Of a DNA stretch of 64,000 bases, positions 1-64,000 are shown piece after piece. The position numbers were made by a program, and so were the translations under genes. The DNA comes from Eubacteriales bacterium (GTDB lineage Bacteria; Bacillota; Clostridia; Lachnospirales; Lachnospiraceae), in assembly GCA_030524745.1 (NCBI GenBank), contig JAUNGC010000016.1:1-64000 (forward strand), written 5' to 3'. Positions within the stretch are counted from its first letter, which is position 1; each line of letters begins with the position of its first letter. A model generated the notes under the pieces. The model saw only the letters and a list, made by a program, of their open reading frames with translations, ran no database searches and was not told where the DNA came from.

Positions 1-32
1 CTTTTGAGCCTATTTTTTTGACTCAGTTTTTT

Positions 33-788
33 TCATAGATTACTTGACACTACCTTTGCGTTCATCAACTCCACAAAAGCATCTTCCGAACCGGCAATCC
101 GGTCCGCGCAGGCGATACAGCACTCCGCCCCGGAAGGAAGCAGGATTCCATAAAGCAAATCCTTTACCGATACGCTCTCCCCCGGTTCAAAACCGGCTAA
201 GGACGCGTGCTGTACCATCAGCGTGCCAAACATTTCCCCTGGAAGCACAATCGTTTCATTCAGATCCTCCATATTTTCCAGCACGATGACCGCCGTCATA
301 ATTTTCGTCAGAGATGCCGGATAAATGCGTTCCCTGCTGTTCTTTTCTGCAATGACCGTTCCCGAATCCGGATCGACCAATATGGCGTAAGGGCTGTATA
401 ACTGTGTCAGATCCACTTCCGGCACTGACGGGATATCCTGCTCTTTTGGCGATTCTGTTTCTATCCGGGCATTGTAAAAATCCGCATTCTGCAGACCGGA
501 TTCTGCCGCCGTTTCTGCTTCCGCCCGTAATACATATGTCTCAGATTCACTTTCTTCAGGCAGTGTCTCCGGAGCCGCATAGCTTCCCAAAAGCGAGCCT
601 GATCCGTTCATTTTTTTGCCGAGGGCAGTTAAAGCCCCCGTATCAATCAGCACATTTCCAAACAGCCATATTCCCAGCACGCAAAAGAACAAAGCACACA
701 GCATCCTGATGCATCGCCGGATACGTCTTCTCCTCCTGCGCCGTTTCTGTCTGCGGATGCGTTCCCTCCTGAGTTCCTTCTCCCTCAT
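33..788 (-). pseudogene. truncated serine D-Ala-D-Ala carboxypeptidase (peptidase S11)
   Basis: The product resembles membrane-anchored penicillin-binding carboxypeptidases that trim peptidoglycan stem peptides. A basic N-terminus (RRERIRRQKRRRRRRR) precedes one membrane segment near residues 29-48. The S11 start 'YSPYAILVDPDSG' is followed by the active-site SxxK as SLTK and by 'PSGAECC', where the family usually has SGN. The frame then ends abruptly after 'MNAK' with VVSSNL and a stop. About half of the catalytic domain, including the KTG motif, is therefore missing. The ATG at 788 is chosen because GGGAGG lies 7 nt upstream; the longer frame to 830 has no ribosome site. The break lies near position 50, and the sequence beyond it is not family-like, so an insertion or deletion junction is likely. 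An active enzyme is not expected. Confidence 0.75.
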
Positions 789-810
789 CGTTGCCTCCCA
801 CAAAAAATAA

Positions 811-863
811 GTCAGCAGACAGAAGAACACATTGGGTTCCGCTTGTCTGCTGACATAAGTATA
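811..863 (-). promoter_or_regulatory. -10 element and 11-bp inverted repeat in the carboxypeptidase leader
   Basis: Reading leftward, TATACT at 858-863 is a good -10 box. The predicted transcript start falls at the edge of a perfect 11-bp inverted repeat (TGTCTGCTGAC at 844-854 and its complement at 811-821, 22 nt apart). The repeat would form a hairpin at the 5' end of the mRNA or act as an operator. No convincing -35 was seen. Confidence 0.4.
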
Positions 864-946
864 GCAGATTCAAAATAGCTGAAATTGATGATTTCCGTGT
901 GAATTTATTGAGATTTTCTTAAACCTGCCGCCGTCTTTCCACTCTT

Positions 947-3079
947 TTAATCCGCATTTTCAAAAAAACCGATGTACGCATGCTCTATATGCGCATCCGA
1001 CTGACTCGACAGCAAACTCTCCATCAATGCCTCATATGTCAGATTCTTCCTGTCGGAAGCGATAACCTCCTCCCACTGGCCGTCCTCGGAAGTCAGCCAG
1101 TTTAGATAATTATAATAACGGACAACCATATCTTCCGCGTCCTTCCCTTTCATCCCATCCCTGCTCTGATCCGTTATAACGATATAACCGCCGCCCCAGG
1201 CTGTCACGGATGTGATGAGCAGCGCGCCTTCGTCCGTCGTACCTCCAATCAAAATGGTCATCGATTTGACCTTGCGGTACAACGCTGACGGATCGTCCGC
1301 CACTTCAACTTTCACCTTTCCGTTTTCCAGCGCAATTGCGGAAAGTGTCTTTGGCAAGGTGCCGTTTCCTCCGGTTTCTATCCAGAAGCTTCTCAGCGCT
1401 GCTTTTGCCTCTGCGTCATTCTCCGTCATTTGGAGCATTTCGATCCCGTATGCCGCCGCGTTCTCCGCCTGCAGTTCCTGCGGCAGTTCTTCCAGTTCCT
1501 TCTTCTTTTCTTCCGCCAGATCATATCCCACGTCCGTCATGATCTGACTTCTTGTGAGTTCCTGCTCCATCTGCGCAAGTTGTTGTTTGACTGCCAGTTC
1601 CTGATTGTAAAGTTCCTGCATCAGCGCTGTCTGCTCGTTGCTCTCTGCAATCAGTTCCGTCTTTTCTTCTGCCTGCTCCATTTCTTCTAAAATTCTGCGC
1701 TGTGTTTCTTCCTGCAGCGCGATCTGTTCCTCAATCTCCGCCAGGCTGGACTCCAGTTCCATTTTCTGCCGCTCATTTTCCGTCATGTACCTGCTGACAT
1801 TTTCCCCGTCAACATACACATTCTCCCGGGTTCTCAAAGCGGTTTCCAGCAACTCCGACCCTAAAGCCGCCATACTTCCGCTTCGTATTTCTGCTTGCTG
1901 CATTTCCGTCCCGGCCGCTCTTTCTGATGCGCTTTTGCCACCGGTAAAAAGAATAACCGCAAGCATACAGGCCAATAGTGCCGTCAGGCAAATCCCGGCC
2001 GCCGTTCTCTTTTTCTTCGTCAAAATATTCTGCACCCTCTTTTTTGCATTGCTTTCTCCGAAAAATACGGGGAGCGACAGCCCGCTGCCCTTCACCGCTG
2101 TCAGAAGCAGGGTTCTCGAATAATCCAGCCTTTCCCTGCGGCCGAAGGTCTGCAATGCCCGCTCGTCACAGGCCATTTCCATATCCTGAATGTAAAAATA
2201 AAAGGCGATCCAGGCCAATGGATTCATCCAGTGAACAATGACTCCCAGATAACACAACGCTTTGAATAAATAATCATGACGCCCGATATGAGCCTGCTCA
2301 TGCGCCGCAATATACAATTTCTCAGTCTCAGAAAGTCCTGTCGGCAGATAAACCGCCGGTTTTAAAAATCCCAGCACAAAGGGACTCTCAATCCGGTCCG
2401 TTTCCCATACGACCTGTCCGGCGCCCTTGCTTTTTACCGCAGTGCAAAGCTTTCTTTTCAGCTTTCCGTAGCGGACAATTGCGTTCGTCAAAAATACCGC
2501 CGCGCCCGCCATCCAGAGAATCGAAACAATCTGTAACAACCGCCGGTAATTGCCCCTCTGTATATTCTCCCGCAGGCTGTCCCGGACGCTGCCCGATGTC
2601 ATCTGACTATCCGATGTCCGCACATCATTTTCCGCAGTTTTTACTTGTCCGGCAGCCAATGTGCGGTCCGGCGCCAGGTTTGTTTGCCCGTCAGCCGGTA
2701 CACTGCCTGCCGCAGCGCCTGTCTGCCCGGCGGCCGTCACGCTGTTTCCCGCAGCACCTGCCTGCGCCGTATCCGTCACAATTCCTGGCGTAACGCCATC
2801 CTGTCCGGCAGTCGTTTTTTCTGTCTCACCCAACCCCTCCTGCCGCTGTGCATCCCATAAAGCCGCGCTTTCTATCCAGCCTTTCGGCGCGGGCAGCGCC
2901 ACCTTCAGCGTAACCGGACATAAAAGCCGGAGAAACACCACCATCCACAGCAGACAGCAAAGCTGTTTAGGCTGTTTTTTTAAAAAGGCCTGCCGGCAAA
3001 AAAGCACCGCCAGGACAGCAACACCGGCCAGCAATCCGTTTCCGGCGATTTTTATGAAAATCTGAACAATCCCGTCCAT
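947..3079 (-). CDS. BlaR1/MecR1-like membrane metallopeptidase (M56)
   Basis: This looks like a signal-transducing antirepressor of the BlaR1 type, which cleaves a BlaI-type repressor on activation. The N-terminal half has several membrane segments (about residues 12-30, 40-60 and 190-205) and the M56 zinc motif HEQAH near residue 260 with a later 'DMEMACDERAL'. Residues 90-165 form a low-complexity insert of degenerate 'AAGQT'-like repeats. After a membrane segment near residue 385, the outer part is a predicted coiled coil rich in Glu and Gln, then a small C-terminal domain. No penicillin-binding SxxK sensor is visible, so the ligand is probably not a beta-lactam. Start ATG follows GGGAGG. 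The BlaI-type gene lies 17 bp upstream, indicating an operon. Confidence 0.8.
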   Translation of the reverse strand: MDGIVQIFIKIAGNGLLAGVAVLAVLFCRQAFLKKQPKQLCCLLWMVVFLRLLCPVTLKVALPAPKGWIESAALWDAQRQEGLGETEKTTAGQDGVTPGIVTDTAQAGAAGNSVTAAGQTGAAAGSVPADGQTNLAPDRTLAAGQVKTAENDVRTSDSQMTSGSVRDSLRENIQRGNYRRLLQIVSILWMAGAAVFLTNAIVRYGKLKRKLCTAVKSKGAGQVVWETDRIESPFVLGFLKPAVYLPTGLSETEKLYIAAHEQAHIGRHDYLFKALCYLGVIVHWMNPLAWIAFYFYIQDMEMACDERALQTFGRRERLDYSRTLLLTAVKGSGLSLPVFFGESNAKKRVQNILTKKKRTAAGICLTALLACMLAVILFTGGKSASERAAGTEMQQAEIRSGSMAALGSELLETALRTRENVYVDGENVSRYMTENERQKMELESSLAEIEEQIALQEETQRRILEEMEQAEEKTELIAESNEQTALMQELYNQELAVKQQLAQMEQELTRSQIMTDVGYDLAEEKKKELEELPQELQAENAAAYGIEMLQMTENDAEAKAALRSFWIETGGNGTLPKTLSAIALENGKVKVEVADDPSALYRKVKSMTILIGGTTDEGALLITSVTAWGGGYIVITDQSRDGMKGKDAEDMVVRYYNYLNWLTSEDGQWEEVIASDRKNLTYEALMESLLSSQSDAHIEHAYIGFFENAD

Positions 3080-3096
3080 AAGCGCCTCCCTTTCGT

Positions 3097-3456
3097 TTAC
3101 TCGCTGGCGTCTTCAATCATCCGTAAAATTTCTTCCGCCTCTTTCCGGGAGAGTTTTTTATCCTTCAAAAAGGCCGCGAGAAATGCCGGAAGTGAATTAT
3201 CGAACGATTTCTCCAGCAGCGCTTCCGATTCGTACTGCTGCACGGCTTCCTTCTTCACCAGCGCCGTCACCGTGGCTTGTTCATTTTTCATGATCCCTCT
3301 CTCACACAGCTTACGCAGCACCGTATAAGTGGTCGCCTTCTTCCAGCCCAGCCGTTTCTCACACTCTCTCACCAGCGCGGTTGAATTGACCGGCTCCAAC
3401 TCCCAGACAATTTCCGCGAAACGATATTCCGCGTCAAATAATTTATACTCCTGCAT
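3097..3456 (-). CDS. BlaI/MecI/CopY-type transcriptional repressor
   Basis: A 119-residue penicillinase-repressor family protein. The winged helix is seen as 'EIVWELEPVNSTALVRECEKR' followed by 'KKATTYTVLRKLCERGIM', the usual recognition-helix pattern, with a C-terminal dimerisation part ending 'SRKEAEEILRMIEDASE'. The ATG at 3456 is chosen because GGAGG lies about 8 nt upstream; 13 extra codons in frame have no ribosome site. It precedes the M56 antirepressor gene and sits just below a large palindrome (3506-3549), so it probably represses its own operon until cleaved. The regulated target is unknown; no beta-lactamase gene lies next to the pair. Confidence 0.85.
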   Translation of the reverse strand: MQEYKLFDAEYRFAEIVWELEPVNSTALVRECEKRLGWKKATTYTVLRKLCERGIMKNEQATVTALVKKEAVQQYESEALLEKSFDNSLPAFLAAFLKDKKLSRKEAEEILRMIEDASE

Positions 3457-3505
3457 AACTCCGTCCTCCGTTTCATCACGCGCCGCCGGGTGCACTACAC
3501 AAAAA

Positions 3506-3549
3506 GGTTTATCCCAATAAACTTTATGATAAGTTTATCAGGATAAACC
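3506..3549. promoter_or_regulatory. two-tier palindromic operator upstream of the BlaI-type gene
   Basis: A 44-bp dyad has outer arms GGTTTATCC / GGATAAACC (3506-3514 and 3541-3549) and inner arms ATAAACTT / AAGTTTAT, giving four similar half-sites around one centre. It lies about 50 bp upstream of the repressor start. The likely function is cooperative binding of the BlaI-type repressor. The half-site differs from the TACA-type boxes known for BlaI and CopY. Confidence 0.6.
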
Positions 3550-3670
3550 TCCCCTGTCAATCCACATTTAACCGCAATTTCAAAGTATTTTTTTGACAGC
3601 AACTTCCACATTTTCCTGTCCTAAATAAATCGCTGCTTTCATCATGCGATACCTCCCGATTCTAAATTTA

Positions 3671-5035
3671 TCACCATTTTTGCATTTCCCGTCTCACAAG
3701 CAACAGTGCCAGTAAACCGGACAGACCGTCCGCGATCGGTCCGGCCCATAAAACGCCGTCGATTCCCCAAACCAGCGGGAATATTATCACAAGCGGAAGC
3801 AGAAAAAACACCTGTCTGCTTAAGGACACCAAAGTGCCGATCCCTCCTTTTCCGATGGACGGAAAGAACTGCGCGCACAGGATCTGCGCGCCGACAATAA
3901 AAGTGCAGAACAGGAAAATATGAAAATACCGGAGCGCGAATTCGTAATAAAGGGCGTCTCCCTTGCCGAATACGCCGATGATCTGCCGGGGAAATACCTG
4001 AAAGCAGGCAAATGCCGCAACTGATACGCACGTTACAATCGTGACGGCCTTCTGAAACGCAGCTTTGACACGTATATGGTTTCCTGCTCCGAAATTGTAG
4101 CCCAGGATCGGCTGTGTACTTTGGGAAATGCCAAAAATAACGCCGTTAAAAACGGAACTCACCTTTGAAATAATTCCCACGCAGGCCAGCGGAATGTCCC
4201 TGCCATACCTGGAAAGTTCGCCATAGTGCCCCAGCGTATTATTCATAACGATCTGCACCAGCGTAACCGCCAGTTGGTTTGCGCCGGCCGCAACGCCGAG
4301 CCGGAAAATCTGACCAATGCTTTCCGTTCGCAAAGCAAAATCCGCCCATTTTAACCGGAATGTTCGAAAATTCTTAAAATATGCCAGAATCAGTCCCCCT
4401 GAAACAAGCTGTCCGATCACCGTTGCGAGAGCCGCGCCGGTCATTCCCATATCAAAGCCGAAAATGAAAATCGGATCCAGAATACAGTTTAATACCGCTC
4501 CCGACATGGTGGATGCCATCGCATATTTCGGGCTTCCGTCCGCGCGGATCAATTGGCTTGCTCCCGTTCCCAGAATGGCAAGCGGAAATCCCAGCGAAAG
4601 AATGCGCGTATATTCGACCGCGTATTCCAGGGTCTGGCCGCGCCCGCCAAAAGCCATAAGAATCGGGCGAAGCAAAATCTGAGAAATGACAGCAACCGCA
4701 ATGCCGCATACTATCATAAGCGTCATTGCGTTCCCCACGATGGACTTCGCTCTTTTCTCTTCCTTTTGACCGAGGTACAGGCTGAAAGAAGCCGCGCTGC
4801 CCGCGCCGAAGGTCATCGCCAGCGTGGTAATAATCATCACCAGCGGAAACGCCACATTCGTTGCCGCGTTTCCCAGTTCTCCGATTTTATTTCCGACAAA
4901 AATCTGATCCACAATATTATAGATCGAACTGACCAGACTGCTTGCAATTGCCGGAAGGGAATATTTCAAAATCAGTTTTCCGATGGGTTCCGTCTCCAAC
5001 GGATTTTTCGTCTGTAAAATTTCATCATTTTCCAA
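3671..5035 (-). CDS. MATE-family multidrug/cation antiporter
   Basis: A 454-residue membrane protein of the MatE superfamily with about 12 hydrophobic segments. Family signatures are 'PIGKLILKYSLPAIASSLVSSIYNIVDQIFVGNKIG' at the N-terminus and the repeat-half motif 'GVIFGISQSTQPILGYNFGAGN' in the second half. It should export drugs or toxic organic cations using a Na+ or H+ gradient. TTG at 5035 is preferred because GGAGG stands 7 nt upstream, overlapping the end of the MarR gene; an ATG 24 bp earlier has only a poorly spaced site. Direct overlap with the MarR regulator suggests it is the regulated pump of a two-gene operon. Confidence 0.85.
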   Translation of the reverse strand: MENDEILQTKNPLETEPIGKLILKYSLPAIASSLVSSIYNIVDQIFVGNKIGELGNAATNVAFPLVMIITTLAMTFGAGSAASFSLYLGQKEEKRAKSIVGNAMTLMIVCGIAVAVISQILLRPILMAFGGRGQTLEYAVEYTRILSLGFPLAILGTGASQLIRADGSPKYAMASTMSGAVLNCILDPIFIFGFDMGMTGAALATVIGQLVSGGLILAYFKNFRTFRLKWADFALRTESIGQIFRLGVAAGANQLAVTLVQIVMNNTLGHYGELSRYGRDIPLACVGIISKVSSVFNGVIFGISQSTQPILGYNFGAGNHIRVKAAFQKAVTIVTCVSVAAFACFQVFPRQIIGVFGKGDALYYEFALRYFHIFLFCTFIVGAQILCAQFFPSIGKGGIGTLVSLSRQVFFLLPLVIIFPLVWGIDGVLWAGPIADGLSGLLALLLVRREMQKW

Positions 5036-5037
5036 CG

Positions 5038-5487
5038 CTATTCCTCCATTCTGTGCCATACCTTTTGATTGATGTTTTCCATCATTCGCTCCATCGTCTT
5101 CTCAGCCATTTGCATTTCCTCAGAAGAAATGCCCGAACACAGAGTATTGTAAAAATCGGCGTGTATTTCCTTGATCCGCTTTACCGCCGGTATCCCCTTC
5201 GGCGTAAGATAAAGATGTCTGATGCGTCTGTCCGTTTCGTCACAGATAATTTCCACATAACCGATTTTCACCAGCTTTTTAATGGTTTTGGTCAATGTCG
5301 CCTTATCAACACGGATGCATTCCACCATTTCCTGCGCGGACGCGCCGGGATGGTCGTAAATATATTCCGCGTAAAACTGCTGCCCCCAGCCAATCTCAAA
5401 GTCTGACAATCCACGATCGTAATACATCTTCATCAGCCGGTCCAGAATCGAAATACAGCGTCCGATATTGGGAAAATTGTTGCTCAT
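5038..5487 (-). CDS. MarR-family transcriptional regulator
   Basis: A 149-residue winged-helix regulator. The DNA-binding part is visible as 'SAQEMVECIRVDKATLTKTIKKLVKIGYVEIICDETDRRIRHLYLTPKG', with the usual wing residues D-R-R. The ATG at 5487 is chosen because AGGTGA lies about 8 nt upstream; the longer frame begins inside the promoter. It is the first gene of an operon with the MATE pump, whose start overlaps its end. An imperfect palindrome over its own -35 box fits autoregulation. The inducing ligand cannot be told. Confidence 0.88.
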   Translation of the reverse strand: MSNNFPNIGRCISILDRLMKMYYDRGLSDFEIGWGQQFYAEYIYDHPGASAQEMVECIRVDKATLTKTIKKLVKIGYVEIICDETDRRIRHLYLTPKGIPAVKRIKEIHADFYNTLCSGISSEEMQMAEKTMERMMENINQKVWHRMEE

Positions 5488-5515
5488 GTCATTTTTCACC
5501 TGCTTTCCACCGCGA

Positions 5516-5547
5516 AGTATAGCACAAATTAGTAGCGTGCGCAACTA
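5516..5547 (-). promoter_or_regulatory. sigma-A promoter with MarR-type operator
   Basis: On the minus strand TTGCGC (5539-5544) and TATACT (5516-5521) are separated by exactly 17 nt. An 18-bp imperfect palindrome, TAGTTGCGCACGCTACTA (5530-5547), overlaps the -35. Its shape matches known MarR-family operators, so the regulator downstream probably binds it. Confidence 0.7.
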
Positions 5548-5599
5548 TTATAATATAATGCGCCCATAAGAGCAGCCAATCCGGCTCTGTTTGAACGCC

Positions 5600-6457
5600 T
5601 TATTCAAACTCCCTTTCGCGCTTTTTAAAAAAGTCATAGTAAAGCCGTACATTGGAAAGCTGCGTCCAGCACTTCACATCCACCGGCGTTTCATCCATAT
5701 CATAAATCTTCGCGCCGCGCATGGAAAGCACAAACGGGGAATGGGTGGAAATCACGAACTGACAACCGTAAAACCGGGCCGAATCTTCCAGAAAACGCAC
5801 CAGTTCCAACTGCCGTTCGGGCGCCAGACTGTTTTCCGGCTCATCCAGCAGATAAAGCGCATTTTCTTTAATTTTTTCCGTAAAATAGAGAAAAGCGCTC
5901 TCTCCGTTGGAATGCTCCCTCACATTGTCCATCACATTTTTCCGCACATACTTTGACTGGGTATTGCTGCGCGCCATGTTCACCTTTTTCAGCCGCTCAT
6001 AATCCTCCAGCGACCGAAAACGAAATTTGGAATATTTGGCATCCAGATATTCTTCAAACAAATCTTCCCGCTTTTCATCGATCCCATCGTTTAACGCCCG
6101 CAAATCCAGCATGAAATCAAACACATCGTCGCTGGTGATGATGCAGCTTTCCTTCGGAATCCGCCCCGCGGACTCATAGTCACAATATTTCACATAATCC
6201 GGGAAGAAATTGGAACGGTTGAAAGGCGTCTGCCGCGACAGTCCCAGCTTTTCCGCAATCACATTCAGCGCGGTCGTTTTTCCGCAGCCGTTTCCCCCAT
6301 ACAAAATGGTAACAGGCTCAAAGTCGATCTGCGAAAAACCGACCGCCGACAGCACCTTGAAGGGATAAAAGCTGTCGTAACACATGCGCTTAATCCCCAT
6401 TATGAAATCAAATTCCTGTCCGTCATCCGGAAATCGAAATTTTGTCAGATACATCAC
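5600..6457 (-). CDS. AAA/ABC-type ATPase (AAA_21-like)
   Basis: A cytosolic 285-residue P-loop ATPase. The Walker A motif is 'LYGGNGCGKTTAL' near residues 52-64, Walker B is 'ALYLLDEPENSL' near residue 205, and 'FVISTHSPFVL' follows as the H-loop. A long helical insertion rich in charged residues lies between the two halves. The family includes stand-alone ATPases of unknown role and components of defence systems such as retron or toxin partners, but no nuclease partner is seen here. The first codon is a GTG overlapping the stop of the upstream lipoprotein gene, with an ATG one codon later; a GGAGAG site serves either. Translational coupling links the two genes. Confidence 0.75.
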   Translation of the reverse strand: MMYLTKFRFPDDGQEFDFIMGIKRMCYDSFYPFKVLSAVGFSQIDFEPVTILYGGNGCGKTTALNVIAEKLGLSRQTPFNRSNFFPDYVKYCDYESAGRIPKESCIITSDDVFDFMLDLRALNDGIDEKREDLFEEYLDAKYSKFRFRSLEDYERLKKVNMARSNTQSKYVRKNVMDNVREHSNGESAFLYFTEKIKENALYLLDEPENSLAPERQLELVRFLEDSARFYGCQFVISTHSPFVLSMRGAKIYDMDETPVDVKCWTQLSNVRLYYDFFKKREREFE

Positions 6458-7836
6458 CGGCTGCTCTCCTGCGCTTCATAGCTTGCTTCCAGATTCGTTA
6501 AAATTTCCTGCGCAGACATGGCCGCCGCTTCCTCCGCATAAAACGTGATCCAGTTTATTTCATACAGATACGGTGTTTTTCCCTCACAAAAATCTTTGTA
6601 AAGCTGCTCCCAGGATTTTTCATCGATTTCATTACCTTCCGCATCGTAAAAGCTTTCCTGCTCAACGCCGTCCTCATTCATCAGAACATACCGGCTCCGG
6701 TAAACCATGTTGTACACATGATTATCCTTCATATAAAAAGCGCCGTCCGTCTGATAGGACTCCGCCATGCCGTTTCTCGTATAGTCGGAAGCCAAATAAT
6801 AAACGACGCCGTCCGCTTCATCGATCAGCGCCTGTTGGCTGTTCCAGCTTCCGATCTCAAACTCCGCATATTCCGCATAATAGGTCTGCGGCACCTCTAT
6901 AATGCCGTCGCCGGCAGCGTTCACCTGATAAAAATGGTTCTCCGAATAATGCCCCGTCCCCATGGTAGCCTGCGTGATCAGTTCCAGCCTTCCGTCCCGG
7001 TCCAGATCATAGACCGCATATCCCACCAGAAGATTGCCGTAATCCTGCATAGTCCACTCATCTTTGGCCTGTGCAAAAATTTCAAGCTGACGTTTTACAT
7101 CTTCCTCCGTTTCTTCGACATAGACGTCCTGTGCATCTTCATAGATATTAAAAAGGAACTGATAAGAATCGCCCGCTTTCTGGAGCGTCACCATACAATC
7201 GTATCTATAATCATTATCCGACTTGCAATGGATCACATAGAGATCCTCGCTCACCTGCTTTCCTTCTGTGCAGGTAAAGAATGTGAAATTGGTATCCCCA
7301 TGTTGGAACAGGTAGCAGTCGCCTTCCTCATAATAAAACCAGTCCAGTCCGTATTCCGCATCCTCCAGGGAAATTCCCATTTTTTTCTGTAAAAAGTCAT
7401 CAATCTGTTTTGTCGTCAGATTGGTAATATCCGTCTCCACCGTATATCCGGCGTCCAGATACGCCTGCCGCTCTCCTTCTGTAAACGGCGCATTTTCCAT
7501 TCCTGCTCCATTATACAGCGCTTCGCCAAGATCCACTTCTTCGGGCCGCATATACTGGGACAGCAAAAATCCGTTATTTTCTATCTCATTTACAAAATCC
7601 GTAAATTCCTGCAATTCCTCTGCAGATAATTCCCGCTCTTCCGTTTCCCCTTCATCCAGTTGTTCCTCTTCGCTTTGCCGCGCTTCCTGGGTTTCCTCTA
7701 TATCATCTTCCGGTCCGCTTTCCCTCTCCTGCGCACCTTCGGAAACGCTCTCCGTTTCCACAACCCTGACGCTGATTCCGCAGCCGCCAAGCAGCAGGGA
7801 AGCCAGCACTATTATCAATACGATTTTTCGTTTCAT
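6454..7836 (-). CDS. hypothetical surface lipoprotein with an acidic linker
   Basis: A 460-residue exported lipoprotein. A signal peptide ends in the lipobox LLGGC, placing Cys at residue 19. An acidic, Glu/Ser-rich linker covers about residues 30-75. A motif 'YDLDRDGRLELI' near residue 280 resembles a calcium-binding or VCBS/FG-GAP type loop common in secreted Firmicutes proteins. No enzyme motif was recognised. It starts after AGGAAAAAGG and overlaps the ATPase gene by a few bases, so the pair forms one operon. The function is unknown. Confidence 0.7.
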   Translation of the reverse strand: MKRKIVLIIVLASLLLGGCGISVRVVETESVSEGAQERESGPEDDIEETQEARQSEEEQLDEGETEERELSAEELQEFTDFVNEIENNGFLLSQYMRPEEVDLGEALYNGAGMENAPFTEGERQAYLDAGYTVETDITNLTTKQIDDFLQKKMGISLEDAEYGLDWFYYEEGDCYLFQHGDTNFTFFTCTEGKQVSEDLYVIHCKSDNDYRYDCMVTLQKAGDSYQFLFNIYEDAQDVYVEETEEDVKRQLEIFAQAKDEWTMQDYGNLLVGYAVYDLDRDGRLELITQATMGTGHYSENHFYQVNAAGDGIIEVPQTYYAEYAEFEIGSWNSQQALIDEADGVVYYLASDYTRNGMAESYQTDGAFYMKDNHVYNMVYRSRYVLMNEDGVEQESFYDAEGNEIDEKSWEQLYKDFCEGKTPYLYEINWITFYAEEAAAMSAQEILTNLEASYEAQESSR

Positions 7837-7899
7837 CCTTTTTCCTTTCCGAAATATATACGCATATTCCTGCTGCCCGATTTAACCGGTTCCGGACGC

Positions 7900-8814
7900 T
7901 TACAGCTTTGTCCCGCTGATCCTATTGTCTATGTATTCCATATAGGGTTTTCTTCTCACGGAATCGGGATGCGCCAAAAACCACCGCCAGGATTTCTCCA
8001 CCCCTTTTGCCAGCGGCTCCGTATCCGGCATAAGCGCCCGCTGCTTCGATACGTCCAGCACATACTCATAATCATAAAAACAGAAATAGTCCCTCTGCGC
8101 ATGGCCGCCGTCCACATATTTCATCCGCGGTTCTTTTCCTGCCGCTCTGTAGCACAGCCGTACCCATTCGTTAATATCCACCGTTTCCGGATTCCCGACG
8201 TTAAAAACGCGGTTTTGGGGACGCTTTTCCAGCAGAATATCCATAAACCGGCACAGATCTTCCACATGAAAAAACTGCAGTTTCAGCTTTCCATCCTTCG
8301 GAACATAAAAAGTTCTGTCCCTTTGCGCACATTCAAATACAAACGGCTCCCGGTAAAGATTCTGCATCGGCCCGTACAAATACGGCGGACGCAAAATATA
8401 GGCCTGCGGTACGCGCTCTGTCAGACAGCGCTCCGCCTCCCATTTCCCGATTCCGTAACCGCCCCATATGGAATTGACTCCGCACTCCTGCTCTTCCCGA
8501 AACGGCCGGGGCAGCGTCTCCGGATAAACCGCGCTGGAACTGATAAAAATATAATCCCCTATATCGTCCAGAGCGTCGGTCAGATTTTGGATATCCGTCG
8601 CGGTATACGCCGTGATATCCAGGACTGCGTCAAAGCAAAATCCCTTCAATTTCTCTTCGAGATGATTCCTGTCTCCTTCAATTAATGTTACGCCTTCGGA
8701 CTGCGGCCTGCTGTTGCGGTTGAGCACATAGACGCGGTCTCCCTTTTTCACATAATATTCCGCCACATATCTGCTCACAAATTCCGTGCCGCCCGTCACC
8801 AATAGATTCCGCAT
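7900..8814 (-). CDS. NAD-dependent epimerase/dehydratase family protein
   Basis: An extended short-chain dehydrogenase of 304 residues. The nucleotide-binding start is 'LLVTGGTEFVSRYVAEYY', a variant of TGGTGFIG in which the second glycine is Glu. 'FISSSAVYPE' follows, and then 'GGYGIGKWEAE' with the catalytic YxxxK. 'LRPPYLYGP' and 'VFNVGNPETVDINEWV' are typical of sugar-nucleotide epimerases and dehydratases. The ATG at 8814 follows GGGAGAG; an upstream TTG in frame lies inside that site. The racemase gene is 41 bp upstream. The substrate cannot be assigned. Confidence 0.8.
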   Translation of the reverse strand: MRNLLVTGGTEFVSRYVAEYYVKKGDRVYVLNRNSRPQSEGVTLIEGDRNHLEEKLKGFCFDAVLDITAYTATDIQNLTDALDDIGDYIFISSSAVYPETLPRPFREEQECGVNSIWGGYGIGKWEAERCLTERVPQAYILRPPYLYGPMQNLYREPFVFECAQRDRTFYVPKDGKLKLQFFHVEDLCRFMDILLEKRPQNRVFNVGNPETVDINEWVRLCYRAAGKEPRMKYVDGGHAQRDYFCFYDYEYVLDVSKQRALMPDTEPLAKGVEKSWRWFLAHPDSVRRKPYMEYIDNRISGTKL

Positions 8815-8855
8815 CTTCTCTCTCCCCAAACTTCCGCTCCGCCTGAAAGTATCCG

Positions 8856-9545
8856 CTATTTTTCTGCAATCCTTTCCACCAAAGCCTGCACATGTATTTT
8901 CATCGTATCCAGACAGGGGACCGGGCTGACCCTGTCGTTGAGTAAAAGCGGCAGTTCCGTGCAGCCTAAAACAATCGCCTCAATTCCCTCTTTGGCCTTC
9001 ATGCGTTCTATGATTTCCGCAAAGGCCTCAAGCGTTTCTTCCTTTACAATTCCGTATTCCAGTTCCCCGGAAATCTTCTCATTGACGAGTTCCATTTCCG
9101 CTTCAGACGGCACCACAACTTCCATTCCTTTTTCAATAAAAGGACGTTTAAAGAACTCACCTTTCATCGTAAAAATCGTTCCCAGCAGGCCGATCTTCCG
9201 ACAGCCACGCCTTTTTGCCTCCGCACAGGCCGTTTCCACGATGCTGACCAGCGGAATCGGAGATTTTTCCGCCAGCCTGTCAAAAACAATATGGGGCGTG
9301 TTGGCAGACAGCGCCGCAAATTCCGCGCCGCTGTTTGCCAGATTCGTAACCGCCCGCAGAAGATATTCCGTCAGTTCCTCAAATTTTTCTTCCTTACAGA
9401 AGCCCAGAACGTCAAATACGTTCACGCTTTCAATGGTAAGATTCGGAAAAACGCCGCATTTTTCCTGCACTCCATATACAATATCATGATAATACGGAAT
9501 CGTCGATTCCGGCCCCATCCCGCCTACCAGACCTAATTTTTTCAT
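8856..9545 (-). CDS. aspartate/glutamate racemase family protein
   Basis: A 229-residue Asp/Glu racemase-fold protein that would interconvert amino acid enantiomers without a cofactor. It opens with 'KKLGLVGGMGPESTIPYY', typical of the aspartate racemase branch. The second catalytic cysteine is present in 'IVLGCTELPLLL'. At the first catalytic position the usual Cys-Asn-Thr is replaced by 'SANTPH', so Ala stands where Cys is expected. Relatives with Thr at this site exist, so activity or stereospecificity may differ from the two-cysteine enzymes. It lies just downstream of the large TPR gene. Confidence 0.8.
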   Translation of the reverse strand: MKKLGLVGGMGPESTIPYYHDIVYGVQEKCGVFPNLTIESVNVFDVLGFCKEEKFEELTEYLLRAVTNLANSGAEFAALSANTPHIVFDRLAEKSPIPLVSIVETACAEAKRRGCRKIGLLGTIFTMKGEFFKRPFIEKGMEVVVPSEAEMELVNEKISGELEYGIVKEETLEAFAEIIERMKAKEGIEAIVLGCTELPLLLNDRVSPVPCLDTMKIHVQALVERIAEK

Positions 9546-9561
9546 CCTGCAATACTCCTTG

Positions 9562-12500
9562 TTATTGTTGTGAATTTATTTTTCCAAACTTCATGATCCG
9601 ACGGATTTCCCGCATCGCATCGGTATTTTCCTTCGGCGCGCACTCGTTTGCGCGTTTGAAGTCTTCCAGAGCTTCTTCCCATTTTCCATCCAGCGCGGCG
9701 ATGTAGCCCTTACATTCCCACAATTCCGTGCAGTCCTTTCTGACGCACCACCGGCACCAGGGGCTTTCCTCGATCTGCCGCACATACATCCTTGCTTTCT
9801 CATAGTCTCCGCTGAAATAAGAAAGGAAAAACAGATGATACAAATTGACCCGTTCGCAGCCATACCCGCGCGCATGCAGATTTTCTGTATCCATGCCCAG
9901 ATCCTTACAGTCCTGATAGTCTTTTGCCAGCGCGTCCAAATAAAGAATGCGGCACTCTTTGGCCCGTTTCAGATCTCCCATCCGATGCAGGCATCTCATC
10001 ATATTATCCAGTGTGTTGCGGTAATCCGACCTGTCATCCTCTTTTTCGGGATTCAGCTGTTCCAGCGCTTTTTGAAAGAAATACAGTCCTCTCTCATCAT
10101 CCAGCAGATAATCCGCGTAGGTAAAGCCCAACTGCATATAGGCGCGCCGCTTTCCGTCCGCGTTTTCCGAAAACTGCCTGCCGCCTTCCCTTTCCAAAAG
10201 CGCCTCCGCCTCCCGGCATTTTTCCAGCAATTCTTCCTCGGACAGCCGTTTTGCCCGCAGGCAATACTGATAATAATCTAACAAATCATCAATTCTGCGG
10301 CCTTCCTGTTCCCAGGAAGTTCCCGCATAATCCGCCAGATCCGTATTCCCGTGAAGCTGACAAAGAATTTCCAGCGCATCTTCAAGGCGATTCAGGCGAA
10401 TATACATATACTTGATATCCGACAGATTTTCGCGGCGCTGTTCCTCGGTTTTTACCTGCTTCAGCTTCTCCGAAAACCAGGCGATGCCGCCTTCAAAATC
10501 CTTTACTCTGCAGAAATAATCAAACATTTGGGAATAACCGTACTCATAGTCCTTCCCCTCTTTCTGATCGACCTCTATACCCTTCTCATAGCAATCCAGC
10601 GCTTCCTCCATCCTGCTCAGACGTTCCAGAAGCATTCCTTTGTGGCCCCAGTTCCGGCTGCACTGATTTTTCTCAAGCGCCCGCATGATCTCGTCCAGCG
10701 CCTTCTCATCTTCCCGGCATCGGGAATGCAGGTCGGACGCCTGCCAAAGCTCCCTGGGCGTTTCCCCGAATTTTTCGTTCTGTTCTTCCAGATACCGCAG
10801 CGCTTCCCGGCCGTATTCGATCTGATCCGTCCGGAAAAATTTCCGTCTGAGCCGCCATACCAGCCGCCAGCGAAAATCCTGTTCTTCCGGATCCTGTTCC
10901 GCCGCTTTCTTAAAATATTGCAGCGCGTTCTCCCACTGTTCAAATTCCTCATGGCAAAGCGCAATATAATAATACATCCAGGCAAAGGTCAGACCGCGTT
11001 CTTCACAGATCTTTAAATTCTCATAGGACTTCTTCGCATCATCCCGATACACATAATAAAACCGTCCCAAAAAGTACCGGTTCCGGTCGCTGTCATCCAG
11101 CCTGACCGCCCTTTTTGCCCATTCCTCCATTTCATCCGCAGACCGAAAACTTTTGGCCCGCCCATCGTCGTGAATGAGACACCGTTCCAGATATGCCTCC
11201 GCCAGCAGATCGTCCGGCGCCTGCTTTTCTTCCAGTTCTCCGATTGCCTGCCCGGCGTATGTATCCGCTTCCCGCAGCGCATTCTCATCTGCCGCCAGCC
11301 TTCTGAGCGTTTCCAGCTTCTTGACCATCAGATAAAAGCTGCTCACATTCGCCTCATCCGCCTGATCCAGAATGTGCTTTGCATCCTTATACTGCCTGTA
11401 TTCCACAAACACTCTGACTGCCCGTTCATAAATTTCACAGTGTCCGGCATAAATCTGCTTCGCCCGGTAAAAATTGTCCACGACCTGCTGCGCCCTGCCC
11501 AGCCCTTCACAGGCTTCCTGTGCGTAAAAATACGCCCAGTAAAACTGTTCGTCCACGCCTTTGAGCCGTTCGCACAGAGCCGCCATCTGCTCATAATCCT
11601 GAAGTTCCCGGTAAAAAAGCATCTCTCCCATCAGATAATCCGTTTCTTCGGGCATGCGCGCAACGGCCTCCTCAAACGCGGCCAGCGCCTTCCCGCTGTA
11701 CTCCTGCGCTTTTTCTGTCTCTTTCTTCTCAAGCGCCCTGTAAAGGATCTGCCAGGCCCTTCCTTCCAGATCAAAACTCTGGGCAAGATGTCTTTCGGTA
11801 TCCTCTTCCGATTCTTCCTGTCCGGTCAAAAGGCACTGCCGCCAGCAAAGAGTCTGTTCGATCGCTTCCTCCGCATGTCCGCCCTCCAGCGCCATCACCG
11901 CCTTTACCCAATGACAGTCCGCCGTATCCGCCTCCAAAACCGGATGCGCCGCAAAAAACTCCCGTCCCTCTTCCGAACGGTTCGTCTGCACATAACACCA
12001 CGCCAGCCGGATTCCCTCTTCCAGCGTCATGTTTGCCGCCCTTTCTCCCTGAAATTCTTCAATCAGCGCCGCGTTGATCCGATTCATCAGATCATTGGCT
12101 TCCTGGGTGTTATATGTCCTTCTGGCGCGCAGCGCATGCTCTCTGGCTTCCGTCATTTTACCCGTTTCCACATAGAATTTCGCCAGGTTCACCGACACCG
12201 TATAAATCTGTTCCGGGGATAATCCTTCGTCCTGCAAAAGCCTGTTGTATACCTCTGCGGCCTCATCCCCGTGCCCGCATTCAAAAAGAATCCCGGCGCC
12301 CGCCAAAAGAATGCGGCGATCCTCCGCATTTTCTTCCCATAATGCGCGGACAATCCGCTCGGCTTCCTCCTTTTCCCCACAGATCAGGCTGTATTTCGCT
12401 TTTTCCAGCATAAACCAGGGATGGGAAATTTCCAGCGAATCCAGAAAAGCAATTTCCTGAGAGATTTCTTTCTTCCAGCCCTCCCTATCTTCCGCTTCGC

Positions 12501-13107
12501 TTTCCTTTCCGGTCAGCCCTGCCAGCGTGTCCAGATGATCCAGAAAGGCGTCGTAGTCCGCCGTGTCTTCTCCGGAAAGCTTCTCAAACGGAAAATCGGA
12601 ACTTCCTTCCTGATCGGAGATTTTCCAGAGCATATAATCCACGAAGTTCTTGTGCAGATGCTCTTTAAACTCCTGCTCGTTTTCCGCAATGCCGAAAGCT
12701 TTGTCCAGAATCTGCCAGTTTTTTGCCGGCATCCGGTAACATGCAGCAAGCCGGGAAAACATGGCCCATTTGGCGTCTTCTCCCAGATCAAGATCATCCA
12801 GCACATCCTCCCGGACAAGCCTCTCCCACTCCCCGCCGTCCAGCCGCTTCGACAGAGAATGGTAAATATTGTCCAGCTTCTGTAAAAAAAGGCTGACCGG
12901 ATCGTCTTTTGCCGTTTCCGGTTCGTCCTTTTCCCTGCGCCGCGCAAAGGCGAGCGCCGCTTCATATGCTTCCCGCAGCCGCTTAAAGCCCTCCGGATTG
13001 TCCTCCGGGTTCATCAGGACCAGCTTATCCCTGTATGCCGCCCTGATTCGGGTCTCATCCTTTGTCTCTTCAATTCCCAATACCGGAAAAATATTTTGAC
13101 TGTCCAT
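9562..13107 (-). CDS. giant J-domain-like/TPR repeat protein
   Basis: A 1181-residue cytosolic protein. Residues 1-55 resemble a DnaJ J domain ('FPVLGIEETKDETRIRAAYR' then 'EGFKRLREAYEAAL'), but the HPD tripeptide that stimulates DnaK is replaced by a Asn-Pro-Glu-Asp-Asn-Pro stretch. The rest is nearly all helical tetratricopeptide repeats, recognised from recurrent A-x-x-x-Y/F patterns such as 'ALQYFKKAAEQDPEEQDF' and 'ALDCYEKGIEVDQKEGKDYE'. It has no membrane segment. A scaffold or chaperone-adaptor role is inferred. Similar very long J/TPR proteins are common in Lachnospiraceae, but their partners are not established. Confidence 0.75.
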   Translation of the reverse strand: MDSQNIFPVLGIEETKDETRIRAAYRDKLVLMNPEDNPEGFKRLREAYEAALAFARRREKDEPETAKDDPVSLFLQKLDNIYHSLSKRLDGGEWERLVREDVLDDLDLGEDAKWAMFSRLAACYRMPAKNWQILDKAFGIAENEQEFKEHLHKNFVDYMLWKISDQEGSSDFPFEKLSGEDTADYDAFLDHLDTLAGLTGKESEAEDREGWKKEISQEIAFLDSLEISHPWFMLEKAKYSLICGEKEEAERIVRALWEENAEDRRILLAGAGILFECGHGDEAAEVYNRLLQDEGLSPEQIYTVSVNLAKFYVETGKMTEAREHALRARRTYNTQEANDLMNRINAALIEEFQGERAANMTLEEGIRLAWCYVQTNRSEEGREFFAAHPVLEADTADCHWVKAVMALEGGHAEEAIEQTLCWRQCLLTGQEESEEDTERHLAQSFDLEGRAWQILYRALEKKETEKAQEYSGKALAAFEEAVARMPEETDYLMGEMLFYRELQDYEQMAALCERLKGVDEQFYWAYFYAQEACEGLGRAQQVVDNFYRAKQIYAGHCEIYERAVRVFVEYRQYKDAKHILDQADEANVSSFYLMVKKLETLRRLAADENALREADTYAGQAIGELEEKQAPDDLLAEAYLERCLIHDDGRAKSFRSADEMEEWAKRAVRLDDSDRNRYFLGRFYYVYRDDAKKSYENLKICEERGLTFAWMYYYIALCHEEFEQWENALQYFKKAAEQDPEEQDFRWRLVWRLRRKFFRTDQIEYGREALRYLEEQNEKFGETPRELWQASDLHSRCREDEKALDEIMRALEKNQCSRNWGHKGMLLERLSRMEEALDCYEKGIEVDQKEGKDYEYGYSQMFDYFCRVKDFEGGIAWFSEKLKQVKTEEQRRENLSDIKYMYIRLNRLEDALEILCQLHGNTDLADYAGTSWEQEGRRIDDLLDYYQYCLRAKRLSEEELLEKCREAEALLEREGGRQFSENADGKRRAYMQLGFTYADYLLDDERGLYFFQKALEQLNPEKEDDRSDYRNTLDNMMRCLHRMGDLKRAKECRILYLDALAKDYQDCKDLGMDTENLHARGYGCERVNLYHLFFLSYFSGDYEKARMYVRQIEESPWCRWCVRKDCTELWECKGYIAALDGKWEEALEDFKRANECAPKENTDAMREIRRIMKFGKINSQQ

Positions 13108-13153
13108 AACGACCTCCTTTGCCGTTCCTTCTCCTGTTCCTGTCGTTCATATA

Positions 13154-13176
13154 GTCTGCGCCGCAAAGGCGCAGAC
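13154..13176. terminator. GC-rich hairpin between the acetyltransferase and J/TPR genes
   Basis: A perfect 9-bp inverted repeat, GTCTGCGCC / GGCGCAGAC with a 5-nt loop, stands just below the acetyltransferase stop. There is no U-run on either strand, so it is an mRNA-stabilising hairpin or a weak terminator. Confidence 0.4.
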
Positions 13177-13180
13177 CTGC

Positions 13181-13936
13181 CTAAGCAATTACCTCATACG
13201 CAATATAGGCATGGTCCAAATGATATCCCAAATTTTCCGCCAGCTTTACCGATTCCGGATTCTGCGCATCCCAGCTCGGATAGAGATTTCTTTCCAGGCA
13301 TTCCAGAATCAGCCGCGCGCCGCATATCAAAGCGAACCCCCGTCTGCGATATTCCTCCTTTGTATCGATCTCTATTTCAATGCCGTCCCGGTATCCTGAA
13401 TAAGAAGAAGCGCCGGAAACAGGCTCACCATTTTTTAAAATCACCACACCCAGACCATATTTCTGATAAGCCTTATAATCCGCATACTGGGCCACCCAAT
13501 CCCGGCACCAGCCGGTTTTACACCGGTTAAAAAGTTCCTCATCCATCATCCTCATGGAATATTCCGGCGGTAATGCTGCTGCCGCGCAGCGCAGCTTTTC
13601 CCTGTCAAAAACATCCGGCTCTTTTTTGAGCGCATACCGGGTCACTTTCTTCGCCTTTTCTCCGTAACACGATTCAATCAATGCCGCCCAGTCCTCGCTC
13701 TGCCCAACCAAGATGATAAAATCCTGCTTTCCTCTTATATAAAAAACAAGTTCTTCCTTCGGTTTCCCTGCAAAAAAAGCGAAATCTCCCAGAATCGCCA
13801 TGGCAGAAACCGGGTCCTCCTGACAATCGGCATAGACCGCTCCCATAATGCCCTGCAGACAGGACCAGATAATCGTCTCTTCCCACCCCGCAAATAAAGG
13901 AGCGGCGTTTTCCGGATTTTCTAATTTTATAATCAT
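13181..13936 (-). CDS. GNAT-family N-acetyltransferase
   Basis: A 251-residue protein whose C-terminal half is a GNAT domain. The acetyl-CoA motif A reads 'IDTKEEYRRRGFALICGARLILECLERN', with the R-R-x-G-x-A pattern, followed by 'PSWDAQNPESVKLAENLGY', a common GNAT end. The N-terminal 110 residues form a separate domain, as in the zwittermicin-resistance type of acetyltransferases. The acceptor is unknown. No operon partner is evident; terminator-like hairpins flank the gene on both sides. Confidence 0.8.
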   Translation of the reverse strand: MIIKLENPENAAPLFAGWEETIIWSCLQGIMGAVYADCQEDPVSAMAILGDFAFFAGKPKEELVFYIRGKQDFIILVGQSEDWAALIESCYGEKAKKVTRYALKKEPDVFDREKLRCAAAALPPEYSMRMMDEELFNRCKTGWCRDWVAQYADYKAYQKYGLGVVILKNGEPVSGASSYSGYRDGIEIEIDTKEEYRRRGFALICGARLILECLERNLYPSWDAQNPESVKLAENLGYHLDHAYIAYEVIA

Positions 13937-13989
13937 AATGCTTCTCCTTCTCCCGTTCCAAACCTATCATATCAGATAGAAGTTCAAAA

Positions 13990-14024
13990 CGCCAGTTATG
14001 GACTTAAAATCTCCATAACCGGCG
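13990..14024 (-). terminator. rho-independent terminator after the Rpn-type gene
   Basis: Inverted repeat CGCCAGTTATGGA / TCCATAACCGGCG with one mismatch and a 9-nt loop. On the minus strand it is followed by TTTTG; on the plus strand a weaker T-run follows, so it may work in both directions. Confidence 0.65.
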
Positions 14025-14041
14025 CTTCTGTTTTTCATAGG

Positions 14042-15356
14042 TCAAATGACCGACACCTGATATTTGTCCAGCATTTCCTGTAAAACCGCAGGATCACGCT
14101 GCATCAGCGGAATTTTGTCCGCCTCTCCTGCCAGCACCATCCTGCTTGTCAGAATCAGCATCATATCTTTTCCCTGGCCCCAACCTTCTTCTCTGCCCTC
14201 TTCTCTACTGTCTTTCACCAGTTCTTCCAGCGCAGTACACATATTGTATCCTCCCGTATCATTCTGATAATGTCCGCGTTTCATGACGTCCAGACACTTT
14301 ACTCCCAAAAACGCCGACAATAAATCGCAGCACGCATCATCAAGGTTACTGTAACGTCGCTCATTCTCTCTGATATATTCATACAGTTTTCGTTTGCTTC
14401 CCGCGTATGGAAGCAATTCAAATAACTGTCTTAAGCCGGTTTTAAAATGATTCGGATTCACACTTTTCCATTCAATCAAGTCACCCTCAGTGTACAAGGG
14501 GACACGCGCCCCGAACCGTGATATTTGCCCGATTTTCCTCGTTGTCCTCAATCGGCGTGCGGTCCAGCACGCCTCATTCGTCCGCCTTGAAAATCGGGCA
14601 AATCTCTACGGTCGGGGTCGTAGAGTCGGAAAGGGACGAATTTGGTCATCTGCAAGGCACCTGAACGACGCGTGCAGAGACGCACGCGGAGTGAAGGTAA
14701 CGAAGCAGATGACCAAATTCGCCCTTATCCGACCGTGTGTCCCCTTGTACACTGAGGGTGATTTTGAAGTCCGGGCAAAACTCCTTTAATTCCTCCAGCC
14801 CCGGAGGAAACTCAATTAACTCATGCAGTCTGGTAGGCCCTTCCCATGGCTTCTCTCCATGATAAAATACAATGCAGCAGACAGGAGATAAACGATCTTG
14901 CCTTGTCATGCCGCTTAAAAACTCAGCGCTGCTTTTTAACTCCATTCGTTTTTTATGCGCTTTACGGATCCTAACCGCCTGCTGGTCGTAAAGCAGCGCA
15001 GTGACAAGCATGTCCCGAAGAGGCATGATATAGCTGTCATCATGCTGATTTTCCAGGGAGATCAAAATAAATCGTTCCTTTTCATCGTACTGAAACATCC
15101 CGTCTGACGTTCGTTCCTTTTTCTTTTCGCCGCCGCTGCCATTCTGATAAACAACAGCCGCCGTTTCGGGAAGCCTTTTCATTTTTGCGGGATCTAATAC
15201 CTGCTTTCCACGAAGAAGCCCTCCGTTTACAAGATCACAGACATGCACAGGATCCACAATGCATGCCTTTCCTTTCGGGTCAGTGATACCCAAGATATGC
15301 CTCCTTTTCAGATGTTTCCGCAGCATCAGACACTTTTTCAGCTTGCCTTGAATCAC
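14042..15356 (-). pseudogene. Rpn-type PD-(D/E)XK nuclease/transposase-related gene split by an insertion
   Basis: Two fragments belong to one gene. The 5' part (15356 down to about 14759) carries family text such as 'RLSPVCCIVFYHGEKPWEGPTRLHEL' and 'EELKEFCPDFKI'. The 3' part (from 14481 down to 14042) continues with 'LIEWKSVNPNHFKTGLRQLFELLPYAG' and an Arg/Glu-rich tail. These match Rpn (recombination-promoting nuclease) proteins frequent in Lachnospiraceae. Removing 14482-14758 (277 bp) restores the frame and gives 'CPDFKINLIEWKSV', as expected for the family. The gene is therefore interrupted by the structured element. The GTG at 15356 is weak, and the true N-terminus may be a later ATG or be missing. 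Confidence 0.8.
14481..14761. mobile_element. structured MITE-like element with 25-bp perfect terminal inverted repeats
   Basis: The ends are exact inverted repeats: 14481-14505 and 14737-14761, beginning CCCTCAGTGTACAAGGGG inside TCA/TGA. The interior holds three hairpins. Hairpin A has 15-bp arms at 14523-14537 and 14589-14603 around GGCGTGC/GCACGCC. A short hairpin CTCTACG/CGTAGAG spans 14604-14625. Hairpin B has 16-bp arms at 14638-14653 and 14705-14720 around CGCGTGC/GCACGCG. No protein is encoded. It splits the Rpn-type gene, and the restored reading frame suggests no target duplication longer than one or two bases. Shortened relatives occur at 34835-34868 and possibly 43667-43707 and 63027-63045. 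Confidence 0.85.
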
Positions 15357-15503
15357 TATGGAAATGGGACAGGAAGCCTGTGACGGATGTGCAGAAGAAC
15401 AATAGAATCATTCACAGCAGAACGCCATGAGAATTGTTATATGACATCTTCATCATAAATCGGGCCGATGCTTTTATCAATCATGTTCCACCCGTATAAA
15501 CTA

Positions 15504-16247
15504 TCAACTCCTGTAAAATTTTCTTTTTGTGCGAATCTGTTCTTTCCATTTACAGCAGTCGTTTAAATGCAGCATAACATGGCGGGTAGGCGGCATGAGC
15601 AAAATCCCCGCCACATCCTTTTTCCCCCAGAAATCCAGCAGCCAGGCGGAATCTTCCTGTGCTGTCACGCCGCCGCAGGCCCTGATTTTCTCCAGATCCC
15701 GCGGCGCAATTTTCCGTTTCATATCCTCCGCCCGCAATTCTGCAACGATCATCCTCGTCCTTTTGGCAACCTCATTTCGATAACAGAGCAACTCCTTTGC
15801 GGAAATATTCTTACTGAGATCCATAATTTCATCGTCCGTCAGCGCATTTCCGGTATCTGTAATGGAGACATTCAGTCTCTTCTTCCATGCATCGTTAAAT
15901 ACCTGTTCCCCGCCTGCCACCAGAAAATTCATGGTCAAATCCTCGATTCTCGCAACATGCCATAATACCCAGGCAATCGTTTCATCCTTAGCAGTCGGCA
16001 TAACGGCATATTCCACCGGTGCCAGATCCTCTAACAACACATCCACTTCGTTGCGCGCAGCGCCAGACATTTTGTTTTGCATTGTTCCCGACGCTTCGGA
16101 TAAATGCAGGCAGGCGTGAAGTTCCAAAAAGAGCGCTTTTGCCCGTTCGATTTCCGCAGGTTTCCGGATAATTTTGTTCAATTCCTTATGTGTTTCGCTT
16201 ATTCCTTCTCCAAAGTATTTCAAGTCTTTTCTCCCAACTGCATCCAA
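15504..16247 (-). CDS. DinB-like four-helix protein
   Basis: A 247-residue cytosolic protein of the DinB/YfiT superfamily, small metal-binding helical bundles often induced by damage or used as thiol-dependent enzymes. Family-like text is 'DETIAWVLWHVARIEDLTMN' with a candidate metal His, and 'PTRHVMLHLNDCCKWK' near the end with two further histidines. The ATG at 16247 has only AGG upstream; a TTG at 16223 is preceded by GGGAGA with 6-nt spacing and is an equally good start. The gene stands alone between the split Rpn gene and the serine hydrolase. Confidence 0.65.
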   Translation of the reverse strand: MDAVGRKDLKYFGEGISETHKELNKIIRKPAEIERAKALFLELHACLHLSEASGTMQNKMSGAARNEVDVLLEDLAPVEYAVMPTAKDETIAWVLWHVARIEDLTMNFLVAGGEQVFNDAWKKRLNVSITDTGNALTDDEIMDLSKNISAKELLCYRNEVAKRTRMIVAELRAEDMKRKIAPRDLEKIRACGGVTAQEDSAWLLDFWGKKDVAGILLMPPTRHVMLHLNDCCKWKEQIRTKRKFYRS

Positions 16248-16381
16248 TGCCTATCCGCATTTGTTTACCGATGCGTCTTCCATCCCGCGCAATTCATCAT
16301 TAATGATAATAAAGTCTAAAAATGCTGAATTATCACGAGAATCAATGCTCATATGTAAATATCCGTCCGTTTTTGGTCAGC

Positions 16382-17377
16382 CTATACCATCCTTCTGATT
16401 TTCCCCATTTCCCGCCAAACATTGTCGCCATAATTACTCACCAGAACCGAGACCGTTTCCTTATCCGGATTGTATTCTGACACAAAACTCACGCCGGGAT
16501 CGCAGCCCTGAAAATATACGATATCCCGTTTCGGCTCGTTGTCGATGATCCCAAATCCATACCCGTAAAATCCGTCGCTTTCATTGCCGCTCTGCTTCCG
16601 GAGCATCTCATCCGTCATTCTTTTTGAAAGAAGCTTGTGATCCAGCAGTCCTTTCCAGAAGTTCACAATATCATCGACCGTAATAAACGCGCCGCCCGCT
16701 CCCGTGCCTTTTGCATCCACGCTGAATATATTGGTCCGGTAATCCTTTGTTTCCTCACAATATATGTAATTGGCCGCACACCTCGCCGGAAGCCTGTCCA
16801 ATTCAAAATATCCCGTGGAGTTCATGCCGCACGCATCAAACACATTTTTCTGTAAGTACCGGTCAAACTCCATACCGCTGACTTTTTCAAGAATCATGGC
16901 CAGAAGCACATATCCCGAATTGTTGTACTGAAATTTCTCACCTTTCGGATACATCATCGGCTTATCGATAAAAAGCGGAAGCAGATCCGCGTTATGCCGG
17001 ATCTTATAGTTTGGAAAATCCGCCCACAGTTCTTCATATTCATCCATGACCGATTCGTCAAAATAGTCCGGCACTCCCGATGTATGCGTCAAAAGCTGTC
17101 TGACTGTCACTTCCGGATCTATTTCATGCAATTCTATGTCCAGTATTTTCCCCAGCGTATCTTCAAACCGCAGCTTTCCACGCTCTATCAACTGCAGAAT
17201 TCCCACCGCCACAAACGCCTTTCCTGCAGATGCGCTGGCAAATCTGGTGTCCGGTGTATTCGGAATCTCATTCGCTAAATCCGCATAACCTGCTGCCTTT
17301 TTATATAGAACAGCATCCTTTTGAACAACCAGAACAGTTCCTCTGAAATTCGGGTCCAGGATTTCATCCAGATTCAT
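16382..17377 (-). CDS. serine hydrolase of the beta-lactamase class C/PBP fold
   Basis: A 331-residue protein of the penicillin-binding-protein-like esterase family. The nucleophile SxxK is 'SASAGKAFVAVG' near residue 52. 'FQYNNSGYVLLAMIL' supplies the Tyr-x-Asn motif, and 'RQLLTHTSGVPDYF' is the usual region after it. No signal peptide is seen, so it is probably cytosolic and acts on small esters or peptides rather than beta-lactams. Its start overlaps the stop of the upstream S66 peptidase gene (ATGA), so the two are translationally coupled. Confidence 0.82.
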   Translation of the reverse strand: MNLDEILDPNFRGTVLVVQKDAVLYKKAAGYADLANEIPNTPDTRFASASAGKAFVAVGILQLIERGKLRFEDTLGKILDIELHEIDPEVTVRQLLTHTSGVPDYFDESVMDEYEELWADFPNYKIRHNADLLPLFIDKPMMYPKGEKFQYNNSGYVLLAMILEKVSGMEFDRYLQKNVFDACGMNSTGYFELDRLPARCAANYIYCEETKDYRTNIFSVDAKGTGAGGAFITVDDIVNFWKGLLDHKLLSKRMTDEMLRKQSGNESDGFYGYGFGIIDNEPKRDIVYFQGCDPGVSFVSEYNPDKETVSVLVSNYGDNVWREMGKIRRMV

Positions 17378-18468
17378 TTTTCCGCTCCTTCCCCGTCTGC
17401 AAACATGCTTTCCAACAGCGTGATCTTTTTCCCGTCCATATCCACTTCGGCTTCAATGCCGTAAGGAAGCGCGCAGCGCGGCATCGCATGTCCGAAATTG
17501 ACATTATAGAGAACCGGAAGTTTCTTATTTTCAATTACCTCTGCATATATTTCTTTATATTCCTCATAATACTGCTCATCCTGCGGTTTTCCCACAATCA
17601 CGCCGCTGACCGCGTCAAACACGCCCCGCTCCCGAAGCGTCAGCAGTTCCTTCCGCAGAAGTTCCGGCGCCGGCTTTTCCTCACAGGTTTCCAGGAACAG
17701 AATTTTCCCCTTCCATTCCTCCTGTGCCGGAAAAAGCGCATATTTTTCACAGACAGTCTTTTCGTCCTCATAGCGCGTACATGTCAGAATATCATAAAGG
17801 CTCTCCAGACAGCCGCCCAGCAGTCTGCCCCGGAAGGTTCCCTCTCCCTGCAAAGCTTCATAACCGCGCTCTTCTTTATGGAAAATCCGGTCCGTTCCCA
17901 TTGCATTCCGGGAAAAATCTTTCCGCTCCTCGTACCAGAGATCGCTAGCCGTGATCGTTCTTTTTTCCCGTCCGGCAAAATAGCCTTCAAAAGCCCGTCT
18001 TGTATATGGCAGCATTTCATTCGCAATCTCTCCCAGATCACAGATGAAGTTCGGTCCGTAAAAAGTTGTCAGTCCCAGCCTGTAAAACATCAGATGATTG
18101 ACCGTGGTGTCGGAAAATCCGGTGAAAAGCTTTGGTTTTTCCCGTACCAGCGCCGTGAATTCCCCATCTTCCATCAGGTACGGCAGCAGCCTGTATGTAT
18201 CGTCTCCGCCGATCGCGCAGATGATTCCCCTGACGGAATCATCCAGAAAGGCCGCCTTTAAATCGCTTGCTCTCGCTTCCGGATGATTTTTCAAAAATTC
18301 AATGCCTCTTAATGCATTGGGCATAAAGACCGGCTCCAGACCAAATTCACGCAGTCTTCTCACGCCGATTTCTATATTGTGGCTGCAAAATTCCTCGCCC
18401 AGCATGCCGCTTGACAGGCTGACAATCGCCACTTTATCCCCTTTTCGTAATGCCTGCGTTTTTTTCAT
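17374..18468 (-). CDS. peptidase S66 family protein (LD-carboxypeptidase/MccF-like)
   Basis: A 364-residue cytosolic serine peptidase. The nucleophile elbow is 'LFTGFSDTTVNHLMF'. 'FLETCEE' gives the catalytic Glu, and 'NVNFGHAMPRCALPYG' gives the His of the Ser-Glu-His triad. 'ICAIGGDDTYRLLPYL' is the MccF-type signature. Relatives either cleave L,D-bonds of recycled murein peptides or detoxify microcin C-like aminoacyl-nucleotides; length and loop sequences favour the MccF branch. It is followed by an overlapping serine hydrolase gene and preceded by a WYL regulator. Confidence 0.82.
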   Translation of the reverse strand: MKKTQALRKGDKVAIVSLSSGMLGEEFCSHNIEIGVRRLREFGLEPVFMPNALRGIEFLKNHPEARASDLKAAFLDDSVRGIICAIGGDDTYRLLPYLMEDGEFTALVREKPKLFTGFSDTTVNHLMFYRLGLTTFYGPNFICDLGEIANEMLPYTRRAFEGYFAGREKRTITASDLWYEERKDFSRNAMGTDRIFHKEERGYEALQGEGTFRGRLLGGCLESLYDILTCTRYEDEKTVCEKYALFPAQEEWKGKILFLETCEEKPAPELLRKELLTLRERGVFDAVSGVIVGKPQDEQYYEEYKEIYAEVIENKKLPVLYNVNFGHAMPRCALPYGIEAEVDMDGKKITLLESMFADGEGAEK

Positions 18469-18481
18469 TACATCTCTCCTA

Positions 18482-19405
18482 TCAATTCTTTCTGTTATCC
18501 TTCCCGTATGTTAACCGGATCGCCTCTCCGATCCGGCCAAGTTCTTCCCGCAATTGAACCGGTTCCAGAAGTTCCGCCTTATCGCCAAAGGCCAGAATCC
18601 AGCTGATGAGATTCTCTTTATTCGTAAATCCGCCGGAAAACAACAACGTTCCGTCTTCGGTCTCCGAAAAGCTGCCTTTGCCGTATTCTTCAATCAACCG
18701 CCATTTGCATTCCGGCGCGAAACGGACCTTAACCCAAAAATTTGCCGGGAAAATCCGCCCGGCGGAAAGATCGGGGCGCGAATCCAGCCGTTTCCAGAAC
18801 GGTTCTTTGGTGCACGCCACTCCATCCATGCGATTCAGCTTGAAAAGCCGGAAATCCATACGCTCCCTGCACCAGCCCCACACATACCAGTCCGACCATT
18901 GATACAAAATATGATACGGCTCCACATAGCGCACCGTTTCCCCCTTTGAGGAAAAATAACGAAAGCTTATCACCTGACAGCGCTCAATCGCGGTATGAAT
19001 CAGTCCTATTTTTGTTGAAAGAGAGTCTTTATACCAGGATGCCAGATCAATCAATACGGGCTGATCTTCTGCCGACGGCCGCTCTGTTCCTGCCGTCAGC
19101 TTTTCCATCAACTGTTCATAACGCTTTGTTCCGCTGACGCTGTCAAGACTGCGAAGTCCCGCCAGAATCGCCTGCATTTCAGAAGAAGTCAGCAGCGTGC
19201 GGTCTATTTTATAGCCCTCCATAATGGAGATGCCGCCGTTCATCCCCTGCATCGTGACAACTGGAATTCCGGCTTTGCACAAATCCTCAATATCCCGGTT
19301 GATCGTCCGGCGGGATACCTCGAACTTTTCCGCTAACTGCGGCGCTGTCACCCTGTCCTGCTGCAGGAGAACGGATAAAATTCCGATCATTCTGTCAATT
19401 TTCAT
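18482..19405 (-). CDS. HTH-WYL domain transcriptional regulator
   Basis: A 307-residue YafY-type regulator. The N-terminal HTH_11 is 'RMIGILSVLLQQDRVTAPQLAEKFEVSRRTINRDIEDL'. The WYL-type ligand domain appears as 'ISFRYFSSKGETVRYVEPYHILYQWSDWYVWGWCRERMDFRLFKLNRM', in which the W-Y pair precedes variant residues. A C-terminal WCX part follows. ATG 19405 (MKIDRM) is taken rather than 19417 because GGGG lies just upstream and the extra residues are not conserved. Its stop is 13 bp before the S66 gene, so it probably controls that pair. Confidence 0.8.
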   Translation of the reverse strand: MKIDRMIGILSVLLQQDRVTAPQLAEKFEVSRRTINRDIEDLCKAGIPVVTMQGMNGGISIMEGYKIDRTLLTSSEMQAILAGLRSLDSVSGTKRYEQLMEKLTAGTERPSAEDQPVLIDLASWYKDSLSTKIGLIHTAIERCQVISFRYFSSKGETVRYVEPYHILYQWSDWYVWGWCRERMDFRLFKLNRMDGVACTKEPFWKRLDSRPDLSAGRIFPANFWVKVRFAPECKWRLIEEYGKGSFSETEDGTLLFSGGFTNKENLISWILAFGDKAELLEPVQLREELGRIGEAIRLTYGKDNRKN

Positions 19406-19531
19406 AAAAAACCCCATTTCGGACTGCTATAAAAAACTGCGCTCTTATCGTTCAATTCAGTATAACATACGCCGACCTTCCGCTCCATCAATTCTTTCCC
19501 ACTTTTTTCGGACATTTCTGCCACGGCAAAA

Positions 19532-19567
19532 ATGCCGGCCGGCCCGAAAGACGGGCCAAACCGGCAT
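19532..19567 (-). terminator. rho-independent terminator of the siderophore operon
   Basis: Compound hairpin with outer arms ATGCCGG/CCGGCAT and inner arms GGCCCG/CGGGCC, followed on the minus strand by TTTTT. It lies 62 bp below the binding-protein stop. Confidence 0.8.
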
Positions 19568-19628
19568 CTATCAACTCATGTACAAGTATTCAGGATTTGA
19601 AAATATAACGAATTCTTTTCCCGCCGCT

Positions 19629-20744
19629 TTATTTCAGCAGCGCATTCTCCAAATCGTCCAGCATGATGCCCAGAGAAGTAATACCGCCCTCTGCCAGATA
19701 CCAGATGCCGGGATTCTCCAGAATGACCAGATTGCCGTTCTGATAAGCGTCGGTCTTCATAATCAGTTCATTCTCCATGATCTCTGCTGCCAACTGCGCG
19801 CCGCTGGTGCCAATTGCAGAATCACGATCCATGACAAAAATATATTCCGGATTCAAAGCGACAATTGCTTCAAAGGAAACTTCATTGCCATGTGTGGGAG
19901 TGGACCCTTCACTGCTCTCTGCGCTTTCACTGCCGCCGCGGCCGCTTCCGCTGCGTTCGCCGCCGACAGATGCAGCATCAGCGCCGATATTGTCAAAGCC
20001 GATCTCATTGACGATCAGGGAGCAGCGTCCGTCGTTGCCCAACAGATTGAAGCTGCCGCTGGTGCTCATGCCAAGCACACAGGTGCGCCCTTCTGCGAAC
20101 TCGTTAAGCGCTGCAATGCGCGCGTCATACTGTGCCAGAAGCGCATCGACCTGCTCGGTTTCGCCAAAAATGGCGCCAATGGTTTTGGCATTGCCGCGAA
20201 TCGCTTCAACCAGCCCGTCGTCAGATACTGTGGTCAGACGAAGCACAGGTGCGATTTCACCGAGATCATCGATATATTCCGCCATACGGCCGCCCATCAG
20301 AATCAGATCGGGTTCACAGGCCATAACGGCTTCCAGATCGGGCGTTTTCACTGATCCTACAATAGGAAGTCCGTTCTCGTTATAGGATTGCAGATAAGGC
20401 AGCGTGATGGTGGGTACGCCCACTACACGATCACCCAGCCCCAGATTATCCAGAATATCCAGATTTGCCAGATCCAAAACCACAACGCGCTCCGGTTTGT
20501 AAGGAACCGTAACCTCGATCGGCTCGCCGGCAGCGTCCATGCCTGTAACGGTTACCTCTGCAGGTTCTTCAGCATCTTCGCTTTCGACAGCATCTGTCGT
20601 TTCTTCATCGGCGGCATCCGCTGCTTCCGTTCCGGCCGGAACTGCCGCTTCCGCATCTGTGTTTTCATTGGCAGATGTGCTGCCGCAGGCCGCCATACTT
20701 AAAACCAGCATAGCCGCAAGCAGCAGAGAAATTACTTTTTTCAT
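19629..20744 (-). CDS. siderophore ABC transporter substrate-binding lipoprotein
   Basis: A 371-residue type III periplasmic-binding-fold lipoprotein that should capture ferric siderophore outside the cell. The signal peptide ends in lipobox SMAAC (Cys at residue 20), followed by an acidic Ala/Glu linker to about residue 70. The domain begins 'VPYKPERVVVLDLANLDILDNLGLGDRVVGVPTITLPYL', characteristic of the YclQ/CeuA type. A Ser/Gly-rich loop at about 243-257 looks unstructured and is unusual in the family. It is the last gene of the importer operon, 48 bp below the ATPase gene. Confidence 0.88.
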   Translation of the reverse strand: MKKVISLLLAAMLVLSMAACGSTSANENTDAEAAVPAGTEAADAADEETTDAVESEDAEEPAEVTVTGMDAAGEPIEVTVPYKPERVVVLDLANLDILDNLGLGDRVVGVPTITLPYLQSYNENGLPIVGSVKTPDLEAVMACEPDLILMGGRMAEYIDDLGEIAPVLRLTTVSDDGLVEAIRGNAKTIGAIFGETEQVDALLAQYDARIAALNEFAEGRTCVLGMSTSGSFNLLGNDGRCSLIVNEIGFDNIGADAASVGGERSGSGRGGSESAESSEGSTPTHGNEVSFEAIVALNPEYIFVMDRDSAIGTSGAQLAAEIMENELIMKTDAYQNGNLVILENPGIWYLAEGGITSLGIMLDDLENALLK

Positions 20745-20792
20745 TGTTTACTCTCCTTTATATTTTATAGTTTTCTATAACTTTGGAAGAAA

Positions 20793-21548
20793 TCAATAGT
20801 AGATAGAAAGCGGTCTGCCTTCAATCTCCATGATTTCAAAATCCACCTTGTAAATTTCAGACAGGTTCTCCTTGGTCATCACTTCTTCAACCGTGCCGAA
20901 CTTGCAGATCTTCCCGTCTTTAAAAGCGCAGATATAGTCGGAATAAAATGCGGCATAATTGATTTCATGAAGAACCAGAATCACCGTTTTGCCCAATTCG
21001 TCGCAAAGCCGGCGGACAATTTTCATCATGTTGGACGCATGGTAAATATCCAGGTTGTTGGTCGGCTCATCCAGCAAAACGTACTCCGTATCCTGCGCGA
21101 TGACCATAGCGATATAAGCCCTCTGCCGCTGGCCGCCGGACAGTTCGTCGATGAACTGATCCTGAATGTCTTCCAGTTCCATATAAGCCAGCGCCTGATC
21201 GATGATCTCCTCATCCTCTTTCGTATTACGGCCGCCGGAGTAAGGAAAACGCCCGAAAGTTACCAGTTCCCGTACGGTCAGCTTCATCTGGATATTGTTT
21301 GTCTGTGTCAGAATAGCCAGCCTTTTTGCCAGTTCCTTGCTTTTCCACCGGGAGATGTCCTGATCCTGAAACGTGACCTCGCCGCCGTCTCTGGAAATCA
21401 GCCGTGAGATGACTCCCATAACCGTTGATTTACCCGCGCCGTTTGGTCCGATAAGAGACGTCACCTTTCCCTTCGGAATATCAAAGCTTACAGAATCCAC
21501 GACAGTTTTTCCGTCGTATTTTTTGATTAAATTCTTTACATTCATCAT
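20793..21548 (-). CDS. siderophore ABC transporter ATP-binding protein
   Basis: A 251-residue FepC/YclP-type ATPase that powers siderophore uptake. Walker A is GPNGAGKST, the signature motif 'DELSGGQRQRAYIAMVIAQD', and Walker B 'YVLLDEPTNNLDIYH'. The switch His is in 'VILVLHEINYAAFY'. Length is normal. It starts at the last base of the upstream permease gene, showing tight translational coupling. Confidence 0.92.
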   Translation of the reverse strand: MMNVKNLIKKYDGKTVVDSVSFDIPKGKVTSLIGPNGAGKSTVMGVISRLISRDGGEVTFQDQDISRWKSKELAKRLAILTQTNNIQMKLTVRELVTFGRFPYSGGRNTKEDEEIIDQALAYMELEDIQDQFIDELSGGQRQRAYIAMVIAQDTEYVLLDEPTNNLDIYHASNMMKIVRRLCDELGKTVILVLHEINYAAFYSDYICAFKDGKICKFGTVEEVMTKENLSEIYKVDFEIMEIEGRPLSIYY

Positions 21549-22525
21549 TACACCCTCTTATTGGTCAGTAGCAGATAAAGGAAATACAGGCCGCCGAACA
21601 CGCCGATGAACACGCTGATAGGGACGGCGTAGTGATAAATCCGTTCCACAATCAATTCACCGCCGATCAGAATCGCCATGCCAAACAGCGTGGAACCCAG
21701 AATCAACTGCGAATGGCGATAGGTTCTTAAAAACTGCCGGGAAAGGTTTGCCATGATGAGTCCCAGAAAAGAAATCGGGCCTACCATAGCCGTCGCCACA
21801 GCGATACACAGCGTTACACTCAGCAGCAGCCTGCGGATACATCTGTCGTAATCAACTCCCAGATTAATCGCCTGATCCTTTCCCAGAGAAATCACATCCA
21901 GCAAGGCCAGATCCTTCCGCAAAAAAAAGATAACCGCAGCCAAAACCACCAGGGAAGCCACAATAACCTCCGCATTGACGTTTTCAAAGCTGGCCACCAG
22001 CGTTTCCAGCAGGCTGTCATATTCATTGGGATCCATAATGCGGGTCATGGTCGTCTGGATACTGGAAAAAAACGAAGTCAGCACCGTCCCGATCAGCAAA
22101 ATATACAGGACATTATGATGCGTTTTCTCAAAAAGGAAACTGTACACGATGGTGGCGACAATCGCCATCAGCACCAGATCCACAGCGAAGGCCAGATTGC
22201 TGTTGGTTGCAAGCAGGCTGGTGGAACCGGCCACAAACACAACCGCCGTATGGATCAGCGAATACAGGGCGTTCATTCCCAACAGACAGGGGGTAACAAT
22301 AACATTATTGATAATGGTCTGAAATACCAGGGACGCTCCGGCAATGGCAAATGCCGTAATCAGCATGACCACAAGTTTGGGAGTCCGAAGTTTCATGGCG
22401 TACCGAAACAGTTTGGGATTTCCAAAATTGACCGCATAGAACATAAAGCCGGCGGCGCAAAGCAGCACAATGACTGCCAGAATGACCAGTTTCCGCTGAT
22501 TGGCGCGGACTGCCGCATGATTCAT
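21548..22525 (-). CDS. siderophore ABC transporter permease (FecCD type)
   Basis: A 325-residue permease with about nine to ten membrane helices. 'LLLSVTLCIAVATAMVGPISFLGLIMANLSRQFLRTYRHSQLILGSTLFGMAILIGGELI' carries the FecCD coupling region with the conserved Gly-Pro-Ile-x-Phe-Leu-Gly and Leu-x-x-R. It pairs with the permease upstream, overlapping it by 4 bp, as in YclN-YclO. Confidence 0.92.
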   Translation of the reverse strand: MNHAAVRANQRKLVILAVIVLLCAAGFMFYAVNFGNPKLFRYAMKLRTPKLVVMLITAFAIAGASLVFQTIINNVIVTPCLLGMNALYSLIHTAVVFVAGSTSLLATNSNLAFAVDLVLMAIVATIVYSFLFEKTHHNVLYILLIGTVLTSFFSSIQTTMTRIMDPNEYDSLLETLVASFENVNAEVIVASLVVLAAVIFFLRKDLALLDVISLGKDQAINLGVDYDRCIRRLLLSVTLCIAVATAMVGPISFLGLIMANLSRQFLRTYRHSQLILGSTLFGMAILIGGELIVERIYHYAVPISVFIGVFGGLYFLYLLLTNKRV

Positions 22526-23589
22526 TTTCCGTCCTCTCCTTTCACTGTGGAAATTGCAGAAGCACAGGGGCTGTTACCGGCGCCGCCTAACCGAATCGCC
22601 TTCCTGCCGTGATTGAGCCGGTAGAGCAGCATTCCGATAAAAACAATACTGCCGACGATGCCGATAATCAGTTCAATGGGAAGTTCATAGGGCGCAATGA
22701 CAGCCCTGCCGATCATATCGCATACCAGCACGAAAATGGAACCAAATAGAGCGGTATCCACCAGCGTTCCCCGGATCTTATCTCCTTTGAACATGGCCAC
22801 CAGATTCGGAACGATCAGGCCGATATAAGAAATGGACCCCACAACCACTACCACGGAAGCGGTAATTGCAGCCGCAATGCTCAGCCCCATAAACAAAACC
22901 GCATTGTAATGAACGCCGAGATTTTTGGAAAAGTCCTTCCCCATTCCCACAATATTGAAGTGATTGGCAAACAAGAACGCTATAATCACCAGCGGAACCA
23001 CCAGATAAACCAACTCATACCGTCCCCGCAGCACCATGGAAAAATGTCCCACCAGCCACGTGGATAAGGCCTGGCTCATCTCATATTTATAAGCAAAATA
23101 GTTGGTGACTCCCGTGATAACGTTGCCGAACATAATGCCCACCAGCGGCACCATTACCGCATCCTTGAACTGGATCCGCTGAATAAACCACACAAAAATC
23201 CATGTGCCGGCGATTGCAAACACAAACGCGAACAGCGCCCGTCCCCACAAAGTTGATTTCGGCATGAACAGCAACGCCAGCAGAATGCCGAACTGTGCGG
23301 AGGAGATGGTCGCGCCCGTAGTGGGCGAAACAAATTTGTTCATACACAACTGCTGCATAATCAGACCGGCCACGCTCATTCCCACACCGGTACAGAGGAT
23401 GGCCAACAGCCGCGGCAGTCTGGAAATCAGAAAAATCTCCAGTTGTTCCATATCGCCGTGCAGGATTCCGGATAAATTCACATCCAAAACACCGATAAAC
23501 AATGACCAGACGGACAGCACGATCAGCACAACCGCTAAAATGATAGTAATACCGTACTTTTTGATAATAATTCCTCCTAACTGATGCAA
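22522..23589 (-). CDS. siderophore ABC transporter permease (FecCD type), first gene of operon
   Basis: A 355-residue FecCD permease; 'VVVGSISYIGLIVPNLVAMFKGDKIRG' is the coupling region. The start is unusual. The frame from TTG at 23589 has GGAGG only 3 nt upstream, while a strong AGGAGG lies inside the frame 7 nt before an ATT/ATC pair and no ATG follows before the first membrane helix. Either the TTG or a rare ATT/ATC codon is used. An extra 30-residue basic tail after the last helix is seen. Two iron-box-like palindromes lie upstream. Confidence 0.88.
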   Translation of the reverse strand: MHQLGGIIIKKYGITIILAVVLIVLSVWSLFIGVLDVNLSGILHGDMEQLEIFLISRLPRLLAILCTGVGMSVAGLIMQQLCMNKFVSPTTGATISSAQFGILLALLFMPKSTLWGRALFAFVFAIAGTWIFVWFIQRIQFKDAVMVPLVGIMFGNVITGVTNYFAYKYEMSQALSTWLVGHFSMVLRGRYELVYLVVPLVIIAFLFANHFNIVGMGKDFSKNLGVHYNAVLFMGLSIAAAITASVVVVVGSISYIGLIVPNLVAMFKGDKIRGTLVDTALFGSIFVLVCDMIGRAVIAPYELPIELIIGIVGSIVFIGMLLYRLNHGRKAIRLGGAGNSPCASAISTVKGEDGK

Positions 23590-23626
23590 AAACCTCCGCT
23601 AACTCTTATTCGAAATTCAAACAAAA

Positions 23627-23642
23627 GTTAGTATTTTCTAAC
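23627..23642. promoter_or_regulatory. secondary GTTAG-N6-CTAAC dyad in the leader of the siderophore operon
   Basis: The inverted repeat GTTAGTATTTTCTAAC lies in the 5' untranslated region, 38 bp upstream of the first permease. Its half-sites equal those of the promoter box at 23713-23723, so the same iron regulator may bind both. Confidence 0.5.
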
Positions 23643-23712
23643 CCAGGCATAAAAAATATGCGTTGAGAAGAACCGGACTTACAGGGTCTTTCCAACGCAC
23701 GTTCAAGTATGG

Positions 23713-23744
23713 GTTAGTCTAACATAACCGCCCATTCCTGTCAA
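23713..23744 (-). promoter_or_regulatory. sigma-A promoter with DtxR/IdeR-like iron box
   Basis: Minus-strand TTGACA (23739-23744) and TAGACT (23716-23721) are 17 nt apart. The -10 is embedded in the palindrome GTTAGACTAAC (23713-23723), which resembles DtxR-family iron boxes. Iron-loaded repressor would block the promoter. The helicase gene ends only 9 bp upstream of the -35 with no terminator, so read-through is possible. Confidence 0.7.
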
Positions 23745-23752
23745 CAGATTTT

Positions 23753-26700
23753 TTAAAGTTTTCCGCAGAGATAAACGTAAGCGTTCAGAATCGTATTCTG
23801 CTTTTTTCCCGCAATGAAATAGTAATCCGACTGCGCTTCTTTTTCCGTATATAAATAGGACCCATAGGCGGAAATGTCGCAGCAGATAGCAGGTCCGTCC
23901 GCCGCCAGCAAAATCCCATAACCTTTATCCGACAGAATAAACGGCAGTTCCCCGGCGCTTGCGCCGCCGGAAATATAACGGGCCGTCCCCCGCAGATTCA
24001 TCCCGCTCATCCCCTGCGCGCCAAGGGCATACAGATTCTCGCCCTTCTGCCAGTCACAGAAAAGCCACGCCCTGTTTTGCCCGCCGATTCCGGTTTCAAT
24101 CTGTCTCGGTTCTTTGCTCCGCTCCGCCAGAAGCAGCTTTTTATCCCGCGTCAGATAACGGATCGCTCCGGTCGCCTTATCCACCCGCAGGCAAAGTTCG
24201 TCCGTGGTCAGTTCCACAACGCCGCCCGCATCCTTATACATCCAAGCCCGATCCGTTCTGCGCACCGCAATTTTCTCATGAATTCCCGGTGCGATCTGCT
24301 GCCCTTTTGCAAAAGTGACGCGGACGATGGCGCTTCCCACAGGACACAGCCGCAGCACGCCATAGCGGCTCTGGAAATACAGCCCGTCCGCCTGTTTCGT
24401 CACCCACTTCACCGCCAGATCGATTTTCGCATGTCCTGCCGGACGAAGTTTTTCGGTAGCGGGCATATCCCCGAAGACGTTGTCCGTCCCGTTATGCTTC
24501 TTCCGTGCAGCGGCTGCCTTCCCGTCCGTCTCCGGTCTCACACTTGCTTCCGGCCTCGCACTTGCTTCCGGCCTCACGCCAGTCCCCGGTCTCACGCCCG
24601 CCTTTGGCCTCATATCTGCTTCCGGTTGTACCTGATTGCGCACGATGGAAATTCTTTTGCGCGGCGCGGGGGGCGTCCCGTCCTTACGGACGGCTGTTTC
24701 TTTCCTGATTCCGGATTCCGTCCCGCCTGCTGCAGTAATCTTTTTCTGACCTGACAGCACTTTTTCCCGTTCCGACTGCATTCTCTCCCGTCCTGGCAGT
24801 AGTCTTTCCGTCCCTGACTGCATTTTCTCCCGTTCCGGCAGCATTTTTTCCGGCAGCGGGTCTGCGATCAGTCCGGTCAGATTGCCTGCATGAAGCACGC
24901 AAAGTTCATGGAGCGCGCGGGTCGCCGCCACATACAAAAGCTTCGCATGCCCGTCGTCATTGGGATATTCCTCCCTGGCGGGATCCAGAATCAGCACCGC
25001 GTCAAACTCCAGACCTTTCGTATATTCCACCGGAAGCACCATGACGCCGCTGCCGAAGACCGCCCGTTCCAGATCGCTCTCCATCACAGCGATATGTCTG
25101 CCCAGCTCTTTGACCGCCCGCCGCGCGCTCTTCCGGTCCCGGCAGACCACCGCGATCGTGTCCAGCCCTTTTTCCTGCCAGCCTCTGCATACATCCGCCG
25201 CCCGCCGGATCAATTCTTCCCTGCCCGCAATTTTTTCCACCTGCACCGGCGCGCCGTGGCGGATAATGGGCTCCACCGGATAAATGGAAAACTGTCCGTG
25301 ATGCAGAATATCGGTAGCAAAGTTTGAAATCTCCACCGTATTCCGGTAGCTCTTTTTCAATACGCCGAAGCTGTCCATTTCGTCCGTCAGCAGCAGGTCC
25401 TTTAACTCTTCCCAGTCATTCAATCCGTATCCGAAATGAATGTTCTGGGAAATATCCCCCATCACCGTATAAGTACAGTCCTTGATGCAGAACTTTAAAA
25501 CGCTGTAAGCCATCATGCCGAAATCCTGCGCCTCATCAATGACCACATGATGCGCCTCGCTGATCTCTTCCGTCTCCTTCACCCGCTTGTACAGATAGGC
25601 CAGTGCCGCCAGATCATACACGTCAAATTCCGTCTCCGCAATCTCCACCTCATATCCTTTCAAAAGCTGCTTCGACAAAAAATCCCGATACAAGTGAAAA
25701 ATGGACTTTTTCCAGGTCCGCCCTCCGTATCTGCCGCGGTACGCTTTTAAAATGGCCTTTCGCTCGTTCTCCGTATACCTCACTTTTCCCGTGAATTCAT
25801 CCCTGATTTTGACAAGGAGCCTTTCATTGAGCATATTGATTTTGCTCTGAATCGATATTCGGGGATTTTGCCGAATATAGCGTTCTATGGCCTCCTGCCC
25901 CGCCAGTTCTATACAATCCCTCGGATCAATTTTCTTTCCTGCGGTTTCGTCAAACACTCCTGCTTTTCCATTCCGAATCCCCTCCACAAACTGCTTCGGA
26001 TTCAAATATATGGATTCCCGCGGAATAACGTCCCATTCCAGCTTCCGGCAATACTCTTCCAGATCCCGAAACCAGGCAAGCCTTCCCTTGACGCTTCCCT
26101 TTCGATCCATCTTATCAGCGCTCAGAATCCGGTATTTTTTCTCGTCCCAGTCCTCATACAAAAGCCGTACAAAAAGCTGCTCCATGGTCATCTGCCGGAT
26201 TCCGTACACGTCCAGATCGGGCAGCACGCCCGTGATATAATCCAGCAGAATCCGGTTGCTTCCCACAATATAAAAATCCTCCGGTTTGAAGCGCTCCTGA
26301 TAGTTATACAGAATATAAGAAATCCGGTGCATGGCCACGGTTGTTTTTCCCGATCCGGCAACGCCCTGTACGATGACGTTGTGATAAGGGGATTTGCGGA
26401 TGATATCGTTTTGCTCCTTCTGGATCGTCGCAATGATTTCCCCCAATACGGCCTGCTTATTTTTTGCCAGATATTTGGTCAGCAGATCGTCGTTGGCTAT
26501 GACTTCCGTATCAAGAAAGTCAAGCAGCTTTCCGTCCTCAATTTCATAGGTCCGCTTCAGCTTTAAATCAATCGGGATCCGTGCGCCGCCCGGCGCAGGA
26601 TAGCTGCACTTCCCCAGCCCGTTTTCATAATAAGCGTTTGCCACGGGCGCTCTCCAATCCACCACAACCCAATGCGTCGTATCCTTCGCAATGCCGCCCC

Positions 26701-27028
26701 TGCCGATATAAAGAGATTCTTCCTTATCCAGCGTTTCATCATGAAACACGATCCTTCCAAAGTACGGCTTTTTCTGCGCCTTCTCATTCCTGACCAGCGC
26801 GCGCTTCATATGATCGTGCAGCGTGATGGTATTATTCAGTATGGTAAAAACTTCCGCATCGTTATCATGATAATGCTCCAGCATTTCATCGATGTCTTCC
26901 TGCATTTTGGCAACTTCCCGGCTGTAGTTATCCACATTTTCCCGGACAATCTCCAGCGTTTTCCCCAGATAATCCTCTTCTTCCCGTCTGGATATCCCCA
27001 AAATCTTCACTCCGCTTTCCTGACCCAT
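23753..27028 (-). CDS. HelD-like superfamily I helicase fused to a GH31 N-terminal-like domain
   Basis: A 1091-residue protein. Residues 15-80 form a helical hairpin, followed by the HelD signature 'DWRAPVANAYYENGLG'. Walker A is 'GVAGSGKTTVAMHRISYIL' (about residue 230), Walker B 'VVIDEAQDFG', and motifs V and VI are 'EYTKGLEFDAVLI' and 'LLYVAATRALHEL'. HelD relatives strip and recycle RNA polymerase. A repetitive Arg/Glu/Pro linker (about 750-855) leads to a 230-residue beta domain. Its 'GENLYALGAQ', 'LPFILSDKGYGILL' and 'SDYYFIAGKK' line up with the N-terminal domain of the GH31 enzyme at 43744-46044, but the catalytic barrel is absent. ATG 27028 follows AAAGGGG; earlier starts lack a site. 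Confidence 0.82.
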   Translation of the reverse strand: MGQESGVKILGISRREEEDYLGKTLEIVRENVDNYSREVAKMQEDIDEMLEHYHDNDAEVFTILNNTITLHDHMKRALVRNEKAQKKPYFGRIVFHDETLDKEESLYIGRGGIAKDTTHWVVVDWRAPVANAYYENGLGKCSYPAPGGARIPIDLKLKRTYEIEDGKLLDFLDTEVIANDDLLTKYLAKNKQAVLGEIIATIQKEQNDIIRKSPYHNVIVQGVAGSGKTTVAMHRISYILYNYQERFKPEDFYIVGSNRILLDYITGVLPDLDVYGIRQMTMEQLFVRLLYEDWDEKKYRILSADKMDRKGSVKGRLAWFRDLEEYCRKLEWDVIPRESIYLNPKQFVEGIRNGKAGVFDETAGKKIDPRDCIELAGQEAIERYIRQNPRISIQSKINMLNERLLVKIRDEFTGKVRYTENERKAILKAYRGRYGGRTWKKSIFHLYRDFLSKQLLKGYEVEIAETEFDVYDLAALAYLYKRVKETEEISEAHHVVIDEAQDFGMMAYSVLKFCIKDCTYTVMGDISQNIHFGYGLNDWEELKDLLLTDEMDSFGVLKKSYRNTVEISNFATDILHHGQFSIYPVEPIIRHGAPVQVEKIAGREELIRRAADVCRGWQEKGLDTIAVVCRDRKSARRAVKELGRHIAVMESDLERAVFGSGVMVLPVEYTKGLEFDAVLILDPAREEYPNDDGHAKLLYVAATRALHELCVLHAGNLTGLIADPLPEKMLPEREKMQSGTERLLPGRERMQSEREKVLSGQKKITAAGGTESGIRKETAVRKDGTPPAPRKRISIVRNQVQPEADMRPKAGVRPGTGVRPEASARPEASVRPETDGKAAAARKKHNGTDNVFGDMPATEKLRPAGHAKIDLAVKWVTKQADGLYFQSRYGVLRLCPVGSAIVRVTFAKGQQIAPGIHEKIAVRRTDRAWMYKDAGGVVELTTDELCLRVDKATGAIRYLTRDKKLLLAERSKEPRQIETGIGGQNRAWLFCDWQKGENLYALGAQGMSGMNLRGTARYISGGASAGELPFILSDKGYGILLAADGPAICCDISAYGSYLYTEKEAQSDYYFIAGKKQNTILNAYVYLCGKL

Positions 27029-27392
27029 CTTTTTCCCCTTTCCTGAACTATGATCTGCTGCGTGTTTTCCGGGCGAGACCGTGTCCGGGAAGGATTTGTG
27101 TGCCATCCGCTCCGTCCCCTGCGGCTGCCCGCGCCTCAACGAACTGTCATTGCCGCCTGAACTGTTATCTGCTGTTCCTTCATTTTAACGAAAAACGAAA
27201 AAAATACTAGACTTTATTTTTGCGATGTGATAAGCTGAATAATGAAGTGTGGGTAAAATCAGGAAATGAGTCATAGAAGGGCTGTTCATGAGAACATGAC
27301 CCTTATTTTTTTACACAAAAAAGCCTCCGGGCAGCGGGATTTCTCCTTTTTTATCCGAAAGCTTTCCAAAACCTTCATCTTATATTTTCCCG
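27029..27392. other. intergenic region with a plus-strand terminator
   Basis: No gene was found in these 364 bp. A hairpin at 27277-27304 (AAGGG, TCATG / CATGA, CCCTT) is followed on the plus strand by ATTTTTTT, a good terminator although no annotated plus-strand gene precedes it. Weak plus-strand promoter-like words exist around 27185-27235, so a short unannotated RNA of about 100 nt is possible. A second weak hairpin ending in TTTTTT on the minus strand lies at about 27325-27355 and could terminate the operon from 30.3 kb. Confidence 0.35.
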
Positions 27393-27716
27393 TTACCAGG
27401 GGATCTCCCTCAGATGAGAATCCCGCATGACAAACCGGTTTTCATCGGAATGGATATAAGGCTCATTGGGATCATAGCAAAATCCGCTCAGAAGATATTC
27501 TCCGGCCGTCATGCCGCCGGCGTTTTCTTCCGCACAATACCAGCGGAAAGTGAATCCCTCCGGGCGCAGCAGATTAAAATAAAGCTTTCCCACCATATTG
27601 AGACCTGCCCAGGCCATATGCTGTCCGTAATTGCGATCATCTCTGCAATTAAAGTACTGGCGTAGTTTGTTCTTTATTATCGATCTGGCATCATCCATTT
27701 CCATAAATTCGTCCAT
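27393..27716 (-). CDS. small hypothetical protein
   Basis: A 107-residue soluble protein, not recognised. It is rich in aromatic and charged residues ('NCRDDRNYGQHMAWAGLNMVGKLYFNLLRPEGFTFRWYCAEE') with no membrane segment. The ATG at 27716 is supported by GGGAGGAG with good spacing; the longer frame to 27797 runs into the upstream gene. It is 25 bp below the AlbA_2-domain gene and probably co-transcribed with it. Confidence 0.6.
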   Translation of the reverse strand: MDEFMEMDDARSIIKNKLRQYFNCRDDRNYGQHMAWAGLNMVGKLYFNLLRPEGFTFRWYCAEENAGGMTAGEYLLSGFCYDPNEPYIHSDENRFVMRDSHLREIPW

Positions 27717-27741
27717 AGTCTCTCCTCCCTGATATAGATGT

Positions 27742-29253
27742 TCATTTCTGTATCTTCCACTGACCGGAACGTCTGCTTCCATTTCTTGTAAGAACACCTT
27801 TTGCCTGTAACCTTGGAAGTATTCGCTTAATTGTTCCTAATGAAATTCCTGTTGCTTCGTGAAGTTTCTTTTGTGTGATTCGAGGGTTCTTCTTTATCAC
27901 AGATAAAATCCTTTTTTCATCTTCAGTTAATTCATGTTCAGTCGCACTTTTAGTCGCATCAGTCGCGCTTCTAGTCGCATCAGTCGACATTTTATCGGCA
28001 CTTTCAGTCTCATTTGCCAAGCGATTAGTATCACCGATACCATTCTCTGACTTCATCGAACCAAAATCAAAGGAGTATTCATCATCCAATGGTACAATGA
28101 TGCGAAACACATCACCTTCTACAAATTGCGGTTCCTGCCCGGAATAGTATTTACTGTATTTAAACAAATTGCGGACACCAGAACCAAGCTGATCCGCATA
28201 TCCTATATTTCGGAAAAATGAAGCTATGATCGGATTCTTTGGATTCGGCTCCAGATTATCCACCGTAATATAACCTTCCTTCCATGCGCGGTTTGCATTT
28301 TCCACATACATACGTTCTTTTTCAATGACAAACTTTGCCGTATAACTGCTGGTAAATTCCCGATGCATCAAAGTATTGCTAACCATTTCTCTTACAATCG
28401 TATTTCTCAGGCTCTTATTTACAGTATCTTCCAAAAAGAACTTGTCCAGCAAATGTTTTCTTCCAAATTCAAGAAGCCTGTCGTAACTTTCAATCAAATT
28501 TGTTCTAATAATCTCACGGTCATCATACCGATCCACATTTACCTTACGAACAAGTGCATCTGTCACATAAACCGGTGCCACATTCAGAATCACATCGTCT
28601 TTACCTAACAGCATAATTGCAGCAAGATTATACCCCTCTTCTCCGGTTGCAATATCACGTCCATATAATCCTGCACTTTTCAGTAATTCCTGATCATCCA
28701 TAGCCGTCCACGGATGCTGTCCGCCTGCATGATTCTGTGCCATTACCCGGATTTTCGGTAACAAATCCAATCGCAAATCTTCCATTTTCGCATATGGAAA
28801 TATCTTCTTTTCTGTAAAGATGTTCTGCTTGCGAATATACATCTGGGCAATCGCACCTGTAGCTGTCACCTTCACATCCGCATCATCTACACGGTCGTAA
28901 ATAACTTTTTTGTAACTATGCACTTCCGCACCAGGCGGGATATGCACGTGGATAACGGTATGCCCCTGCTCATCCTTAATTATTTCAGGTGTCAAATAAA
29001 TGGTAGGAGAAAACAGTGCCGGATTGCTGATTACCGTGATAAAGTTCCTCACCATATCAGCAGCCGCCTTTTCCGGTACACCTACCACAGTACCATCATC
29101 TAATACACCCATGAAAATATCACCGCCAAACCTATTCAAAAAGGAACAAACTGTTTCATAGGTATCTGATTCTATTCCGTTGCCGCAGCGTTTGAATTCA
29201 ACCGCTACAGTTTCTCCGATTGTAAGGATAGAGTTTAAAATTTTGCTGTCCAT
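27742..29253 (-). CDS. AlbA_2 (Schlafen-like) domain protein with C-terminal winged helix
   Basis: A 503-residue cytosolic protein. The N-terminal AlbA_2 domain reads 'ETVAVEFKRCGNGIESDTYETVCSFLNRFGGDIFMGVLDDGTVVGV'. A central GHKL-like ATP-binding region has 'REMVSNTLMHREFTSSYTAKFVIEKERMYVENANR' and 'GSGVRNLFKYS'. The C-terminal winged helix is 'NPRITQKKLHEATGISLGTIKRILPRLQAKGVLTR'. Between them is a degenerate 21-bp repeat coding 'STDATRSATDATKSATE'. Such proteins are regulators or components of mobile and defence loci. ATG 29253 follows AAGGAG. It lies in the AT-rich island with a BrxA-like fragment. Confidence 0.8.
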   Translation of the reverse strand: MDSKILNSILTIGETVAVEFKRCGNGIESDTYETVCSFLNRFGGDIFMGVLDDGTVVGVPEKAAADMVRNFITVISNPALFSPTIYLTPEIIKDEQGHTVIHVHIPPGAEVHSYKKVIYDRVDDADVKVTATGAIAQMYIRKQNIFTEKKIFPYAKMEDLRLDLLPKIRVMAQNHAGGQHPWTAMDDQELLKSAGLYGRDIATGEEGYNLAAIMLLGKDDVILNVAPVYVTDALVRKVNVDRYDDREIIRTNLIESYDRLLEFGRKHLLDKFFLEDTVNKSLRNTIVREMVSNTLMHREFTSSYTAKFVIEKERMYVENANRAWKEGYITVDNLEPNPKNPIIASFFRNIGYADQLGSGVRNLFKYSKYYSGQEPQFVEGDVFRIIVPLDDEYSFDFGSMKSENGIGDTNRLANETESADKMSTDATRSATDATKSATEHELTEDEKRILSVIKKNPRITQKKLHEATGISLGTIKRILPRLQAKGVLTRNGSRRSGQWKIQK

Positions 29254-29295
29254 GTGAGGAACTCCTTTTTGTTTATATTTGCCGCACACATATAT

Positions 29296-29889
29296 TCAAA
29301 TCCTTATTATCTTTTTCGACCCAAATCTATCTACACACATTTGATATTGATAACATTCTGTCTTTAATTTTTCTTTTGCATATACAATTAGCTTGTTCGC
29401 ATCTATCTCTGATAACAACTCTTCATCACAAGACACATTATTTTCTTTATGAGTGTCCCAAAGAAAGTCATTGTTCTTACAACCAAGAATTATCTTTTTC
29501 GGCTTAACAAAGTCAATTATTTTACCTCTATCTCCTCTGATATTTTCATCTGTTTTTATAATTCTCCATTCTTTTTCATATTCCCAATCCCTGTATTTTG
29601 TTAATGTGTCTTTCAAAATATGGGCATTATTTATATTTTGAGGTAATTCTTCCTCATAAATAACTGGCAGACAATCATAGTTCTCTATAAGTTTTTTTAG
29701 ATCATAGCCAACACATATTCCTCGATGATTATTCGCATAATGCCCCCACATTAGCAAAGAATCGGGGCGTTCAGAAAAACAGGCTATAAAGACAGTTCTC
29801 TGCAAATTTCTAGACGCTGCATTTTGTTTCATCTGTTTTACAAGTTCATTGGATGATTCCTGTTTTTGAGAATAACAATCTTTTTGATC
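29296..29889 (-). pseudogene. DUF2971 family gene lacking its 5' end
   Basis: The open frame runs from just after a TGA at 29890. It contains the DUF2971 C-terminal half ('TVFIACFSERPDSLLMWGHYANNHRGICVGYDL', 'YRDWEYEKEWRII', 'PKKIILGC'). The usual N-terminal third, which starts the domain with the 'NDPFD/E' region, is missing. The in-frame residues before the first ATG (29832), 'QKDCYSQKQESSNELVKQ', look like authentic family sequence, so the head was lost by deletion rather than by an alternative start. The lost part is replaced by the BrxA-like fragment in another frame. DUF2971 genes are frequent in defence islands. Confidence 0.65.
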
Positions 29890-29996
29890 TCATCATAATC
29901 CAAGCCTTCTTGCCGAAGCCTGACCGCTTTCTTAAATTCAAGAAACCAGAAAGACTGAGACATCAGACCAGCACTATAAGTAGCTGCACCAATCAT
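29838..29996 (-). pseudogene. 5' fragment resembling BrxA (DUF1819) of BREX systems
   Basis: A 52-residue open frame, 'ATYSAGLMSQSFWFLEFKKAVRLRQEGLDYDEIKKIVI', resembles the conserved start of DUF1819/BrxA proteins, which are about 200 residues long. ATG 29996 follows GGAGG at 9 nt, so the start is genuine, but the frame stops where the headless DUF2971 gene takes over. The simplest reading is a deletion that joined the 5' end of brxA to the middle of a DUF2971 gene. The assignment rests on a short stretch and needs a profile search. Confidence 0.45.
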
Positions 29997-30052
29997 AATT
30001 ACATTCCTCCATTGTCCATTCTGCATCATGCGTTGTCCCATAAAACGGACAA

Positions 30053-30253
30053 TCAGGAAGGAAGCACTTCCATAATATCCCCGATGTCACAATTCAATGC
30101 CCGACAAATGCGAACTAATACTTCAAGAGAAACCAATTCATTTTTCCCCATCTTAGCTAAAGTATTTGCGCTAACGCCTGCGGCATCACCCAGATCTTTC
30201 TTTTTCATTTGTTTATCAATTAAAAGTTTCCAAAGCTTATTATAACTGACCAT
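30053..30253 (-). CDS. XRE/Cro-type HTH regulator
   Basis: A 66-residue single-domain regulator: 'NKLWKLLIDKQMKKKDLGDAAGVSANTLAKMGKNELVSLEVLVRICRALNCDIGDIMEVLP' is a complete HTH_26/YozG-like domain. ATG 30253 has GAGAGG 8 nt upstream; the longer frame crosses the promoter. It heads the island operon and a dyad next to its own -10 suggests autoregulation. It may be the surviving regulator of a lost defence locus. Confidence 0.85.
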   Translation of the reverse strand: MVSYNKLWKLLIDKQMKKKDLGDAAGVSANTLAKMGKNELVSLEVLVRICRALNCDIGDIMEVLPS

Positions 30254-30289
30254 GTGGCACACCTCTCTTGCATTCTCTACGTTAATCTG

Positions 30290-30329
30290 CATTAATACTA
30301 ATGATAGCACAAAGAGGCAATTTAGGCAA
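30290..30329 (-). promoter_or_regulatory. promoter and dyad operator of the XRE regulator
   Basis: Minus-strand TTGCCT (30324-30329) and TATCAT (30301-30306) are 17 nt apart. The near-palindrome CATTAGTATTAATG (30290-30303) overlaps the -10 and transcript start, the expected place for a Cro-type repressor site. Confidence 0.6.
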
Positions 30330-31030
30330 GGAGATAGCTTGTAATTTAGCAAGTTTTTATTGCTTATAGGATGAATTTTTACCCAAACTTACGAATTATC
30401 TTTTTAGGGAAGGAGTTTTATGGTGCTTTTGGAAACTTCAACAAATTGGTTATGCCGAAAGTCAGATTATCCCGAATACTTCAAAGAAATCCAGTAACAG
30501 AGGCATTTCTTAAAGAAATATTCGGGATAACTTTTTAGCCATTTACACTGTCAGCTTTCCGGAACTTCCGGTTTAAGCAAAATAATTCGGGATAATCTTT
30601 TGCATATCACAAACCGTAAAGCCGTTTAAGGATTCAACTGTTCATCTCGGATAATCAGAGGACAGACAGATACAATATCATCTTTCACCCAAACTTTCAA
30701 ATGCACTTCTGCATTTTTTACAATTCACTTTTGAATCGTTCTGTGCACTCTTATCCTGAAATGCTCCACAGGCAGAACAGTGTACATGCCATTTACTATT
30801 ACCTGATCCCATAGGCTTCCTTTAAGCAATAACATATGATCTGACATTTATTACTCAACGGATTAAAGGGAAATAAAAATCTACCTTATAAGCATCCTGG
30901 TTGTCCATTCCGTAAGCATCAAACCGGGCAATCACGATTTCCATATTCAGACTGACTTTGACAATCTGTTGTTTTCATTTCCGTTTTATTTCAGCTCCCA
31001 CTCGCCGCCGGTGAAAAAGTTCCTTGATGA
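30330..31030. other. AT-rich non-coding stretch with inverted repeats
   Basis: No intact gene was found. Stop codons are frequent in all frames. The notable content is the ATTCGGGATAA repeat group at 30467-30660 and a small palindrome CCGGAACTTCCGG near 30558. The base composition is clearly more AT-rich than the flanking genes, in keeping with acquired and decayed DNA. Confidence 0.5.
30467..30595. repeat. ATTCGGGATAA inverted/direct repeat cluster
   Basis: TTATCCCGAATA (30467-30478) is repeated in inverted form at 30519-30530, and the similarity continues inward through a TTCnnnAAGAAA-like stretch. A third copy, ATTCGGGATAA, is at 30585-30595, and a degraded one (CTCGGATAA) is near 30646. 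The spacing suggests ends of a small transposable element or a regulator-binding array. Confidence 0.6.
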
Positions 31031-31298
31031 GCCCACGGAGAAATTGATGAGGCAAAAGCAAAGATTGCATCCGGCGAACAGCCCGTATTCGACAGTGTAA
31101 ACGCATTGTTTGCAAAATTGGAGACCGATTGATGGCCTACCAGTTTACATTTACCAAAGGTTATCAAAAGCGCTTTAAGCGTCTGAGTACGCAGGAGAAA
31201 AAGCATTTTCAAAATAATTGCAGCTTTGGGCATAAACCCCTATTCACCCATCCTTACGCACAAAGCACATCCAAGGAACAGGTGTCTGCTCGACGTAA
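31031..31298 (+). pseudogene. decayed RelE/ParE-type toxin with antitoxin tail
   Basis: A stop-free tail, 'AHGEIDEAKAKIASGEQPVFD' and onward to 'ALFAKLETD', ends in a TGA that overlaps the ATG of a toxin-like frame (TGATG), the usual antitoxin-toxin arrangement. The toxin begins 'MAYQFTFTKGYQKRFKRLS'. After about 28 residues the family sequence continues in another frame with a stop inside it ('LQLWA', stop, 'TPIHPSLRTKHIQGT'). The antitoxin also has a TGA immediately upstream. Both genes are therefore broken. The sequence after 31298 is not recognisable. Confidence 0.65.
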
Positions 31299-31481
31299 AT
31301 TCTGTTTTTTATCCGCAGCATTTCACAGGTTGACACAGGCCAGGCCACCTTTGAATTCTCCGCTGTCATCTTCCAAAAAGAAAATTTCACTATGCCCGGA
31401 GTATGATAGCCTGCGTCGGGCTCCGGGAACAAGATATGCGCATTCTGATGCCTTCGGATAAACGAAGACAGACAATAAAAA

Positions 31482-31515
31482 ATCGCACCGGCATGCTTTC
31501 TGTGTCCGGTGCGAT
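31482..31515 (-). terminator. rho-independent terminator of the copper ATPase gene
   Basis: 10-bp arms ATCGCACCGG / CCGGTGCGAT followed on the minus strand by TTTTTTATT, 20 bp below the stop codon. Confidence 0.85.
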
Positions 31516-31534
31516 ACGAATTCCTGAAATACAT

Positions 31535-31738
31535 TTACAAAATGCCTGTCACTTCATAGCCGGCGTCCACAACCACGGCCTTAAGCGCTTCCACTTCCGC
31601 AGTTCCTTCCACAACGGCCTGCTTGTCTTCCAGGCTGACCGAAACTCCCGTCACGCCTTCCACCGCACTCAAGGCTTTCTCCACCGCCTTCACGCAGTGC
31701 ATACACATCATTCCTTCGATTTTTACTGTTTTTTTCAT
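31535..31738 (-). CDS. copZ: possible internal start giving a free CopZ-like chaperone
   Basis: Within the ATPase frame, AAAGGAG stands 8 nt before an ATG (31736-31738) that begins 'MKKTVKIEGMMCMHCVKAVE'. This is a normal CopZ start preceded by a full ribosome site, encoding 67 residues. Related bacteria carry copZ as a separate gene after copA, so the fusion may have arisen by loss of the copA stop codon, and both the fusion and free CopZ could be made. This is an inference from the sequence only. Confidence 0.45.
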   Translation of the reverse strand: MKKTVKIEGMMCMHCVKAVEKALSAVEGVTGVSVSLEDKQAVVEGTAEVEALKAVVVDAGYEVTGIL

Positions 31739-34174
31739 GGTTTGTTCTCCTTTTTCCATGGGATTGAAATTGATTTCTTTCTGTTTCATTTCTTCCTGCC
31801 TGATTTCTTCCGGTTTCATTTCTGCCGCTTTCAGCTGCGCCGGATGCCCCGTCTCTTCTTTTCCCGCCTGCGCGCTTTCATGCTTCCACTTCGGCGTAAA
31901 AAACCGGAGCCGCAGCGCATTGCTCACCACGGACACGGAGGAAAAACTCATCGCCGCCGCACCGATCATCGGGTTCAGCAGAATTCCGAAGTTCTTATAT
32001 AATACACCCGCCGCCACCGGAATTCCAATCGCATTGTAAAAAAATGCCCAGAAAAGATTCTGCCGGATGTTCCGCATCACCGCTCGGCTTAGAGATACCG
32101 CCGAGGGCACGTCCATCAAATCGCTCTTCATCAGAACGATATCCGCAGATTCGATCGCCACATCCGTTCCGGCGCCGATGGCGATTCCCACATCTGCGCG
32201 GGCCAGTGCGGGCGCGTCGTTGATGCCGTCCCCGACCATGGCCACTTTTCTGCCCTCTTTCTGCAGACTCTGTATTTTCTGTTCCTTCTCCTGGGGAAGC
32301 ACATCTGCGATCACATTCTTTAATCCGACCTGCCGTTTGATCGCTTCCGCCGTCCGGGCATTGTCGCCGGTCAGCATGATGACATCCATGCCCATTTCCG
32401 TCATCCGCGCGATCGCTTCTTTGCTGGTGGGCTTCACCACATCCGCCGCGGCAACCACGCCCAGAAGCCGGTCTCCTTTTGCGAAAAACAGGGGCGTCCT
32501 GCCTTCGTCCGCAAGCCGTTCCACCACCGCGTCAAATTCCTTCACGGAAATGCCCGCCGCTTCCATCAGCTTCCGGTTTCCGGCATAAACGGTTTGTCCA
32601 CCGATCTGCCCGCAAATTCCCTGGCCCGGTATCATCCGGTAGTCCTGCACTTCCGCAAATGAAACCCCGCTTTGCCCTGCTCTTGTCACAATCGGCTCCG
32701 ACAGCGGATGACCGGACAGCTTTTCCAAAGAGCCCGCCGCTTCCAGAAGTTCCCTTTCCGTCACATTTTCTGCCGCAATCACGTCCGTCACCACAGGTCT
32801 GCCCTCCGTGACGGTTCCGGTTTTATCCAGCACAACCGTATCAATGCTATGGGTGATTTCCAGCGCTTCCGCAGATTTGATTAAAATACCGTTTGCCGCG
32901 CCGCGTCCCGTTCCTACCATAATCGCCGTAGGCGTCGCCAGCCCCAGCGCGCAGGGACAGGAAATGACCAGCACGGAAATACCGATGGCCAGCGCGAATT
33001 CAAAGCTGTAACCCGATACCAGCCAGTAGATCACCGCCAGCACCGCAATGGAAATCACAACTGGCACAAAAACGCCGCTGACCTTATCCGCCAGCTTTGC
33101 AATGGGCGCTTTGGAAGCAGTCGCCTCATCCACCAGCGCGATAATTTTTGACAGCGTCGTGTTCTCTCCTACCGCCGTCGCTTCCATCTGAAAATATCCG
33201 GTCTTATTGATCGTGCCGCCCGTCACCCTGTCGCCCGTCTGTTTCTCAACGGGCAGGCTTTCACCCGTAATGGCGGATTCATCGATGGATGCGTATCCTT
33301 CCAGTATTTTTCCGTCCACCGGAACCGTATCGCCGTCCCGGACCACGAGTAGCTCGCCGTTTTGCACATCGTCAATGGAAATCTCAATTTCCACCCCGTC
33401 CCGCAGCGCCCTCGCCGTTTTGGGAGCCAGATCCATCAGTTTTGTAATCGCCTCGGAGGTGCGGGATTTTGCGCGAGCTTCCATATATTTTCCCAGCGTA
33501 ATCAGCGTCAGAATCATGCCGGAGGACTCAAAATACAGATCCATGGAAAAACGGTGAACCAGTTCCATGTCGTCATGTCCGAAGCCCCATGCAATTTTGT
33601 AAATCGCATAAATGCCATACACAAACGCCGCGCCGGAGCCCAGCGCGATCAGCGAATCCATGTTGGGAGAACGATGCCACAGATTTTTAAAACCGTTCTT
33701 AAAATAATGCCCTCCCGCAATCAGCACCGGCAGCAGCAGCAAAAACTGGGTGAACGCGAAAATCATCGCATTTTCCATGCCAAGCAGAATTCCCGGCAGC
33801 GGCCAGCCCGCCATATGTCCCATGGAAATATAAAACAGCGGAACGGTAAAAATCAGGGAAACGATCAGCCGCTTTTTCATGAGCTGCATCTGCGCGGCAG
33901 CCGCATCCGTACCGGCATTTTTGCCGCCGCTCTTTTGCCCGGAACTGTTCCCGCTTCCGCTTTCATGCAATGCAGCGCCGTAGCCGATATCCTCCACTTT
34001 CGCAATGATTTTATCCGCATCCAGCCGCTCTTCATTATAAGTCACCGACATACTGTTTTTTAACAGATTGACACTGACCTGCTCCATGCCGTCCATGCCG
34101 GAAACGCCCTTCTCGATACGGGCGGAGCAGGCGGCACAGGACATGCCCGTGATATCATACACTTCTTTTTTCAA
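31535..34174 (-). CDS. copA: CopA-type copper P1B-ATPase with C-terminal CopZ-like domain
   Basis: An 879-residue copper exporter. The N-terminal heavy-metal domain has GMSCAAC (residues 9-15). Six to eight helices surround the phosphatase TGES motif, the metal-site CPC in 'VISCPCALGLATPTAIM', the phosphorylation site DKTGT, SGHP, and GDGINDAPAL. After the last helices a charged Glu/Lys/Met linker leads to a second complete metal domain with GMMCMHC at the very C-terminus. This resembles a separate CopZ chaperone joined in frame. The start is TTG at 34174, 7 nt after AAGGAGG. It is divergent from an HxlR regulator with a Cys-rich tail. Confidence 0.92.
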   Translation of the reverse strand: MKKEVYDITGMSCAACSARIEKGVSGMDGMEQVSVNLLKNSMSVTYNEERLDADKIIAKVEDIGYGAALHESGSGNSSGQKSGGKNAGTDAAAAQMQLMKKRLIVSLIFTVPLFYISMGHMAGWPLPGILLGMENAMIFAFTQFLLLLPVLIAGGHYFKNGFKNLWHRSPNMDSLIALGSGAAFVYGIYAIYKIAWGFGHDDMELVHRFSMDLYFESSGMILTLITLGKYMEARAKSRTSEAITKLMDLAPKTARALRDGVEIEISIDDVQNGELLVVRDGDTVPVDGKILEGYASIDESAITGESLPVEKQTGDRVTGGTINKTGYFQMEATAVGENTTLSKIIALVDEATASKAPIAKLADKVSGVFVPVVISIAVLAVIYWLVSGYSFEFALAIGISVLVISCPCALGLATPTAIMVGTGRGAANGILIKSAEALEITHSIDTVVLDKTGTVTEGRPVVTDVIAAENVTERELLEAAGSLEKLSGHPLSEPIVTRAGQSGVSFAEVQDYRMIPGQGICGQIGGQTVYAGNRKLMEAAGISVKEFDAVVERLADEGRTPLFFAKGDRLLGVVAAADVVKPTSKEAIARMTEMGMDVIMLTGDNARTAEAIKRQVGLKNVIADVLPQEKEQKIQSLQKEGRKVAMVGDGINDAPALARADVGIAIGAGTDVAIESADIVLMKSDLMDVPSAVSLSRAVMRNIRQNLFWAFFYNAIGIPVAAGVLYKNFGILLNPMIGAAAMSFSSVSVVSNALRLRFFTPKWKHESAQAGKEETGHPAQLKAAEMKPEEIRQEEMKQKEINFNPMEKGEQTMKKTVKIEGMMCMHCVKAVEKALSAVEGVTGVSVSLEDKQAVVEGTAEVEALKAVVVDAGYEVTGIL

Positions 34175-34228
34175 GCGATCGCCTCCTTATGCGAAATTGA
34201 CTTTTCTCTTCCCGTTTGCTACCATTAG

Positions 34229-34282
34229 TCTATATCATTTTGTTCCCGGATTGCAAGAATGCACTATTTTGTAATATACTAC
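34229..34282. promoter_or_regulatory. copA promoter and HxlR-type operator in the divergent region
   Basis: On the minus strand TTGCAA (34251-34256) and TATAGA (34229-34234) are 16 nt apart, a promoter for the ATPase gene. The near-palindrome GTAATATACTAC (34271-34282) lies upstream of it and over a plausible plus-strand -35 (TTGTAA) for the regulator gene, where HxlR proteins typically bind. Confidence 0.5.
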
Positions 34283-34363
34283 CCAAAAAGTAACTATGAA
34301 ATACGGAAAGACAGCCGCCTTTCATCCGGCAGTGGCTGTTCCGGCATATAACAGGAGGCCTCC

Positions 34364-34798
34364 ATGGCACAGATAAAAAATTCCGCCCCCGCATCCAAAA
34401 ACCAAAACTGTCCCGTATCCGCCACGATCCGGCTGATCGGCGGCAAATACAAGGCGCTTCTGCTCTGGCATCTGACCGGACAGACACTGCGCTTCAGCCA
34501 GCTTCACAAACTGGTGCCCGAAGCCACTCCCAAAATGCTGACCCAGCAGCTTCGGGAGCTGGAAGACGACGGACTGATTACGCGCACTGTCTATCCCGTC
34601 GTTCCTCCTCATGTGGAGTATTCCCTGACCGAACTGGGGCAAAGCCTGTTTCCGATTCTGGAAGCCATGTACGCCTGGGGCAGCGCTCTCATGGAAAAAG
34701 AGGGGCTGACGCCGGAATGTTCCATGACGGAAAAATCCGATTCCCTTCCGCCAGGCGCCTGCGCAGAAAAATGCTGCGGCTGCAATCATTCGGAATAA
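34364..34798 (+). CDS. HxlR-family regulator with Cys-rich tail
   Basis: A 144-residue winged-helix regulator. The HxlR domain is 'CPVSATIRLIGGKYKALLLWHLTGQTLRFSQLHKLVPEATPKMLTQQLRELEDDGLITRTVYPVVPPHVEYSLTELG' with the N-terminal Cys at its usual place. The last 30 residues carry five further cysteines ('ECSMTEKSDSLPPGACAEKC' then CGC), which is not typical of the family and suggests metal or thiol sensing. It starts after GGAGG and is divergent from the copper ATPase gene, so copper or thiol stress control of copA is inferred. Confidence 0.85.
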   Translation: MAQIKNSAPASKNQNCPVSATIRLIGGKYKALLLWHLTGQTLRFSQLHKLVPEATPKMLTQQLRELEDDGLITRTVYPVVPPHVEYSLTELGQSLFPILEAMYAWGSALMEKEGLTPECSMTEKSDSLPPGACAEKCCGCNHSE

Positions 34799-34834
34799 AA
34801 TGTACTGCAGCCTCACAATATGTAACACGAAATA

Positions 34835-34868
34835 ATACCCTCAGTGTACAAGGGGACACTGAGGGTAT
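34835..34868. repeat. collapsed copy of the structured element
   Basis: A perfect 13-bp inverted repeat, ATACCCTCAGTGT / ACACTGAGGGTAT, has the 8-nt loop ACAAGGGG. It equals the left end of the element at 14481 joined directly to the last bases of its right end, as expected after deletion between two ACAC words. It sits 15 bp before the CcdA-TlpA start, so it forms a hairpin near the ribosome site or ends the HxlR transcript. Confidence 0.8.
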
Positions 34869-34883
34869 CCATAAGGAGTTGCC

Positions 34884-36230
34884 ATGAACTTTTCCATTGA
34901 AACGAGTGTTCCGATACTCACCGTATTTCTCCAGGGGCTGCTGAGCTTCTTCTCTCCCTGCGTTCTCCCTCTTGTCCCTCTCTATATCAGTTATTTTTCA
35001 GGAGGCGCAAAAAAAGTGGAGGAAGACGGAACCATCCGCTATCCCCGAAAACGCATCCTGCTTCACACGCTGTGCTTTGTGCTGGGAATTGGCGCCACAT
35101 TTTTTCTTCTGGGCTTTGGCTTTACCACACTGGGACGCTTTTTTTCCGATAACCGCACATGGTTTGCGCGCATCAGCGGCATTCTCATGATTTTATTCGG
35201 ACTGTATCAGCTGAATGTTTTCGGGCGTTCTTCCAAAATCGATCAGGAACGCCGCCTGCCCTTCCGGCTGGACCGCCTGGCAATGAGTCCTTTTACCGCC
35301 TTTTTAATGGGCTTTTTCTTCAGCTTCGCCTGGACCCCCTGCGTCGGCCCCGTGCTGAGCAGCGTTCTGCTGATGGCAGGCTCTGCGGGTACGGCTGCGA
35401 AAGGGTTCTTTCTCATCGCCGTCTATACGCTGGGATTCGTGCTGCCCTTCCTTGCCGTCGGCCTGTTTACCGGCTCCGTGCTGAACTTTTTTAAAAAACA
35501 CGCCGGCATCGTGCGCTATACCGTTAAGATCGGCGGTATTCTTATGCTCCTTATGGGCGTCATGACCCTGACCGGATTCATGAACGGACTGACCGGTTAT
35601 CTTTCCGATTTCGGTCCCGCCGCCCAGACCCCGGTTGAGACGGAAAGCCAGGATACCGACCACCTGCAGGACGCCGATCAGATACAGGACGCCGACCGCT
35701 CATCCGCTTCAGCAGATTCTTCCGCCGTGGATTCAGAAAAAGGAAATGCCCAAACCGAGGATACAGCCGATAGCAGCCAAACTGACGCAGTGCCCGCGCC
35801 GGATTTCACGTTATCCGACCAAAACGGCGTCGAACATACCCTCTCCGACTATAAGGGCAAAACCGTTTTCTTAAACTTCTGGGCGACCTGGTGCCCTCCC
35901 TGCCGCAGTGAAATGCCCCAAATTCAGGCGCTCTATGAAAAATACGGAGAAAACGAGGGCGACCTTATCGTACTGGGCGTCGCTTCTCCGGATTACGGCA
36001 ATGAAGGAAGCGCAACAGAAATAGCCGCTTTCCTTTCCGAAAACGGCTATACTTTTCCCGTGGTCATGGATGACCTAGGCCTTTATTCTTCCCAATACGG
36101 CATACGCGCTTACCCGACCACCTTCATGATCGATAAAGACGGCAACGTCTATGGCTATGTGGAGGGCGCTCTGACCGGAGAAATCATGGAGAGCATCGTG
36201 CAACAGACGATGGAAGGGAAGCGGGAATAG
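34884..36230 (+). CDS. CcdA-type thiol transporter fused to TlpA-like thioredoxin
   Basis: A 448-residue membrane protein. The first 235 residues form a CcdA/DsbD-beta domain with six helices and cysteines in 'FFSPCVLPLVPLY' and 'WTPCVGPVLSS', which carry electrons across the membrane. An acidic Asp/Gln/Ser linker (about 245-300) leads to an outer TlpA/AhpC-type thioredoxin with the redox centre WCPPC and 'YPTTFMIDKDGN'. It should deliver reducing power to extracellular thiols. ATG follows AAGGAG. A collapsed element copy lies just upstream. Both parts are full length. Confidence 0.9.
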   Translation: MNFSIETSVPILTVFLQGLLSFFSPCVLPLVPLYISYFSGGAKKVEEDGTIRYPRKRILLHTLCFVLGIGATFFLLGFGFTTLGRFFSDNRTWFARISGILMILFGLYQLNVFGRSSKIDQERRLPFRLDRLAMSPFTAFLMGFFFSFAWTPCVGPVLSSVLLMAGSAGTAAKGFFLIAVYTLGFVLPFLAVGLFTGSVLNFFKKHAGIVRYTVKIGGILMLLMGVMTLTGFMNGLTGYLSDFGPAAQTPVETESQDTDHLQDADQIQDADRSSASADSSAVDSEKGNAQTEDTADSSQTDAVPAPDFTLSDQNGVEHTLSDYKGKTVFLNFWATWCPPCRSEMPQIQALYEKYGENEGDLIVLGVASPDYGNEGSATEIAAFLSENGYTFPVVMDDLGLYSSQYGIRAYPTTFMIDKDGNVYGYVEGALTGEIMESIVQQTMEGKRE

Positions 36231-36236
36231 ACGGCG

Positions 36237-37112
36237 TCAGATTTCTTCCCTGCGCGGGATGGAGGGCGCCGCGCCATATCGGGAAACGGCAATGGCCGCC
36301 GCCCTGGACGCCAGCGACATTGCCTCCGCCGCCCTCAGTCCCTGTGCAGTTCCTCCGATAAAATATCCGGTAAAGGTATCTCCCGCCGCCGTCGTATCCA
36401 GCGCTTTCGCCGGAAAGGCTTCTTGTTTCAAAATCCGGCCCTGCCGATACAAATAAGATCCCTCTCCGCCAAGCGTCAATACGATGTCGGCCTTCGGAAA
36501 CCGCTCCGCTGTCTTTTTTAAAAGCGCTTCCCCGCCTTCCCGCGCACCGCAGAGGCCGGACGCTTCCACCTCGTTTAAGAGAAAACAGTCCACGCACTGT
36601 AACGGATAGGAAAATACTTTTTCATTCATCGGGGACGGATTCAAAAAAATTTTCATCCCCTTTTCCCTCGCTTTCTCCATGATATAGCCGACCTCGCTGA
36701 TCTCATTCTGAAGCACCAGAAAGTCTCCCTCTTCAAAATGTTCCAGCACCCGGTCCGCCATTTGGCGCGTCACCCGCTGGTTGGCTCCTCCATGGAGCAG
36801 AATACAGTTTTCCCCGCTTTTTGCCCTTTGAATGATCGCATGCCCCGTGGGCCCGTCCAACTGCGCAATAAAATCCGTATGGACGCCCGCCGCTTCTAAT
36901 TCCTGCACCAAAAACGCGCCGTCCGCTCTCCCCACAGCGCCCGCATGCCAGACCGAAGCGCCGCATCTTGCAAGCGCTACGGATTGGTTGAGACCTTTGC
37001 CCCCGGAATACTTCCTCATTCCTGTGCAGGACAGGGTTTCTCCGCTTCTCACAAAGTAAGGCACATCATATGTATAATCAATATTCAGCGATCCGAAATT
37101 CAGAATTTTCAT
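36237..37112 (-). CDS. ribokinase-like PfkB sugar kinase
   Basis: A 291-residue PfkB-family kinase, most like ribokinase. 'NFGSLNIDYTYDVPYFVRSGETLSC' and 'YSGGKGLNQSVALARCGA' form the sugar site, and 'ALDTTAAGDTFTGYFIGG' is the ATP/anion-hole signature with the catalytic Asp. ATG 37112 is chosen over 37124 because the family start is MKILNFGSLN. It is 20 bp below the ADP-ribosylglycohydrolase gene, so the two are one operon. Phosphorylation of ribose released from ADP-ribose is the natural inference. Confidence 0.88.
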   Translation of the reverse strand: MKILNFGSLNIDYTYDVPYFVRSGETLSCTGMRKYSGGKGLNQSVALARCGASVWHAGAVGRADGAFLVQELEAAGVHTDFIAQLDGPTGHAIIQRAKSGENCILLHGGANQRVTRQMADRVLEHFEEGDFLVLQNEISEVGYIMEKAREKGMKIFLNPSPMNEKVFSYPLQCVDCFLLNEVEASGLCGAREGGEALLKKTAERFPKADIVLTLGGEGSYLYRQGRILKQEAFPAKALDTTAAGDTFTGYFIGGTAQGLRAAEAMSLASRAAAIAVSRYGAAPSIPRREEI

Positions 37113-37132
37113 TGTTTTTCCCATTCAGCGTT

Positions 37133-38500
37133 TCACAGGCCGACATGCTTCATGGTGATGTCCACCATCTCTTCAATGCTGACTTTTCCCATTCCGAAAA
37201 TAGTGGTTTCCAGCGTTCCCTGTATCGGCGCGCTCCATTCCTCTGAAATGCCGGAAATTCCGTTCCGCATACCGAGCACGGAACCGACTGTCGCGCCGTT
37301 GCAGTCCGTGTCGAACCCTGTCTGCACCGCCATCCCGATGGATTTTCCGTAATCGCCGTTTCCATATAAAAGCGCAGCCACAACAATCATCGCGTTGGAA
37401 ATCGTATGACACCAGCCATGATCCGTATGTTCGTCCCACTCCTGATGAATCCGTGCAAAGCACTCCTCCTGACCGACGCCGCAGGCATACCAGTCAAGCA
37501 CTTTTTGCACGCTCTCGTACAGTCTCGATTTCTCCGGTATCTGCGCGATACCGCTGCGGATAATCGCTTCAATATCCTCCGTCACCGCTGCCGACGCCAG
37601 CATTGCCGCCACCATCATTTCTCCGTAAATACCGTTTTTCACATGGGAAATGGAAGCGTCTCTCCAGGCCAGTTCCGCCGCAAATTCCGGATTTCCCGGA
37701 TTGATATACCCGAAATAATCGCCCCTGATCTGCGCGCCGATCCATTCCCGGTAAGGATTGTGGTACAATGCGCTTTCCGGCGGCGTCAGGCCGTTCACAA
37801 AATTGCAGAAAGCCACCCGCTCCGCCGTACAATACGCTACTTTAGGCTGCAGCGCCATCCACTCCTGAGACATGTCAAAGGGTGTAAAATTCTTTCCATA
37901 TTTCTCTATCACCTTAAGCGCCAGAACAACATAATTGGTATCGTCATCATAGGGCATATAAGAAACCTGATCGCCGTAGCACCTTCTGGTTTCCGCTTCC
38001 TGATAAAAAGAATATTGTTCCTTCAATTCCGGCCAAATGTCCGTGGACCGGATATATCTTTCCATCGGATAATTGCCCGACCGTTTCAATAAAGGAAGCA
38101 GCGCTTCCGTGCGGATTCCTTCAACCGGCTTGCCCAGCAGGCATCCGCAGATACGACCGACCCATGCGCCCAAAAGCTTATCCCGGAGTTCTTCTTTCTT
38201 CACTTCTCCCCGCACAGGTTCTGACGCCGGTCTGCACCTTTTGATGCCTTCCAGATCCGAGGGCTCTACATACGCATATCCCTCTCTTTGAGGCGCCTGC
38301 ATCACAATCTCAAACAGAATATCCGCCATCCTGACCTTTTTCTCATCCAGCGGCATTGCCTGTACGCTTTCAAACAGCTTCCGGTACTGTTCAATATCCT
38401 TTCCCTCTTCTAAAGACTGCTCATATTCAATATCCAACTGCTGCGCATACTGTTCCCACAAATGTAATTTTTCGTAATCCGGCTGAAACTTCATTTCCAT
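37133..38500 (-). CDS. ADP-ribosylglycohydrolase family protein
   Basis: A 455-residue enzyme of the DraG/ARH family, which removes ADP-ribose or related N-glycosides. The di-magnesium site is seen as 'YMPYDDDTNYVVLALKVI' in the middle and 'QTGFDTDCNGATVGSVLGM' near the end; 'LRDKLLGAWVGRICGCLLGKPVEG' starts the domain. A 105-residue helical N-terminal extension precedes it. It heads an operon with a ribokinase and lies below a 29-bp LacI-type palindrome. Substrates of this long subfamily are not known; a nucleoside or ADP-ribose-like glycoside is likely. Confidence 0.85.
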   Translation of the reverse strand: MEMKFQPDYEKLHLWEQYAQQLDIEYEQSLEEGKDIEQYRKLFESVQAMPLDEKKVRMADILFEIVMQAPQREGYAYVEPSDLEGIKRCRPASEPVRGEVKKEELRDKLLGAWVGRICGCLLGKPVEGIRTEALLPLLKRSGNYPMERYIRSTDIWPELKEQYSFYQEAETRRCYGDQVSYMPYDDDTNYVVLALKVIEKYGKNFTPFDMSQEWMALQPKVAYCTAERVAFCNFVNGLTPPESALYHNPYREWIGAQIRGDYFGYINPGNPEFAAELAWRDASISHVKNGIYGEMMVAAMLASAAVTEDIEAIIRSGIAQIPEKSRLYESVQKVLDWYACGVGQEECFARIHQEWDEHTDHGWCHTISNAMIVVAALLYGNGDYGKSIGMAVQTGFDTDCNGATVGSVLGMRNGISGISEEWSAPIQGTLETTIFGMGKVSIEEMVDITMKHVGL

Positions 38501-38519
38501 TCCCCTTTCATCATTTTTT

Positions 38520-38548
38520 AGTAAAACATTTTCAGAAAATGTTTTACT
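38520..38548. promoter_or_regulatory. LacI-type operator upstream of the ADP-ribosylglycohydrolase operon
   Basis: A perfect palindrome with 13-bp arms, AGTAAAACATTTT and its complement around a 3-nt centre, lies about 20 bp before the first gene. Long AT-rich even palindromes of this kind are typical LacI-family operators. The LacI-PfkB fusion encoded 2 kb away is the nearest candidate regulator. Confidence 0.65.
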
Positions 38549-38626
38549 GCTGCTATCATATCCCTGCTTCCATGTTTTGTCAAGAACGTTATTGACAGGA
38601 AAAAATCTTTTTTCATAATAAAAAAT

Positions 38627-38667
38627 GAGCCGATGATCTGTGAGGTATCCCGCAAATTCATCGGCTC
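38627..38667 (-). terminator. rho-independent terminator after the flavin-binding protein gene
   Basis: 10-bp arms GAGCCGATGA / TCATCGGCTC; on the minus strand ATTTTTTATT follows. It lies 32 bp below the stop at 38699. Confidence 0.8.
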
Positions 38668-38698
38668 TGCGTCTGCGCGTCTGGCTCTTTGATGACAG

Positions 38699-39139
38699 TT
38701 ATATGTAGTTCCTTTCTAATTCCTTAAAACTAAAATTTTCGACTTTCAAATCGCAGTAGTGTCTGCCTTTTATTGCCGTAAATTTTAATACGCAATAATC
38801 CGGGTCTGTAACGCCCTGTTTATAAAACATTGTATCCCCGACACGCCATATTTCTTTCTTTGTTTCCTCATCTTGCAATATCTCCATTGTTCCTATCAAC
38901 ATAACGCCCTCATACTTAAAGCGTCCTTTGCTATAAAAATAAATACTTGCCTTTGGATTTTTCATAAACTGCTTGGACCGCATAGAAGATGTATTCGTTG
39001 TAAAATAAAAACAATTTTCTTCTATTTTGCGCGGAGCAAACATAGCTTTCATATTCGGAAAGCCATCTTCATCTACTGAGGCAATAAAAGCTACTTTTTG
39101 TTTTTTAATAAATTCACTTATATGTTCTCTTGTTTTCAT
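38699..39139 (-). CDS. pyridoxamine 5'-phosphate oxidase-like flavin-binding protein
   Basis: A 146-residue split-barrel protein. 'KVAFIASVDEDGFPNMKAMFAP' and 'FYFTTNTSSMRSKQFMKNPKASIYFY' form the FMN-binding region of the general PNPOx-like family. 'YEGVMLIGTMEIL' completes the barrel. It is too short and divergent to be true PdxH; redox or heme-related roles are known for relatives. Codon use is AT-rich, unlike the genes around it. A MarR gene lies upstream in the same direction and may regulate it. Confidence 0.8.
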   Translation of the reverse strand: MKTREHISEFIKKQKVAFIASVDEDGFPNMKAMFAPRKIEENCFYFTTNTSSMRSKQFMKNPKASIYFYSKGRFKYEGVMLIGTMEILQDEETKKEIWRVGDTMFYKQGVTDPDYCVLKFTAIKGRHYCDLKVENFSFKELERNYI

Positions 39140-39161
39140 TTGAAAACCTCCATTTTTGCAA

Positions 39162-39603
39162 TTATTTGTTCATATGCAAATTTTCTATCAATGTATCAAG
39201 TATCCGAGCAAGATATCGTTCAAATTGTTTCTGCTCATCTTCTGTAAATCCCTGATAGAATAATGCGTTCATCTGCTCCGAAACAATCTCATATTTTTCC
39301 TGCAGATTTTTCGCATAATCTGTGAGCGATATAATCGTTTGACGCCGGTTTTGAGGGTTGATATTTCTTGCTACAATCCCCCTTATTAACCATTCCGTTT
39401 ATCACGACAGATATCGTATTTTTAGCAAGGGAAGTTTCTTCACTTATTTCGCTGATTGTAAGATTATCTTTTTTCCATAAGACAAATAAAATTCTTCCTT
39501 GCCCACCGCTGATTTCAATACCATTTTCGAGTAACAACCTTTCAAAAATCCTGTCTTGAAGTTGCTTAATCTGGGAGATATAAAAACCGCCTTTCGTCTC
39601 CAA
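39162..39603 (-). pseudogene. MarR-family regulator with a frameshift at a G5 run
   Basis: The first part, 'SQIKQLQDRIFERLLLENGI' through 'LTISEISEETSLAKNTISVVINGMVNKG', is a normal MarR DNA-binding domain. At a run of five G (plus-strand C5 at 39378-39382) the frame shifts and soon stops at 39289. Removing one G restores 'MVNKGIVARNINPQNRRQTI' and a full C-terminal helix region ending at 39162. TTG 39603 is the likely start, 8 nt after GGAGG. It is a recent pseudogene, a phase-variable gene, or a sequencing error. Confidence 0.75.
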
Positions 39604-39632
39604 ATCAATCGCCTCCGTTCCTGTTAGAACAT

Positions 39633-39644
39633 TTCTATATAGAA
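39633..39644. promoter_or_regulatory. TTCTATATAGAA palindrome upstream of the MarR gene
   Basis: A perfect 12-bp palindrome about 30 bp upstream of the TTG start, between promoter-like AT-rich words (TAATAG) and the ribosome site. It is the best candidate for the MarR operator. Confidence 0.4.
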
Positions 39645-39781
39645 CTATTATGAATATACCATGATGTCCTGCCAAAATCAACATTTAATACAGTTTTTGA
39701 AAATGGCTTGTTGGGAAGTGTCCCAAACCCTCGGAATAGAATGACCGCGGGATTGCTCCGGCTGTAAGGTTTACCTTATCC

Positions 39782-39810
39782 TTGCTGATTTAACCGGATG
39801 GGAGTATAAT
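39782..39810 (+). promoter_or_regulatory. sigma-A promoter of the Nudix gene
   Basis: TTGCTG (39782-39787) and TATAAT (39805-39810) are exactly 17 nt apart; the start codon is 82 bp downstream. A partly symmetric stretch around TAAGGTTTACCTTA lies just upstream of the -35 and may bind a regulator. Confidence 0.65.
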
Positions 39811-39892
39811 ACCTTTGTCAAATAGTGTCCGATCTTACAAAATTATCTTATACGGAGATACGGCAAGATAAATGAAGGAAGGAGAAAAGGAT

Positions 39893-40375
39893 ATGTATGA
39901 TTGCGGATTTACAAAAGAAAATAATTGGTTCAGATATCGTGCCGGAGCAATTATTATAGAGAATGAATGTATTCTTTTGGTTGGTAATAAAAATGAAGAT
40001 TATTTATATTCTGTCGGCGGTGGCGTTCATATGGGAGAAACAGCTGAAGACGCAGTGCTGAGGGAGGTTTTTGAGGAAACAGGCGTACACTATGAAACAG
40101 ATCATTTGGCTGTTATTCATGAAAACTTTTTTAACGAGAGCACCGGAACACTGAAGGGACTGAATTGCCATGAGATCAGTTTTTACTTTTTGATGAAACC
40201 CAGAGGAACGCAGGAACTGAACAGTAACAGTTATACATATGGGGCAAAAGAAGAAATGCACTGGATACCAATAAAAGATTTGGATAAATATAAAGCTTTC
40301 CCAGGCTTTATCAAAGAATATCTCAGTAAAGAACATTGCGGAATTGAACATATCATTACTGATGAGCGGATATAA
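39893..40375 (+). CDS. Nudix hydrolase
   Basis: A 160-residue Nudix protein that would hydrolyse a nucleoside diphosphate derivative. The Nudix box is 'GGVHMGETAEDAVLREVFEE' followed by TGV, with all catalytic Glu residues. The rest resembles the MutT/ADP-ribose-type group but without a clear specificity motif. ATG 39893 follows GGAGAAAAGG; an ATG 21 bp earlier has no site. It lies next to the LacI-PfkB gene in an AT-rich patch, which makes a substrate related to ADP-ribose possible but unproven. Confidence 0.85.
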   Translation: MYDCGFTKENNWFRYRAGAIIIENECILLVGNKNEDYLYSVGGGVHMGETAEDAVLREVFEETGVHYETDHLAVIHENFFNESTGTLKGLNCHEISFYFLMKPRGTQELNSNSYTYGAKEEMHWIPIKDLDKYKAFPGFIKEYLSKEHCGIEHIITDERI

Positions 40376-40470
40376 CAAATTTTCGTTTATGTGAATTCAA
40401 AGGAGAAATGATAAGGCAATTCTCGATTTGCTTCTCGAATGGAAAGGATTAAAACAGAAAGAGGTAACTC

Positions 40471-42363
40471 ATGACAATAAAGGAAATTGCCGCATTGGCC
40501 GGGGTCTCCATTTCAACGGTTTCCAAGGTCATCAACCGGAAGGATCAGAATATTAATCCCGAAACCAGAAAACGCGTCCTGCAGATCGTAAAGGAATATC
40601 ATTATTCTCCATACGGCGCCGTGCGCAATCTCTCCGAAGGGAAAACCTTTCTGCTGGGCGTTCTCCTGCGCGATATGGCGCATTCCGGCCAGATGGTGCA
40701 GGGCATTCTTCAGGCCGCTCAGGAAGCAGGTTATAACGTCCTTCTATTTGACAGCGGGCTCTGTCCGGAAAACGAAGCCAAACATATTTCTTCTCTTTGC
40801 GCCAGGCATGTTGACGGCGTCCTGTGGGAACCGGTTTGTCCGGAAGATCCGGACAAAAATGCCAGCTTCTCATCTGCCTCCATTCCGGTCTGTTTTATCA
40901 ATTCCTCCCGGCAAAGCAATTGCGCTCTTCTGGATTTTTCGCATCTGGGTTATCTTTGCGCCCGGCAGTTGATCGACCGCAGACACAGCCGGATCGGATG
41001 TCTGATACAGGAAAACAGTCTGCGCTCGCAGCAGGTTCTGGAAGGCGTCCAAAAATGTCTGTTTGACAACGGCCTTCCTTATTCCGATACCGTTATACTG
41101 CCGCAGGAGAATATCGTTTCCGACCTGTTTTCCAGAAAGCTGACCGGCATTGTTTCCTCCCATTTTTCGGCCGCCGCTTTCCTCTATCAAAAGTTACGTC
41201 TCCTGCATTATGACGTCCCCGGCGATTTATCCCTGATCAGTCTGCGCAGCGATGCAAACGGCGCCGCCGCCAATTTTCCCATATCCGGCTACTCAATTCC
41301 CTATCGGGAGTTTGGATATGAAACCTGCCGGACCTTTTTACAGAATTGCGAACAGCCGGCGCTTGATATGCCTTTTCGTTTTCAACAGGAATACGCCGTC
41401 GATTCCGAAGCGACGCTGGCAGTTTCTCCGGATTTCCGCCGCAAAAAAATTCTCGTTGTGGGCAGCATTCATATGGACTATACCTTTACCGTGGACACGC
41501 TTCCCCAGCCCGGAAGAGTGAGCAGCATCCGCAATGTTTCCTCCTGTCTGGGCGGCAAGGGCTCCAACCAGGCCGCTGGTGTCGCCAGACTCGGTCATGA
41601 AACTGCGCTTATCGGCAAAACCGGAAATGATGCGGACGCCAATTTCATCTTCCAGACTCTGGATCATGAAAACATTCCGGCGCAGGGAATCCTGAGGGAT
41701 TCGGACTGTGATACCGGAAAAGCATACGTTCAGGTTCAGGCTGACGGAGAAAGTACCATCGCAATTCTTCCGGGCGCCAACGGCCGCTTTCTTCCGGAGG
41801 ACATTCGCCGTCAAGAGCATCTGTTCCGGCATTCCGATTTCTGCCTGATTTCCGCAGAAATTCCTGTGGAAACCGTAATCGCCGCCGCTGATGCCGCAAA
41901 AAAATACGGCGTCCGCACGATCTTAAAGCCGGCTTCCCTGGAAACTATGCCGGATCGCCTCTACGCTCTGACGGATCTGTTCGTTCCCAACCGGAAAGAG
42001 GCCGCCATTCTCTGTCCCAGCCTGTCGGCAATCGAAGAACAGGCAGACTTTTTCTTCCGAAAAGGAATTCCCGTCGTGATTCTTACGCTGGGAAAAGACG
42101 GTTGTTTTGTAAAGACTGCGGATTTCCAGGGCTTTTTTGACGCTTCCGGCTCCACCGCCGTGGATACCACCGGCGGAGCGGACGCTTTCATCTCGGCCCT
42201 GGCCGTTTCCTTAAGCGACGGCTATCCGCTGCAATCCGCGGTCAAAATCGCCCAATATGCGGCCGGTTTCTGCGTCTCCCGTCAGGGCGTCATACCGGCT
42301 CTGGCGGATAAAAATACCCTCCGCTCCTATATCGGCAGGACAGAATCCGAACTGCTTCTATAA
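40471..42363 (+). CDS. LacI-type regulator fused to a PfkB (ribokinase-like) kinase
   Basis: A 630-residue two-part protein. Residues 1-60 are a LacI HTH ('TIKEIAALAGVSISTVSKVI', 'YHYSPYGAVRNLSEGKT'). Residues 60-320 form a LacI sugar-sensing domain. Residues 327-625 are a complete PfkB kinase with 'VVGSIHMDYTFTVDTLPQPG', 'LGGKGSNQAAGVARLG' and 'VDTTGGADAFISALAVSLSD'; the catalytic Asp is present although the usual GAGD reads GGAD. Such a protein could bind the sugar, phosphorylate it and control transcription. Its likely target is the palindrome at 38520-38548 before the ADP-ribosylglycohydrolase/ribokinase genes. Confidence 0.9.
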   Translation: MTIKEIAALAGVSISTVSKVINRKDQNINPETRKRVLQIVKEYHYSPYGAVRNLSEGKTFLLGVLLRDMAHSGQMVQGILQAAQEAGYNVLLFDSGLCPENEAKHISSLCARHVDGVLWEPVCPEDPDKNASFSSASIPVCFINSSRQSNCALLDFSHLGYLCARQLIDRRHSRIGCLIQENSLRSQQVLEGVQKCLFDNGLPYSDTVILPQENIVSDLFSRKLTGIVSSHFSAAAFLYQKLRLLHYDVPGDLSLISLRSDANGAAANFPISGYSIPYREFGYETCRTFLQNCEQPALDMPFRFQQEYAVDSEATLAVSPDFRRKKILVVGSIHMDYTFTVDTLPQPGRVSSIRNVSSCLGGKGSNQAAGVARLGHETALIGKTGNDADANFIFQTLDHENIPAQGILRDSDCDTGKAYVQVQADGESTIAILPGANGRFLPEDIRRQEHLFRHSDFCLISAEIPVETVIAAADAAKKYGVRTILKPASLETMPDRLYALTDLFVPNRKEAAILCPSLSAIEEQADFFFRKGIPVVILTLGKDGCFVKTADFQGFFDASGSTAVDTTGGADAFISALAVSLSDGYPLQSAVKIAQYAAGFCVSRQGVIPALADKNTLRSYIGRTESELLL

Positions 42364-42368
42364 ATAAA

Positions 42369-42426
42369 CGGCGCTGCATAGGGGAAATCCGGATTTTCCT
42401 GTCCGCATTCTCCCTTTGCAGCGCCG
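42369..42426. terminator. hairpin between the convergent LacI-PfkB and ackA genes
   Basis: A perfect 10-bp inverted repeat CGGCGCTGCA / TGCAGCGCCG encloses 38 nt between the two stop codons. There is no strong U-run, so termination efficiency is uncertain; it may serve both strands. Confidence 0.45.
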
Positions 42427-42433
42427 CAGGCGC

Positions 42434-43633
42434 TCACTTTTCCACCAGTCTCACCGTTTCTCTGGCAATCGCCATTTCCTCATTGGTGGGCACCACCATC
42501 GTCACAACCTTCGCATCTGCATCAGAGAGAATGACCTCTTCCCCGCGAATTTTGTTTTTCTCCGGATCGATGTTGGTTCCCAGAAAACCGATGTACTGAC
42601 CAATCAACTGGCGCACCTCGGCGTTGTTCTCTCCCGCTCCGGCGGTAAACGCGATCACATCCACCCCGTTCATGGCCGCCGCATAGGAACCGATATACTT
42701 TCCAACGCGATATGCGTATGCGTCCAGTGCTGCTTTAGCCATTTCATCCCCTGCCGCCGCAGCTTCCGCCAGATCGCGGAAATCGCTGGAAAGCCCGCCG
42801 GACAATCCCAGCACGCCGGACTTCTTATTGCAGACATTGATTACGTCCGCCGCGCTCATGCCTTCCTTTTCCGCCAGAAAGCTGACGATTGCAGGGTCCA
42901 TATCTCCGCTTCTGGTTCCCATAATCAGACCTTCCAGCGGCGTCAGGCCCATGGAGGTGTCCACAGACTCCCCATACTTTACGGCCGAAACGGAAGCGCC
43001 GTTGCCCAGATGGCAGACGATGATGCGCAGATCTTTTCTGTCTTTTCCCAAAATCTCCGCCGCGCGTCCGGACACAAAATCATGGCTGGTACCATGAAAG
43101 CCATACCGGCGCACTTTATGTTTTTCATAATATTCATAAGGCAGGCCATACAGATATGCCTTTTTCGGCATTGTCTGGTGGAACGCCGTATCGAACACCG
43201 CCGCCATGGGCACGCCGGGCATGATCTTTTCACAGGAACGAATGCCGATCAGATTGGCCGGATTATGCAGCGGCGCCAGATCGTTGCATTCTGTAATCCC
43301 AGCAATCACTTCATCGTCAATCACGACCGAACCTTTAAACTTTTCACCGCCGTGCACGATCCTGTGCCCCACCGCATCGATTTCCTGCAGGGAAGCGATC
43401 ACGCCGTCCGCGGGACCCGTCAGCTTTTCGATCACCACCTTCACCGCGTCGGTGTGATCCGCCATGGGCACTTCCGCCTTCTGTTTGGATCCCCCCGCTT
43501 TCTGATGGGTCACGCTGCTGCCGTCAATGCCGATTCTCTCACAGAGGCCCTTTGCCAGCACGTCCTCCGTCACGCTGTCGATGAGCTGATATTTTAAGGA
43601 TGAACTGCCGCAGTTGATAACCAGAACCTTCAT
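42434..43633 (-). CDS. ackA: acetate kinase
   Basis: A 399-residue acetate kinase, converting acetyl phosphate and ADP to acetate and ATP in fermentation. Signatures are 'VLVINCGSSSLKYQLID' at the start, 'GHRIVHGGEKF', 'VFDTAFHQTMP', 'RYGFHGTSHDFV' with the catalytic His, 'CHLGNGASVSAVKYGESVDTSMG' and 'GENNAEVRQ'. ATG 43633 follows GGAGG. No phosphotransacetylase gene is adjacent. A hairpin related to the structured element lies in its leader. Confidence 0.95.
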   Translation of the reverse strand: MKVLVINCGSSSLKYQLIDSVTEDVLAKGLCERIGIDGSSVTHQKAGGSKQKAEVPMADHTDAVKVVIEKLTGPADGVIASLQEIDAVGHRIVHGGEKFKGSVVIDDEVIAGITECNDLAPLHNPANLIGIRSCEKIMPGVPMAAVFDTAFHQTMPKKAYLYGLPYEYYEKHKVRRYGFHGTSHDFVSGRAAEILGKDRKDLRIIVCHLGNGASVSAVKYGESVDTSMGLTPLEGLIMGTRSGDMDPAIVSFLAEKEGMSAADVINVCNKKSGVLGLSGGLSSDFRDLAEAAAAGDEMAKAALDAYAYRVGKYIGSYAAAMNGVDVIAFTAGAGENNAEVRQLIGQYIGFLGTNIDPEKNKIRGEEVILSDADAKVVTMVVPTNEEMAIARETVRLVEK

Positions 43634-43666
43634 ACACTTACCTCCGATTCTCACTTTTGTTTTTAC

Positions 43667-43707
43667 CCTCCGTGCAGAAATGGACACACGTCCCTTGTAC
43701 ACGGAGG
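43667..43707. repeat. hairpin related to the ends of the structured element, in the ackA leader
   Basis: CCTCCGTG (43667-43674) and CACGGAGG (43700-43707) form 8-bp arms. The loop contains GGACAC and GTCCCTTGTACAC, words that match the ends of the element at 14481 with a few changes. It is probably a diverged, deleted relative lying 34 nt before the ackA start. Confidence 0.55.
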
Positions 43708-43743
43708 TTTCTATGCAGATTGTATCATATCGGTTTTAACAGT

Positions 43744-46044
43744 TCAAGCAGCCCCGGTCGTTCCATTTCCCCTGTGAACCACCAGTTTTCCATTCCAACC
43801 GCCTTTTTCTTCCTCGTCATCCGTATGCAGTTCAATCTTATCTTCCCTGCTCACCGCCCGAACAGTCCGCACGATATTTCCCTGCATATCCGGAATCCTG
43901 CAAACCGCTTCCTTTCCTTCCACAGGCGCATAGAAATGCAGTTCGCAGTTTTCTGCATAGTCATAATCCGGCCGGTCCGCAATTGTTCCCACTGCAAGCA
44001 ATGTATTTTCCCTGACGTATAAAGGCAGCGAAAAAAAATTGTAAGTGTCCCTGTAGTAACGTCCGCCCTGCTTCTCCGTGCCGCCGAAATAGTCGATCCA
44101 TTTTCCTTCCGGCAGGTAATACCAGACGGCGCCCTCTTCGCAAAATACCGGCGCCACCAAAAGACAGTCTCCCAGCATATACTGCATATCCAATGCCGCG
44201 CAGGCCGGATCGTCGGGAAATTCAAACACCATGGGGCGCATCACAGGAGTTCCCGCCTCATGAGCCTCCACCGCCTTTTCATAGAGATAAGGCATCAGCC
44301 GGCATTTCAGTTGAGCAAAATGCCGTGCCACCTCACATGCCTCCTCATCAAACGCCCACGGCACACGATAGCTGCCAGAGCCGTGCAGTCTGCTGTGGGA
44401 AGAAAGCAATCCAAATGCCAACCATCGCTTATAAACATCGGCGGACGCCGTGCTTTCAAATCCGCCGATATCATGGCTCCAAAAGGAAAAGCCCGACATG
44501 GCAAAGGACAATCCGCCCCGCAGCGTTTCTGCCATAGAATGATAACTGGCGCTGCAGTCGCCGCCCCAATGGACCGGAAACTGCTGAGAACCTGCGGTCG
44601 CGCTCCTCGCAAACACCACTGCTTCCATCTCCCCCTTTTCCTGCCGGATCAGTTCAAAGACACAGCGATTATACAGAAACGTATAATAGTTGTGCATCGC
44701 AGCCGGATCACTGCCATCAAAATAACGCACGTCGATCGGAATTCTTTCTCCGAAATCTGTTTTAAAACAGTCCACTCCCATTTCCAGAAGACGGCGCAGC
44801 TTGCCCTGGTACCATGCCCAGGCCGCCGGGTTCGTAAAATCCACAATTCCCATGCCGGCCTGCCAGTTATCCGTCTGCCGCACGCCTCTGCCATCAGCAC
44901 GCATCAGCAAAAATCCGCCTTCCAGCGCTTCCTGGAATACCGGCGTTGACTGGGCAATATAGGGATTGATCCAGACACAGATTTTCAGCCCCTTTTCGTG
45001 ATACCGTTTTAACATACCGTCAGGATCCGGAAATACGATATCGTCCCATGTAAAATCACACCAATGAAATCCTTTCATCCAAAAGCAGTCAAAATGAAAG
45101 ACACTGAGCGGGATTTGCCGCTCCTGCATCCCTTCCAAAAAGCCGCTGACTGTCTTTTCATCGTAATCAGTGGTAAAGGAGGTGGACAGCCATAGCCCAA
45201 ACGACCAGGCGGGCGGAAGCGGCGGACGTCCGGTCAGCGCCGTATACTCCTCCAATATTTTTTTGGGAGACGGCCCATAGAAAAAGTAATAGCGCAGTTC
45301 CTCCCCCGGAACCGAGAACCCTACATATTCCACCTTTTCACTTGCCGCCTCAAAGGACACGTTGTCCGTATGGTCCACGAGTACGCCATACCCTCTGTTT
45401 GTCATATAAAAAGGGATATTTTTATAAGCAACCTGGGAAGCAGTTCCGCCGTCTTCATTCCAGGTGTCTAAGCTCTGACCGTTTTTTACAAACGCGGTGA
45501 AGCGTTCTCCAAACCCATAGACATTTTCTCCCGGCGCCAAGGACAACTCATTTACCATATACGGCGTATACTCATGCTCACGCATATAATCTGCTCCGGG
45601 CAGCATGCCGGCAGGCTTTTTATCCCAGCGGATATAGCCCAGATTATGGAAACTGCAGGAGGTCAGCATCTTCCCCTTCGCCCAAAAGCTATATCCCCAG
45701 TTTTTCAGATTCACATGTACGCTCACATCCCCTGCTGTAAGCACCGCTTCCTCCTCATTTTGAGAAAAGCCGGTTTCATAAGGCTCTTCCCTTTTTTCAA
45801 ACCGCGGATCTCTCTGCGCATAGGCTTCATAATGCCATGCCCGTACCGAAATCACATTCCGTGCCGCAGAACGAAACTCTATGGTAATGGTCGGAAGATT
45901 CAACGTATCTCCTCTGGATTCCACTCTCCTGACTGGCGCCACCACGCGCATACCGTTTTCGATCCGTTCTACGGAATATGCCTGCGCCGCATACAGCGCG
46001 TGGGCACGTTCATTGCTCAGCCAATATCCTTCTGTGAATTTCAT
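43744..46044 (-). CDS. GH31 alpha-glucosidase/alpha-xylosidase (YicI-like)
   Basis: A 766-residue cytosolic glycoside hydrolase. The N-terminal beta-sandwich has 'GENVYGFGERFTAF' and 'IPFYMTNRGYGVLVDHT'. The barrel has the nucleophile in 'CFKTDFGERIP' and the conserved 'FSFWSHDIGGFE'. KTDFGE and overall length favour alpha-xylosidases of the YicI type, which remove xylose from xyloglucan oligosaccharides. ATG 46044 follows AAGGAGG; the longer frame enters the next gene region. No sugar transporter is adjacent. The helicase fusion at 23753 carries a domain like its N-terminus. Confidence 0.88.
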   Translation of the reverse strand: MKFTEGYWLSNERAHALYAAQAYSVERIENGMRVVAPVRRVESRGDTLNLPTITIEFRSAARNVISVRAWHYEAYAQRDPRFEKREEPYETGFSQNEEEAVLTAGDVSVHVNLKNWGYSFWAKGKMLTSCSFHNLGYIRWDKKPAGMLPGADYMREHEYTPYMVNELSLAPGENVYGFGERFTAFVKNGQSLDTWNEDGGTASQVAYKNIPFYMTNRGYGVLVDHTDNVSFEAASEKVEYVGFSVPGEELRYYFFYGPSPKKILEEYTALTGRPPLPPAWSFGLWLSTSFTTDYDEKTVSGFLEGMQERQIPLSVFHFDCFWMKGFHWCDFTWDDIVFPDPDGMLKRYHEKGLKICVWINPYIAQSTPVFQEALEGGFLLMRADGRGVRQTDNWQAGMGIVDFTNPAAWAWYQGKLRRLLEMGVDCFKTDFGERIPIDVRYFDGSDPAAMHNYYTFLYNRCVFELIRQEKGEMEAVVFARSATAGSQQFPVHWGGDCSASYHSMAETLRGGLSFAMSGFSFWSHDIGGFESTASADVYKRWLAFGLLSSHSRLHGSGSYRVPWAFDEEACEVARHFAQLKCRLMPYLYEKAVEAHEAGTPVMRPMVFEFPDDPACAALDMQYMLGDCLLVAPVFCEEGAVWYYLPEGKWIDYFGGTEKQGGRYYRDTYNFFSLPLYVRENTLLAVGTIADRPDYDYAENCELHFYAPVEGKEAVCRIPDMQGNIVRTVRAVSREDKIELHTDDEEEKGGWNGKLVVHRGNGTTGAA

Positions 46045-46137
46045 GATTCTTTTCCCTCCTTTTGCATCAATCGGCAAAACTTCACAAACCGGAAAGCAGT
46101 GAATCATTGTTCGCCTCACGGCGCCGGCAATCATTTA

Positions 46138-47568
46138 TCAATATGCCTTGCCCCAATATACCATTTTCTTCGCCGGCTTGCCGCAGCAGACGCAGACGTC
46201 GGACAACTGTTCCTGCTCAAAGGGCATGCAGCGGCTTGTAGCTGCAAATTTCTCCTTGATCTTATCCTCGCATTCCTGACATCCGCACCACATCGCCTTC
46301 ACAAATCCGGGTTTATTGGTCAGAATATCTTCCAGTTCTTCCATATTCTTTGCAACATAAGTATGCGCTTCCCTGTGCGCTCTCGCTCTTTCCAGCATAT
46401 CTTTCTGAATGACGTCCATCAGTTCGGCAACCTTTGCCTCGATCTCATCCAGGCTGCACTCGATCTTCTCCCTCGTATCGCGGCGTACCAGAACGCACTT
46501 GCCCGCTTCCATATCTTTGGGTCCGATTTCCACGCGCACCGGAATACCGCGCATCTCCGCCTCGGAGAATTTCCAGCCGGGGCTCTTGTCCGTATCATCC
46601 ACCTTTACACGGAAATTGGACAGACAATCCTTCAGTTCATATGCCTTATCCAGCACGCCTTCCTTCTTCTGCTGAATCGGAACGATCACCACCTGCACGG
46701 GCGCGACCTTAGGCGGCAGCACCAGACCCGAATTATCTCCATGTACCATAATGATCGCGCCGATCAGACGGGTTGTCATACCCCAGGAAGTCTGATGCAC
46801 ATATTTCAATTTATTATCCCTGTCCGTAAACTGAATGCCGAAGGCCTTTGCGAAACCATCCCCGAAATTATGACTGGTTCCAGACTGCAGCGCCTTGCCG
46901 TCATGCATCAGCGCTTCAATCGTATAAGTCGCTTCCGCTCCTGCAAATTTCTCTTTTTCCGTCTTACGACCCTTGATGACGGGCATTGCCAGAACCTGCT
47001 CGCAGAAATCCGCATACACATTCAGCATCTGAATCGTTCTTTCTTCCGCTTCCTCCGCAGTCGCATGCGCAGTATGGCCTTCCTGCCATAAAAATTCCCT
47101 GGAACGCAAAAACGGTCTGGTCTCTTTCTCCCATCTGACTACAGAACACCACTGGTTATAAACCTTGGGCAAATCTCTGTAGGACTGAATATCGTTTTTA
47201 TAAAAATCACAGAAAAGCGTTTCGGAAGTGGGTCTGACGCAAAGTCTTTCCTGCAGCGGCTGTAAACCTCCATGCGTCACCCACGCAACTTCCGGCGCAA
47301 AGCCTTCCACGTGATCCTTCTCCTTTTCCAACAGGCTCTCCGGAATGAACATGGGCATGTATACGTTTTGTACCCCCGTCGCCTTGAACCTCTCGTCAAG
47401 CTGCTTCTGAATCAACTCCCAGATCGCATAGCCCGCGGGCTTAATCGCCATGCAGCCCTTCACGCTCGTGTAACCGATCAGTTCTGATTTCACCACCACA
47501 TCGGTATACCACTGGGCGAAGTCCTCTTCCATGGAAGTGATCTGCTCTACCAGTTTCTTGTCTGCCAT
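46138..47568 (-). CDS. proS: prolyl-tRNA synthetase, short archaeal/eukaryote-like form
   Basis: A 476-residue class II synthetase that charges tRNA-Pro. Motif 2 appears as '[32 protein letters not shown]', and '[23 protein letters not shown]' precedes it. A C-terminal zinc-type domain ends '[16 protein letters not shown]', carrying 'CGCQECEDK' and paired Cys. It lacks the editing insert of the long bacterial form. ATG follows AAGGAGG. A T-box leader lies directly upstream, so expression should respond to uncharged tRNA-Pro. Confidence 0.95.
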
Positions 47569-47574
47569 TTCAAT

Positions 47575-47840
47575 TCTCCTCCTTACACAAATTTCGCCGG
47601 GTATCTGATCCCAAAAGGGACCGGATATCCGGCGGTACCACCCAGATTAGCACTTATGTGCTCGCTCAAAATCCGTTAACGCCGGAACTACGCTGCTTTA
47701 TGGGCAGAACTTGGAGGGCCGGTTCAAAATGCCGCGCACGGACGCCTCCCACCATGAGCATCCTCTCTGAAGTGCCGATACATTCCTACTATTCCTCTTC
47801 ACCGTTACTTTCCTATCTAACTATTGATGATAGGAGAAAA
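47575..47840 (-). ncRNA. T-box riboswitch leader of proS
   Basis: The leader carries the T-box core GGGTGGTACCGCC (complement of 47631-47643), preceded by a long stem I region. A candidate proline specifier, CCG in the context GAACCGGC, is at 47720-47722. Just after the T-box lies an 18-bp hairpin (47595-47634, loop TTTT, G-U tolerant), the position of the terminator, but it is followed by AAATTTGTGT rather than a U-run. Control at translation or an inefficient terminator is possible. Confidence 0.85.
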
Positions 47841-47860
47841 CTTCAGATTTGTCAAGCCTG

Positions 47861-47920
47861 ATTGATGCGTGTTGCCTTCGATTGATACGTGTTGTCCTCA
47901 ATTGATGCGTGTTGTCCTCG
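47861..47920. repeat. three tandem 20-bp repeats
   Basis: Units beginning at 47861, 47881 and 47901 read ATTGATGCGTGTTGCCTTCG with one to four changes. They lie between the T-box promoter region and the stop of the YtvI-like gene. They could encode a binding array or be a short satellite. There is no spacer, so they are not CRISPR. Confidence 0.8.
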
Positions 47921-47922
47921 AT

Positions 47923-48963
47923 TTACAACCGCGCCGCTAACCGGATTCCTTCCCGGAACAGCACCATATACAGCGGCCCCAGAAAGATTCCGGCAAGGCC
48001 GAATAATCTGACCCCCGCATAGACGGCCAGCAGCATGACAACCGGATACATCCCCACCTGTTTTCCCAAAAGCCGCGGTTCCAGAAGTTCCCTGACAACA
48101 ATACACAGCACATATGCTGCCGCCGCCATAATGGCCCCTGCCGGATTCCCGCTGAGTAACTGCCACAGCGCCGTGGGCACCAGAACGATTCCCGTCCCGA
48201 TAAAAGGCAGCGCATCCAGCAGGCCTGCCAGAAGTCCCAGCCACACCGCGCCTCCCACCCGTCCGATGAGCAGTCCCGTGACCGCTATCAGAGAGATCGC
48301 AAGCAAAATAATAACCTGCGCTTTCAGATATCCTCCAATCAAAGAGATGATCTTCTCCACAAATTTCCATATTTCATCCGAAATCTGATTTTCCCCCATT
48401 TTTGCTAAAATGCTCTCATAATCCTTACACAGAAGCACAGTGGAAATAAAGCCGATTCCCAAAAAAGCTCCCGCTCCCGCAATACTCTTCAGATATTCCC
48501 ACGACTGTTTTGCCGCCTCCGGCAGCGCGTCCGCATGAGCGTTTTCCGCCAAATCAGCCATTTTTGCCAAAATCTGTTCTTCCGCCTGCGCCGCGTTCAT
48601 CCCGAACTTCTCCTCCAGCAAAAGACATCCGTCATGCAATACCCCGTTCATTCGTTCCTGTATCATGAGCATTCCGTCTCCGATATCCGCCGCATGAACA
48701 CTTCCCCAGGAGATCACGCTCCAAACTCCCATAACGATCAGTACCGCCCCCAAAAGTAAAATTCCGCCCAGCAGAATTTCCTTTTTGATATGTGTTTTCT
48801 GCTGCACTTTTTTTAACCAGGGATTGCACAGATAGACGATTAAAAAAGCCAGCAAAAAAGGCGCTGTAAGAGGAAATAAGTATTTGAATACCAAAAACAG
48901 AAGGATCGCAAATCCCGCCAGAATCAATGTTTTTTTTCCGTTTTTCCCCAATAAATTACCCAT
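47923..48963 (-). CDS. AI-2E/YtvI-like membrane permease
   Basis: A 346-residue membrane protein of the AI-2 exporter superfamily, closest in layout to the sporulation protein YtvI. Paired N-terminal helices ('GFAILLFLVFKYLFPLTAPFLLAFLIVYL') are followed by an outer helical domain (about 90-165). The conserved C-terminal block is 'GLLAGLLDALPFIGTGIVLVPTALW' and 'LLEPRLLGKQVGMYPVVMLLAVYAGVRLFGLAGIFLGP'. ATG follows GGGAG. The substrate is unknown. Confidence 0.82.
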   Translation of the reverse strand: MGNLLGKNGKKTLILAGFAILLFLVFKYLFPLTAPFLLAFLIVYLCNPWLKKVQQKTHIKKEILLGGILLLGAVLIVMGVWSVISWGSVHAADIGDGMLMIQERMNGVLHDGCLLLEEKFGMNAAQAEEQILAKMADLAENAHADALPEAAKQSWEYLKSIAGAGAFLGIGFISTVLLCKDYESILAKMGENQISDEIWKFVEKIISLIGGYLKAQVIILLAISLIAVTGLLIGRVGGAVWLGLLAGLLDALPFIGTGIVLVPTALWQLLSGNPAGAIMAAAAYVLCIVVRELLEPRLLGKQVGMYPVVMLLAVYAGVRLFGLAGIFLGPLYMVLFREGIRLAARL

Positions 48964-49055
48964 ACCGAAACTCCCTTTCCGAAGTAGTATGGGTAAATCC
49001 GATTATTCTATGTACTTTCCTGTCGCCTTTTGGGCTGCCGTTTTCTGGATATTTT

Positions 49056-50687
49056 TCAATCGGCGGCAGCGTCCTGCCGCTGTCTCAGCCTGCTTTCCGC
49101 CATTCCCAGAATCAGGAACAAAAACGGCGTGCAGCACACCTGCTGATAACAGAAAAAATTGTGAGCGGCATAGACCAGCACGGCCAGCATTCCCATCAAC
49201 ACGGGCATACCGGCATTTCTTCCTTTCCAGAAACGGCGAAATGCGGCCGCAAACACCATCACAAAAGCCAACAGTCCTACCGCCCCCAGACAAAACAATG
49301 TGTTCAGAAATTCATTGTGCGCATTGGTCAGCGTCTGGTCCCATCCAAAAAAGTGATTCAATTGACCGCTCAGTTCCGGATCCCCATAGCAATATGCGGA
49401 AAAACAGTCCGGACCGGCTCCGAACAACTTACGAAACAGCGGAAATCCGGCAAACGCGCCTATGGTAAATTTCCAGGAAAACCCTCTGGAATTGCCCCAG
49501 GAGCGGTCAAACAAAAGATACAGATTGTCGCTGTGAATCCCAATCCATTCCTCTAAAAGCCCCGTCGTATTCATCCACACCACAAACGCATACAAAGCTA
49601 TCGCCGCCAAAACTGCTATCACCGCAGTTTTACGGAACGCCGTTCCATGAACCGGCTTTTTCCGCTCCGGATGCCTTTGCCGGTACCGCAAAAAGAGCAT
49701 ATAACAAAAGCAGACCGCCAAAAGCAGAAACCAGGTCTGTATGCTCTGTGACAGAAATTCCGACAATCCTCCCAGTTTAACCGCCCTGCCGGCAAACACT
49801 TTCTGCAGTCCTCCGATTATTTTAAAGCTTCCCAGCATCAACAGCAGAATTTCCCAAAAACGCTCCATCCCGTCCAGGCTGTCGCATGCCGCCAGAAAAA
49901 GACCAAACAGCAAAAAAACGGTGGCTGCGAAAGCGCTGTCGCTGTTCTGGACCACGATCGTTCCAAATCCCAACATACAATAAACGCCCAGAGCAAGCCT
50001 GCGCACAGGCTGTTCCGTGAGGAAAAAGCCCGCAACGCCGATCACCAGAACCGTACACACATAACTGGAATACCAGGTAGCCTGTCCGATTGTGGAAAGA
50101 AAAAGAAGCTGCAGGGATTCGCCGACGCCTTCATACATTCCCAGCGGGTCGATCCGGAACCGGTGCAGAATCCCCAGCAGAAATACCGCTCCGGAAGCGA
50201 GAAAATGCCCCGCAAAAATGATCCTTTTCCAGGGAAACTGCCGGGATACCATAAAATAAATCAGCACAAAGAGAAGCTGCGCCAAAAGGCCCATCGACCA
50301 GCCCTCCACGCCCGTCCAGGCAACCTTATGGTCCACGCTCAGACACCAGGAGACGCACGCCGCCGCCAGATACAGAAGCATGGCAGTATCCAGGCTGCTG
50401 AACCTTCCTTTTACCGCAGGCAAGCCCGTCCGTTCTTTTCTGCGCAGAACATGCAGCACCAGACAGACGGCCGCCGGAATCAGACAGACAATGCTGACTG
50501 CCAGAAAAAAGCGAAACTTATGCACGCCCATTTTGCTGTAACGGTTCCGCATATAAAGAGGGAAAACCGTCAGCATGAGAAATGCCCAGGTTCCTGTCAG
50601 GAAACGGTCAATTCTGATGCACAGGCATGTTCCCGGCGCATTCCCTTCCTTTATATCTTCATTCTCCCCTGTTTGTCTTATGTTCAT
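49056..50687 (-). CDS. O-antigen ligase/polymerase-like membrane protein (Wzy_C)
   Basis: A 543-residue protein with about 12 membrane helices. Near the C-terminus 'DQTLTNAHNEFLNTLFCLGAVGLLAFVMVFAAAF' matches the Wzy_C/O-antigen ligase motif NAHN, after the outer loop with Arg and Trp-rich sequence ('SWGNSRGFSWKFTIGAFAGF'). Relatives transfer or polymerise lipid-linked glycans; in Gram-positives they serve surface polysaccharides. ATG 50687 follows GAGG and overlaps the end of the pseudouridine synthase gene by 29 bp. Confidence 0.8.
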   Translation of the reverse strand: MNIRQTGENEDIKEGNAPGTCLCIRIDRFLTGTWAFLMLTVFPLYMRNRYSKMGVHKFRFFLAVSIVCLIPAAVCLVLHVLRRKERTGLPAVKGRFSSLDTAMLLYLAAACVSWCLSVDHKVAWTGVEGWSMGLLAQLLFVLIYFMVSRQFPWKRIIFAGHFLASGAVFLLGILHRFRIDPLGMYEGVGESLQLLFLSTIGQATWYSSYVCTVLVIGVAGFFLTEQPVRRLALGVYCMLGFGTIVVQNSDSAFAATVFLLFGLFLAACDSLDGMERFWEILLLMLGSFKIIGGLQKVFAGRAVKLGGLSEFLSQSIQTWFLLLAVCFCYMLFLRYRQRHPERKKPVHGTAFRKTAVIAVLAAIALYAFVVWMNTTGLLEEWIGIHSDNLYLLFDRSWGNSRGFSWKFTIGAFAGFPLFRKLFGAGPDCFSAYCYGDPELSGQLNHFFGWDQTLTNAHNEFLNTLFCLGAVGLLAFVMVFAAAFRRFWKGRNAGMPVLMGMLAVLVYAAHNFFCYQQVCCTPFLFLILGMAESRLRQRQDAAAD

Positions 50688-51465
50688 TCCATTCCTCAAA
50701 TCCCAGTTTGTTTTCCGCTTCAAAGCTGATTCTTTTTCCCGTGCCCGGATGCGTAAAGGACAGCCCGGCCGCCTGAAGCTGTATCTGCCGGATTCCAAAA
50801 CGCCGCGACAACTCCAGACTCTTTTCATTTCCATAGCGGTTGTCTCCCAGAAGCGGCATACCGGCATGCGCCATCTGTACCCGGATCTGATGATGACGGC
50901 CCGTTTTTAAGTCGATTTCCAGAAGCGCACAATCCGCCTTTTTTTCCAGACACCGGTAAAAAAGCTGCGCCTTTTTGGCGTCCTTTTCCTTCGGATCTGC
51001 AATCCGCGCGCCTCCGCCCGGCGCTTTGACCATATAATCCGTCAATTCTGTTCCGTCGTCTTTTCCTTCTTGCCTTTCCGCCGCCTTCTTTTCGGCTTTC
51101 GCCTTCCCGCATTCCCGTGCCGGCACGATTGCCCGGTACGTCTTGCGCATCGAATGGTCCGCCACCTGCCTGCTCAACTCCGCCGCGGCGCGCGGATTTT
51201 TTGCGAATACCAGAATGCCCGACACCGGCTGATCCAGCCGGTGAATCACGCCCAGATAAACGGGATTTTTTTCAGAGGGCAGCCCGCAGCGCACGCTGGC
51301 CCCCGCGCCGGACGTGCACATCACCTTCCGCCCCTCTTTTGCCAGATGATTTTTTAATTCGCTGACCATATCCGCTTCTGACGCGCGGCCGCTTTGCACC
51401 GCCAGACCGGCAGGCTTGTAACAGACAATAATATCTTTATCTTCATATAGTATTTGTGTTTTCAT
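50659..51465 (-). CDS. RluA-family pseudouridine synthase
   Basis: A 268-residue RNA pseudouridine synthase without an S4 domain. 'DIIVCYKPAGLAVQSG' opens the fold, 'GVIHRLDQPVSGILVFAKN' contains the catalytic Asp (HRLDxxxSG), and 'DLKTGRHHQIRVQMAHAGMPLLGDNRYG' is the usual C-terminal signature. A Lys/Glu-rich insert (about 138-158) is longer than normal. ATG 51465 has no ribosome site, and a -10-like TATACT ends only about 10 nt before it, so the mRNA may be leaderless. Confidence 0.88.
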   Translation of the reverse strand: MKTQILYEDKDIIVCYKPAGLAVQSGRASEADMVSELKNHLAKEGRKVMCTSGAGASVRCGLPSEKNPVYLGVIHRLDQPVSGILVFAKNPRAAAELSRQVADHSMRKTYRAIVPARECGKAKAEKKAAERQEGKDDGTELTDYMVKAPGGGARIADPKEKDAKKAQLFYRCLEKKADCALLEIDLKTGRHHQIRVQMAHAGMPLLGDNRYGNEKSLELSRRFGIRQIQLQAAGLSFTHPGTGKRISFEAENKLGFEEWNEHKTNRGE

Positions 51466-51496
51466 GTACGTTAGTATATCATACCTTGCGCCAAAA

Positions 51497-51532
51497 AGAA
51501 ATGCGGTTTGGCAATGGCCAAACCGCATTTCT
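51497..51532 (-). terminator. rho-independent terminator of the MATE/kinase operon
   Basis: Perfect 16-bp arms AGAAATGCGGTTTGGC / GCCAAACCGCATTTCT with a 4-nt loop; on the minus strand TTTTTGG follows. A smaller hairpin (GCGCAGA/TCTGCGC, 51545-51562) precedes it. The pseudouridine synthase promoter starts within its tail. Confidence 0.9.
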
Positions 51533-51580
51533 GCAAACAGCGCAGACAAATCTGCGCCGTTATGATGTTCTTTTTTCCGT

Positions 51581-52165
51581 TCAATACAGGCTCGCAAGAA
51601 TTTCCACACACTTTTCGATCCCCAGAGAACCGCTGTTTAATGTGATATCATAATTCTGAACTGCGCCCCATTTCCGCTCCGTATAAAACTGATAGTAAGC
51701 GGCGCGTCTCTTATCTTTATCTTTCAGACGTTTCTGCGGCGTTTCCGGGCGTTCCCCATACTGCTCCACAATTCGCTGCGCGCGCTTCTCCAGATCGGAA
51801 TGAATGAAAACGGACAGACAATCCTGTTTATCTTTCAAAATGTAATCCGCACACCGCCCAACAATGACACAGGGACCTTTTTCCGCCAGTTCCAGAATCA
51901 CCTTTCTCTGAAACTTCCAGAGTTCGTCCTGATTGGAATGTCCGTAATAATCCCGGTCCGAAAGCGCGCTGGCAAGCCAGCTTCCATGAGAAGCATATTC
52001 GCCCCTCTCGGCGATATACTCTCTGGTAAAACCGCTCTCCTCAGCGATTTTGTCGATCAACTCATGATCGTAGCAGGGAATTCCCAGTTTTGCAGCTACC
52101 TCTCTGCCAACGGTTCTTCCGCCGCTGCCGAATTCACGGCTGATGGTGATAATTCTGTTCTTCAT
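51581..52165 (-). CDS. cytidylate kinase-like family protein
   Basis: A 194-residue P-loop protein of the cytidylate-kinase-like family. 'IITISREFGSGGRTVGREVAAKLGIPCYDHELIDKIAEESG' gives the P-loop variant GSGGRTVG and the usual CMK-like beginning; 'PCVIVGRCADYIL' follows. It lacks the full nucleotide-monophosphate specificity region, so true CMP kinase activity is doubtful. Its start overlaps the stop of the MATE gene (ATGA) after a strong AGGAGG, so the two are co-translated. Confidence 0.85.
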   Translation of the reverse strand: MKNRIITISREFGSGGRTVGREVAAKLGIPCYDHELIDKIAEESGFTREYIAERGEYASHGSWLASALSDRDYYGHSNQDELWKFQRKVILELAEKGPCVIVGRCADYILKDKQDCLSVFIHSDLEKRAQRIVEQYGERPETPQKRLKDKDKRRAAYYQFYTERKWGAVQNYDITLNSGSLGIEKCVEILASLY

Positions 52166-53577
52166 CTTGCGCCCTCCTTTCCCGTGCCGGTTTTCAGTGT
52201 CTTATAAGTATAGCAGATAACGATTACTGAAATTACAAACGTCAATACATCCGATACCGGCATGGAATAAAGCACACCGTCCAGTCCGAAGAAAGCCGGC
52301 AGAATCAGCGCGAAGCCAACGCCGAATACCACCTCACGCACCATGGAAAGCATCGTGGAAAGAAGCGCTTTTCCAAGCGACTGCAGATAAATGAACGTCG
52401 CCTTATTCACAGTGGCCAATATCATCATGCAAAGATAGATCCGGAAGCATTTTACCGCAAACTCCGTATAATAAACGCTCTCATTTGCCGCGCCGAAAAT
52501 GCCGATGAGCTGGTTCGGGAACAGTTCTACAATGAACAGCGCCACAGCGCCGACAGCCGCTTCCGCAATCAGCAAATGGGTAAAAAGGCTTCTCGCCCTG
52601 TCCTTTCTCCCTGCGCCGATGTTATAGCCGACAATCGGAATGCAGCCCGCCGCCATGCCGACTGCGATGGAAATGACGATCTGAAAGAATTTCATGACAA
52701 TGCCCAGCACTGCCATGGGAATCTGGGCATACTGGCTCTGTCCGAAAATCTCATCCATTGCGCCGTATTTTAAGGTCATGTTCTGAATCGCCGCCATGGC
52801 TGCCACAAGGGATATCTGGGACAAAAAGCTGCAAATACCAAGCGGCAGATATTTTGCCGCCAGCTTTCCATGAATCCTGAAGCTGCTCTTTTCCAGGCGA
52901 ATAGCCTTCATATGGCACAAATACCAGACAGACAACGCCGCCGTGAGCACCTGCCCCAGCACAGTAGCCACGGCCGCTCCCATCATACCCCATTTAAAAA
53001 TGAAAATGAAAATGGGATCCAGCACAATATTGGTCGCAGCGCCGCCAAGCGTAGCCAGCATAGCGAATTTCGGACTTCCGTCTGAACGAATGATCGGATT
53101 CATCGCCTGACCGAACATATAAAACGGCACGCCTACCGTAATCCAGAAGAAATATTCCTTCGCATGATGGAAGGTATCCTCGTTGACCCGTCCGCCAAAT
53201 ACGGTCAGGATCGGCTCCTGAAAAATCAGGTAAATTGCGGTCAGAACAAGACTGCTGATGATGCACAAAAGCACGGCGCTCCCGATGCCCTTATGCGCGT
53301 CTTCCTTCTTATCCGCGCCCAGACTGATACTGACAAAAGCGCAGCAGCCGTCGCCGATCATCACGGCGATTGACAGCGCTACTACTGTGAGCGGAAATAC
53401 GACAGTATTTGCCGCGTTTCCGTAAGAACCCAGATAACTCGCGTTTGCAATAAAGATCTGGTCAACGATATTGTACAGCGCGGCAACAAGCAGTGAAATA
53501 ATGCAGGGCACCGCATATTTCTTCATCAATGCCCCTATCGGTTCTGTTTCCAGAAAAGTATTTGATTTTTGATCCAT
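52162..53577 (-). CDS. MATE-family efflux transporter
   Basis: A 471-residue multidrug antiporter with twelve hydrophobic segments. It shares 'ETEPIGALMKKYAVPCIISLLVAALYNIVDQIFIAN' with the MATE protein at 3671-5035, and 'GCIPIVGYNIGAGRKDRARSLF' is the second-half motif. ATG 53577 follows GGAGGAAAG. It leads an operon with the cytidylate kinase-like gene; the functional link is unknown. Confidence 0.88.
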   Translation of the reverse strand: MDQKSNTFLETEPIGALMKKYAVPCIISLLVAALYNIVDQIFIANASYLGSYGNAANTVVFPLTVVALSIAVMIGDGCCAFVSISLGADKKEDAHKGIGSAVLLCIISSLVLTAIYLIFQEPILTVFGGRVNEDTFHHAKEYFFWITVGVPFYMFGQAMNPIIRSDGSPKFAMLATLGGAATNIVLDPIFIFIFKWGMMGAAVATVLGQVLTAALSVWYLCHMKAIRLEKSSFRIHGKLAAKYLPLGICSFLSQISLVAAMAAIQNMTLKYGAMDEIFGQSQYAQIPMAVLGIVMKFFQIVISIAVGMAAGCIPIVGYNIGAGRKDRARSLFTHLLIAEAAVGAVALFIVELFPNQLIGIFGAANESVYYTEFAVKCFRIYLCMMILATVNKATFIYLQSLGKALLSTMLSMVREVVFGVGFALILPAFFGLDGVLYSMPVSDVLTFVISVIVICYTYKTLKTGTGKEGAR

Positions 53578-53723
53578 TGGACTTTCCTCCTCTACACAAA
53601 AAAACAACGCGCGACAGTCAACTGGATTTACGCAGTTAATGCCACACGCTGTTATTTATATAATATCAATTCTCAGTCCTTTCGTCAAAGGAACTTTTTC
53701 ACAAATTTTTTTCGGAAACGCTC

Positions 53724-54413
53724 CTAAATTTTAAAACGGTATCCAACGCCCCAGATCGTCTCAATATACTGGGGATTTGCCGTATCAAACTCCACCTTTT
53801 CCCGGATTTTCTTAATATGCACGGTTACGGTTGCGATATCGCCGATGGAATCCATATCCCAGATTTCCCGGAACAACTCTTCCTTTGTAAACACGTGGTT
53901 CGGATTTTCCGCCAAAAAAGTGAGCAGATCAAATTCCTTTGTTGTAAACGCTTTTTCCTCACCGTCAATCCAGACGCGGCGCGCCGTCTTATCGATCTTC
54001 AAGCCCCGGATCTCAATGATGTCGTTCATCTTCTGATGGCTGCTGGTGAGACGTTCGTACCGGGCCATGTGCGCCTTCACTCTCGCCACCAGTTCGCTGG
54101 GGGAGAAAGGCTTTGTCATATAGTCGTCCGCTCCCAGCCCCAGTCCCCGGATCTTATCGATATCGTCCTTCTTGGCACTTACCATGAGTATCGGCACGTT
54201 TTTCTCATCCCGGATGCGGCGGCACACTTCAAATCCATCAATGCCCGGCAGCATCAGGTCCAGCACAATCAGATCATACTTCTCTCTCAAAGCCCGCTCC
54301 AGGCCGGTATCGCCCGCATTCTCAATTTCCACCTCAAACCCGGAAAGTTCCAGATAGTCCTTTTCCAGATCTGCAATTGCAACCTCATCCTCGATAATCA
54401 ATATTTTACTCAT
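53724..54413 (-). CDS. OmpR/PhoB-family response regulator
   Basis: A 229-residue regulator. The receiver has the acidic pair 'IIEDEVAI', the phospho-acceptor Asp in 'DLIVLDLMLPGIDG' and Lys in 'DDYMTKPFSPSEL'. The C-terminal winged helix is 'FTTKEFDLLTFLAENPNHVFTKEELFREIWDMDSIGDIATVTVHIKKIREKVE'. It is downstream of, and overlapped by 8 bp with, the kinase gene in reading order kinase after regulator, so both act as one two-component system, close to VanR/VanS-type regulators. Confidence 0.92.
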   Translation of the reverse strand: MSKILIIEDEVAIADLEKDYLELSGFEVEIENAGDTGLERALREKYDLIVLDLMLPGIDGFEVCRRIRDEKNVPILMVSAKKDDIDKIRGLGLGADDYMTKPFSPSELVARVKAHMARYERLTSSHQKMNDIIEIRGLKIDKTARRVWIDGEEKAFTTKEFDLLTFLAENPNHVFTKEELFREIWDMDSIGDIATVTVHIKKIREKVEFDTANPQYIETIWGVGYRFKI

Positions 54414-55890
54414 TGACTTCCGCCTCCCTGTATTTTCTGATCACAAAATGCAGGCATGTTCCCTCGCCTTCTTTACTGGTAGCCCAGATATAGCCGCCGT
54501 GATCCTCTATAATTTTTTTCACTATGGAAAGTCCGATCCCGCTGCCGCCCTTCATGGAGTTCCGGGAAGCATCCGTCCGGAAAAACCGTTCAAAGATATT
54601 CGCCAGATCCTTTGCCGCGATTCCTTTTCCGTTATCCTCGATCTCCACACGGATGGAATCCACCTCGTCCAACAGGCGAATGTCGATGACGCCGTCCGGC
54701 TTATCCATATATTTAATGCTGTTGCCGATAATATTATTGATGACCTTCTTCAACTGCTCCGGGTCCGCAATGACTCTCGTATCCGGATCGACCAGATTGG
54801 AATAATTCAACTGAATGTTCTTGGATTCCAGATCCAGTCCCACATCCTCCACGCAGTCCCCGAAGAAATCCGCCACATTGATTCTCTGGAAATTGTACGG
54901 GATCCGGTTGTTATCGATGCTGGAATAGTAGGTCAGTTCGTTAATCAGGCGGTCCATATCATTCGCCTTCGTATAGATCGTGCGCAGATATTTGTCCCGA
55001 CGCTCCGGTGAATCCGCCACGCCGTCAATGATCCCTTCCACATAACCCTTAATTGCTGTGATCGGCGTTTTTAAGTCGTGCGTGATATTGCTGATCAGTT
55101 CCCGGTTCTGCCGTTCGTTCTGGAGTTTTTCTTCCGTAGATTCCTTCAGTCTCAGCCGCATGTCCTCATAGTTGCGGTACAGTTCTCCGATCTCACTGTC
55201 GTCATCCGATTCCAGCATGTAATCGAAATTGCCTTCCGCAATTTTCTGCATCGCCAGATTCAGCCGGTTGACCGGAGAGAAAACGCTCTTATGAATCCAC
55301 TGCGTGAGCACCAGACCTGTCAGAACCAGAATCAAAACGATTGCCAGGAACATATCCACAAGGAAGGACCGGGAAAAGATGCTGGTGATCCTGGTGATAA
55401 TAAATACGCTGCCCGGCGAACCGTCCGAGAAGGTGAAATCCACCTGCTTGACCAGCTTGCGCATGTCATTATAATAAACGCCGGCGTCCGCATTCTCATT
55501 CTCCAGGCCATAAGGGGGGAGCCTGTCAAAAATCTTGTTCGCGGCAGGCTGATCTCCGGCAAAATACAGCGCCTCCCATTTTCTCACTATAATATAGGAA
55601 GACTTTTCTCCTGCCAGCGCATTCAGTTCTTCCAGATACGCTTCGTTTTCCAGATCTTCCGGCTCCTGCTTCGCCTTCGCCAATATCTCATTGAAAAGTT
55701 CGTCCGTTCCCCGGCTGAACGCGTCGATGGAATCGGACATCATGCTGTAATCGGAAGTTTCCAGACCAAACGCCTGATCCGCCGAACGAACCATAACGGT
55801 ACCAATCACTATAAAAGCAACCAGAGATAAGAGCACCGGTAACAGAATAATGGTCAAAAAGGTAATTGCCAGCTTTGTCTTAAACTTCAT
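54406..55890 (-). CDS. sensor histidine kinase
   Basis: A 494-residue membrane kinase. Two membrane segments (about 10-33 and 180-200) flank an outer sensor of about 145 residues. A HAMP domain follows, then the phospho-acceptor His in 'ISNITHDLKTPITAIKGYVEG', the N box 'INNIIGNSIKYMDK' and G boxes 'DNGKGIAAKDLANIFERFFR' and 'GSGIGLSIVKKIIEDHGG'. Its stop overlaps the response-regulator start on the same strand. The signal is not evident; no transporter or cell-wall gene is adjacent. Confidence 0.92.
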   Translation of the reverse strand: MKFKTKLAITFLTIILLPVLLSLVAFIVIGTVMVRSADQAFGLETSDYSMMSDSIDAFSRGTDELFNEILAKAKQEPEDLENEAYLEELNALAGEKSSYIIVRKWEALYFAGDQPAANKIFDRLPPYGLENENADAGVYYNDMRKLVKQVDFTFSDGSPGSVFIITRITSIFSRSFLVDMFLAIVLILVLTGLVLTQWIHKSVFSPVNRLNLAMQKIAEGNFDYMLESDDDSEIGELYRNYEDMRLRLKESTEEKLQNERQNRELISNITHDLKTPITAIKGYVEGIIDGVADSPERRDKYLRTIYTKANDMDRLINELTYYSSIDNNRIPYNFQRINVADFFGDCVEDVGLDLESKNIQLNYSNLVDPDTRVIADPEQLKKVINNIIGNSIKYMDKPDGVIDIRLLDEVDSIRVEIEDNGKGIAAKDLANIFERFFRTDASRNSMKGGSGIGLSIVKKIIEDHGGYIWATSKEGEGTCLHFVIRKYREAEVNE

Positions 55891-55987
55891 TGCTTTGTCC
55901 TCTCGTAATCTATAAACAAGTATAACATAAACGCCGATCCAATATCTAAAAATGAAACAATTAAATTCTAAAAAGTTTATAAAACGT

Positions 55988-56049
55988 TTGACAAATACAT
56001 ATCCTTCGTCTATAATCAGGTTATAGAAAACAGTAATGATTACTGTTTT
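55988..56049 (+). promoter_or_regulatory. consensus promoter and PerR box upstream of perR
   Basis: TTGACA (55988-55993) and TATAAT (56011-56016) are 17 nt apart, matching the sigma-A consensus. The perfect 23-bp palindrome AAAACAGTAAT-G-ATTACTGTTTT (56027-56049) lies over the transcript start, just before the ribosome site. It fits the Fur/PerR operator type and implies autorepression. Confidence 0.85.
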
Positions 56050-56067
56050 TTGAGGAAGGAGTATGAT

Positions 56068-56478
56068 ATGCCTGCTTTAAAGTACAGCCGCCAGCGGGAA
56101 GCGATCAAGAATTTTCTTAAGACCCGCAGGGACCATCCTACAGCAGACGTAGTGTATCACTCCGTCAGGAATGAGTTTCCTAACATCAGCCTGGGGACCG
56201 TATACAGGAACCTTACCCTGCTGGCCGACATCGGCGAGATCACCAGACTGAGAGTAGGCGACGGTGTCGATCATTTCGATTATGACACCTCCCCGCATTG
56301 CCATTTCGTATGTTCAGAGTGCGGCCGTGTGATCGATTTGCACGCGGTTCCTGCTTTATCCATCAACGAATTAAATGGCAAGAACTTTGACGGCAATCTG
56401 ATTGCCGGACATGTCACCTGGTTTTACGGCACCTGCAGCTGCTGCCGGCAGAAGCCGCAGCAAATGCAAAATTCGTAA
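56068..56478 (+). CDS. perR: Fur-family peroxide regulator, PerR-like
   Basis: A 136-residue Fur-family repressor. The winged helix is 'RDHPTADVVYHSVRNEFPNISLGTVYRNLTLLADIGEI', the metal region 'DHFDYDTSPHCHFVC' and the first zinc CxxC in 'CSECGRVIDLH'; the second is CSCC near the end. Location before rubrerythrin and the palindrome over its own promoter support PerR rather than Fur. ATG 56068 has AAGGAG 6 nt upstream; an in-frame TTG at 56050 overlaps that site. Metal-catalysed oxidation of its His residues would release the operator. Confidence 0.88.
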   Translation: MPALKYSRQREAIKNFLKTRRDHPTADVVYHSVRNEFPNISLGTVYRNLTLLADIGEITRLRVGDGVDHFDYDTSPHCHFVCSECGRVIDLHAVPALSINELNGKNFDGNLIAGHVTWFYGTCSCCRQKPQQMQNS

Positions 56479-56585
56479 TTCCGTTTGTAACCCGTTAAGC
56501 GCCGGCGGTCTGAACTTCCCTGTTGGGAATGGCACAGCGCCGGTGTAAATAAAAAAACTTTTTCAAAGAAAAGGAGAACACAATT

Positions 56586-57128
56586 ATGAAATTCGTATGT
56601 CAGGTATGTGGTTATGTTTATGAAGGAGATGCAGCTCCTGAATTTTGCCCTCTCTGCAAAGCTCCCGCAGATAAATTCACCGTACAGTCGGAAGATCGGA
56701 CATGGGCGGCGGAGCACGTTGTAGGCGTAGCGCAGGGCGCTCCCGAAGATATCATTGCAGATTTGAGATCCAATTTTGAAGGAGAATGCTCCGAAGTCGG
56801 TATGTATCTGGCTATGGCAAGAGTCGCACACAGAGAAGGCTATCCGGAAATCGGCCTGTACTGGGAGAAGGCTGCTTATGAAGAAGCGGAGCACGCTGCA
56901 AAATTTGCAGAACTGTTAGGGGAAGTGGTAACCGATTCCACCAAGAAGAACCTGGAAATGAGAGTTGACGCGGAGAACGGCGCAACCGCAGGCAAGTTCG
57001 ATCTGGCGAAGAGAGCGAAAGCCCTGAATCTGGATGCGATCCATGACACCGTTCATGAGATGGCACGCGACGAGGCCCGCCACGGAAGGGCGTTCGAGGG
57101 TCTGTTAAAGAGATACTTCGGCGAATAA
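56586..57128 (+). CDS. rbr: reverse rubrerythrin
   Basis: A 180-residue peroxide-reducing protein. The rubredoxin domain is at the N-terminus, with CQVC and CPLC iron ligands, and the four-helix di-iron domain follows ('[21 protein letters not shown]', '[20 protein letters not shown]' with ExxH ligands). In classical rubrerythrin the order is the opposite. It follows the PerR-like gene by 107 bp and ends in a strong terminator. Its function is NADH-dependent peroxide removal in anaerobes. Confidence 0.93.
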
Positions 57129-57140
57129 ATTCACGTAATC

Positions 57141-57168
57141 AGAGACCGGTTCTTTGGAACCGGTCTCT
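57141..57168 (+). terminator. rho-independent terminator of the perR-rubrerythrin unit
   Basis: 12-bp arms AGAGACCGGTTC / GAACCGGTCTCT with a 4-nt loop, followed by TTGCTTT, 12 bp below the stop. Confidence 0.85.
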
Positions 57169-57241
57169 TTGCTTTATCCCGTCATGTTATCCTCCGCGCA
57201 CAGGGGCGTGCGTCTCCTTGCACATGAGAGATATTTCCCGT

Positions 57242-58891
57242 TCACTTCAAAATGCAGATCGATTGCCCCGGCATGGTCAGCATAGCATCTTCCCGCACAA
57301 TCTCCTCTCCGTTCAACGTCAGATATCCCCGGATCTCCATCGTTTCCAGCTCCGTTCCGGTCAGGTCCGTCTGCAGTTCCTCCTCGGAAGTATTATATAC
57401 GATTCCGATTGTGCTGTCCTCCCAGGTTTTTAAGATTGCAGCCTGATGCTCTACGCAGAGCGGTTCTATGAGCGCAATTTTCCCTCTGGCAATTTCCGGA
57501 TTCTCATTGCGCAGGCGCAGCGCCCTCTTATAATAATTCAAAATGGAAGTCTCATCCGCAAGCTGCTTTTCCACGCTTTCAAAGGAGGACGTGATTCCCT
57601 CGTCCGCATCCGCCGGCCCCATTGTCATACCTTCCGGATTTTCCGCGGACCAGTACATCGGGAGCCGCTTATTCTCATCCTTTGTGCCTTTGCTGGACAT
57701 GCCGATTTCCTCGCCATAATAAACGAAGGGGCTTCCGTTCATCGTCAGCAGCAATCCGCCGGCCATTTTGATATCGTTCTCATCGGAAAGCAGCGCATTG
57801 GACACCCGCCCCATATCGTGATTCGTAAGAAAGGGCGCGTCAATATAGTCCAGATATACCGCGGAAAAATCCGTCTGGTATTTCAACATATCCTTCACCA
57901 GGCTGGCCGCTTTATATTTCCCTCTGGCCGCCTTTATCAGTTTGCCCTCTTTGTCGGCCAAATCAAAATTAAACATGCTCGGCGTTTCGCTGGCATAATA
58001 ATCCGTAATGGCCGCGGCGTTTGCCCATACCTCGGACACCATATAAAAATCCGGATTCAGGCCCGCGCAATAACAATACAACCAGTTTAACGTTTCTGTA
58101 TTAAAGGAAGTGTCGCTCTCCTCAAAGTGCATGGCGGCGTCCATGCGAAATCCGTCCACACCCATCCCGATCCAGTATGCCGCAATATCTTCGATTTCCC
58201 GCCGCAGCGCTTCATTTTCCAGATTCAGATCCGGCATCTCCGACCAGAAAACGCCCTCATAATACCAGTCGCTTCCGGAAACCGGATAGTAATCGCCGTT
58301 TTCCTGCTCTCTGGAAAAATGATAATAGCCCGCATAAGGACAGACCGCCGTATCCGGCGTTTCCCCGTCTTCCAGCGTGCGCAGATAGTCGCAGGCGGAC
58401 AAAAACCATTCATGCTGCGAGGAAGTGTGATTGATAACCATATCGATGACAACGCGGATGTTCCGTTTATGGCACTCTTCCAGCAGCGTCTGAAAGTCTT
58501 CCACCGTGCCATACTGCCCGTCTATGGAATAATAATCCGTCACATCATACTTATGATAAGTCGGCGAAGGCATAACGGGCATCAGCCAGATCCCGTTAAA
58601 TCCCATATCCTCAATATAATCCAGCTTTTCCGTCACACCGTTGAGATCTCCGATCCCATCGCCGTCAGAATCATAAAAGGAATATACGAAGATTTCATAA
58701 TAGTTCCGGTAATTGTCCTCTACAATATTCAATTCCTGTGAATCTGCCGGAGCCTGTGAGCATGCGCCAAGAAACAGCGCGATACACAGAATCGGCAACA
58801 GACACAGCCGCCTGTTGCCGATATTTTCAAACCACTTTTGCAAGTGCTCCGACAGAGAACCGAATAAATCCATTCTTCTGTCCTTTTTCAT
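57242..58891 (-). CDS. GH13 alpha-amylase family lipoprotein
   Basis: A 549-residue extracellular glycosidase. A 28-residue basic lead precedes the hydrophobic segment and lipobox LGAC (Cys at about 44). GH13 regions are 'VVIDMVINHTSSQHEW', the nucleophile Asp in 'GVDGFRMDAAMHF', the acid/base Glu in 'MVSEVWANAA' and Asp in 'FLTNHDMGR'. A calcium-type loop 'DSDGDGIGDLNGV' is near residue 80. It is the last gene of an importer operon and probably cleaves starch or maltodextrins at the cell surface for it. Confidence 0.92.
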   Translation of the reverse strand: MKKDRRMDLFGSLSEHLQKWFENIGNRRLCLLPILCIALFLGACSQAPADSQELNIVEDNYRNYYEIFVYSFYDSDGDGIGDLNGVTEKLDYIEDMGFNGIWLMPVMPSPTYHKYDVTDYYSIDGQYGTVEDFQTLLEECHKRNIRVVIDMVINHTSSQHEWFLSACDYLRTLEDGETPDTAVCPYAGYYHFSREQENGDYYPVSGSDWYYEGVFWSEMPDLNLENEALRREIEDIAAYWIGMGVDGFRMDAAMHFEESDTSFNTETLNWLYCYCAGLNPDFYMVSEVWANAAAITDYYASETPSMFNFDLADKEGKLIKAARGKYKAASLVKDMLKYQTDFSAVYLDYIDAPFLTNHDMGRVSNALLSDENDIKMAGGLLLTMNGSPFVYYGEEIGMSSKGTKDENKRLPMYWSAENPEGMTMGPADADEGITSSFESVEKQLADETSILNYYKRALRLRNENPEIARGKIALIEPLCVEHQAAILKTWEDSTIGIVYNTSEEELQTDLTGTELETMEIRGYLTLNGEEIVREDAMLTMPGQSICILK

Positions 58892-58904
58892 CCTTCCGAT
58901 CCCA

Positions 58905-59783
58905 TCAACCTTTCACAGCGCCGCCGGTCACGCCTTCCACATAATACTTCTGCAGGCACATGAACAGGATCGTCACCGGTACCGCTACCAGTACGCCGCC
59001 CGCACAGAATCTCGTGAAGTAACCCTGATAATCGTTCGTCCATACCCATCGCTGCATGGCAACCGCCACGTTGTAGCTGTCGCTGTAGCCAAACGCCACA
59101 TAGGAAGCAAATACATAATCACACCAGGGCGCCATGAAAGCAACCAGAGCGGTATAAATAACGATCGGCTTTGCCAGCGGCAAAATAATCGTAAGAGCGA
59201 CTCTCGCATTGGAAGCGCCGTCAATTCTGGCAGATTCATTCAGCGCTTTCGGGATCGTATCCAGATATCCCTTCGCCACATAGTAACCCATACCGGAACT
59301 TGCCGAAGTTACCAGAATCAAGCCGGGAATCGCGCCCGCCTGTGTCAGACCGAACTGTTTGAGCAGGAAATACAGACAGATCATGGTCAAAAATCCGGGG
59401 AACATTCCCAGAATAAGCCAGAACTGCATCAGGAAGGTTCTTCCCTTAAACCGCATTTTGGAAAGCGCATAGGCTACACAGAGCACCATAAAGGTATTCA
59501 ATACCGCTACAAAGCAGGCAATAACCAGCGTATTCAAATACCATTTTGTAAAGGAACATTCCTCACTGAACAGGAAAATATAGTTATCCAGTGAAAAAGA
59601 CTTCGGGATAAAATAATTCACCATGCCGCCGTATTCCGTCGCATAGGAACGAAAACTTTCAAATACCAGTCCTACAAAAGGAAACAGCCAAATAATACTC
59701 ATAAGAATCAATATGACATATGTAATCCCGTTGCTGACTTTTCTGTTCGCACTTCTTGATCTTGTTTTAGTCTCTTTAGCCAT
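58905..59783 (-). CDS. maltose-type ABC transporter permease (MalG-like)
   Basis: A 292-residue permease with six helices. The EAA coupling loop is 'LNESARIDGASNARVALTII', which docks the ATPase, and the length suits MalG. Its first base is the last base of the MalF-like gene. The amylase gene follows after 13 bp. An ATP-binding subunit is not in the window; importers of this type often share a distant MsmK-like ATPase. Confidence 0.9.
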   Translation of the reverse strand: MAKETKTRSRSANRKVSNGITYVILILMSIIWLFPFVGLVFESFRSYATEYGGMVNYFIPKSFSLDNYIFLFSEECSFTKWYLNTLVIACFVAVLNTFMVLCVAYALSKMRFKGRTFLMQFWLILGMFPGFLTMICLYFLLKQFGLTQAGAIPGLILVTSASSGMGYYVAKGYLDTIPKALNESARIDGASNARVALTIILPLAKPIVIYTALVAFMAPWCDYVFASYVAFGYSDSYNVAVAMQRWVWTNDYQGYFTRFCAGGVLVAVPVTILFMCLQKYYVEGVTGGAVKG

Positions 59784-61177
59784 TATTGGAATCCCTCCTC
59801 ATCTTTTACAGACGGCAGGATACGATATACTACAAGGGATATTACTGCCGTTACCACGAACACCATAATACCGATTACTGCTGCCATGCGGTAATTCGTA
59901 TCATTAATGGTCAATTTATACAGCCAGGTAATCAACAGATCCGTATAGCCGGCGCCGCCGGTCAGATTCATGGATTTCGGATTACCCTGCGTCAGCAGAT
60001 AGATCACGTTGAAGTTATTTAAGTTGCCCGTAAAGGAGGTCAGCAGATAGGGACCTGTTACAAACAACATATACGGCAGCGTGATTTTCCGAAACATCTG
60101 GAACGCATTCGCACCGTCAATTCTGGCGCTTTCGTACAAATCCTCCGGAATATTCATCAAAATACCGGTCGCCATCAGCATCACATAAGGAATACCGACC
60201 CAGCAGTTAATCACAATAATCAGAATGCGTGCGTATGTTGCATTTGCCCAGAACGGTATATAGCTATCGATCAATCCCCATTTAATCAGATAATTGTTGA
60301 CCAGACCGTCATTCGCAAACATCTTATATACATAAAGGAGCGATACAAACTGCGGAATAGCGATGGTCATAACCAGAATCGTTCTCCACAGCTTTTTAAA
60401 TTTAATCCCTTTTTTATTTATCATAATTGCAACGGCCATACCCAGGAAATAGTTCAGGAACGTTGCAAAAAATGCCCATACCAGTGTCCATCCCAGCACC
60501 GTAAAGAAGGTACTGCCAAAGCCTGCTGATCCGATGGAAAACAAATTTTTAAAATTTTCCAGCCCTACCCAGGTGAACAAACTGCTGGGCGGCTGATGAT
60601 CCGCATCATAATTGGTAAACGCGATACAAATCATGAAGATAATCGGCACAATAATAAACACGAATACGCCGATATTCGGCAGCGTCATCAGTGTCTTATC
60701 AAAGTTCTCATTTAACAGGGAACGAAGATCGTCTCTGGAAGTCGGAAGCTTCTTCCCTTCCGCAAGCAGCTTCTGTATCTGCCTGTTCTGTTTGATATTC
60801 ATTCTCCACAGGAAAAGAAATGCAAACACTACAAAAATAGTGAGAATACCGTACAGCAGAATTAAAAAGCTGTTGTCCCCGTAAACCGTAACAGGCACAA
60901 CTCCTGTTTTATCCACATATGTGGCAGTTTCGCCCAGCGTACCCATCTTTGAAAGATATCCCGCGCCGAACGTCACCATATAATAAATGAAAAATATTTC
61001 TACCGCCAGAAAAAGGATTCCGCGAAGGAACTGCTTATGCATTAACTGGCCAAACCCCATAATCAGGAAAGACACTTTCGCTTTCCAGTCGCCTTCTTTA
61101 AAGGTGGCCCCGATTTCCCTGATATTATCGCCAATTCCTTTTCCGATATTGGCATACTTTTTTTTCTCTTTACCCAT
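59783..61177 (-). CDS. maltose-type ABC transporter permease (MalF-like)
   Basis: A 464-residue permease with an extended N-terminus containing two extra helices and a basic 'LFLWRMNIKQNRQIQKLLAE' stretch, as in MalF proteins of Gram-positives. The EAA loop is 'PEDLYESARIDGANAFQMFR'. It lies 194 bp below the binding-protein gene behind a strong hairpin, and overlaps the MalG gene by one base. Confidence 0.9.
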   Translation of the reverse strand: MGKEKKKYANIGKGIGDNIREIGATFKEGDWKAKVSFLIMGFGQLMHKQFLRGILFLAVEIFFIYYMVTFGAGYLSKMGTLGETATYVDKTGVVPVTVYGDNSFLILLYGILTIFVVFAFLFLWRMNIKQNRQIQKLLAEGKKLPTSRDDLRSLLNENFDKTLMTLPNIGVFVFIIVPIIFMICIAFTNYDADHQPPSSLFTWVGLENFKNLFSIGSAGFGSTFFTVLGWTLVWAFFATFLNYFLGMAVAIMINKKGIKFKKLWRTILVMTIAIPQFVSLLYVYKMFANDGLVNNYLIKWGLIDSYIPFWANATYARILIIVINCWVGIPYVMLMATGILMNIPEDLYESARIDGANAFQMFRKITLPYMLFVTGPYLLTSFTGNLNNFNVIYLLTQGNPKSMNLTGGAGYTDLLITWLYKLTINDTNYRMAAVIGIMVFVVTAVISLVVYRILPSVKDEEGFQ

Positions 61178-61300
61178 AGATGCCTCCAGATCACATTATA
61201 TTTAATGCGGGAACTTTGCGTCGCAGCAAAACTCCTCCTGTGAAATCCTTCTCTCATATAGGAAAGGTCTTTTCTGTATCCCCTCGTTATCACGAAAGAA

Positions 61301-61330
61301 AGGCTGCCGCAGGCTGCCCTGCGGCAGCCT
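61301..61330 (-). terminator. hairpin between the binding-protein and permease genes
   Basis: 13-bp arms AGGCTGCCGCAGG / CCTGCGGCAGCCT with a 4-nt loop, followed on the minus strand by TTTCTTTC. Such partial terminators after binding-protein genes usually stabilise the upstream mRNA and lower permease expression. Confidence 0.75.
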
Positions 61331-61371
61331 GCATAACAACCATTCTGACTTCACATCTTAGATTATATAAC

Positions 61372-62691
61372 TTATTGTGCTGCGTAAGATTCGCAGGTTG
61401 CCTGGAACTCTTCCAGTGCTTTCATCAGGTCTTCATCGGAAGCATTGTCATATTTGTCAGCAATGATATCATCGCCGAGTGCGGTAGCCAGGCTCCAATA
61501 ATCGTTCGGATACTGTCCCTGAGGAATCGTGTATGCGAGCTGTTCTGCCAGTGCGGAAAGCGCTTCGTCAGCCTTTACAGCTTCGTCTGCCTGTGCTTCC
61601 AGGTTGGAAGGACCCCAGCCCACTTCGTTGTAACGTGCAAGCTGTACTTCTGCGCTGGACAGGTATTTCGCAAGTTCCATACATACAGTTGCCTTGTTGG
61701 TATCTGTCTGAGGCTTCACACCCAGAAGTTTGAATCCGCCGAAACCGCTGAGCTGATAAGTCTGATCGTCAACAGTGAAGGTAGGCAGCTTCGCGCATGC
61801 ATAACCGTCGCCGAACAGTTCCTTTGCTGCGCTGGAATCCCATGTGCCGTCCACGATAGCCGCTGCGTTTGTCGCATTGCTTACGGAAGAGCCGTTAATG
61901 AATGCGGAAGATTTGCTCAGTTCAACAAGCGCTTTCATTGCTGCAACGCCGTTTTCGGAAGCATAGTTCACATTTGCTTGTGTGAAGTTACCGTCGGAAT
62001 CCGCTTCATATGTCAGTTCACAGCCTGTTCCAAAGAAGAATGCGGGCTGATACCAGCCGGAGTTAATCTCCATGTAGAAACTCTTGCCTGCAGTTTCGCA
62101 GTCTGCAAGGATCGCTTCCAGAGAAGTGGGATCCGTAACAACAGTGCTGTCGTAATACAGGAAATAACCGTTATCGGATGTTACAGGGAACGCATAAATC
62201 GCATCGCCCATGGTAGCTGCGCTCACAGCGCCTGCATCGTTGCTGCTGGAAACGAAATCAGCGTAATCGCCGATTACTTCCATAACCGCGCCTGCGGATA
62301 CCAGACGAGCCAGCTGGTCCTGTGCGAAACCATAAATATCAGCGCCGCCCTCTACGTCAGTAATCATATTGTTCGCCGCATCGCCTTCGCCTACTGCTTC
62401 AATGGTCACAGTGTATCCGGAAAACTCAGGATGATCTGCGATAAACTGATCTGCCTGTGCCTGTGTGAATGCGTTCACTTCTTCTGCTACCCAGATCGTA
62501 ATCGTTCCGGTACCATAATCCACATCTGCAGCAACGCTTTCCTCTGCTGCTGCTTCTGTTGCCGCTTCTTCAGCAGCGGGCTCTGCTGCAGGTTCTGTAG
62601 CAGGAGTGCTGGTAGCAGTCTCTGATCCGCATGCTGCAAGGCCGAATACCATAGCGCATGCTAAAAGAACAGATAAAACTTTCTTTTTCAT
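61372..62691 (-). CDS. maltose/maltodextrin-binding lipoprotein (MalE-like)
   Basis: A 439-residue substrate-binding protein. The signal peptide ends in the lipobox GLAAC (Cys at 21), with an Ala/Glu/Thr-rich linker to about 55. The fold starts 'GTGTITIWVAEEVNAFTQAQADQFIADHPEF' in the MalE style and has 'WDSSAAKELFGDGYACAKLP'. ATG 62691 is preferred to 62721 because AAGGAGG precedes it. It heads the importer operon. Residues suggest alpha-glucan oligosaccharides, consistent with the amylase at the operon's end. Confidence 0.9.
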   Translation of the reverse strand: MKKKVLSVLLACAMVFGLAACGSETATSTPATEPAAEPAAEEAATEAAAEESVAADVDYGTGTITIWVAEEVNAFTQAQADQFIADHPEFSGYTVTIEAVGEGDAANNMITDVEGGADIYGFAQDQLARLVSAGAVMEVIGDYADFVSSSNDAGAVSAATMGDAIYAFPVTSDNGYFLYYDSTVVTDPTSLEAILADCETAGKSFYMEINSGWYQPAFFFGTGCELTYEADSDGNFTQANVNYASENGVAAMKALVELSKSSAFINGSSVSNATNAAAIVDGTWDSSAAKELFGDGYACAKLPTFTVDDQTYQLSGFGGFKLLGVKPQTDTNKATVCMELAKYLSSAEVQLARYNEVGWGPSNLEAQADEAVKADEALSALAEQLAYTIPQGQYPNDYWSLATALGDDIIADKYDNASDEDLMKALEEFQATCESYAAQ

Positions 62692-62785
62692 AATTCGTTG
62701 TCCTCCTTTTGCGGCATTCATAACCGCATACTCTTGATTTTGTTATCATCAGCCGCCTTTGACGGCAAATCATAACCGACTTCAT

Positions 62786-62844
62786 AGGGCAATCTTCGTT
62801 TATTGCTCTAGTCTTTTTTTACATTTTTTACAGGTATTTGTCAA
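62786..62844 (-). promoter_or_regulatory. malE promoter and MalR/LacI-like operator
   Basis: Minus-strand TTGACA (62839-62844) is followed at 17 nt by TAAAAA (62816-62821). Below the start lies an imperfect 24-bp palindrome (62786-62809) with arms AGAGCAAT / ATTGCCCT. A LacI-family maltose regulator is a reasonable binder, but none is encoded next to it. Confidence 0.5.
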
Positions 62845-62954
62845 TAGTCTTTGGGAGTTTTGCAGAATTTTTTATATCTATCTTGAAATTTTTATATATT
62901 TTTCGTTTACTTTGTATAGAGTTTTGTTTTTCTTTTTCCAGTTTTTCCATATAA

Positions 62955-62998
62955 AAAACGCCGTATCCATGGTTTTTCCGCCACAGACACAGCGTTTT
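62955..62998 (-). terminator. rho-independent terminator of the GH42 gene
   Basis: Outer arms AAAACGC / GCGTTTT with further pairing inside (TGTGG / CCATGG region); the minus strand ends in TTTTTTAT. Confidence 0.7.
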
Positions 62999-63026
62999 CC
63001 CGCAATATGCTTCACAATATGCCTAT

Positions 63027-63045
63027 CCTCAGCGTACACGGAGGG
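63027..63045. repeat. CCTC-GTAC-GAGG palindrome related to the element ends
   Basis: CCTCAGCGTACACGGAGGG is an imperfect 18-bp palindrome with the centre GTAC. Its left half matches the ends of the element at 14481 at most positions. It lies 15 bp below the GH42 stop. The relation is suggestive only. Confidence 0.4.
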
Positions 63046-63059
63046 CAGTTATTCCCGTT

Positions 63060-64000
63060 TCATAAGGCGTCCTGCGCCTTCTTCCGTTTCACTACGACGC
63101 TTTCCAGAGGTTTCAGTTTTCCGTCCGCAGGGCCGAACAAAATTTCTCCGCCCGGCAGCTTTACCTGCGTTTCAAACCGGTTGTAATTCTGAATAAATAC
63201 ATAGTCCGCCTGTTCTCCGCTTCTCGACGTTACTTCCACGCCCTCCGGAATCTCTCCCTCATACGCGCCGGTCATGCCGCTTTCCCGTACGAGCGTCCGG
63301 TAAAAATCATCATAGAAGCTCTGCTCCGCATCCGCGCAAATATAATATGCCTTACCCGCCCCGTAGTGATTGACGGTCAGCGCAGGGGTCCCCGCGTAAA
63401 AATCGTCTCCGTAGACCATCAGCGTCTCCGCTGTGGAAGGCTTCACCAGATCGCAAAGATACTGACAGCGGTACTGTTCTTTCAGCCCTTCTATTTTCCC
63501 GGTTCCGGCATTTTCCGGCCTGCAGATCCGGTTTTCTTCCCAGTCGTAAAGCCCGTCTATTTCCTCGGCGCGCAGCCCGAAAACATCCATCAGGCCGTGC
63601 GGACGTCCGCCAAGAAAGCAGCGGTCGTTTTCATCCACGACCCCGGACCAGTAGGTCAGCACAAAGGTTCCGCCGTTTTCCACAAACTTCCGAATGCGGT
63701 CCGCAAAGCCGTCATGGAACAAATACTGCATAGGAGCCGCTACAATCCGATACTGCTCCAGACTGCTTTTCTGATTCACAATGTCCACATTCAGTCCCAT
63801 TCTGCGAAAAGCGCGCCAGGATTTTTCCACGCTTTCCATGTAATGCATGTTCTCGTTTCTCGGACCGCAGGAACCTTCCAGCGCCCAGTGATTCTCCCAG
63901 TCGTACACCACCGCCACGTTTGCCTGTGTCCGCGCGCCGGCCACTTCTCCCAGCGTTTCCAGCATCTTTCCGGTAGCGCATACTTCCCGGAAGGTTCTGA
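63060..64000 (-). CDS. GH42 beta-galactosidase, C-terminal part (cut by the window edge)
   Basis: The frame is open to the end of the window, so the 5' part with the catalytic Glu residues is not visible. The 313 residues seen contain 'VAVVYDWENHWALEGS', the trimerisation-domain start of GH42 enzymes, 'FVENGGTFVLTYWSGVVDENDRCFLGG' and a C-terminal beta domain ending 'LKPLESVVVKRKK'. Such enzymes cleave galactosides from plant or milk oligosaccharides. It ends before a terminator and faces the same way as the maltose operon. Confidence 0.85.
   Translation of the reverse strand, partial: RTFREVCATGKMLETLGEVAGARTQANVAVVYDWENHWALEGSCGPRNENMHYMESVEKSWRAFRRMGLNVDIVNQKSSLEQYRIVAAPMQYLFHDGFADRIRKFVENGGTFVLTYWSGVVDENDRCFLGGRPHGLMDVFGLRAEEIDGLYDWEENRICRPENAGTGKIEGLKEQYRCQYLCDLVKPSTAETLMVYGDDFYAGTPALTVNHYGAGKAYYICADAEQSFYDDFYRTLVRESGMTGAYEGEIPEGVEVTSRSGEQADYVFIQNYNRFETQVKLPGGEILFGPADGKLKPLESVVVKRKKAQDAL

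Follow-up and report, generated by a model that had tools for sequence, protein, structure and literature searches.

Bacterial MITEs are usually pictured as two ends with disposable filler between them. By layout, the kinds nearest to the element analyzed here are RUP with IS630-Spn1, Correia/NEMIS, and BOX, each of which was set beside it by way of its available description. For RUP, the repeat unit of pneumococcus, IS630-Spn1 is the proposed helper in the available accounts (PMC2229807, PMC3049150). The present element interrupts a gene in a window of 64,000 nucleotides, the whole stretch of DNA that was analyzed, from a Lachnospiraceae genome (contig JAUNGC010000016.1). It is very probably a non-autonomous TA-target element, broadly speaking a bacterial MITE, that would be moved in trans by a DDE transposase, most likely of the IS630/Tc1 type, that carries two inverted cores, and that decays by internal deletion. 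The features referred to below are as follows.

14042..14483, minus strand: C-terminal part of the interrupted gene, assigned by paralogue alignment; alone it has no Pfam match
14481..14505, plus strand: left terminal inverted repeat, 25 bp exact, flanking TCA included
14482..14483, no strand: CA, the dinucleotide next to the element on its left; TA in most full copies
14484..14758, no strand: element proper, 275 bp, CCCTCAG ... CTGAGGG
14520..14608, plus strand: arm 1, conserved hairpin core, 85.1 bits with covariance model R1, this arm being one of the 23 used to build the model
14609..14633, no strand: central spacer between the arms, containing GAG (CTC on the other strand)
14634..14722, minus strand: arm 2, the conserved hairpin core again but inverted, 87.4 bits with R1 and likewise one of the 23 arms
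14737..14761, minus strand: right terminal inverted repeat, 25 bp exact
14759..14760, no strand: TG, the dinucleotide next to the element on its right; TA in most full copies
14759..15356, minus strand: N-terminal part of the interrupted PF04754 (Rpn/YhgA-like) gene, assigned by Pfam match and by the paralogue G000:C41; start putative
34836..34867, no strand: collapsed remnant of the same family, a TA-flanked palindrome of two overlapping terminal repeats with the interior lost

The original prediction was that a structured non-coding element splits an Rpn-type gene, and that cutting out 277 bp (14482-14758) restores a family-like reading frame. The N-terminal piece of the gene matches PF04754 (Transposase_31, YhgA-like), which we take to be Rpn, at 6.1e-05; its second Pfam match, to EAD7, is under the cut-off of that model, and NCBIfam gave no match for either piece. 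The same genome contains a paralogue (G000:C41) that can be aligned across the insertion with one gap of exactly 277 bp; in frame, it reads KINL at the insertion site, which bears out the predicted restoration. A second alignment of this paralogue sets 279 bases against 2 at the insertion place. The insertion looks recent because both gene pieces are still open up to it, and the proposal of a precise and recent event is further upheld by the exact gap in the paralogue, by the other copies, and by an orthologous empty site for a sister copy.

The 25-bp exact terminal inverted repeats were present as predicted, at 14481-14505 and 14737-14761, and reach 31 nt at 94% identity if extended. DNA folding of 14470-14770 gave -110.8 kcal/mol against -43.8 (sd 3.97) for shuffled sequences (z = -16.88), with none of 100 shuffles equally good. 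Three internal hairpins had been proposed; the strong structure was found, but the layout is better read as two arms and an outer stem, the long internal arms spanning 14509-14617 and 14614-14744, each with its own apical hairpin. The interior consists of two inverted copies of an 88-nt hairpin core, and the CTC of the spacer between them is invariant in the aligned copies (16/16). The element had also been described as free of open reading frames. A mechanical list does contain a 99-aa GTG frame (14490-14789) that crosses it; this frame is not gene-like and is no evidence of a gene. The lack of a transposase gene stands, no gene-like frame being found inside.

The predicted further copies exist both in the genome of the window and in those of related gut bacteria, among them genomes named as Lachnospiraceae or Blautia. 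A second full copy, 97% identical, lies at C30 of the same genome, which holds several fragments or partial copies besides the two full ones. One decayed single arm without recognizable ends (L003, G000:C59:40291-40387) lies upstream of a frame that, judged by eye, resembles a zinc-ribbon protein. A search with the whole element matched 5 of 98 genomes, the window's own included. The end pattern, allowing up to two mismatches, occurred at 14 to 34 sites per genome in each of four genomes, compared with 0 to 2 sites for reversed-pattern controls. The exact 20-base end pattern was found in 40 stretches from named genomes: 22 carry the names Blautia or Lachnospiraceae, 10 are Candidatus Faecaligallichristensenella or Pullichristensenella, and 8 have less precise names. 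The end sequence of the window copy is rare, since a search of 397 genomes from the window's family found its strict form in only 5, the window's own among them. At the level of plasmid and phage collections, blastn at E 1e-5 returned no match to the element. One viral contig (L152) matches an end sequence, and with no partner end in its 2169 bases this match was treated as chance; two exact core patterns, which overlook variants, occurred in no viral contig.

Nineteen full copies from nine genomes had 20 or more flanking bases; their lengths are 271-275 bp and their ends read CCCTCAGTGTACAAGGGG or GCGTCAGTGTACAGGGGG, with variants. The counts leave out the full-looking copy L136, which lies too close to a contig end, and all copies truncated at such ends. 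Elements often lie at contig ends of draft genomes (for example L133, L134, and G176:C29 and C30), as would be expected if near-identical copies collapse in assembly, and true copy numbers are probably higher than counted. The arm sequences of the 19 copies diverge strongly between groups, yet length is constant. This constant length, together with the conserved core, suggests that the interior matters.

TA flanks 16 of the 19 full copies on both sides and two on one side; the only copy with neither is that of the window, flanked instead by CA (left) and TG (right). The insertion behavior of the family could be read from one orthologous pair with flanks 95 and 98% identical, in which the filled site (G396) reads TTGC-TA-[element]-TA-ACATTTC and the empty site (G040) reads TTGC-TA-ACATTTC. 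Judged from this comparison, the family can insert precisely at TA, duplicating it. This was the one orthologous empty site examined, and it belongs to a sister copy; the empty site of the window copy is paralogous. The filled-and-empty comparison proposed earlier thus yielded a precise empty site with one TA. 'Little or no target duplication' had been expected, and little is nearly right: most full copies show a 2-bp TA duplication, the two bases being altered in the window copy. The window site may originally have had TA, or else CA, the pair that the paralogue shows. The complementary CA and TG now present might reflect a hairpin-templated change. The short form L057 likewise shows CA to its left and TG to its right instead of TA, and in both cases the complementary pair could come from template switching in the hairpin.

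These observations bear on whether the element is mobile at all. That it is a host regulatory or structural repeat of the REP/BIME type is highly improbable. Such a repeat would be in keeping with the strong hairpins and with the 24 of 33 related cores examined that have no reading frame of at least 80 aa across them, but a REP or BIME is a short extragenic palindrome and not a terminal-repeat insertion at a target site. The window element lies inside the gene that it interrupts, its relatives have TA-flanked terminal repeats, and precise empty sites are found, all of which contradict a REP/BIME-like origin.

A candidate mover was sought among proteins matching PF13358. Hits were found in 2/4, 3/20, 9/20, and 6/17 genomes of four overlapping sets and not in the window's own genome. 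Three loci of the 17-genome set are the same as loci of the 9/20 set, and 21 distinct loci were fetched. The pair of ends of the element (TACCCTCAGTGTACAAGGGG or TAGCGTCAGTGTACAGGGGG) occurred at none of the 21, and a single loose match to an end was seen at L110, L269, L274, and L277. A transposase bounded by the same ends, which the original prediction had suggested looking for, was therefore not found in the one family searched. The partner, probably of IS630 type, may have been lost, may be absent from genomes that are partly incomplete, or may belong to another family.

The same core also occurs singly, in TA elements of approximately 158-174 bp with different ends. Among 57 distinct single-core places examined, the span was 158-174 bp in 41, of which 31 had a clear score; TA was near both ends in 29 of these and near one end in the other two. 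The end search gave no convincing ends around some cores (for example L195, L203, L204, L214, L218, L226, and L237), and clear ends were missing for about half of the cores found class-wide. Ends of single-core relatives were compared with IS630-type ends, meaning those of elements with a PF13358 transposase, for which clear inverted ends were seen at only part of the loci. Based upon this comparison, 18 of 26 end sets beat shuffled sequences at p<0.05, a value that is uncorrected and takes the better of two ends. The best matches were 19/20 for L193, 18/20 for L182, L192, and L236, and 17/20 for L189, all of them to IS630-type insertion sequences from other genomes of the family. Only L202 was best matched within its own genome (G168), at 16/20. 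L187 of G172 is closer to an insertion sequence of G015 than to that of its own genome, and the single-core element of G015 itself (L210) has no clear IS630-like ends. In G040, L037 and the local insertion sequence agree at ten or eleven of their first eleven bases. The ends of L217 and L190 were out of register with TA in the comparison, so that their poor match is uninformative. The end of the window copy matched IS630-type ends at 7/20 and its G015 variant at 9/20, no better than shuffled sequences. Core-bearing elements with dissimilar ends occur in other families (L255, L257, L261, and L262). The core crosses end families, either because the ends have diverged or because interiors have been exchanged. 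Two single-core elements are nested: L190 (G252:C27) is enclosed by outer perfect inverted repeats of 18 and 14 bases, and around L202 (G168:C22) there is a further inverted repeat of greater length (33 nt, span 370).

Mobilization in trans by a TA-specific transposase, as the original prediction had it, is well supported by the copies, by the orthologous empty site, and by sisters with the same core and IS630-like ends. The alternative offered there, replication of a hairpin, found no support; the TA ends and the precise empty site fit ordinary DDE transposition. An element of the same kind could be moved by a TA-specific transposase from outside the IS630 family, for example an IS5/IS427-like enzyme, a type that targets TA or TNA. 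This is possible, though doubtful: the lack of any IS630-type locus with the window's end pair among the 21, and core-bearing elements with ends unlike IS630-type ones (L255, L261, and L262), speak for it, but IS630-like ends occur in most of the single-core relatives compared (18/26 end sets), PF13358 being the sole family searched. On the preferred reading, the mover would be a DDE transposase supplied in trans, with IS630/Tc1 as its likeliest type; it would recognize the terminal repeats, excise the element, and join it to a TA, giving the 2-bp duplication. Later internal deletion would remove one or both arms and leave palindromic scars of about 44 bp. We infer both the cut-and-paste step itself and the transposase type for the window's end sequence.

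Shorter forms with the element's ends are of the kind that such deletion would leave. There are 34 palindromic forms of 41-66 bp and four of middle size, one of which (L183) is a single-core element with a window-type end and not a remnant. TA flanks the 34 short forms on both sides in 17, on one side in 11, and on neither in 6. For 31 of the 38 shorter forms (L032, L059, L085, L093, L108, L164, and L183 being left out), the sequence was compared as an internal deletion with a full copy from the same genome or from a near genome assigned by hand. Thirty junctions were scored: microhomology was at least 2 bases in 12, of which 7 had 6 or 7 bases, one base in 6, and absent in 12, and random cuts gave at least 2 bases in 15%. 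One form, L079, fits internal deletion poorly (46/66). Judged by their sequences, the 41-66-bp palindromes look like internal-deletion remnants of the full element, and mini forms may in addition be independently mobile units. The remnant at 34836-34867 of the window, the most collapsed one found, lies a few bases before an ATG. Short scars of this type hint at how large palindromic inserts decay.

The core itself was followed with covariance model R1. At a threshold of E 0.001 or better, with E-values that are rough, 32 of the 200 genomes searched from the window's family and 21 of the 293 from its class had a match, the window's own genome being included in both. An alignment of 106 matches (100 distinct) was assembled from 84 sources chosen as carriers. 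In this alignment, which was fitted to the tested structure and so favors it, 89.0% of cells were paired, against 60.4% after shuffling and 35-40% when the register was slid. Its covariation score was 0.629 against 0.152, with none of 500 shuffles as high. When the 23 arms were aligned independently, both partners had changed in 20 of the 25 pairs predicted. Covariation of the core is strong.

Conservation extends to the loops. Among the 100 distinct arms, GCCTTG was exact in 77 and YGTT was present in 88, and opposed TC/TC was seen at two loop places, in 75 arms at one and in 86 at the other. When the arms are grouped into 44 clusters with less than 80% identity, these four features occur in 30, 36, 31, and 35 of them, respectively. 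Read on the other, purine-rich strand, TC/TC becomes tandem G.A pairs, which are stable. The third loop place was either fully paired or had outer pairs with T.C/C.T inside in 68 of the 100 arms (G.T allowed), against a mean of 13 and a maximum of 24 in shuffled controls, and in 29 of the 44 clusters against a mean of 4.7 and a maximum of 11. An exchange of tandem G.A for Watson-Crick pairs is what one would expect of a purine strand that folds on its own, as single-stranded RNA or DNA. Computed folding energies are similar for both strands of the core. A.C mismatches outnumber G.U by 153 to 65 in the 100 distinct arms, 61 to 34 in 44 clusters, and 29 to 21 in 27 clusters, three pairs carrying 29 of the 61; as strand evidence this excess is weak, and it points to the purine strand. 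Taken from these patterns, the core appears to have been selected as a single-stranded fold, of RNA or single-stranded DNA, on the purine-rich strand. Kink-turn, hammerhead, and attC readings of the loop were set aside for misfit of layout. A role of the core in the mRNA of neighboring genes was also rejected: the purine strand lay in the direction of transcription at 5 of 15 co-directional sites (27 sites classed from 33 loci), showing no orientation bias in a small sample obtained with a rough gene caller.

The palindromic arms could alternatively owe their form to mutation bias alone, a hairpin-templated correction of quasi-palindromes acting on a fold without function. Template switching can perfect palindromes, the CA and TG flanks of the window copy are complementary as such correction would leave them, and the neighboring genes show no orientation bias (the same 5/15 sites). 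This explanation is nevertheless unlikely, as it accounts neither for the conserved unpaired letters (GCCTTG and YGTT in the proportions given above) nor for the alternation of Watson-Crick pairs with T.C/C.T along the loop helix in 68/100 arms against a shuffled mean of 13. For the selected fold, we put forward tentatively, as a proposal with somewhat less than even support, that the core is what lasts, a structured nucleic acid that is specific to one strand, contains three tandem G.A modules, is kept class-wide in Clostridia, and has been carried by several unrelated sets of transposon ends either singly or as an inverted pair with one folded core per strand. It would then be portable cargo that aids the element and not filler; recruitment of a host factor, or of a transposase in single-stranded form, is one way in which it might do so.

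Terminal inverted repeats, a TA duplication with an empty site (in the sister copy), multiple copies, and the lack of a transposase gene together place the family among MITEs. With respect to an IS630-derived MITE, the TA target is seen for the family and is not visible in the window copy, and shared ends are seen for several single-core relatives and not for the end of the window copy. The original prediction recognized no named IS, REP, or MITE family, and the blastn, Rfam, and literature searches are consistent with this. The sole Rfam match for 14300-14900 was MIR840, at 23.4 bits against a gathering threshold of 150, and the sole match for six relatives was cspA in L239 (positions 1-210, outside the core), at 28.9 bits against 78. 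A literature search covering titles and abstract openings, most subscription papers lying outside its reach, turned up no description recognized as the core or the element.

A core with the hallmarks of a selected fold, namely covarying stems, loop letters, and the G.A exchange, occurs inside differently ended elements in many families. The recurrence of one folded core in mobile elements with different ends suggests that the fold itself does something. Whether a MITE interior is functional thereby becomes testable, with a defined motif for finding binding partners or transcripts.

With IS630-family insertion sequences, the element shares TA ends, and in its best-matching sister elements 16-19 of the first 20 bases agree; it differs in having no transposase gene, and the ends of the window copy match none of those found. 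Correia/NEMIS elements are similar in their TA ends, terminal repeats, and strong folding, and differ, compared by description, in being about 107 and 155 bp long and belonging to Neisseria, as given in the portion of the source available (PMC2229807). BOX elements of S. pneumoniae, also compared by description, form a single family in the available accounts, in contrast to the core described here, which crosses end families. RUP is likewise short and transposase-less, with TA ends and terminal repeats resembling those of IS630 type (PMC2229807, PMC3049150, as far as these accounts were available). It is 107 bp long, AT-rich, and found in streptococci, a comparison made by description and not by sequence. 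Unlike RUP as so described, the core reported here is common to elements with different ends across many families of Clostridia, and in the window it takes a double, inverted form.
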